Virus record (IMG/VR): IMGVR_UViG_3300044733_002230
Coordinates: 1-29,052 of that record
DNA length: 29,052 bases
Source of the DNA: a virus
Strand: one strand, 5' to 3'
The notes under the pieces are model-generated. The model was not told the DNA's origin. It ran no database searches and was given only the letters and a program-made list of their open reading frames with translations. The translations under genes were made by a program, and so were the position numbers. This document shows, piece by piece, positions 1-29,052 of the stretch (the stretch's first letter is position 1; every line of letters starts with the position of its first letter).

Positions 1-62
1 ACGAAGTAATTGCATTTAGATTTGATGCAATGGAAGAATATTATGAAGATGAAGATGAGTAA
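1..62 (+). CDS. 3' end of an unrecognised gene (partial)
   Basis: An open frame enters from the left edge and stops at TAA 60-62, leaving 19 readable residues. They end in a very acidic tail (EEYYEDEDE). The next gene follows after 18 bases with its own AAGGAG ribosome binding site, which supports a real gene end here. The gene lies upstream of the window and too little is present to assign a product. Confidence 0.6.
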   Translation, partial: EVIAFRFDAMEEYYEDEDE

Positions 63-80
63 TTAATTTAAGGAGTTGAA

Positions 81-527
81 ATGAAATTACCTAATAATCC
101 GTTGATGTCGGAAATTCTACAAAAAGTATCTAACGCAAAAACAAAAGAAGAAAAATCTGCTATCCTACAGCAGTATGAAAGTCCAGCATTAAAATCTCTT
201 TTAATTTGGAATTTTGATCCTTCACTTAAAAGCTGTTTACCTGAAGGTGAAGTTCCATATACACCTAATGATGCTCCAGCTGGAACAGAACATACAAGAA
301 TTCAAAATGAATATAGAAAGTTCTACCACTTTATTGAGGGTGGAGACTATGAAATGTCGAAATCAAAAAAAGAAGTTCTCTTCATTCAATTGATCGAGGC
401 TTTGCATCAAGATGAGGCTGAAATTGTATGCTTAGTAAAGGATAAAAATCTTGGAAAAAAATATCGAATCACTCACAATGTCGTCAAAGAAGCCTATCCC
501 ACAATTCAATGGGGAAATAGATCGTAG
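81..527 (+). CDS. Conserved T4-like cyanophage protein (DUF6433-like)
   Basis: This 148-residue protein begins MKLPNNPLMSEIL after a strong AAGGAG site at 70-75, five bases before the ATG. It looks soluble and mostly helical, with no signal peptide, membrane segment or catalytic motif. The N-terminal stretch resembles a family I recall as conserved in T4-like cyanophages (DUF6433); that assignment is from memory and the function is unknown. Its last 50 bases overlap the next gene in another frame, so the two are probably translationally linked. It sits upstream of the nucleotide and replication genes, as such conserved small proteins often do. Confidence 0.75.
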   Translation: MKLPNNPLMSEILQKVSNAKTKEEKSAILQQYESPALKSLLIWNFDPSLKSCLPEGEVPYTPNDAPAGTEHTRIQNEYRKFYHFIEGGDYEMSKSKKEVLFIQLIEALHQDEAEIVCLVKDKNLGKKYRITHNVVKEAYPTIQWGNRS

Positions 528-843
528 TATCGATACTGTTTGGACAAAACAGGAAAAAGAAGAAATCAAAAAAACTGGTGTAAAAATCTTACATGAGAAA
601 TGTGATAAACTTCTTGCAGAATCTAAACAACTTCCTTTAGATTCTTACTTGGTAGCATATGAAGTAAATGGTGTTACCTTATATGATATTGTTCAATGCT
701 CTGCTAAAGTAAAAATTTTTGATGCTTACTATGATAAGTTTGGAGCAGGAGCATTGAAATCTATGAAGTGGACAGATGGTACAGTTAATCCAAAATTATA
801 CGGTGCAACTAAACCAGAACAACCTAAGAAGCGTGGCAGATAA
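478..843 (+). CDS. Hypothetical protein, overlaps upstream gene
   Basis: The frame can be extended to a TTG at 451, but the first ATG (478) gives a more natural 121-residue product starting MSSKKPIPQF. Even this start lies 50 bases inside the preceding gene, and no later start leaves a substantial protein. The C-terminus is basic and ends KKRGR after a lysine/proline stretch, which could contact nucleic acid (inference). No family is recognised. Its TAA stop is embedded in the late-promoter-like GATAAATA that precedes the next gene. Confidence 0.7.
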   Translation: MSSKKPIPQFNGEIDRSIDTVWTKQEKEEIKKTGVKILHEKCDKLLAESKQLPLDSYLVAYEVNGVTLYDIVQCSAKVKIFDAYYDKFGAGALKSMKWTDGTVNPKLYGATKPEQPKKRGR

Positions 844-846
844 ATA
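839..846 (+). promoter_or_regulatory. Putative T4-type late promoter (GATAAATA)
   Basis: GATAAATA matches the NATAAATA late-promoter pattern described for T4-like cyanophages (T4 itself: TATAAATA). It lies 20 bases before the ATG at 867, a usual distance for late genes, and overlaps the stop codon of the previous gene. The AT-rich background makes chance matches possible. Confidence 0.5.
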
Positions 847-866
847 AAAAAAAGGTTTTAATATAG

Positions 867-1922
867 ATGAAAACGTTTTCTAATTTTATTGTGGAAGCTG
901 CTGGAACTGGATTTGCTCAGATGAGTGATGCAGACTTTGAGAGATGGGTCACCGCAAATCCAGCTGCTGCCGCAAAGGCAAGAGAAATTAGAAATAAATT
1001 TAAACAAACATATAATCAAGCACAAAACGCTGCAAAAAATAGTGGAGGAGCAACTCCTCCACCAGAACCTCCAAAGACACAAACACCAAATCAATCTGGT
1101 GCGTTAGGGAGATTGGGTCGAGGAGCAATGGGTGCTCTAACTGTGGGTGCTACTGGGTATGATATTTACGCAGGCACAAAAGAGAGGCAAGCAAAAGGAG
1201 AACCATTAGCAACAGCTCTTCCAAAAGCATCTGCCGAAGCTGGTGGTGGACTTGCAGGCATGACCGCAGCATCAACTGCTGCATCTAGAATTCTTCCTAA
1301 AAATCCTTGGATTAATATTCCTGGAAGTGTTGTTGCTGGCGCACTTGGATACACTGCAGGACAATCCGCAGCATCAAGTGTGATTAAAAAGTTAGAAGAT
1401 CCTTTTGGTGGTAAAGAAAGAATGAAACAAATTGATGCTGCTCGTGCAAAACAATCTGATAGATTAAGCAATCAACGTGTTCAAGCAGCTGTTCAATCTT
1501 CTAGACAGCAGGCATCAAAAGCTAATGTTTATGGTGCTACTAAAGGGTCTGGGATTGTAGGAACTGGAAGACCAACTACTTTCAATCAAAAAGCCAACAC
1601 AGTTACCACTGGTGGAAAGACGGTACAACTTCCCAAAACACAGATTCTCCCTGGTGGTAGAGTAGGAGATCTGGCATACCGTGGTGGTAAAGCAACATAT
1701 CTTGCAAGAGCTTCTGTAGCATCTAGAGATACTGTTGATAAGAGCGGAATTGGCGCTTATGCCCTTAGACAGTTATCACGAACTACGGGAATTGGTGGTC
1801 AAAGAGAAAGAGATATTGCTGCTGCCAATAGAGAACGTCAGCAAGCAATGCAAAATACTTTAAGATATAGAAAGCAACTTGGCATCACTGGAACTGGAGT
1901 TTCAAAGCCACCCAAAAAATAA
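867..1922 (+). CDS. Putative capsid-targeted internal head protein
   Basis: A 351-residue protein. Its first 11 residues, MKTFSNFIVEA, align without gaps with the capsid-targeting peptide of T4 internal proteins IPI-IPIII (MKTYQEFIAEA). This includes the I-x-E|A site cut by the T4 prohead protease gp21, so cleavage would be expected after E10. The body is rich in Ala, Gly, Thr and basic residues. Residues about 90-180 contain glycine-zipper-like stretches (GRGAMGALTVGATGY, GSVVAGALGYTAGQSA) that could insert in membranes. The rest is basic with many Gln and Arg and could bind DNA. A GATAAATA late-type promoter lies just upstream although neighbours are early/middle genes, as expected for a virion protein. 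Known: T4 internal proteins are packaged with DNA and injected. Inferred: this protein is too. The body matches no family I recognise. Confidence 0.7.
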   Translation: MKTFSNFIVEAAGTGFAQMSDADFERWVTANPAAAAKAREIRNKFKQTYNQAQNAAKNSGGATPPPEPPKTQTPNQSGALGRLGRGAMGALTVGATGYDIYAGTKERQAKGEPLATALPKASAEAGGGLAGMTAASTAASRILPKNPWINIPGSVVAGALGYTAGQSAASSVIKKLEDPFGGKERMKQIDAARAKQSDRLSNQRVQAAVQSSRQQASKANVYGATKGSGIVGTGRPTTFNQKANTVTTGGKTVQLPKTQILPGGRVGDLAYRGGKATYLARASVASRDTVDKSGIGAYALRQLSRTTGIGGQRERDIAAANRERQQAMQNTLRYRKQLGITGTGVSKPPKK

Positions 1923-1923
1923 C

Positions 1924-1952
1924 TTGACTTTCTCAAAACAATACTGTATAAT
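1924..1952 (+). promoter_or_regulatory. Sigma70-type promoter upstream of thyX
   Basis: TTGACT (1924-1929) and TATAAT (1947-1952) are separated by exactly 17 bases, a near-perfect bacterial vegetative promoter. The predicted start is about 1959, just before the thyX ATG at 1975. This suggests early expression by unmodified host RNA polymerase. Confidence 0.75.
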
Positions 1953-1974
1953 ACTGTAGTCTATTTTCATTTCT

Positions 1975-2670
1975 ATGAATAATGTAAAATTGATTGCCAT
2001 CACTCAAGGTGCTGGTGAATTGATCAATAAAAATGCACAAGAAGTAATTTCATATATTGCTAGAGTCAGTAATCCAAATAATCAACTTAACTTTGATACT
2101 GCAGCAGGACTTCTCAAATACTGCATCAAACATGAGCATTGGAGTATCTTTGAGCAAGCTTACATGACTCTAGAAATTAATACGACTAGAGGAATTGCTG
2201 CTCAAATTTTACGTCATAGAAGTTTTACATTCCAAGAATTTTCGCAGCGTTATGCAGATACTAATCTGCTTGCTGACCAAATTGAAATTCCAGATCTGCG
2301 CCGTCAAGATACAAAAAATCGTCAGAATTCAATTGATGATTTGAATCCTCGTGACAAAGCATACATGGAGGGGATGATTGAGATGCACTTTAAAGAATCT
2401 CAAGATCTTTATAATAAACTTCTTGAGAATGGTGTGGCAAAGGAATGTGCTAGATTTGTACTTCCAATTGCAACTCCAACCAAAATTTATATGACAGGCA
2501 GTGCTAGATCTTGGATTCATTATATCAATCTTAGATCTGCACATGGCACACAAAAAGAACATATGATGATTGCAGAGCAATGTCGCTGTGTATTTGTCAG
2601 TAAGTTTCCAACAATTGCTGAAGCACTTGATTGGACATGTAACGATCAATCAGCAATTTTAATTGAATAG
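1975..2670 (+). CDS. thyX: Flavin-dependent thymidylate synthase ThyX
   Basis: ThyX methylates dUMP to dTMP using methylenetetrahydrofolate, NADPH and FAD, and supplies thymidylate for phage DNA synthesis. The 231-residue protein has the ThyX signature RHRx7S at residues 80-90 (RHRSFTFQEFS), followed by QRY, and is the usual length for the family. It replaces T4 td (the unrelated ThyA-type enzyme), as in many marine cyanophages. It has its own sigma70-type promoter but no clear Shine-Dalgarno before the ATG. An adjacent in-frame start is not needed, because MNNVKLI begins the first beta strand. It is followed directly by a small gene with a strong GGAGG site. Confidence 0.95.
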   Translation: MNNVKLIAITQGAGELINKNAQEVISYIARVSNPNNQLNFDTAAGLLKYCIKHEHWSIFEQAYMTLEINTTRGIAAQILRHRSFTFQEFSQRYADTNLLADQIEIPDLRRQDTKNRQNSIDDLNPRDKAYMEGMIEMHFKESQDLYNKLLENGVAKECARFVLPIATPTKIYMTGSARSWIHYINLRSAHGTQKEHMMIAEQCRCVFVSKFPTIAEALDWTCNDQSAILIE

Positions 2671-2678
2671 GAGGTCTT

Positions 2679-2918
2679 ATGCCAACATATCCTGTGTTTA
2701 ATAAAGTAACTGGAGAAAAACAAGAACTCTACATGTCTATGGTAGAGTATGATAAATGGAGAAAAGAAAATCCAGACTGGGATAAAGACTGGTCTGCTGG
2801 AACTGCAAGCGCCGTTAGTGGTGTTGGCGACTTCCAAAATAAAACCGATGGTGGATGGAATGAAGTTCTTCATCGTGTTTCAAAAATTCCTGGTTCTGTA
2901 GTAAAACCCTATAAGTAA
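2679..2918 (+). CDS. Small conserved phage protein
   Basis: A 79-residue protein beginning MPTYPVFNKVTGEKQELYMS, preceded by GGAGG (2670-2674) that overlaps the thyX stop. The start recalls small FmdB-like zinc-ribbon proteins (MPTY...), but the protein contains no cysteine, so it cannot form that ribbon. It is rich in Trp, Asp and Lys with a W-x-K-E-N-P-D-W-D-K-D-W segment at about residues 27-38. It sits between thyX and phoH, a neighbourhood where I recall similar small proteins in cyanophages. The function is unknown. Confidence 0.75.
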   Translation: MPTYPVFNKVTGEKQELYMSMVEYDKWRKENPDWDKDWSAGTASAVSGVGDFQNKTDGGWNEVLHRVSKIPGSVVKPYK

Positions 2919-2923
2919 ATTAC

Positions 2924-3673
2924 ATGGCAAGAAAAAAACAAATCTCTCAAGTTGGCATCGGCATGAGTGCCAAACAGCTTCGTCGTAAGAAGCCAATCAA
3001 TGACGATTTTCTAATTGACATTGAACCCCTTACAGATAATCAAAAAGTTCTTTTTGATGCTTATGAAAAGGGACAAAATCTTTTTGCCTATGGTGCTGCT
3101 GGAACAGGTAAAACATTCATCACCATGTATCTCGCATTGCGTGATGTTCTGGATTCCACCACTCCATATGAAAAACTTTATATTGTACGATCACTAGTTG
3201 CAACCAGAGAGATTGGTTTTCTTCCTGGAGACCATGAAGATAAATCTTCACTTTATCAGATTCCTTATAAGAATATGGTAAAATATATGTTTGAGATGCC
3301 TGATGATCCTTCCTTTGAGATGCTCTATGGCAATCTTAAAACGCAAGAAACTATCTCATTCTGGTCAACCTCATTCATCCGTGGTACTACGTTTGATAAT
3401 TCAATTCTTCTAATTGATGAATGTCAAAACTTGAATTTCCATGAACTTGATTCTATCATCACTCGTGTTGGTGAAAATTGTAAGATCATGTTCTGTGGTG
3501 ATGCAACTCAATCCGATTTGATCAAAACCAATGAACGCAATGGTATCATCGATTTCACCAAAATTCTTATGGCTATGCCTGAGTTTGACTGTATTGAATT
3601 TGGGGTTGAAGATATTGTCAGATCTGGTTTAGTAAAATCCTACATCGTTAATAAATTGGCACTGGGGTTCTAA
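2924..3673 (+). CDS. phoH: PhoH-like P-loop ATPase
   Basis: A 249-residue P-loop NTPase of the PhoH family, common in marine phages. Walker A is GAAGTGKT (residues 57-64) and Walker B is LLIDECQN with D165/E166. A VRSLVATREIGFLPGD segment (88-103) is typical of PhoH. Cellular PhoH proteins are predicted RNA-associated ATPases or helicase-like proteins, and the phage role is not established despite the phosphate-starvation name. The stop overlaps the next start (TAATG), so it is co-translated with the nuclease downstream. It starts five bases after the upstream stop, showing a tight operon with thyX. Confidence 0.93.
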   Translation: MARKKQISQVGIGMSAKQLRRKKPINDDFLIDIEPLTDNQKVLFDAYEKGQNLFAYGAAGTGKTFITMYLALRDVLDSTTPYEKLYIVRSLVATREIGFLPGDHEDKSSLYQIPYKNMVKYMFEMPDDPSFEMLYGNLKTQETISFWSTSFIRGTTFDNSILLIDECQNLNFHELDSIITRVGENCKIMFCGDATQSDLIKTNERNGIIDFTKILMAMPEFDCIEFGVEDIVRSGLVKSYIVNKLALGF

Positions 3674-4350
3674 TGTTTACTCACCTTGATATTGAGTTTC
3701 CTGAAATGGAAACAACCTATGTGGATGGAAACCGATACTATCCTTCTCCATCCACAGGGAATTTGTATCCATCTATCACTTCGATTACGTCACATTACAA
3801 TCGTCAAGTTTTTAAAGATTGGCGAGCAAAAGTTGGTGATAAAGAAGCTGATCGAGTTATCAAAGAGTCTACTACACGAGGAACTTCTTTTCACAAATCC
3901 GCACAAGATTATCTAGAAAATAAAGTTGTTGAACATGAATCTCCAGAAATTGAATTCATGTTTGATGCCACTAAACCGTTTCTAGATAAGATAAATAATA
4001 TTCATGCTATTGAGAAATGTTTGTATAGCGATGTGTTAGGTATCGCTGGACGAGTAGATTGCATCGCTGAATATGAAGGTGAGCTTGCAATTATTGACTT
4101 TAAAACTTCTAAAAAAATAAAACCAGAAGCGTGGATCCAACAGTATTTCGTACAAGAAGTTGCCTACGCTTGTATGTATTATGAGATGACTCAAAAAGTT
4201 GTTAAAAAACTTATTACTATCATGGTAACTCCTGATGGTGAGGTTAAAGTATTTGACAAAAGAGATAAGAAGGAGTATATTGTATTATTGAAGAAGTACA
4301 TTAACCAATTCGTACAGGACAAATTAACAGAATATGGAAGTAGTAAATGA
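3673..4350 (+). CDS. PD-(D/E)XK superfamily exonuclease
   Basis: A 225-residue nuclease of the PD-(D/E)XK fold, in the RecB/MGME1-like branch common in cyanophages. Visible motifs are RGTSFH (residues 69-74), GIAGRVD with D129, AIIDFKTSK with D142 and K144 (the D-x-K metal site), and a following helix with QQYFVQEVAYA (156-166) resembling the QxxxY motif. It likely degrades or trims DNA ends in replication or recombination, or helps recycle host DNA. It overlaps phoH by one base and gp33 by 17 bases, which places it in the replication/transcription cluster. The fold is well supported; the substrate is not known. Confidence 0.85.
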   Translation: MFTHLDIEFPEMETTYVDGNRYYPSPSTGNLYPSITSITSHYNRQVFKDWRAKVGDKEADRVIKESTTRGTSFHKSAQDYLENKVVEHESPEIEFMFDATKPFLDKINNIHAIEKCLYSDVLGIAGRVDCIAEYEGELAIIDFKTSKKIKPEAWIQQYFVQEVAYACMYYEMTQKVVKKLITIMVTPDGEVKVFDKRDKKEYIVLLKKYINQFVQDKLTEYGSSK

Positions 4351-4600
4351 ACGAGAACTGGAACAAGAGTTAAAAAGTAAATTTTTAAATCAAGCAAAAT
4401 TTTCAACTGATATTGAAAATTTTGTTAAGTCTGGTAACATCAATTACATAGAAGCAATTGTTCAATACTGTGAACAGTATAGTATTGAATTAGAAAACGT
4501 TCCAAAACTTTTATCTAAACCTTTGAAAGAAAGAATTAGATGCGAAGCAATGGAACTAAATTATTTGCGTCGTTCGTCAAAGGCAAAACTTGCAATTTAA
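4334..4600 (+). CDS. 33: Late promoter transcription accessory protein gp33
   Basis: An 88-residue homologue of T4 gp33, the RNA polymerase-bound co-activator linking late sigma gp55 and the sliding clamp at late promoters. Residues 23-78 follow T4 gp33: a helix ending NYIEAIVQYCEQYSIE matches T4 SYLEATTAFLEENSIP, followed by KERIRCEAMELNYLRRS matching EKIQSEAIDENLLRPS. It is shorter than T4 gp33 (112 residues) at the C-terminus, ending KAKLAI; T4 contacts the clamp through its extreme C-terminus (LDFLL), so the clamp contact here may be reduced or different. It lies next to gp59 as in T4 and fits the NATAAATA late promoters seen in this window. Confidence 0.88.
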   Translation: MEVVNERELEQELKSKFLNQAKFSTDIENFVKSGNINYIEAIVQYCEQYSIELENVPKLLSKPLKERIRCEAMELNYLRRSSKAKLAI

Positions 4601-4601
4601 A

Positions 4602-5204
4602 ATGACTCCTATTGATTGCTATAGGACATATCTGGCATTCAAGAATCATTTCTCAAAACCATCTTTTGATTATTTTAAATACAACGGCAAAACAAAAGCA
4701 ACACCAGATTCTTTTCATAAAAGAAAGGATCGATACTTTTTTGAAAAAATGTCGAGACAAAAAAGTGATCAAGAGATCAAGGAATATTTTCTAGCAAATT
4801 TTATTGAATGTGATAATCCACAAAAACTTTGGATTGGTGAAATCATTAATTCGGGAAATGATTATTACACTCAATGGAAGACACGATCTGAAAAATTAAC
4901 CTATCAGTTTAGAGAAGAGATCTCTCATTTATTTGATGATCAAACTATTGATGATGTAATTAAATGCAAGATCGGTAATCACTCCAAGTTGCTTAAAGAG
5001 CATATGATAAATAAGGTGTCTATTGAGACACTTGTGATTTTAGATATGATCTTGCATTTTGTGGATGATTATGATAAAATGTTGGACGATCCTATTTGGC
5101 AATTTTATAGCTTTAAAATTAAAAAGTATCGACCATTTTTAAATATCGATTCGACAAACTTTAAAAAAATTCTAAAGGAGAAATTAATTCATGGAACTGA
5201 CTGA
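4602..5204 (+). CDS. 59: Loader of gp41 DNA helicase, gp59
   Basis: A 200-residue homologue of T4 gp59, which binds fork DNA and gp32 and loads the replicative helicase gp41. Landmarks shared with T4 gp59 include a KRxDxYFFxK segment (KRKDRYFFEK), LWIGEI (T4 AWIGDI), SIETLVILDMILHFVDDYDK (T4 SFETFILLDSFLNIIDKHD) and a C-terminal KKYRPFLNIDS (T4 KAYRKILNIDS). A TTG upstream (4590) would overlap gp33, but the ATG at 4602 falls one base after the gp33 stop and is preferred. Order gp33-gp59-...-gp32 mirrors the T4 cluster. The last 14 bases overlap the next small gene. Confidence 0.93.
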   Translation: MTPIDCYRTYLAFKNHFSKPSFDYFKYNGKTKATPDSFHKRKDRYFFEKMSRQKSDQEIKEYFLANFIECDNPQKLWIGEIINSGNDYYTQWKTRSEKLTYQFREEISHLFDDQTIDDVIKCKIGNHSKLLKEHMINKVSIETLVILDMILHFVDDYDKMLDDPIWQFYSFKIKKYRPFLNIDSTNFKKILKEKLIHGTD

Positions 5205-5412
5205 TCAACAACAACATCTGAAAGCTTGCATTGAGCAACAAAAAGAATTGCTTGATGACATGCAAAAGCTTCAAGGGCAAGTAGCTGAAAAGCGTGATCT
5301 TGCTGTGAAGCTTCAAGGTATTATTGAATACCTGCAGGGACAGGGAGTTGAACTTCCAAAGGAAGAAGCACCTGCACCTGAAGTAGCTGAAGAAGCCAAA
5401 GCAGATGAGTGA
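5191..5412 (+). CDS. Small acidic coiled-coil protein
   Basis: A 73-residue protein starting MELTDQQQHLKACIEQQ, with AAGGAG about 10 bases upstream inside the end of gp59. Residues about 3-50 form a predicted helix with heptad-like spacing and many Gln, Glu and Leu, suggesting a coiled coil. The C-terminus is a low-complexity EEAPAPEVAEEAKADE tail. It overlaps both neighbours (gp59 by 14 bases, the DUF1825 gene by 8), so it is translationally coupled. No family is recognised. A role as a small partner of the gp59/gp32 replication group is only a guess from position. Confidence 0.75.
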   Translation: MELTDQQQHLKACIEQQKELLDDMQKLQGQVAEKRDLAVKLQGIIEYLQGQGVELPKEEAPAPEVAEEAKADE

Positions 5413-5746
5413 TTTCTTTGACTCCGAAATAGTCAAAGAAGAAGTAGCTGCAATAAGTGCTTTGCAACAAAGAGTTATGCAAAGCACTCTGGGCTTTGCA
5501 ACAACATTTGATTATGAAGAGAAAAAACATTACATGCAATTGCTGAAGGATTTATTTGAAAAGCAGAAAATTCTCTACATGAGATTTTCTCTTTCCGATG
5601 ATCCAGATGCTAGAGCTATGATTGATAGAATGAAAATTGTAGCTACACGGATGGGAATACCATCAAATTTAAGCATGTTAGAAATTTTTGATTATCTTGA
5701 CCAGAAAATTAAAAACATGGAAAAGGCACTTGACACTCGCAAGTGA
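5405..5746 (+). CDS. DUF1825 family protein (cyanobacterial type)
   Basis: A 113-residue helical protein starting MSDFFDSEIVKEEV. This start and the later FEKQKILYMRFSLSDD segment resemble DUF1825, a small conserved family of cyanobacteria of unknown function that is also carried by T4-like cyanophages. It is therefore probably host-derived. It lies between gp59 and gp32, overlapping the coiled-coil gene by 8 bases. The gp32 promoter -35 element (5730-5735) lies within its last codons. Function is not known; the position suggests expression with replication genes. Confidence 0.8.
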   Translation: MSDFFDSEIVKEEVAAISALQQRVMQSTLGFATTFDYEEKKHYMQLLKDLFEKQKILYMRFSLSDDPDARAMIDRMKIVATRMGIPSNLSMLEIFDYLDQKIKNMEKALDTRK

Positions 5747-5758
5747 TCCTGCTATACT
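5730..5758 (+). promoter_or_regulatory. Sigma70-type promoter of gene 32
   Basis: TTGACA (5730-5735) and TATACT (5753-5758) have a 17-base spacer, close to the bacterial consensus. The -35 lies inside the preceding gene and the -10 just after its stop, 35 bases before the gp32 ATG at 5794. A dedicated strong promoter plus the terminator at 6719 makes gp32 its own transcription unit. Confidence 0.78.
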
Positions 5759-5793
5759 AACAAAGACCACATCCAACGTATCCAATTAATCCA

Positions 5794-6714
5794 ATGTCGT
5801 TTTCTAATCTTAAGAAACAATCCTCTCTCGGCAGCTTGACTGCCAAACTTCAAAAAGAAGTTGAAAAACTGAATAGCAGTGCTTCCAATACTGATGATCG
5901 CATTTGGAAGCCTGAAGTAGATAAAACTGGTAATGGCTATGCAGTTATTCGTTTTCTTCCTGCCCCTGAAGATGAAGGTATTATTCCTTGGGTGAAAATG
6001 TATAATCATGCTTTCCAAGGAACTGGTGGTTGGTTGATTGACAACTGCCTCACTACCACTGGTGGTAAATGTCCTATTTGCGAAGCAAATACTCTTCTGT
6101 GGAATAGTGGCTCTGATGCTAACAAAGAAATTGCTCGTGGTCGCAAACGCAAGATGTCTTATTACAGCAACATTTATGTAATCAAGGATCCTGCAAATCC
6201 TGGCAATGAGGGTAAAGTATTCCTCTTTAAATACGGTAAGAAAATCTTTGATAAGATTCAAGCTGCCATGAATCCTGAATTTGAAGATGAAGAAGCACTC
6301 AATCCTTTTGACTTTTGGCAAGGTGCTGATTTTAAACTGAAGATCAAAAAGGTTGCTGGTTATTGGAACTATGATAGTTCTGAATTTGCACGTCCTTCTG
6401 CTTTGCTTGATGGTGATGATGATGCACTGGAAGCTCTGTGGAAGAAAGAATATTCTCTGAATGAGATTATTGCTGCAGACAAGTTTAAATCTTATGAACA
6501 GCTCAAGGATCGTCTTGAAGTTGTTCTTGGCAAATCATCCTCTGCTCCTAAAGATGAGTCTTTTGAAGATGAAGATGATGGTCGTATGCCAACTCCCTCT
6601 GTTGAAGAGATTCGTGAGGGAAAGTCTGGTGGAATGAAAGCTCAAAGTGTTTCATCCTCTTTTGATGATGAAGATGATGACTTGAGTTATTTCCAAAGAC
6701 TCGCTGAGTCGTGA
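5794..6714 (+). CDS. 32: Single-stranded DNA-binding protein gp32
   Basis: A 306-residue homologue of T4 gp32 (301 residues), which coats single-stranded DNA in replication, recombination and repair. The core is clear: GNGYAVIRFLP (residues 46-56), zinc ligands H72, C85, C93 and C96 with spacing H-x12-C-x7-C-x2-C (T4: H-x12-C-x9-C-x2-C), then KMSYYSNIYVIKDPANP matching T4 KTSYWANILVVKDPAAP. A basic/Ser N-terminus (NLKKQSS) may play the part of the T4 cooperativity motif. The tail is very acidic (DEDDG and DDEDDD blocks), as in T4, where it recruits partners such as gp59. No start ambiguity is seen. Confidence 0.96.
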   Translation: MSFSNLKKQSSLGSLTAKLQKEVEKLNSSASNTDDRIWKPEVDKTGNGYAVIRFLPAPEDEGIIPWVKMYNHAFQGTGGWLIDNCLTTTGGKCPICEANTLLWNSGSDANKEIARGRKRKMSYYSNIYVIKDPANPGNEGKVFLFKYGKKIFDKIQAAMNPEFEDEEALNPFDFWQGADFKLKIKKVAGYWNYDSSEFARPSALLDGDDDALEALWKKEYSLNEIIAADKFKSYEQLKDRLEVVLGKSSSAPKDESFEDEDDGRMPTPSVEEIREGKSGGMKAQSVSSSFDDEDDDLSYFQRLAES

Positions 6715-6718
6715 TAGA

Positions 6719-6742
6719 TTGGGGGCGCAAGCCCCCTCTTTT
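6719..6742 (+). terminator. Rho-independent terminator after gene 32
   Basis: A stem GGGGGC (6721-6726) and GCCCCC (6731-6736) closes a GCAA (GNRA) tetraloop and is followed by TCTTTT. It begins 6 bases after the gp32 stop. This is a strong intrinsic terminator ending the gp32 unit. Confidence 0.9.
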
Positions 6743-6745
6743 AAT

Positions 6746-7768
6746 ATGAATAAGAAGACTAAATTTATTTTTGATAAGACCAAAAATGTTCAACATGGAA
6801 ATAAAACTTTTTTTGAACATTTACAGAACACATCTAAAATAATAGAACAATATTTCCCAGAACAACAACATCTAATTGATGCTGGTTTATTTCATGCAAT
6901 ATATGATACTTGTTATTTTAAATTTGATTCTGACGCTGATAGAGAATCTGTAAATAAATTAATTGGTGAACGTGCAGAAGAACTTGTTTATCTTTATGCA
7001 ACTTTAGATAATAGAATAGAAAAAATCTTAGAACATAAGTTTGATTCCGATTTGCAGAAGGAGTTATATATCTTAGAGTATGCAAATTTGTTGGATCAGA
7101 TTATTGAATTAGATGACAATACTTTTGAACAATTTAAAAAGATTCAAAAGAGACTCGTAACTTATTACAATATTAATATGACTAATAATTTTTATAAAGA
7201 TCAGTTGTTTGTTTATGATGATAAACTTACTAGGGCTCAATTAAATCATTTACATCGGTATTGTATACAATCAAATTATAAGTTTGAACATACCAGTGAT
7301 CCATTGTTTCCTTCTAGAGACCTTAGATTTACATGTCATTTATCTCCTAAAGAACTTGAAGATTCTGGAGTGTTGCCCTCGGTACAAAAAATTGTAAACG
7401 AATTAAAGCAAACATTGTACTTGTATGATTTTTATATCAATCATTATCCACAAGTATCTTATGTCAATAGACATATAGATGCAGCATTTCCTGGTTGTTT
7501 AACAATTATATTTTTTTGCAATAAGTATTGGGATGAAACTTGGGGCGGAGAGTTGAAAATATATGAAGAAAATTCTACTGTACATCGAGTAGTAGATTTT
7601 GTTCCAGGTAGAATTGTTGTATTTGATTCACAAATTGAACACAAAGTTATGCCTCTAACTCCTTTTGCACAGACGGATAGATTTACCTTAGCAATAAAAG
7701 TTTTTAATGATCCACAGAACGTAAGTAAAATGGATCGAAGTTTAATGATTGAATTAAATCCTCAATAA
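6746..7768 (+). CDS. Fusion of HD-like (DUF6817-like) and 2OG-Fe(II) oxygenase domains
   Basis: A 340-residue protein. The frame can be read from TTG 6719, but that would lie in the terminator hairpin, so the first ATG (6746) is chosen. Residues about 12-130 look like an HD/DUF6817-type helical domain: H17-GNKTFFE-H25, then DAGLFH with D45 and H50 followed by AIYDT. Residues about 150-325 carry a prolyl-4-hydroxylase-like 2-oxoglutarate/Fe(II) oxygenase: iron ligands H243-x-D245 and H299, and 2OG-binding R312 in DRFTLAIKVF, with a WGGEL turn at 266-270. 2OG oxygenases are frequent in T4-like cyanophages, but the substrate is unknown. The gene ends exactly where the convergent minus-strand operon ends. 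Confidence 0.8.
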   Translation: MNKKTKFIFDKTKNVQHGNKTFFEHLQNTSKIIEQYFPEQQHLIDAGLFHAIYDTCYFKFDSDADRESVNKLIGERAEELVYLYATLDNRIEKILEHKFDSDLQKELYILEYANLLDQIIELDDNTFEQFKKIQKRLVTYYNINMTNNFYKDQLFVYDDKLTRAQLNHLHRYCIQSNYKFEHTSDPLFPSRDLRFTCHLSPKELEDSGVLPSVQKIVNELKQTLYLYDFYINHYPQVSYVNRHIDAAFPGCLTIIFFCNKYWDETWGGELKIYEENSTVHRVVDFVPGRIVVFDSQIEHKVMPLTPFAQTDRFTLAIKVFNDPQNVSKMDRSLMIELNPQ

Positions 7769-8419
7769 TTATGATCGTCTAGGATTGGATGTTTTTAAAG
7801 TCCTTATGTCAACGTACTCAGAGGATGGTTCGTTAGCAAACGCAAGTCTTAAATCTTCTTCTACCAAACTAATATATTCCTGTCTCAATGCATAGATGTT
7901 TCTCTTGTCATCATTTTTTCTAAGTTCATATTCATAATTTGAAACTGAAATTATGCAATTATTATCTTCAATTAATTGTGATCCATCTGAATAACTGATA
8001 GTAAAGTCTTCACCAACTACAAGACCTGCTGGAAGTATGATACTATAGTCAGATGCTTTAACTTTTTTAGTTTCATAATGATGTATTTGAGATAATTCTT
8101 CTGGAGTATATTTTTGATTCAAATATAAATTTAAATCTGCTTGACTTAGGGGCCAATCTTCTCTAATGTTTTGAATATTATTTGTGATTAGAATGATCCA
8201 ATCTAAGTTTGGATCACCATATAAAAGTTCAGCTACATTATCTGGTCGATCATCACCTACAATCGAATACTTTTCAAACGCAGTAAAAATGTTTATAAAG
8301 TCTTCACGTATTTTTGCTCTTTTAAAAATATTCTTAATCAGCGTGTAGTCATTGGAAGATGATCTCTCATTTCTGAGAGATGGGTAATATAAATTTGGTA
8401 AGTATCTGAAATAAGCCAT
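7769..8419 (-). CDS. 53: Baseplate wedge protein gp53
   Basis: A 216-residue homologue of T4 gp53 (196 residues), which joins wedges around the baseplate hub. The characteristic segment VAELLYGDPNLDWIILITNN (residues about 62-81) matches T4 LANAIYGNPQLYWVLLMCND, followed by a short helix resembling a LysM-like or wedge-binding part (LSQADLNLYLNQKY). It is the last gene of the minus-strand operon; its start overlaps the gp48 stop by one base. It abuts the convergent oxygenase gene with no spacer and no obvious terminator. Confidence 0.85.
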   Translation of the reverse strand: MAYFRYLPNLYYPSLRNERSSSNDYTLIKNIFKRAKIREDFINIFTAFEKYSIVGDDRPDNVAELLYGDPNLDWIILITNNIQNIREDWPLSQADLNLYLNQKYTPEELSQIHHYETKKVKASDYSIILPAGLVVGEDFTISYSDGSQLIEDNNCIISVSNYEYELRKNDDKRNIYALRQEYISLVEEDLRLAFANEPSSEYVDIRTLKTSNPRRS

Positions 8420-9825
8420 TAGAATCCTACGCTATCTTCTGCAATGTTTGCATATTCATTAGCAAAGAGAGGAGTCAATTCATGAAAAACTAAACTAATA
8501 ACACTAGTTACTGGTTGAGAATCATCACCATAAGCTGCCCAACCTACACCATCGGGTGTATAATCAACACGGAAATCTAATAAGGCACAAATCTTTGGCT
8601 GAGGCAATGCTTCATTACGTTCGTTATTTGCTTTTGTGTATTGAACTACAAAAACATTAGGTGTCTCCATAAAAATTGCACCAGTTTCACTGATGTATGG
8701 TAAACTATTTACCTTAAACCATCTTATCATTTTTCTAATTCTTGCAGAATCATCTGGATTTCTTGGAGATAATTTCCAAGTAAAATCAAAAGATCTTAAT
8801 TTAGGTCCTTTAAATAATAATTCTGCATTATTATTTACAACGCTTCCTGTAGATCTTGCTAAAACTTGTAAAGGATCTACTTGAATTCCAAGAGAGCCTA
8901 CGATATCTTTAGTAACATCATTTACAATTTGTTCCCTTAATGCACCATTTCCTGCTGCAGCATAAGCATCTGCTAATGCTACCCATGCCTCAAGAGATTG
9001 AAATCCTTTAAAACCAGTGCGTAATAAACCAGCAGCGCCACCAAGACTGCCTTCATACTTATCACGAACTGCACTGAATAGTCCAAGAGCTAAAGTATTT
9101 ATAGCACCAACACCCCATTCAGCTCCAACAGCATCTCTTACTGAAAGTGGCATTGGGAGTATAACTTCTCCACGATAATCATAATCTTTAGATTCATAAT
9201 TATATCCTTTAAAAACTTGATTCTTACTTATAATACCACTTTTATAAATCCCTGCATTTCTTTGACCTTTTAAAAAGTCTTTTTGCGGTGGAACATATTT
9301 TAATGCTTTAATTCTTATGGTATCTTGTGAATATTCTATACCACCACCATTTGATTGTACTAAAAGATCTGATGGAAATACAATTACACCAGAAGTTTTT
9401 GGAGGTGTTGCTTGAGTTAATTCTTGAACAAGAGCCTCATTCGTTACTCTAAAATTAAATGAAGCTGCATCTGTATTATCTAGATACTTTCCAACTCTTT
9501 CAGATTGTTTATCAAACAATACTTCATTTGCAACTGCTGCGGATCCTGATGCAAATGAATTTCCCTTTAACTCAACGTTAACTTTTTTATTAATCTCTGT
9601 TAAGTTTGAATTAATAAAATCAATTGTTTCTTCTCTACTAAGAACTTTTCTTCTAATATCTGCAGAACCTAAACTTATTGGAACACCATTTACTTGTGCC
9701 GCACTAACAACTTTTCCAGAATCATCAACGTAAATATACGTGTCTTGACTTCCTTGAACCTCATTGTTATATTGTTGTATTTGAATTGCCTTCAATCCTT
9801 TTAATTTGGATAGGGTATCCGCCAT
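8419..9825 (-). CDS. 48: Baseplate tail-tube cap protein gp48
   Basis: A 468-residue protein. Its C-terminal third carries tail-tube-fold features: GPKLRSFDFTWKLSPRNPDD, a helix IRKMIRWFKVNSLP, then FVVQYTK, CALLDFRVDYTPDG and SVISLVFHELTPLF. These match T4-like gp48, which caps the baseplate and starts the tube together with gp54. It is longer than T4 gp48 (364 residues) because of an N-terminal region typical of cyanophages (inference). It overlaps both neighbours by one base. The linked gp53 and, divergently, gp54 support the assignment. T4 has 48 next to 54, whereas here they are on opposite strands. Confidence 0.8.
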   Translation of the reverse strand: MADTLSKLKGLKAIQIQQYNNEVQGSQDTYIYVDDSGKVVSAAQVNGVPISLGSADIRRKVLSREETIDFINSNLTEINKKVNVELKGNSFASGSAAVANEVLFDKQSERVGKYLDNTDAASFNFRVTNEALVQELTQATPPKTSGVIVFPSDLLVQSNGGGIEYSQDTIRIKALKYVPPQKDFLKGQRNAGIYKSGIISKNQVFKGYNYESKDYDYRGEVILPMPLSVRDAVGAEWGVGAINTLALGLFSAVRDKYEGSLGGAAGLLRTGFKGFQSLEAWVALADAYAAAGNGALREQIVNDVTKDIVGSLGIQVDPLQVLARSTGSVVNNNAELLFKGPKLRSFDFTWKLSPRNPDDSARIRKMIRWFKVNSLPYISETGAIFMETPNVFVVQYTKANNERNEALPQPKICALLDFRVDYTPDGVGWAAYGDDSQPVTSVISLVFHELTPLFANEYANIAEDSVGF

Positions 9826-10328
9826 TAGCTAGACCACACTGTATTAGGTTTTACTCGTTGATTGTATTTATCGACAAATAAGTCAGTTACAAATTGACCA
9901 CATCCTCTAACATCTTCATCAGGAACTCGATAAATCATATCAATTCCTTGTGGATAATATGAGTGGAAACATTTGTCAGGAACTGGTACGATTGAATCCA
10001 CAGAACCTTCTGCTATAAACCCACGAATGCTTGGATCTAAGTAATGAAAATTTATTCCATATATTAAACCTTGTTTCCCAATGTGTGTAATTTTTGCAAA
10101 AGGAAATCGATCATAGTAAGGATAACGATCTGGAAATGATGCTGTGTAATTAAAATAATATATTTTTCCTAACTCTAATCCATAAGTATCGTTAAAATCA
10201 CTATCTCTATATTGGTTATTTACTTTTTCAAGTTCTTCAAATAGACGATTTCTATACCAGTCTTGAGATTGAAATCTTCCTCCAAGTTCTTGTTTAATTT
10301 GATTCTTAATAACCTCGGATGGTTTCAT
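9825..10328 (-). CDS. Unrecognised conserved structural or assembly protein
   Basis: A 167-residue protein. The N-terminal 45 residues are helical (KNQIKQELGGRFQSQDWYRNRLFEELEKV). The core is beta-rich and contains PYYDRFPFAKITHIGKQG followed by IYGINFHYLDP, a motif I recall from small proteins of many large tailed phages without a settled function. It lies between gp4 and gp48 in one operon, with ATGA overlap to gp4 and a one-base overlap to gp48, so a head-completion or tail-assembly role is likely from context. T4 has gene 2 (DNA end protector) beside gene 4, but I see no basis in the sequence to call it gp2. Confidence 0.75.
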   Translation of the reverse strand: MKPSEVIKNQIKQELGGRFQSQDWYRNRLFEELEKVNNQYRDSDFNDTYGLELGKIYYFNYTASFPDRYPYYDRFPFAKITHIGKQGLIYGINFHYLDPSIRGFIAEGSVDSIVPVPDKCFHSYYPQGIDMIYRVPDEDVRGCGQFVTDLFVDKYNQRVKPNTVWSS

Positions 10329-10762
10329 AATCCCAAATCTTCTTCTGTTAAAATTTTAAATGTCATTGATCTGTCACTACACCAATCTTTAGCAGCATCC
10401 CATTTGGCAGTATTTTTTACATACTCAAACACACTTTGCTTCCAATACTTTGTTTTTCTTTTGGGATTTTTTTCTGGTTCCTTAAGCTGTTTCTTTGGTT
10501 TTATTTCAATTAAATATTTTTTTACTTCTCCAGTCTTTTCTTTTACCTTAATATAAAAGTCTACAAAATAACGGTGATAGCGATTATCAATTGGTGATCG
10601 ATATGGTATTACTATTTCCTCACTACCCCACTCTAAGATATTTGGATTCTCATCACAGTATTTCATGAAAATTAATTCCCATGATGATCTGTAAACTATA
10701 TTTGTAGGATCGCCTTTATACTTCAGATAATTTTTGGGAGAAAATTTCCCTTGATAATACAT
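10325..10762 (-). CDS. 4: Head completion protein gp4 (gp50)
   Basis: A homologue of T4 gp4, needed to finish the DNA-filled head before tail joining, with an endonuclease-like fold. The matching start is MYYQGKFSPKNYLKYKGDP (T4 MSIYQGKF...KYKGNP), followed by IVYRSSWELIFMKYCDENPNILEWGSEE and HRYFVDFYIKVKEK, then YLIEIKPK with the D...E-x-K pattern of PD-(D/E)XK enzymes. The frame is open to 10858, but that would cover the divergent gp54 start and its late promoter. The ATG at 10762 (146 residues) fits the family start, and ATG 10768 is also possible. It is the first gene of the minus operon and overlaps the next by four bases. Confidence 0.88.
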   Translation of the reverse strand: MYYQGKFSPKNYLKYKGDPTNIVYRSSWELIFMKYCDENPNILEWGSEEIVIPYRSPIDNRYHRYFVDFYIKVKEKTGEVKKYLIEIKPKKQLKEPEKNPKRKTKYWKQSVFEYVKNTAKWDAAKDWCSDRSMTFKILTEEDLGL

Positions 10763-10770
10763 ATACATAG

Positions 10771-10778
10771 TATAAATA
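10771..10778 (+). promoter_or_regulatory. T4-type late promoter (TATAAATA)
   Basis: A perfect T4 late consensus, 22 bases before the ATG at 10801, within the 38-base gap between divergent gp4 and gp54. It probably drives the long plus-strand baseplate operon. Confidence 0.8.
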
Positions 10779-10785
10779 CCCGAAA

Positions 10786-10793
10786 TATTTAGC
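10786..10793 (-). promoter_or_regulatory. Possible minus-strand late promoter (GCTAAATA)
   Basis: On the minus strand GCTAAATA differs from the late pattern at one position and lies 23 bases before the gp4 ATG (10762). It overlaps the region downstream of the plus-strand TATAAATA. It is the only late-like element found for the minus operon, but the match is imperfect. Confidence 0.35.
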
Positions 10794-10800
10794 TTGCTAG

Positions 10801-11709
10801 ATGTCAAGTAACACCAGGCTTTATTATCCAATAGAACAAATAAGAAATACTTTTTCAAAAGTATCTCTTAATACATTTTATAAAGTTGCATTTCCATTGA
10901 GCAACAGATCTGCTGGGAATGCAGGACTTGTTAGTTGGCTTAAAACTGCTGGAATATATGATACAATAGATAGTGAAGGATTGGATCCAATTGAAGCGAT
11001 TGAATTGCTATGTTCAGGAACGGTTCTTCCAGGTCCAAACTTTAAGACTACAGATACAATTGGTAATAGACAAGGAGTTATAGAAAAGTATCCAATTTTA
11101 CGTCAGTATCCTGAACTGACAATGACGTTTTATGTGGATCATAATCATAAGATCATAAGATTTTTTGAAGAATGGATTAACTTTATTAACCCATTATATT
11201 CTGGCAATGGTGTGGTTACTTCTTCAGATCAGGGGCAAGATTATCCTCTTGCTGGCAATGAAAATAATTTTATGAAATTTAGATATCCAAATGATTATTG
11301 CCAACGTATTTTAGTAACTAAATTTGAAAAAGATCTAAATACATCGACGAGAATAAATTCACAACAAGTTAGAACTTTTAATAGTAGCTATTTAACCTAT
11401 GAATTTATTCAAGCATACCCATCTAATATTATTGTTTCACCAGTTAGCTATCAAGCTAGTGAAATATTAACGTTCACAGTTAACTTTAATTATTCTCGTT
11501 ATATTATTAGGAGAAATTTGGCTGCGGCAAAAATATATGAGTCTGCAATAACTGTTCCAGATTCGGCGGTAAGAGATGCACTGCAACCTAACGAACAAAC
11601 TTTTAATACTAATAGTTTGGGAAACGTTCTTACAAATGAATACTATAATAATTTTGGTGATCGAAGACAAGATGCTACGAATACGGCAAACTTCTTTGGA
11701 GCTGCCTAA
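10801..11709 (+). CDS. 54: Baseplate tail-tube initiator gp54
   Basis: A 302-residue protein of the tail-tube (gp19/gp54) fold, assigned to gp54, which starts tube polymerisation on the baseplate. Visible parts are YKVAFPL near the N-terminus, LCSGTVLPGPNF, LTMTFYVDHNHKIIRFFEEW (about residues 104-123, a typical strand-helix of the fold), and SPVSYQASEILTFTVNFNYSRY near the C-terminus (strand pair plus closing strand). The length is close to T4 gp54 (about 320). It follows a perfect late promoter and precedes gp26. A tail-tube paralogue other than gp54 cannot be excluded by eye. Confidence 0.72.
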   Translation: MSSNTRLYYPIEQIRNTFSKVSLNTFYKVAFPLSNRSAGNAGLVSWLKTAGIYDTIDSEGLDPIEAIELLCSGTVLPGPNFKTTDTIGNRQGVIEKYPILRQYPELTMTFYVDHNHKIIRFFEEWINFINPLYSGNGVVTSSDQGQDYPLAGNENNFMKFRYPNDYCQRILVTKFEKDLNTSTRINSQQVRTFNSSYLTYEFIQAYPSNIIVSPVSYQASEILTFTVNFNYSRYIIRRNLAAAKIYESAITVPDSAVRDALQPNEQTFNTNSLGNVLTNEYYNNFGDRRQDATNTANFFGAA

Positions 11710-11715
11710 TAAATA
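11708..11715 (+). promoter_or_regulatory. Possible late promoter before gp26 (AATAAATA)
   Basis: AATAAATA fits the cyanophage NATAAATA pattern and lies 20 bases before the gp26 ATG, overlapping the gp54 stop. It might add an internal start within the late operon. Confidence 0.4.
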
Positions 11716-11735
11716 AATTTACCTGACTCTATACT

Positions 11736-12461
11736 ATGCCTTTACCAGAAATTACTGTACCCCAGTTTGAGCTTGTTCTTCCTTCAAATAAAAAGAAGAT
11801 TAAGTTTAGACCATTTATTGTAAGAGAAGAAAAACTTTTAATCATTGCTTTAGAATCTAGAGATCCTCAACAAGTTACAAATACAATTAAACAAGTTTTA
11901 TCTAATTGTATTTTGACAAAAGGAATTAAGATTGATGAGTTGCCTTCTTTTGATATTGAATATTTGTTCTTAAATATTCGTGCTAAGGCAATTGGTGAAG
12001 CGATTGAACTCAATATTACCTGTATAGATGATCCTGAAATCAAAATTCCAGTAACCTTATTTGTGGATGAAATTCAGGTTCAATATCCTGAGGGACATAC
12101 TGATAAAATTAATATGGAAAATGGATATTATTGGAAGATGAAATATCCATCTTTAAATCAATTTATTGAAAACAACTTTGACGTTTCAGAAAAATCTTCT
12201 GAGAATGTTGAGAGATCTGTAAAACTCATTGCATCATGTATTGAAAGTGTTTATAACGATGAAGATTGTTGGATGGCATCTGATTGTACTGATACTGAAT
12301 TAATTTCTTATGTTGAAAAATTAACTCCAAAACAATACAAAAAAATTGAGGAGTTTTTTAAAACAATGCCTAAATTATCTCATACAATTACAGTTGTTAA
12401 TCCAAATACAAATAAAGAAACTAGTGTCGTTTTGGAGGGCTTATCCGATTTTTTCGGCTAG
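11736..12461 (+). CDS. 26: Baseplate hub assembly protein gp26
   Basis: A 241-residue homologue of T4 gp26 (208 residues), a baseplate hub assembly factor. The family features are LPSNKKKIKFRPFIVREEKLLIIALES (residues 15-41), then LPSFDIEYLFLNIRAKAIGE, an early beta core followed by helices. It lies upstream of the gp51-like frame and gp27, matching T4 order 26-51-27. The last sense codons are GAT TTT TTC GGC before TAG 12459-12461, forming a U_UUU_UUC slippery heptamer with a hairpin directly after. A fraction of ribosomes may therefore extend it by 60 residues (see the separate entry). Confidence 0.87.
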   Translation: MPLPEITVPQFELVLPSNKKKIKFRPFIVREEKLLIIALESRDPQQVTNTIKQVLSNCILTKGIKIDELPSFDIEYLFLNIRAKAIGEAIELNITCIDDPEIKIPVTLFVDEIQVQYPEGHTDKINMENGYYWKMKYPSLNQFIENNFDVSEKSSENVERSVKLIASCIESVYNDEDCWMASDCTDTELISYVEKLTPKQYKKIEEFFKTMPKLSHTITVVNPNTNKETSVVLEGLSDFFG

Positions 12462-12469
12462 CCCTAGCC
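12449..12469 (+). promoter_or_regulatory. Predicted -1 ribosomal frameshift signal in gene 26
   Basis: The heptamer T_TTT_TTC (12449-12455) is in the gp26 zero frame, in exact X_XXY_YYZ register. It is two codons before the TAG stop. The stop lies in a perfect inverted repeat, GGCTA (12456-12460), loop GCCC, TAGCC (12465-12469). The hairpin starts without the usual 5-9 base spacer, so its stimulatory effect is uncertain. Confidence 0.65.
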
Positions 12470-12637
12470 AAAGAAGATCTTGAAACTTATTACAGGATCA
12501 ACTTTGCGCTAATGCATGTACACAAATATTCATTAACTGAAATTGAAAACATGATGCCATGGGAGAGAGAGATATATCTTGAACTTCTAAAACAGTACAT
12601 AGAAGAAAAGGAAGCAGAGAAACAAAAAAATGGATGA
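12455..12637 (+). CDS. 51: gp51-like C-terminal extension reached by -1 frameshift
   Basis: Frame -1 to gp26 is open from 12425 to TGA 12635-12637. After slippage it adds 60 residues (RLALAKEDLETYYRINFALM..., with HKYSLTEIENMMPWERE and LLKQYIEEKE), giving a fusion of about 300 residues. The amphipathic helical segment with MMPWERE resembles short gp51-type hub assembly proteins of cyanophages. In T4 gene 51 follows gene 26 as a separate gene. Here there is no good separate start: the first in-frame ATG (12512) has no proper ribosome binding site, and the peptide before it already looks coding. Alternatively a 41-residue protein may start at 12512. Known parallel: lambda G/GT and P2 E/E' tail chaperones are made by frameshift. 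Confidence 0.68.
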   Translation, partial: RLALAKEDLETYYRINFALMHVHKYSLTEIENMMPWEREIYLELLKQYIEEKEAEKQKNG

Positions 12638-13937
12638 AGAATCGCCAAAACCATTAAACATCAGTAAATTTTTTGGTAGAGGAGAGGAGTCTCTTGTGGA
12701 AGCTGCTGCTCCACAACCTGCAGTTAAGACCCCCATATTATCTGGAGGATTTGATTTATCTAATCTATTGAATATTATCAATACTCAAATAGATTTGAAA
12801 TCTGAAAGTGATGATTTAAAAGAAGATGTTGAAAATATAAGATTGCAAAGTTTGGTTGATAGTTTAACAGGTAGAGTAAACAAATTAACATCAGAATTGT
12901 CTGGATTGTTTTCATTAATTATCGGAGACATAAAGGAAAGAGATTCACAAAAAAGAGCAGAATTAAAATTAGCAATACAGCAACAGTCTGAAATTTCAAA
13001 GGCAGTTGCATTGCAAGCTTTGCAACAAGGTGCTGGACAAATAGCAGAAACTTCAGAAGCATCTAAAGAAGAAGTTGTAGGAACAATGGAATCCAATCGA
13101 CAAATGGATTTATTAACTGCTTCTTTAGGGTTGGGTGCAGGATTTTTAACAGAAAGACTTAATAACCAAGATAATCAAGATAAATTTGATTATCCTGGTG
13201 GAACTCTTTCTATGAAAGACTTAGTTAATCTTGCTGAGCAAGTAGGGTTCAAAGGAGACAACATACCTCTTGCTGCAGCAATTGCTATGGGGGAATCTCG
13301 TGGAGACCCTGCAATTGATACTGTGAAATCTGGTACAGATCCAGATATGAAAAATGAATATTCAATTGGACTGTGGCAAATCAACTGGTTAGCACATAAA
13401 GGTGGAGCTGCTCTTACACAATTAGGCGTAACCAATCCAGATCAATTGCGTGATCCTATGACAAATGCTAAAGCAGCCTTAGCAATTTCTGGAGGATCTA
13501 ATTTTTCACCATGGACTGTATACACTGGAGGAACTTATAAGGCATATCTGGATAGTGCTAAAAAGGAATATGAAGGATCGACAAATAATAATGAACAAGC
13601 ATCAGCAACTCCAGCAGCTCAAACTCAACCAATAGCAAGTGCAAGTCTTAATAAACCTGCAGCAACTGGAGATCCATCTTCTGTAGCAAAAATATCAACT
13701 CCAGGAGCTATGGTTTCTGCTGCACAAGTTGAATTGAATACAAAAACATTGATGCAAGATACTGCTGAATCACAGAACATGATTGCAATTTTACCTCCAG
13801 CAGCACAACAACAAAGTGCTCCAGCATCTTCAGTATCGGATACATCTGCAGATGCAACGAACCCAATTTTCTCTGCAGTAAATAGGAACGATCCATATCC
13901 AGCATCGATAGCTTTACAAACTAATGTTGTTGTTTAA
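12630..13937 (+). CDS. Baseplate-associated lysozyme-like (SLT) protein
   Basis: A 435-residue protein. The N-terminal 190 residues hold a predicted coiled coil (about 50-135). A lysozyme/transglycosylase-like domain spans about 195-310: PLAAAIAMGESRGDP with likely catalytic E222, then NEYSIGLWQINW (243-253), the SxGLxQIN motif of SLT enzymes, and a final SPWTVYTGGTYKAYL. The C-terminal 120 residues are Ala/Gln/Pro/Ser-rich linker. It probably cuts glycan strands of cell-wall peptidoglycan during infection. It starts inside the end of the gp51-like frame and lies beside an M15 peptidase and gp27, so it is probably a virion enzyme rather than a holin-linked endolysin. T4 puts this activity in gp5. 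Confidence 0.82.
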   Translation: MDEESPKPLNISKFFGRGEESLVEAAAPQPAVKTPILSGGFDLSNLLNIINTQIDLKSESDDLKEDVENIRLQSLVDSLTGRVNKLTSELSGLFSLIIGDIKERDSQKRAELKLAIQQQSEISKAVALQALQQGAGQIAETSEASKEEVVGTMESNRQMDLLTASLGLGAGFLTERLNNQDNQDKFDYPGGTLSMKDLVNLAEQVGFKGDNIPLAAAIAMGESRGDPAIDTVKSGTDPDMKNEYSIGLWQINWLAHKGGAALTQLGVTNPDQLRDPMTNAKAALAISGGSNFSPWTVYTGGTYKAYLDSAKKEYEGSTNNNEQASATPAAQTQPIASASLNKPAATGDPSSVAKISTPGAMVSAAQVELNTKTLMQDTAESQNMIAILPPAAQQQSAPASSVSDTSADATNPIFSAVNRNDPYPASIALQTNVVV

Positions 13938-13942
13938 GTATC

Positions 13943-14896
13943 ATGGCTAAAATAACAGCAGCTGATGTTGAAAAGGACATACAAAATGTTAATATTAGAT
14001 TGCAAGGATTAGATTATCTTATTAATAAAAATGAGAATGAATATCTAACAAAAAAAAGTTTACTTAAAACTAATGAAGGCATTTTAAAAACAATCAAAAA
14101 AAGTATTCAAAGAGAAGAAGATGAATACAATAATCAAATACAAGATAACGAAGAAACTGCAGTACAGAAAGTAAATAGAAAACGTATAGAAGAAAATAGA
14201 AAAGAACAGCAACGAAATGTTGATTCAAAAGTAGATAGACTTATTCTACAATCAATGATGGGAGTTGGTGCTGGTGGTTTATTGGCATCTCAAATTCAAG
14301 AAACAGTAACAGGTTCTAAACCAGATGGAACAAATGGAAGATTAAAAGCAGATCAATTAAAAGATGTTGGTGATGGTTTTAAATTATGGACACCAGCTGC
14401 AGATGCATATCTTGAAATGAAAGCAGCAGCTGCAAAAGATAAAGTGTATTTTAAATTGAGTAGTGCTTATAGAACTGTAGAAGAACAGCAGGCTCTTGTG
14501 GATGAATTGGGAACATGGAGTCCAACAAATCCAGGTGCAGCACCACCAGGAACATCAGCACATGGTTGGGGCATTGCAATTGACATTAGTTCTCCAGGAG
14601 CACAGCAATGGATTAACAGATATGGTGCAAAGTATGGGTGGGTTCCAACAGTTTCAAATGAACCATGGCACTTTGAATGGAGAGGTGGACAACCTAAAGC
14701 GGAACCAGTATCAAATACAAACGTACAAAAAATAAGTCAAACTCCAACAAAAACAAGTGCAGGTCTTATATCATTCAATACTCCTCAAGCACCAGAACCA
14801 TCGTATCCATTACTTCAACCAGAAATTGCTTCTGCTGCGAGTAAGCCAATAAATAAACCTAGACCCAATCCGTTCTTTATTGTACCTACTGGTTAA
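13943..14896 (+). CDS. VanY-like D-Ala-D-Ala peptidase (M15), virion-associated
   Basis: A 317-residue protein with a charged coiled coil at about residues 10-100, a short hydrophobic Gly/Leu stretch (101-117), then an M15B peptidase domain (about 135-250). Zinc ligands are H207 and D214 in SAHGWGIAID and H243 in EPWHFEW, with E240 as likely base. SSAYRT (173-178) is also typical. It probably cleaves peptide side-chains or D-Ala-D-Ala of peptidoglycan. The C-terminal 65 residues are a Pro/Thr/Ser linker ending NPFFIVPTG. It is paired with the upstream glycan-cutting enzyme and its stop overlaps the gp27 start by one base. The N-terminal layout (coiled coil plus enzyme) resembles its neighbour. 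Confidence 0.85.
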   Translation: MAKITAADVEKDIQNVNIRLQGLDYLINKNENEYLTKKSLLKTNEGILKTIKKSIQREEDEYNNQIQDNEETAVQKVNRKRIEENRKEQQRNVDSKVDRLILQSMMGVGAGGLLASQIQETVTGSKPDGTNGRLKADQLKDVGDGFKLWTPAADAYLEMKAAAAKDKVYFKLSSAYRTVEEQQALVDELGTWSPTNPGAAPPGTSAHGWGIAIDISSPGAQQWINRYGAKYGWVPTVSNEPWHFEWRGGQPKAEPVSNTNVQKISQTPTKTSAGLISFNTPQAPEPSYPLLQPEIASAASKPINKPRPNPFFIVPTG

Positions 14897-16164
14897 TGTC
14901 TGCAGAAAATAGTTTTGAATATGGTCAGTTTAAATTAAAACTTCTCAAATCAAGTTCCAATCTTACGGAAATTAATTTGGGATCAAATTCTATTTCCAGT
15001 TTTTCATTATATGAAAATGTGATGTCTCCTGGAATGACTGCTAACATTGTGTTTGGGGCAGTAGATATTCTTGGTTCAAATGGTCTTGAATTATATGGTG
15101 GGGAAGAGTTAACTGGTTCTATAAGAGTTCCTGAATTTCCTGAAACAGAAATCAGAATTTCTTTTAGAGTCAGAAGTATGCAAGTCATAAAGCAATCAAA
15201 CAAAAGTGTTTATAATTTAGAATTAGTCTCATTTGAAACACTTAAGAATGAAGTTGTTAGAATACCAAATAGATTTGATGGTAATATAGCCACTAGTGTA
15301 GAAAAAATATTCAAAGCTCTTGGTAGTAATAAAAATATAAAAACAGAAGCAACATCGAACAAATATTCTTTTATAGGAAATAACAAAAGACCATTTGATT
15401 TGTTTACATTTTTAATGCCAAAGGCAGTATCATCTGGTGAGAAAAAATCACCAGGATATTTTTTCTTTGAAACCCAAGATGGATTTGTTTTTAAAAGTAT
15501 TAACACGCTTTTAAAGGGATCTAATGATACATTAATTTACACTCAAGATGAAGCAAAGGTTGAAAAAAATGCTGGAGAAAAATATAGAATTTTGACTTCT
15601 TATGTTCAAAAAAACAATGACATCTTGAATTCATTAAGACTTGGAATGTATTCAAACAATAACTTCTTTTACAATTTGTATACTAATGAGCCAAAATTTG
15701 TTGACTATAAACTACAACAGAAGTATAATAAAGAGATAGAAACCTCAGCACAAAAACTAACAGAAACATATCCACCATTACCAGGAAACATACAAGAATT
15801 TCCCTCTAGATATTATGTTAGAACTTTAGATGTTGGGAATCTAGATAAAACTGGCAAGCTGAGTACGGATACAATGTATCCAGATCTACCTAAATATCAA
15901 TCAGAAGCTGTGGTAAGATACAATCTTCTATTTTCACAAGTGTTGAAAATTACTATTCCATGTAATCCATCTTTAAGAGTTGGTCAAGTAATAGAATGTA
16001 GAATTCCAGAATCAGCTTCCACTTTGAAAAACAAAAGTTATGAGTCTCAAAATACAGGTCGTTATATGATATCTGCTTTATGTCATGCATTCGCTGGTAA
16101 ACAATGTTATACTAGTCTTGAATTAATTAGAGATTCTTACGAAATTAAAACTCAGATAGCATAA
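14896..16164 (+). CDS. 27: Baseplate hub protein gp27
   Basis: A 422-residue homologue of T4 gp27 (391 residues), whose trimer forms the hub ring that holds the gp5 spike. Family features include an N-terminal beta domain (SFSLYENVMSPGMTANIVF), KRPFDLFTFLMPKAV, and GYFFFETQDGFVFKSIN (about residues 194-210), common to contractile-tail hub proteins. Near the C-terminus, SQVLKITIPCNPSLRVGQVIECRIPE forms the second barrel-like domain. It follows gp26/gp51 as in T4, with the two cell-wall enzymes inserted between. It is one base upstream of the CP12-like gene. Confidence 0.86.
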   Translation: MSAENSFEYGQFKLKLLKSSSNLTEINLGSNSISSFSLYENVMSPGMTANIVFGAVDILGSNGLELYGGEELTGSIRVPEFPETEIRISFRVRSMQVIKQSNKSVYNLELVSFETLKNEVVRIPNRFDGNIATSVEKIFKALGSNKNIKTEATSNKYSFIGNNKRPFDLFTFLMPKAVSSGEKKSPGYFFFETQDGFVFKSINTLLKGSNDTLIYTQDEAKVEKNAGEKYRILTSYVQKNNDILNSLRLGMYSNNNFFYNLYTNEPKFVDYKLQQKYNKEIETSAQKLTETYPPLPGNIQEFPSRYYVRTLDVGNLDKTGKLSTDTMYPDLPKYQSEAVVRYNLLFSQVLKITIPCNPSLRVGQVIECRIPESASTLKNKSYESQNTGRYMISALCHAFAGKQCYTSLELIRDSYEIKTQIA

Positions 16165-16165
16165 A

Positions 16166-16378
16166 ATGGAAAACATCGAAGCACACATCAAAAAAGATAA
16201 AGAGATACTTGAAGATCCCACGGTATCTCCACAAATGCGTCGTCACATTGAGGGTGAACTTGAAGAATTAAAATCCTATCAAGAACGTCATCCTGAAGAT
16301 ACGCATGATCCAACTCCACTTGAACTTTATTGTGATACAAATCCAAACGCTCCCGAATGTAAAATTTTTGAAGACTAA
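16166..16378 (+). CDS. cp12: CP12-like protein
   Basis: A 70-residue protein whose C-terminus, DPTPLELYCDTNPNAPECKIFED (residues 48-70), has the CP12 signature: two cysteines spaced C-x8-C (C56, C65) in E-x-YC-x3-NP-x3-EC-x3-ED context. In cyanobacteria and plants this end binds GAPDH, and CP12 switches off GAPDH and phosphoribulokinase when oxidised, slowing the Calvin cycle. The N-terminal half is helical (HIKKDKEILEDP, MRRHIEGELEELKSY) but lacks the N-terminal cysteine pair needed for phosphoribulokinase binding. Cyanophages are known to carry cp12. Unusually, it is locked between gp27 and the gp5-type hub gene (gaps of 1 base and a 1-base overlap), so it should be expressed late. Confidence 0.75.
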   Translation: MENIEAHIKKDKEILEDPTVSPQMRRHIEGELEELKSYQERHPEDTHDPTPLELYCDTNPNAPECKIFED

Positions 16379-18489
16379 TGTTTCTTGATCAATCTTCCAA
16401 TCAATTAGTTAAAACACACTATCTTGGAAGAGATGGTTTTGTATGGTGGCTTGGAGCTGTTTCAGTTCCTGCATCTTCCAAATCAAGCACATCAAATCTT
16501 CCTGCAAAGAAAGACAAAGAACCTCTATATTACAATAGAGTAAAGGTAAGAATTTTTGGTTACCACACTAAAGATGGTGGTAAATTACCAGACACTGATT
16601 TGCCATGGGCACATATTTTAGTTCCACCTGGAACTGCAAATGGTGTACTTTCGCAAGGACAGGCACATCAATACAAAGGTGGAGAAACTGTATTTGGATT
16701 TTTCTTAGATGGTGATGATGGGCAGCAACCTGTCATTGTTGGATCTTTGTATAAAGGATCTGACATTAGAGATAAAATTAGCACCACACAAGTTGTTCAG
16801 CAACAAAGTTCTGAATTTTTATCAGTAAGCCCTGGTGAATTGGGGCAGCATCAAATACCTGTAGGAAATAATACTCCAGGTGGACAAAATGTTATAACGG
16901 GTGTAGGTAGTTCTACTAATGCTGGAATATCTACGGCACAATCCAAGAGTGGAATCGAAGATAAAGCAAGACAGAAACCACAGTTTTGTACATTAGCTGA
17001 TAAAAAGTTTGCAGCTACCAGTGATATAAAATCTAATCCACCAAACATATGTAAAACTGATAAAGTTTCTAAGATTGAAGATTTCTTAGAAGATTTTATT
17101 AATAGGATGGAAGGATATCAAGCTTACGCTAATTTATATGTTGGAGGAATTTCTAATAAAATTGGAAACATAGAAAGTGAAATAAGAGAATCTGCAATGT
17201 TAATATCTAGTGTCTTTACTGACATGGTTAAGTGGGGAATGAAATGGTTATTTGATTACATATCCAAAAAGATGGATAATTTAATTGCAGACTTGTTTCC
17301 AAAACCAAAACAAAATGCTGCAGGTCAAGTTGTAAGAACTTATCTGTCAACCATCTATTGTTTGTTTAAAAAATTCATTAAAAAAATTCTTACATATGTT
17401 ATCAATCAATTAAAAGCTTTAGTTGGTCAAGTGTTAGGAACTAGTGTTTGTTTGATTGAAAACTTTGTCGGGCAAATGCTATCCAGTATGTTTAACTCAT
17501 TGTCTGATGCAATCGGTCCAACGTTACAGCAGTTAAGTAATTTCTTAGGTGGAGCTTTGGGAAATGCAAGTGATATTCTTACTCAAGCAATGAATGCAGT
17601 TGGCTTTATTAAAGGCTTGCTTAATTGTGAAGAAAGAAACTGTAAACCTCCTCAAAAATTTACTACAAGATATGGCCCTTCGCAAAAAGAAATTGATAAC
17701 TTTAATAAGATTTTAAAGAAAGCTGGTTCTGGAGGACTAAAAAATCTTAGAGATGATCTTTATAGAGATCTTGGATTGGAAGGAGTTGATCTTCAATTTG
17801 GAAGTTGTACACCTGAAGTTTTACGTTGTGGCCCTCCATCAATTGCTATTCTTGGCGGCGGAGGAAATGGAGCATCTGCCCTAGCAATTGTTAACAATGT
17901 TGGTCAAATGATTGGGGCATCTATTTTGAGTGGCGGGTCTGGATATTTTGCGCCACCTTATATTTCTATCATAGATTCTTGTAACAATGGTGAAGGTGCA
18001 AAAGCAACTGCAGTTGTTGAAAATGGTCAGGTATCTAGAATATTAATTACTGAACCTGGATCTGGGTATTTAAATGGACAAACATATCAAGAGATAGGTT
18101 CTGAACCAGTTGAAATTTCATCTGATAATAATAATGATACAAATTCAAATTCATATGTAACACAATTAACAAACGTTGATGTCGATAATATTGGATTGGG
18201 TTACGGAGATGGCACATCTGTTCTTGTAATTCCAGGAGATAACGATATTGGTCAAGTAACTTTACCTGAATTTGATTTATCTTTTGGTCCAAATGGATCT
18301 GTCACAGGAGTAACAATTACTAAACCTGGATATGGATTCACACAGATACCAGAAATTTTATTAATTAGTTTGTCTGGTGCAGGAGCTACCTTAAAACCAA
18401 GCTTTAAATTTATTCAGGTAAATAAAGAAGAAGAAGGAGAACTTGGAGTCGGTAGAGTGGTTAAAGTCGTCGATTGTGTACAAAAATGA
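16378..18489 (+). CDS. 5: gp5-type baseplate hub protein lacking lysozyme domain
   Basis: A 703-residue protein. Residues about 20-130 form the OB-fold seen in T4 gp5: WWLGAVSV, NRVKVRIFGYHT, DLPWAHILVPP, GGETVFGFFLDGDDGQQPVIVGSLYKG. The T4 lysozyme domain is absent. Instead, residues about 230-420 are helical with strongly hydrophobic, Lys-flanked stretches (VKWGMKWLFDYI, IYCLFKKFIKKILTYVI, MFNSLSDAIGPTLQQLSNFLG). The rest is beta-rich with four GxGY/GYGF repeats (SGGSGYFAPP, EPGSGYL, GLGYGDG, KPGYGFTQIP). The C-terminal spike helix of T4 gp5 is also missing and lies in the next gene, whose ATG overlaps this stop. It follows gp27 and the CP12-like gene, matching hub-spike assembly. Confidence 0.82.
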   Translation: MFLDQSSNQLVKTHYLGRDGFVWWLGAVSVPASSKSSTSNLPAKKDKEPLYYNRVKVRIFGYHTKDGGKLPDTDLPWAHILVPPGTANGVLSQGQAHQYKGGETVFGFFLDGDDGQQPVIVGSLYKGSDIRDKISTTQVVQQQSSEFLSVSPGELGQHQIPVGNNTPGGQNVITGVGSSTNAGISTAQSKSGIEDKARQKPQFCTLADKKFAATSDIKSNPPNICKTDKVSKIEDFLEDFINRMEGYQAYANLYVGGISNKIGNIESEIRESAMLISSVFTDMVKWGMKWLFDYISKKMDNLIADLFPKPKQNAAGQVVRTYLSTIYCLFKKFIKKILTYVINQLKALVGQVLGTSVCLIENFVGQMLSSMFNSLSDAIGPTLQQLSNFLGGALGNASDILTQAMNAVGFIKGLLNCEERNCKPPQKFTTRYGPSQKEIDNFNKILKKAGSGGLKNLRDDLYRDLGLEGVDLQFGSCTPEVLRCGPPSIAILGGGGNGASALAIVNNVGQMIGASILSGGSGYFAPPYISIIDSCNNGEGAKATAVVENGQVSRILITEPGSGYLNGQTYQEIGSEPVEISSDNNNDTNSNSYVTQLTNVDVDNIGLGYGDGTSVLVIPGDNDIGQVTLPEFDLSFGPNGSVTGVTITKPGYGFTQIPEILLISLSGAGATLKPSFKFIQVNKEEEGELGVGRVVKVVDCVQK

Positions 18490-19061
18490 GCATAGATCTA
18501 GACATAAAAAATAATTATAGAATAGATGGTGGAAATACTTTACCCATTCATGGTAAAGTAAATTATTCTATGATCTGTAAAAATGGTGATGGTGAAATTT
18601 ATGGAGAGAATGATGGTCGAAATGTAAAAGTTGTTAGTGGATTTTCTTGTGAAGTTGTTGGAACAGAGCTTCCACCAAACTCTGATGCAAATCAACCATA
18701 CGTTCCTGCAAAATGGATTCGTGCCGCAAAAGGCGATATTATGATTGAAGCTCCTTCTGGAACTTTATATTTAAACGCAAGAAATGTAGTCATAAATGCT
18801 TCAGGTCCTGAAACTGATAATGAATCTAATGGAAATGTTGATATCATCGCAACAAATGATATTAATTTGACATCATCTGATACCGTTAAAGTTGCAGCTA
18901 CAAATATAAGTATGAGTGCAAGTTTGGCTATGGATTTGGCAGGAAAATCCTTCTTAAATATTGCTGGTAGTATGTCAACTGGTGGGTCAACGATAGATTT
19001 GTCCAGAGGCATTCTTGGTGCAACAAATAGTATTTTAAAATCATTAACTGGCATAGGATAA
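18486..19061 (+). CDS. Separate gp5 C-terminal-like beta-helical spike
   Basis: A 191-residue protein. The first ATG (18486) overlaps the hub stop as ATGA; an upstream TTG at 18474 is less likely. Residues about 75-165 contain regular short repeats of alternating polar and hydrophobic strands (GDIMIEAPSGTLYLNARNVVINAS, NVDIIATNDINLTSSDTVKVAATNISMSAS), like the triple-stranded beta-helix forming the needle of T4 gp5 and VgrG proteins. It probably trimerises under the hub as the membrane-piercing spike. The C-terminus STIDLSRGILGATNSILKSLTGIG could bind a tip protein (inference). The next two genes may include such a tip. Confidence 0.75.
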   Translation: MSIDLDIKNNYRIDGGNTLPIHGKVNYSMICKNGDGEIYGENDGRNVKVVSGFSCEVVGTELPPNSDANQPYVPAKWIRAAKGDIMIEAPSGTLYLNARNVVINASGPETDNESNGNVDIIATNDINLTSSDTVKVAATNISMSASLAMDLAGKSFLNIAGSMSTGGSTIDLSRGILGATNSILKSLTGIG

Positions 19062-19065
19062 TATT

Positions 19066-20010
19066 ATGAATTTTCCATCTTTAGGTGTAGAAAACAATTT
19101 TCATGTTGGATTGTCAGATCCAACATTCATTCCCAAAAATCCATTAGCACTTCCAGGTCTTGCAACAATTAACGGGCCTTTAATTGTTGGTGGGACATTG
19201 GTTGATGGTATTATGGGGCCTGCTTTCCCCAAAACATCAGTAGTAAATATTATTCCATCTCTTAACGCTGTTGGAACAGCGTTAAAAATCAGTGCGTTAG
19301 GTGATGGGATTGCCCCGTTTCCTGGAATTGGTTTGCAAGTCAGTGCTACAAGTCATAATATTATTGCAAGTAGCATCACAACATTGACAAGTCCAACGAC
19401 AACAATTAAAGGATCATTGGTTGATGTTCTTGCACCAACTTTTGTAAAAACATTATTAAATGTTAATGGTGTATTTTTTGTTGAGAAAATCGCAACATTT
19501 AAAAATGCAGTTTTTACGGGAACCGTTACTGCAAATGCAAGAATTACTGCTAATGCTGGCATAACTGTAACTGGTTTGGGTGATGTTACAACGGAAGTTA
19601 ATCTTGCCAAAGCGTTGCCTGCTAAACCATTTGATATTCCACATCCTTCAAAATCAAATCATAGACTGAGACATGTTGCAATTGAAGGTCCAGAAATTGC
19701 TGTTTTTTATAGAGGAAAATTGGACGGAGAACATATCATTAAACTTCCAGAGTATTGGAAAGATCTTGTTGATGAAGATAGTATTACAGTACAATTAACT
19801 GCATGGAAAAATTCTGATTCAACTTTGTATGTAAAAAATATTAATGCACACGAAATTGTTATTGGATCTGAAAAGTTAACCAAAGTTTACTGTCATTATA
19901 CTGTGTTTGCTGAAAGAAAAGATTTAGATAAATTAGTAGTAGAATACGAAGGAACTTCGGTAAAAGATTATCCTGGTCAAGATTTTATAGGTATTAATAA
20001 TGGCAACTGA
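19066..20010 (+). CDS. Virion structural protein with conserved C-terminal domain
   Basis: A 314-residue protein. The N-terminal half is Gly/Thr/Val-rich with strand repeats (GPLIVGGTLVDGIMGP, TVTANARITANAGITVTG) like fibre or spike proteins. From about residue 192 a conserved domain begins: KPFDIPHPSKSNHRLRHVAIEGPE, then AVFYRGKLDGEHIIKLPEYW and HYTVFAERKDLDKLVVEYEG. I recall this domain at the C-terminus of many cyanophage and other marine phage structural proteins, with no settled function; it may be a folding or attachment domain. It lies after the spike gene and overlaps the next by 11 bases, so a role at the baseplate tip or fibres is plausible. Confidence 0.7.
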   Translation: MNFPSLGVENNFHVGLSDPTFIPKNPLALPGLATINGPLIVGGTLVDGIMGPAFPKTSVVNIIPSLNAVGTALKISALGDGIAPFPGIGLQVSATSHNIIASSITTLTSPTTTIKGSLVDVLAPTFVKTLLNVNGVFFVEKIATFKNAVFTGTVTANARITANAGITVTGLGDVTTEVNLAKALPAKPFDIPHPSKSNHRLRHVAIEGPEIAVFYRGKLDGEHIIKLPEYWKDLVDEDSITVQLTAWKNSDSTLYVKNINAHEIVIGSEKLTKVYCHYTVFAERKDLDKLVVEYEGTSVKDYPGQDFIGINNGN

Positions 20011-20737
20011 ACAATCAAAAAGAACAATCAGCTCACTAAACGATAAAATTAGTGAAAACAATTTAGCTATTGATTCTATTACTCCATTAATTCCTCCAGT
20101 TGAAGATAAGATCAATGATTTTCTTCCTTCAATCCAGGCGTTTGACAATCAAATTATTGCAATTAATGCACAAATACAAACAAAACAAGCCCAGATCGTT
20201 AGTATAGGTGCAACAGCTCAATCTGTGGTTGGTTGTGGAACAACAACAACGACAACAGTTAATCGTGATCTATTGCAGGCAAATACTTGGAACATAAACA
20301 CGTCATCTTATAATGGCGACCAGCCATATGGAAATATTACTGCAACTACGTTGACGACAAATAATAGCGGCATAGGATCTTTTAATGTTTATACTAACAG
20401 TGGTGGAGCATCTCTTGGCACATATTATTCCTTAACTGGGCCTGGTTATTTGACAGGAACTAATGGGATCGCCACAGTAACACCAACAGCATCAGATAAC
20501 GCTACATGTACTGCATGTAAAACTGCTATTGCAACATTGGAAAGTGAAATAAATTCATTAAGATCACAAGCATCTGCATTGATAACAACTGCAAATACTT
20601 TGAAGGGAGAAAGAACTGAATCTGAAATCAGACGTTATGGTTTGAGAAAAGGCATTGAGCAACTTCAAGCAGATACTGCAAGAGTAGGTTCAGTTCTAAC
20701 CATCTTGACAGATCCAAGCAATGATGCTATAATTTAA
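20000..20737 (+). CDS. Predicted structural protein, coiled coil flanking a beta region
   Basis: A 245-residue protein. Helical coiled-coil-like segments flank a Thr/Gly/Asn-rich beta middle. Helices lie at about residues 5-70 (INDFLPSIQAFDNQIIAINAQIQTKQAQI) and about 175-235 (CKTAIATLESEINSLRSQASALI, RRYGLRKGIEQLQADTARV). The middle contains TTTTTTVNRDLLQANTWN and GSFNVYTNSGGASLG. Cysteines include C78 and a CTAC pair just before the second helix. The helices probably fold back on each other. It overlaps the previous gene by 11 bases and ends the long late operon before a strong GC hairpin. No family is recognised. Confidence 0.7.
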   Translation: MATEQSKRTISSLNDKISENNLAIDSITPLIPPVEDKINDFLPSIQAFDNQIIAINAQIQTKQAQIVSIGATAQSVVGCGTTTTTTVNRDLLQANTWNINTSSYNGDQPYGNITATTLTTNNSGIGSFNVYTNSGGASLGTYYSLTGPGYLTGTNGIATVTPTASDNATCTACKTAIATLESEINSLRSQASALITTANTLKGERTESEIRRYGLRKGIEQLQADTARVGSVLTILTDPSNDAII

Positions 20738-20760
20738 GAGTCCGTGTGAAGGAATGCGTT

Positions 20761-20778
20761 GGGGGAAGAAATTCCCCC
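20761..20778 (+). terminator. Strong GC hairpin with GAAA loop, end of late operon
   Basis: GGGGGAA (20761-20767), loop GAAA (GNRA type), TTCCCCC (20772-20778) forms a seven-base stem 24 bases after the structural gene stop. It parallels the gp32 terminator but is followed by TCCCCAATC, not a T run, so it may protect the 3' end or terminate weakly. Confidence 0.6.
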
Positions 20779-20797
20779 TCCCCAATCATTGAATCTT

Positions 20798-20968
20798 ATG
20801 AGACCAGAAACTAGAAAATCAATGGAAATGCTGTTTAATGCAAAATGGAACTTGCCAAAAGCAGCGGAACATGCTAGACTTACCAACAAGGAAATGAAAA
20901 TTACTTTTAACGAGTATTGCAATTTCCATCCCCCGATTTATGGGGTTGACAACCAAGAGAATACCTGA
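20798..20968 (+). CDS. Small conserved basic protein
   Basis: A 56-residue protein. The frame runs from TTG 20759, but that lies beside the GC hairpin, so ATG 20798 (MRPETRKSMEML) is preferred. It contains KWNLPKAAEHARLTNKEMKITFNEYC, two short helices with a turn that could be a small helix-turn-helix (inference), then a Pro/Tyr-rich end. I recall similar short proteins in T4-like cyanophages without known function. It sits after the late operon and before the tRNAs, and its stop codon lies in the loop of a hairpin (20954-20981). Confidence 0.65.
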   Translation: MRPETRKSMEMLFNAKWNLPKAAEHARLTNKEMKITFNEYCNFHPPIYGVDNQENT

Positions 20969-20981
20969 TAGAATTCTCTTG
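20954..20981. other. Nine-base-pair hairpin before tRNA-Leu
   Basis: CAAGAGAAT (20954-20962) and ATTCTCTTG (20973-20981) pair perfectly around a 10-base loop that contains the stop codon of the small gene. The tRNA starts five bases later. No T tract follows. It may help terminate or separate the mRNA from the tRNA precursor. Confidence 0.5.
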
Positions 20982-20986
20982 TTCAC

Positions 20987-21069
20987 GGGCGTATGGTGAA
21001 ATTGGTAAACACAACTGACTTAAAATCAGTCGGGAGTCTCCCTTGTCGGTTCAAGTCCGACTATGCCCA
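20987..21069 (+). tRNA. tRNA-Leu (UAA)
   Basis: Complete class II cloverleaf. Acceptor GGGCGTA/TATGCCC, discriminator A69; anticodon stem ACTGA/TCAGT with loop CTTAAAA, anticodon TAA at 21021-21023; a long variable arm (GGGA...TCCC) typical of Leu; T arm GTCGG-TTCAAGT-CCGAC. No CCA is encoded. It reads UUA codons, which are frequent in this AT-rich genome. Confidence 0.95.
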
Positions 21070-21071
21070 TT

Positions 21072-21147
21072 ACCAAAATTGACTTTTGGTTTCAAAAATG
21101 GGCGGAAAAAAATCCCGCCAAAAAAATGCCAAAAAGGTTTTTGGCAT
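21072..21147. other. Three consecutive hairpins between tRNA-Leu and next gene
   Basis: Within 76 bases lie three inverted repeats: ACCAAAA/TTTTGGT (21072-21090), GGCGG/CCGCC around an A-rich loop (21101-21119), and ATGCCAAAAA/TTTTTGGCAT (21126-21147). A CTAAATA element (21148-21154) follows, 18 bases before the next ATG, and may act as a weak late promoter. The cluster may act as terminator/processing signals. Confidence 0.55.
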
Positions 21148-21172
21148 CTAAATAAACAAAAAGAATAAAATT

Positions 21173-21442
21173 ATGAAATACCGTATTGATGCTGCATATT
21201 GCTGGTACAATAAGGGAACTCAAATAGTTCTAATGTATTTCATAAATCATGTTCCTTTTACATTTGATGAACTTCCAGATGAATCAATTTATGATCTGGA
21301 TCTTATAGAAGTAGCAGACAAAGAAAGACGTTACGAACCAGAGGATTTGTATAAAACATCATTCTATTTGATTGATGAACAATGCCATCCAATGTTATTT
21401 GAACTTGAACTGGAAAATCCAGAATGTCTGCCACAAGATTGA
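21173..21442 (+). CDS. Hypothetical protein between tRNA genes
   Basis: An 89-residue acidic protein starting MKYRIDAAYCWYNKGTQIVLMYF. It is preceded by the hairpin cluster and CTAAATA element and ends one base before the tRNA-Thr gene. It contains a LPDESIYDLDLIEVADKERRYEPEDLYKT stretch and two cysteines near the C-terminus. No motif of a known enzyme or binding fold is visible and I do not recognise the family. Its placement in the tRNA cluster is a typical site of variable small phage genes. Confidence 0.65.
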   Translation: MKYRIDAAYCWYNKGTQIVLMYFINHVPFTFDELPDESIYDLDLIEVADKERRYEPEDLYKTSFYLIDEQCHPMLFELELENPECLPQD

Positions 21443-21443
21443 T

Positions 21444-21517
21444 GCCTGAGTAGCTCAGCTGGATAGAGCAACGGTTTTGTAAACCGTAGGTCGTCGGTTC
21501 AAGTCCGACCTTGGGCT
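21444..21517 (+). tRNA. tRNA-Thr (UGU)
   Basis: Complete cloverleaf. Acceptor GCCTGAG/CTTGGGC with two G-U type pairs, discriminator T; anticodon stem ACGGT/ACCGT, loop TTTGTAA, anticodon TGT at 21478-21480; T arm GTCGG-TTCAAGT-CCGAC identical to that of the tRNA-Leu. No CCA is encoded. Confidence 0.93.
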
Positions 21518-21642
21518 TTAGTAGTCGCTAGGCACATAGCCTAGAAAGACGCTAAAGGGTACAACAAGGAACGTTGTATTAAACAAAGAGTCCCCTATGC
21601 CACATCGTAGATTATCGTCGGTGGATACTCTTGCCCTCCTCT
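21518..21642. other. Structured non-coding spacer between tRNA-Thr and tRNA-Ala
   Basis: This 125-base stretch holds no gene and no tRNA T-loop. It has clear pairing: CTAGGC (21528-21533) with GCCTAG around an ACATA loop, ACAAC with GTTGT further on, and GAGT...CCAC pairing with GTGG...ACTC near the end. It may be a small RNA or a tRNA-precursor processing element. Confidence 0.4.
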
Positions 21643-21715
21643 GGGGAATTAGCTCAGTTGGTAGAGCATCGCCTTTGCAAGGCGGGTGTCAGGAGTTCAA
21701 GTCTCCTATTCTCCA
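21643..21715 (+). tRNA. tRNA-Ala (UGC)
   Basis: Complete cloverleaf. Acceptor GGGGAAT/ATTCTCC, discriminator A; D arm AGCTCAGTTGGTAGAGC; anticodon stem TCGCC/GGCGG, loop TTTGCAA, anticodon TGC; T arm AGGAG-TTCAAGT-CTCCT. No CCA is encoded. The late promoter for the fibre gene begins four bases after it. Confidence 0.95.
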
Positions 21716-21718
21716 TGA

Positions 21719-21726
21719 TATAAATA
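21719..21726 (+). promoter_or_regulatory. T4-type late promoter (TATAAATA) for fibre gene
   Basis: A perfect TATAAATA directly after tRNA-Ala and 32 bases before the ATG of the large fibre gene at 21759. It separates the tRNA block from a new late unit. Confidence 0.78.
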
Positions 21727-21758
21727 AACCATAATAGCTCCTTTATGGTTATATTTCC

Positions 21759-24700
21759 ATGCCTTTAAGCAGATTAGAGAATTTCTTAAAGAACACTGAT
21801 GGTAACATTCTATACGTCAATCCATCAGATTTAGATGCCACAGATAGTATTGAAAACCAGGGTAATTCTTTAACCAGACCCTTTAAAACAATTCAGAGAG
21901 CTTTACTTGAAGCGGCAAGATTTTCATATAATATTGGTCAAAATAACGATAAATTTGATAAGACCACAGTTTTAATTTATCCTGGAACTTATACAATTGA
22001 TAATAGACCAGGATTATCAGCAGCAAGTGTTGGTGGAAATGCACAATATAGAGACATCAATGGCAATCTAGGCACTTTAACAGAACTTACAAATACTTCT
22101 AATTATGACATTGAAGATCCTTCTAATGTCTTATACAAATTTAACTCAACTACAGGTGGTGTAATTGTTCCTAGAGGAACATCAATTGTTGGATTAGATC
22201 TTCGTAAAACTAAAATTCGTCCAAAATTTGTTCCTGATCCCACAAACGCAGGAATTACTAGCACATCAATCTTTAAAATTACTGGTGGTTGTTACTTTTG
22301 GCAATTTTCTGTATTTGATGGTGATCTGAATAATTCAGTTTATTATGATTATGTTGGAAATACAAAAACTCCAACATTCTCTCACCACAAACTTTCAGTA
22401 TTTGAATATGCTGATGGTGTAAATGGTGTTGGTGTTGGAACATCATCTGCATATAGTGATTTGCAGATGTATTATTATAAAGTTGCTCAAGCTTATGGTG
22501 ATAGCTCTGGTAGAGCAATTAATGATTTCCCATCAAATCTTGACTTTGAACCAAATACTCCAGAATTTAAAATCGTTGGTGCTTTAACTGCAAATGATAT
22601 TGGTATTTCCAGCGCAACTTATGCTGGCAACTTAATCACAGTTGACACATCAACAGCTCATGGATTAAACATTGATGATCCAATAAGAATTAGTGGCTTT
22701 ACTTCTACATCTTATAATGGTTCTTATACTGTAGTTGGTGTTGCAAGTGCGTCCAGATTCCAATATAGATCAAGTGCTACACCCACAGGAACAGGTGTTT
22801 TACTAAATGGTGGTGAAAAACTTGTAGTTGAAGCTGATAATGTAAGCGGAGCATCTCCATACATTTTCAACTGCAGCATGAGATCTGTTTTTGGTATGAG
22901 CGGATTAAATGCCGATGGTGCAAATGCAACAGGATTTAAGTCAGTTGTTGTTGCACAATTTACTGGCATTAGCCTTCAAAAAGATGATAATGCTTTCGTA
23001 ATTTATGACAAAACTTCGGGAACTTATCAAGACGAAAATACAACTGCAGAATCAAATAGACCTTTACATTTAAATTCAAGAGCAATTTATAAGCCAGAAT
23101 ATGCAAATTATCATGTTCGTGCTGCTAATGGTGCATTTATTCAGTGCGTTTCTATCTTTGCTATTGGTTATGCACAGCATTTCTTAGCAGAATCTGGTGG
23201 TGACCTATCAATTACCAACTCTAACTCTAACTTTGGTGCAAAATCTTTAGTATCTAGAGGATATAGAGCAGAATCATTTGATCGTGATGATGTAGGTTAC
23301 ATTACTCACGTTATTCCTCCTAAAGATAATGATTTAGTAATCGATCCCGTTTCTTGGGTTTCATTAGACGTTGGTTTATCAACATCAACCGCAGGTGTTG
23401 GAACAACTGCAAGAATGTATTGCTATGATTTTACAGATCCTGACAATGCACCACCATACGTTTTAAGTTCTTATAGAATTGGTGCTAAAAATGATGAACT
23501 CTTAAATGTACTTGTTTCTACAGGATCTTCTGAAGTAGCTGTAACTGCTCCAGTGTTGATGCCAACTCCCGATTCTACTGACGGGCCTTCTGGTGAAAAG
23601 AGCTATAGAATTATTCGTGTTGGTGCTGCTAATAGCATTACTTCTAATAATACTTTAAATCTAGAATCAAATCATCAACTATTCACTGGAGAATCTGTAA
23701 GGGTATTCACTGACAATGGTGCAATGCCAGATGGTCTTGAAGCTGATACGTTATATTATGCAATTACTGGAGGGCTGTCTGCAAACCAAGTTCAATTGGC
23801 AAAGAGTTTCAACGATTCTATTACTGGAACTCCTATTCCAATTACAATTAGCAATAATAAAGGTGGTTTATTAACTCTTGTAAGTAGAGTATCTGATAAG
23901 ACACCTGGAGATTTTGGTCACCCAATTCAATATGATACAACTAGAAAAAATTGGTATATTACATCTTCAAATAATCCAACAAGAAACAGAATTCACACCA
24001 ACTTCATAACATATAGACAATTTTTAACAGATTCAAGTTCCAAAACATATATCGAAAGAAGACCAGATACCAGAAATGTTCAAGACAGAATCTATAGATT
24101 TAGATATGTAATTCCAAGAGAATATGGTACAACAGCAGCAAATGCTAAACCACCTTCAATTGGTTACATCATCCAAGAGTCTAAGACTGTTGGTGTCAAT
24201 AATGCATCAGAATTCTCTTCAGTAACGAATTCAATTCAAAAGAGAAATACTAGAATTATTCATAGTGTATCGCATGACCAATCTGCAGGAATTTGTACTG
24301 TTGTAACTGAAAATCCTCATAAATTTAATATTGGTGATAAAATTAAAATTAATAAAGTAAAGAGTGCTAATAATCCAGTTGGAGCTGCTAACTCTGGATT
24401 TAATGGTGTATTCCCTGTCGTTGGGATTACAAGTGATAAAGGATTCACAATTAATCTTTCTTCAACTCCAGGTGCTTATATCAATGTATCTTCAACAAGA
24501 AATGAAAATCTGCCAACAGTATCAAGAGATGCATTTAGAAATACCTATACAATTTATACAATAGATACCATTCAAGAACAAGTCTTTAATAAAGCTGATG
24601 GTGTTTATCATATAACATGTATCGCTAATAACGTTTCACCAACGGATTCATATTTTGCAGGGGATAATTATTCTCAAAACACTGGAAATCTTTATCCAAC

Positions 24701-27700
24701 AAGAGATAGGGATAATTATGAAGATGATCCTGAAGCAGCAGTAAGTTATTCATCAAATGAAAAGTTAGGTAAAGTTGTTGTTGGAAATAGAAAGCATAGT
24801 TTAACTAGAGAAACTGTAGAAACTTTCTTAAGAGATACTAGAATTGGTGTTGCAATTACAAATGCACAACATACATCTGGAGTTACTACTTATTATACGG
24901 ATATCCAGCATAACTTAAATTCAATTAGAAGACTTTCTATCACTGGATTTGGAACTAATTACGGTTATTCTGGTATTGCAACTGTTCTCTATAATGCGTC
25001 TTTAATTGGTATTGGAATTACTGGACAAGGTGCAACTGTTAATATTTCAGTAAGTGCTGCTGGTACTATTAATGGAGTAACTCTTGTAGATGGTGGATCT
25101 GCATATGGTGTTGGTCAAACTATGACCGTTGTTGGTGTTACCACCAGAGCAAGTTGGCGAGCAGCCGTTGTAAGAGTAGAAGAACTTAATAATAATGTTG
25201 GAGATACTTTAACTGTTGTTGGTGTTGGAACAACAGGAAATCGTTACTATAGTGCTTACAATGGATTATTCAGAATTTCTGGTATTTCAAGTTCTAGATC
25301 TGTTACTGTAACTTCTTCAGTTAATCCTGGAATTTATACTTCATCTTCTGGTTTCCTTTATTTAAATGATGAGACTAAAGATATTACCAATATTCAATAT
25401 ACCAATTCAACTTCAGGAATTGTAACTGTAACAACATCTTTTGCACATGGTCTTTCGGTTGGAAATAGATTTACAATCGTAGGATCTGCACAAACTGTAT
25501 TCAATGGTAACTACACTGTTGACGAAAGATTGGGAGTTACAAGTTTTACTTTCTATAGAGGTGCTGGATTTAATACTGCATCATTTACTGGTGGTAGTGT
25601 GTTCTTACTCAGAGATTCTGTTGGATCTCAAAATGCAACAAGTAATGCTGTCGATGAGCATCTTGCAAGCAGAATGATTCCATTCTATTCTGGAATTGGA
25701 ACTGTTTCTTCTTCAGGAATTACGACTACTGCAAGCACAATTACTTTACAAAATATTGTTGGTGTTAATACTGGCGATTATTTACAAGTAGATAACGAAA
25801 TTATTAGAATTTCAGGTGGAATTAATACTTCAACAAATACTGCTTCTATTCTTAGAGGTTTATTTGGAACGAAGGCAGAATCACATGATGCTGCATCAAT
25901 TGTTAGAATTGTTGACGTAGTTCCAACAGAACTCAGAAGACATAGTATTATCCGTGCTTCTGGACATACTTTTGAATACGTTGGTTTTGGTCATGGTAAT
26001 TATTCAGTATCCTTCCCACAAAGACAAGATAGAAATCTTACCAGAGAAGATCAATTATTAACACAATCAAGTAATCAAGATGGAGGTACATCTGCTTATA
26101 CTGGAACAAATGATGCTGGTGAATTTTATATCGGCAACAAGATTATTGATCCTGTAAGTGGTAAAGAAGTTTCGATTAATATTCCAACTGAAACTTATAT
26201 TGGAGAAACGGATTCTAGCCTATCAGTAAGTTTTGATGATGTAACGATTGCAAATACATTACAAGTTAATGGTGGCGCTGGAAACTTCCAGTCATCGGAA
26301 TTTAGAGGTCCTATAAACATCTATAAGAAGGTAACTTCTAACTCCTCTGATGGCATTGAAGCAATTCAATTCTTAATGAAAGGAAATGCTTCTCAAACAA
26401 GATCAATCACAGTTGGTATTTCAACACCAACAAATGCTGGAACTCAAGGCGACGCTGTTTTTTCTACGGGAACGATTGCTGGAGGATATGCTGGTTGGGT
26501 TAACATTGGATCAAATAACTGGAGAAGATTTGGTTTAGTAAGCAGAAGTGCTAATTCCAATTTAGTCACACCAGATCAAATTGGTATCAATACCATCACG
26601 CCAAGAGATTTGGTTGACATTAGAAATGGTGGTATTGTTGTTCAGCAACTTAGAGTAACTGGTATTGTTACATTTGATAACGGTGGTCTATTCAATGATA
26701 TTACATTTGGTACAATTGATTGTTTGGGTGTTTCAACATTCCGTGGAAATATTGAACAGACTGTAGGAGTTGCAACATTCCCCAATTTAAGAACTGCGGG
26801 AATTGGAATAACTAATTTGAGTGTAACTGGAATTGCTACGTTTAGTGGTAGTGCTAATAATATTCAGCAAACTGCAGGAACAGCAGAACTTAATAGATTG
26901 AGAGTTTCTGGTGTCACCACATTTGTTCAAAATGTTGTTGCTGATACTTTAAATCCAACTACATTAAATGTAAGTGGCATTTCTACATTACCATTCCTGA
27001 ATAATACTAACACTGTTCATACAGGAATCACCACATTTAATAATAGTGGCAACAATATTGTACAGAGTGCAGGTACTGCGGCACTTAATCGTCTTACAGT
27101 CGCTGGTGTCTCCACATTTACTGGTCAGTTAAATGCTGGTACAGTTAGTGCAACACAATATAACGGAGCACTTCAATACAGCATTGGTGTTTCTGGTGCA
27201 TTAACAATCACAAATAGCACTGCATTTAATAATAGTGAAAGTAAGACAATCAATCTCAATGCAACGTCAGCTAATACTGCAAACTTTGTTGTTCAACGTG
27301 ACGCTTCTGGAAACTTTAGTGCTGGAACTATTACTGCAACAACTTTTAGCGGTTCATTAACAGGCAACGTTACTGGTAATGTAACTGGAAATGTAAATGG
27401 AAATTCTACAACTGCAACAACAGCAACAAATGTGGTTGGTACAGCAAATAGAATTCTCTATAATAACGGAACAAATACAACAACTACAACATCAAATCTG
27501 ACTTTCGATGGAACAAATCTAAGTTGTGCTGGCGATATTACGGCATTTGCCTCTGACATTAGACTGAAAACAAATATTAAACCAATTGAAAATTCTCTTG
27601 ATAAAGTTTGTAAGTTGCATGGATTTACTTATAATTTCAATGATCTTGCATATAGCTTAGGACTTACTTCAACTCAAAGAATCGCTGGTGTGTCTGCACA

Positions 27701-27851
27701 AGATGTTTATGCAGTTCTTCCTGAGGCTGTTAAACCAGCACCTGCAAATCCTGATTACATGACGGTTCAATATGAAAAACTCGTTCCACTTCTTATTGAA
27801 GCAATTAAAGAATTGTCCGATAGATTAGAGAAATTAGAAACCAGAGGTTAA
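21759..27851 (+). CDS. Large tail-fibre-like protein with S74 autoprotease chaperone
   Basis: A 2030-residue virion fibre or spike. The N-terminus (residues about 15-75) has LYVNPSDLDATDS...RPFKTIQRALLEAARFS and VLIYPGTYTI, typical of pectate-lyase-like beta-helix entrances. A repeated beta module HG(L)xxxDxxxIxG...YNGxYTV appears near residues 295-345, 835-900 and 1215-1270. A VDGGSAYGVGQTMTV repeat near 1110 resembles the GxGY repeats of the hub protein. From about 1640 come fibre repeats with V-x-G-I/V-x-T-F spacing. The C-terminus (1932-2030) is an S74 intramolecular chaperone: SDIRLKTNI with S1932 as cleavage serine, IAGVSAQDVYAVLPEAV, then a coiled coil IEAIKELSDRLEKLE. Autocleavage before S1932 is expected. 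It probably mediates host contact and has its own late promoter. Confidence 0.85.
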   Translation: MPLSRLENFLKNTDGNILYVNPSDLDATDSIENQGNSLTRPFKTIQRALLEAARFSYNIGQNNDKFDKTTVLIYPGTYTIDNRPGLSAASVGGNAQYRDINGNLGTLTELTNTSNYDIEDPSNVLYKFNSTTGGVIVPRGTSIVGLDLRKTKIRPKFVPDPTNAGITSTSIFKITGGCYFWQFSVFDGDLNNSVYYDYVGNTKTPTFSHHKLSVFEYADGVNGVGVGTSSAYSDLQMYYYKVAQAYGDSSGRAINDFPSNLDFEPNTPEFKIVGALTANDIGISSATYAGNLITVDTSTAHGLNIDDPIRISGFTSTSYNGSYTVVGVASASRFQYRSSATPTGTGVLLNGGEKLVVEADNVSGASPYIFNCSMRSVFGMSGLNADGANATGFKSVVVAQFTGISLQKDDNAFVIYDKTSGTYQDENTTAESNRPLHLNSRAIYKPEYANYHVRAANGAFIQCVSIFAIGYAQHFLAESGGDLSITNSNSNFGAKSLVSRGYRAESFDRDDVGYITHVIPPKDNDLVIDPVSWVSLDVGLSTSTAGVGTTARMYCYDFTDPDNAPPYVLSSYRIGAKNDELLNVLVSTGSSEVAVTAPVLMPTPDSTDGPSGEKSYRIIRVGAANSITSNNTLNLESNHQLFTGESVRVFTDNGAMPDGLEADTLYYAITGGLSANQVQLAKSFNDSITGTPIPITISNNKGGLLTLVSRVSDKTPGDFGHPIQYDTTRKNWYITSSNNPTRNRIHTNFITYRQFLTDSSSKTYIERRPDTRNVQDRIYRFRYVIPREYGTTAANAKPPSIGYIIQESKTVGVNNASEFSSVTNSIQKRNTRIIHSVSHDQSAGICTVVTENPHKFNIGDKIKINKVKSANNPVGAANSGFNGVFPVVGITSDKGFTINLSSTPGAYINVSSTRNENLPTVSRDAFRNTYTIYTIDTIQEQVFNKADGVYHITCIANNVSPTDSYFAGDNYSQNTGNLYPTRDRDNYEDDPEAAVSYSSNEKLGKVVVGNRKHSLTRETVETFLRDTRIGVAITNAQHTSGVTTYYTDIQHNLNSIRRLSITGFGTNYGYSGIATVLYNASLIGIGITGQGATVNISVSAAGTINGVTLVDGGSAYGVGQTMTVVGVTTRASWRAAVVRVEELNNNVGDTLTVVGVGTTGNRYYSAYNGLFRISGISSSRSVTVTSSVNPGIYTSSSGFLYLNDETKDITNIQYTNSTSGIVTVTTSFAHGLSVGNRFTIVGSAQTVFNGNYTVDERLGVTSFTFYRGAGFNTASFTGGSVFLLRDSVGSQNATSNAVDEHLASRMIPFYSGIGTVSSSGITTTASTITLQNIVGVNTGDYLQVDNEIIRISGGINTSTNTASILRGLFGTKAESHDAASIVRIVDVVPTELRRHSIIRASGHTFEYVGFGHGNYSVSFPQRQDRNLTREDQLLTQSSNQDGGTSAYTGTNDAGEFYIGNKIIDPVSGKEVSINIPTETYIGETDSSLSVSFDDVTIANTLQVNGGAGNFQSSEFRGPINIYKKVTSNSSDGIEAIQFLMKGNASQTRSITVGISTPTNAGTQGDAVFSTGTIAGGYAGWVNIGSNNWRRFGLVSRSANSNLVTPDQIGINTITPRDLVDIRNGGIVVQQLRVTGIVTFDNGGLFNDITFGTIDCLGVSTFRGNIEQTVGVATFPNLRTAGIGITNLSVTGIATFSGSANNIQQTAGTAELNRLRVSGVTTFVQNVVADTLNPTTLNVSGISTLPFLNNTNTVHTGITTFNNSGNNIVQSAGTAALNRLTVAGVSTFTGQLNAGTVSATQYNGALQYSIGVSGALTITNSTAFNNSESKTINLNATSANTANFVVQRDASGNFSAGTITATTFSGSLTGNVTGNVTGNVNGNSTTATTATNVVGTANRILYNNGTNTTTTTSNLTFDGTNLSCAGDITAFASDIRLKTNIKPIENSLDKVCKLHGFTYNFNDLAYSLGLTSTQRIAGVSAQDVYAVLPEAVKPAPANPDYMTVQYEKLVPLLIEAIKELSDRLEKLETRG

Positions 27852-27855
27852 AAAA

Positions 27856-28893
27856 ATGACCGTACAACTTGTTACTAATCCAGTAACTTCATCAGGATCT
27901 ATTTCTTTTAGTGAATTGAGAACTAAAATTAAAGAAACTGGTTCTGGATCTGTTTCTTTAAGTGAATTGTATAGAAATGGAACATATGTACCAACTGCGT
28001 CAACTAATGGAGCTGTTCCTACAAGTGGGACTATCTCTGCGAGCAAATTTTATGGTGTGAATGTTTCTATAACTGCCAATGTTACGAATGTGGAAGAAAA
28101 TTTAGATCCATCTTCCGCAAGTGTTTTTTCTACAGATTATACGACTGCAATTAGAAAAACAATTAATGTAAATGGTTCTATTATTTCACAAAATACTAAT
28201 CCAGCATTAAATATACCATCTGGCGCTGGTTCTACCATTAGAATACAATTAACTAGTGGTGGGATTTTTGGTCATCGTGCTACATCTGTTGGTGCTGGAG
28301 GCGGCGGAAATGGTGGAACTGGCGGTGCTGGTTCTGCTGGACAATTAGCATTGAGAACCCTTTCAAACATTCAAATTACAGGAACTGGAGCTTCTATTGC
28401 TGGTGGTGGTGGATCAGGAGGAGGAGGCGGCGGCGGCGGTCAAGAGGGCGGCGGCGGCAGAAATAAAAGAGGATTTTCGTGTGACTTTGCTGGTTGGCAA
28501 TATTGTGAATCTTGTGATAGTGGTGTAGGAGGTGGTAGTGATAGTGGAGGATCTGGTGGAAATGGAGGAGCTGGACAAGGATATTCTTGGAATGGTTCTA
28601 CTTTAACTCTCAACACTGCTGGTGCTGGAGCTGCTGGATTTAATCCTGGAAATGGCGGTGGCGCTGGAGGAACTGGCGGCTCAGGCGGCGGTTGGGGAAC
28701 TGCAGGAGCTGCAGGTGCTAATGGTAGTGCTGGCGGTCAAGGTCCTGGCGGAAACTGCCAAGGAGGTGGTGGAGGATCTGGCGGCGGAGCTGGAGGTTCT
28801 GGAGGTTCTTCTGGAGGTTCTATTGAAGGATATAATCGTGTTGTTTCTATAGAAAGCACAGCTGTATTAGCTGGAGCAACATCAAATAATTAA
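27856..28893 (+). CDS. Glycine-rich adhesin-like structural protein
   Basis: A 345-residue protein. The N-terminus has an internal repeat, SGSISFSELRTKIKE and SGSVSLSELYRNGTYVP, then SGTISASKFYG, a motif style of phage minor structural proteins. A beta-sandwich-like part follows (SITANVTNVEEN...). Residues about 148-330 are very Gly-rich, with runs such as GGGGSGGGGGGGG, interrupted by a Cys-containing loop (FSCDFAGWQYCESC). This resembles polyglycine type II helix bundles of distal fibre adhesins (Salmonella phage S16 gp38); the fold is inferred. The DNA in this part is locally GC-rich (ggcggcggc, ggagga) in an AT-rich genome. It follows the S74 fibre by four bases, suggesting a fibre tip partner. 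Confidence 0.72.
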   Translation: MTVQLVTNPVTSSGSISFSELRTKIKETGSGSVSLSELYRNGTYVPTASTNGAVPTSGTISASKFYGVNVSITANVTNVEENLDPSSASVFSTDYTTAIRKTINVNGSIISQNTNPALNIPSGAGSTIRIQLTSGGIFGHRATSVGAGGGGNGGTGGAGSAGQLALRTLSNIQITGTGASIAGGGGSGGGGGGGGQEGGGGRNKRGFSCDFAGWQYCESCDSGVGGGSDSGGSGGNGGAGQGYSWNGSTLTLNTAGAGAAGFNPGNGGGAGGTGGSGGGWGTAGAAGANGSAGGQGPGGNCQGGGGGSGGGAGGSGGSSGGSIEGYNRVVSIESTAVLAGATSNN

Positions 28894-29052
28894 ATTACTC
28901 CATAAGAAGCTATAACTTCCAATCTAACACGATCAGTTTTATTAATTTTTAATTTAATATAACCTTTTCTTCTTTCAAAAGATTCCCAAGAAAGGAATTC
29001 CTGTGCTGTCGTTTGGTCTAATAAATTTTCATTTATTAGTACATTACAAGTA
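28890..29052 (-). CDS. 3' end of an unrecognised minus-strand gene (partial)
   Basis: An open minus-strand frame enters from the right edge and stops at TAA (28892-28890 on this strand), giving about 53 readable residues. It contains AQEFLSWESFERRKGYIKLK and ends LEVIASYGVI. The stop overlaps the convergent glycine-rich gene by three bases. The run of codons is coherent and not a shadow of a plus-strand gene. No family is recognised from so short a piece. Confidence 0.65.
   Translation of the reverse strand, partial: TCNVLINENLLDQTTAQEFLSWESFERRKGYIKLKINKTDRVRLEVIASYGVI

Follow-up and report, generated by a model that had tools for sequence, protein, structure and literature searches.

The 3' end of a gp26-like gene in a T4-like cyanophage raises the question of whether this gene encodes one protein or two. 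The gene lies in the window, the whole stretch of 29,052 nucleotides analysed here (IMG/VR record IMGVR_UViG_3300044733_002230), and its last codons read GAT TTT TTC GGC TAG. A preliminary description of the window had proposed that a slippery heptamer stands in exact X_XXY_YYZ register near the gp26 stop, and that the -1 frame behind it (hereafter ORF2) is open and encodes a coherent domain. Both proposals were confirmed (Table 1). Our reading, to which we assign a probability of about 0.92, is that the gene makes a short and a frameshifted long form of a tail assembly chaperone through slippage on T_TTT_TTC.

Table 1. Positions of the gene, the shift site and the candidate stimulators in the window
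Feature	Positions	Strand	Remarks
gp26-like gene, short form (TAC-N)	11736..12461	+	241 aa; Pfam T4_baseplate, PF12322
Shine-Dalgarno-like GGAGGG, candidate stimulator	12434..12439	+	ends 9 nt upstream of the heptamer
Slippery heptamer T_TTT_TTC, -1 shift site	12449..12455	+	exact X_XXY_YYZ register
-1-frame extension (ORF2; TAC-C, 'gp51-like' domain)	12452..12637	+	phrog_634, T4 gp51 C-terminus
Five-base-pair hairpin GGCTA-GCCC-TAGCC	12456..12469	+	TAGCC shared with the larger stem
0-frame stop TAG of gp26	12459..12461	+	one codon (GGC) between heptamer and TAG
Downstream stem-loop, candidate stimulator	12465..12511	+	9+7 bp, one internal loop, one bulged base

ORF2 remains open up to a TGA at 12635-12637, with post-shift reading beginning at CGG (12455), and its 3' end overlaps the start of the next gene at 12630. 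The predicted fusion comprises 240 + 60 = 300 aa and has the junction SDFF-RLAL; its predicted tryptic peptide across the junction is ETSVVLEGLSDFFR, whereas the short form ends in ETSVVLEGLSDFFG. Among the 24 larger ORFs of the window, only this one has a TTTTTT-type heptamer near its stop.

Profile searches placed the two frames in one protein family. The gp26-like protein matches PF12322 (E 8e-66) and covers positions 5-232 of phrog_150, 'baseplate hub' (E 8e-69). The ORF2 product matches phrog_634, 'baseplate hub assembly catalyst' (E 5e-27), and also positions 232-278 of phrog_150, directly C-terminal to the stretch matched by gp26. This contiguous match of phrog_150 by gp26 and then ORF2 indicates that the database family already includes fused proteins. 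The window pair falls in the T4 gp26/gp51 family, with PF12322 in gp26 and ORF2 homologous to the C-terminus of T4 gp51. The resemblance to gp51 suggested in the preliminary description held, but for the last ~50 residues of that protein and not for all of it.

We then compared the junction among relatives. A tblastn search over 50,697 phage records gave gp26 matches in 876 and ORF2 matches in 765, and in the best cyanophage matches the gp26 and ORF2 matches retain the same 7-nt overlap. The extension is conserved at the protein level. DNA was read at 106 distinct junctions from single-copy loci of IMG/VR contigs and annotated phages, including Kyanoviridae, Pelagibacter, Methylophilales, Sinorhizobium, Stenotrophomonas, Acidovorax, Pseudomonas, Vibrio, Aeromonas 65 and Cronobacter LPCS28 phages; loci of the Ackermannviridae type and split-gene loci are not part of this set. 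T_TTT_TTC or T_TTT_TTT stands at the same place in all 106, with ORF2 in the -1 frame (T_TTT_TTC in 98 and T_TTT_TTT in 6 of the 104 loci counted by base), although these loci are phylogenetically related and the counts are not independent events. The distance from heptamer to stop ranges from 0 to 8 codons and is nearly always 1, while gp26 identity across the compared loci reaches down to about 22%. The codon before the heptamer always ends in T, whatever residue it encodes (AGT, AAT, GAT, TCT, GCT, GGT or ACT). By comparison, these genes contain 51 further Phe-Phe pairs in the first 52 loci; none of them is written T_TTT_TTC, and TTC TTT is their commonest form.

The scan of many T4-like cyanophages proposed at the outset was thus positive: the heptamer and the -1 frame are kept, and a start codon for ORF2 is not. 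Because the heptamer including its wobble bases, the -1 frame and the spacing are all kept, no start is conserved, and T4 gp51 provides a natural fusion, the comparison of sequences strongly supports programmed -1 frameshifting at the end of gp26.

The same data bear on the view that ORF2 is a small, separate gene 51 whose translation begins behind the gp26 stop, either by reinitiation or at a dedicated start. GenBank records do carry a 'gp51' CDS at the ORF2 position, and in several relatives, for example P-SSM2 and S-CRM01 (TAATG), an ATG follows soon after the stop. However, no ORF2 start codon is conserved across the 106 loci compared, and only 21 of 104 have an ATG among the first 20 codons of the -1 frame. 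In the window, the first such ATG, at 12512, lies inside the domain behind a weak and badly spaced Shine-Dalgarno sequence (-4.1 kcal/mol, spacer 11), in agreement with the earlier claim that most of the domain has no usable start. Separate initiation would also leave unexplained both the strict conservation of the T_TTT_TT[CT] codons and the in-frame fusion in T4 gp51. It is not supported by these observations, and we regard it as improbable. Across the GenBank records of cyanophages and relatives (L058, L059, L060, L070-L073, L077 and L078), ORF2 is either entered as a 'gp51' gene of its own, with varying starts, or left unannotated; a joined CDS for gp26 and ORF2 would more likely be correct in those records.

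Two further explanations were weighed. Slippage of RNA polymerase on the run of six Ts could also generate the long form, and a homopolymeric T run is present, extended to T8 in one relative (Melnitz, L071). Nevertheless, nearly all loci have T6 followed by C, a T6 run is short for RNA polymerase slippage, and the codon register together with the downstream RNA structure suits tandem tRNA slippage, making a polymerase origin very unlikely. The junction could also be a sequencing or assembly error, or a decayed in-frame fusion, and a frame break beside a homopolymer is a typical error pattern. This reading is refuted by the comparative data, since over 100 distinct sequences, from isolates as well as metagenomes, show the identical break, and its probability is negligible.

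Further support for ribosomal frameshifting comes from the phages that lack the shift site. T4 gp26 and gp51 both contain PF12322 (E 5e-63 and 4e-52, respectively), which identifies them as paralogues. The T4 genes are separate and lie on opposite strands, 26 on the minus and 51 on the plus strand, and T4 gp51 joins a PF12322 domain and a C-terminal part (phrog_634) in one frame, the latter aligning with ORF2 across the shift junction. The shared PF12322 domain and the C-terminal domain of gp51 therefore indicate that T4 gp26 corresponds to the short form and T4 gp51 to the long form. T4 thus has homologues of the window's short form and fused long form, but as two paralogous genes without a slippery heptamer. 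Frameshifting is reportedly conserved in several T4-like groups, and the T4 group is said to use separate genes 26 and 51.

Copy number follows the same division. By whole-record count, a single PF12322 copy is present in every one of the 18 complete genomes in which the family is laid out in two frames; 15 of these have the canonical heptamer, and three belong to the Ackermannviridae type. The four T-even/RB49-type genomes T4, Phi1, PKO111 and Aes508 each have two copies. The slippery heptamer is absent from every split-gene gp26 examined. T4 gp26 retains the residues 'GLKEFF' with Phe-Phe encoded by TTC TTT, and this retention of 'EFF' serves as a natural control that separates amino-acid constraint from slippery-codon constraint. 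A well-initiated gene 51 alongside a gp26 without a slippery site, which the preliminary description had named as evidence against frameshifting, was encountered only in phages with a duplicated gp26 family.

The E. coli dnaX frameshift signal consists of an internal Shine-Dalgarno sequence, a slippery heptamer and a downstream stem-loop. The window locus resembles this three-part layout; it differs from dnaX in heptamer and gene, and its stimulators are predicted. Upstream, anti-Shine-Dalgarno pairing energy peaks at the GGAGGG spacing across 51 loci, and none of 100 synonymous redraws reached a mean energy as low as the observed one. Conserved Glu-Gly-Leu residues explain part of this signal, which is weak or unremarkable in many single lineages.

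Downstream, the stem-loop is formed by an outer helix (12465-12473 with 12502-12511) and an inner helix (12476-12482 with 12493-12499), and begins after a spacer of 9 nt from the heptamer. The region 12456-12520 folds with -19.9 kcal/mol (z -3.4). For the same region of L001, a locus identical to that of the window, z is -5.4, and none of 93 other folding windows is as stable. Over 26 lineages, the 50-nt folding z has its lowest mean of all offsets tested at +4 (-2.0), compared with a background mean of -0.29, the offset means having a standard deviation of 0.28. When the -1-frame codons were redrawn synonymously, the mean z was -2.4 (-5.7 for L001). Stem sequences differ between lineages, the statistics are weak or absent in L018, L046, L048, L053 and L063, and within the largest clade covariation is largely one-sided and includes several combinations that do not pair. 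We therefore do not claim strong covariation proof for that clade; given the missing signal in some lineages and the one-sided changes, the stem-loop has statistical support rather than proof. Set against the dnaX layout, the heptamer is present, while the Shine-Dalgarno element and a stem at 5-9 nt have statistical support, though not in every lineage.

The preliminary description had pointed to a perfect five-base-pair hairpin directly after the heptamer. This hairpin exists in the window, but it is not conserved, being lost in most relatives and even in L003, whose gp26 is 95% identical. As it also touches the heptamer directly, we rejected it as a stimulator; the larger stem is the better-supported candidate.

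We propose the following model. Most ribosomes would terminate at the TAG and release the short form, whereas a minority would slip by -1 on the heptamer, probably aided by the upstream GGAGGG and the downstream stem-loop, and produce the long form, whose C-terminal end is the gp51-like helical domain. Together, these products would constitute a tail assembly chaperone pair, TAC-N and TAC-NC; judged by the analogous lambda G/GT, their task would be to coat the tape measure protein and recruit tail tube subunits. T-even phages would make the same two proteins from separate paralogues, the short form from gene 26 and the long form from gene 51. Beyond this, we lean slightly towards a more specific hypothesis, in which three elements make up the T4-like shift signal, namely an internal Shine-Dalgarno element, T_TTT_TTC and a stem-loop 5-9 nt downstream. 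The stem-loop would keep its position while its sequence turns over between lineages, tuning the short:long ratio; T-even phages would have replaced this ratio control by gene duplication into 26 and 51.

The locus is consistent with a chaperone pair in that the short form and its -1-frame extension share the N-terminal domain, and the C-terminal part has no conserved start of its own. In the related phages phiM12 and D481, a long gene with weak tape-measure matches lies 3' of ORF2. No clear tape measure gene was found among the next genes of the window, which carry SLT and VanY domains: a transglycosylase-like gene with SLT (12630-13937) and a VanY-type carboxypeptidase gene (13943-14896) occupy the place of a single long gene in many relatives, and the two are possibly a split tape-measure/lysozyme gene. 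AlphaFold models were confident for the T4-type long form (gp51, pLDDT 85.6) and also for the window short form. Searches of the PDB returned no relatives of gp26/gp51, either by sequence or by fold, solved tail assembly chaperones included, and the top matches in a viral fold library were gp26/gp51-type or unnamed proteins. A published listing (PMC3004832) gives T4 gp26 and gp51 the role of hub assembly chaperones.

The slippery sequence of lambda gpG/gpGT differs from T_TTT_TTC, and no sequence homology of the window proteins to gpG/gpGT was found. Lambda nonetheless likewise makes a short form and a rare -1 frameshifted long form of its tail chaperone (PMC5009743), and the same 2016 review still lists T4 as an exception. 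Vandenendeviridae and Andersonviridae, which are different phage families, also shift by -1 at a poly-T motif near the end of TAC-N (PMC12846349); theirs is GTTTTT, and the window has the canonical T_TTT_TTC.

The preliminary description had taken frameshifting in gp26/gp51 to be undescribed, and our literature search combining gp26, gp51 and frameshift returned only unrelated phages. As cited by others, however, the tail assembly chaperones of T4-like phages, together with the poly-T sites at which they shift, were identified in 2022 (Vladimirov, Gautam and Davidson, Virology 566:9-15). The Adele paper (PMC12846349) cites that work for poly-T -1 frameshift signals in T4-like TAC-N genes, and the PRFect paper (PMC10885494) cites it for some T4-like phages in which a short gene and a long fused gene take the place of frameshifting. 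On the account of these citing papers, the window pair shares with the published T4-like TAC-N/TAC-NC the gene family and the kind of poly-T -1 shift, the short and long two-gene arrangement also recurs in some T4-like phages, and our central claim concerns one more example of a kind already published. Both the analysis of the stimulators and the association with copy number come from the present work, and the window locus may add better-defined candidate stimulators to the known T4-like shift.

Frameshifting at this site would tie the T4 hub chaperones gp26 and gp51 to the logic of the lambda tail chaperones, and it makes the short:long ratio in T4-like phages testable by a simple reporter. 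It would also explain the observation of Sullivan et al. (2010, PMC3037559) that cyanophage gp51 reaches just ~20% of its usual length, since this protein would be no more than the frameshift extension.

Other lineages depart from the canonical site. Ackermannviridae (L067, L068 and L172-L186) and Vibrio phage K393 (L066) have one PF12322 gene and a conserved -1-frame extension (..MPWHLDLL..). Their junction is N_NTT_TTC (GATTTTC, AATTTTC, GGTTTTC or ACTTTTC) and lacks the canonical heptamer, which suggests a non-canonical, perhaps P-site, -1 slip. In L088 (IMG/VR 2974754850, 167,034 bp), the frame of a T4-type gp51 is broken after 120 aa, and two partial 'baseplate proteins' of Klebsiella phage KPV15 in the viral fold library resemble two pieces of this gp51; either a sequencing error or damage to the gene could account for the break in L088. 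Finally, the fold search pointed to the Campylobacter phages CP220/CP21, in whose group gp26-like and gp51-like proteins are both annotated, hinting at a further split-gene lineage.
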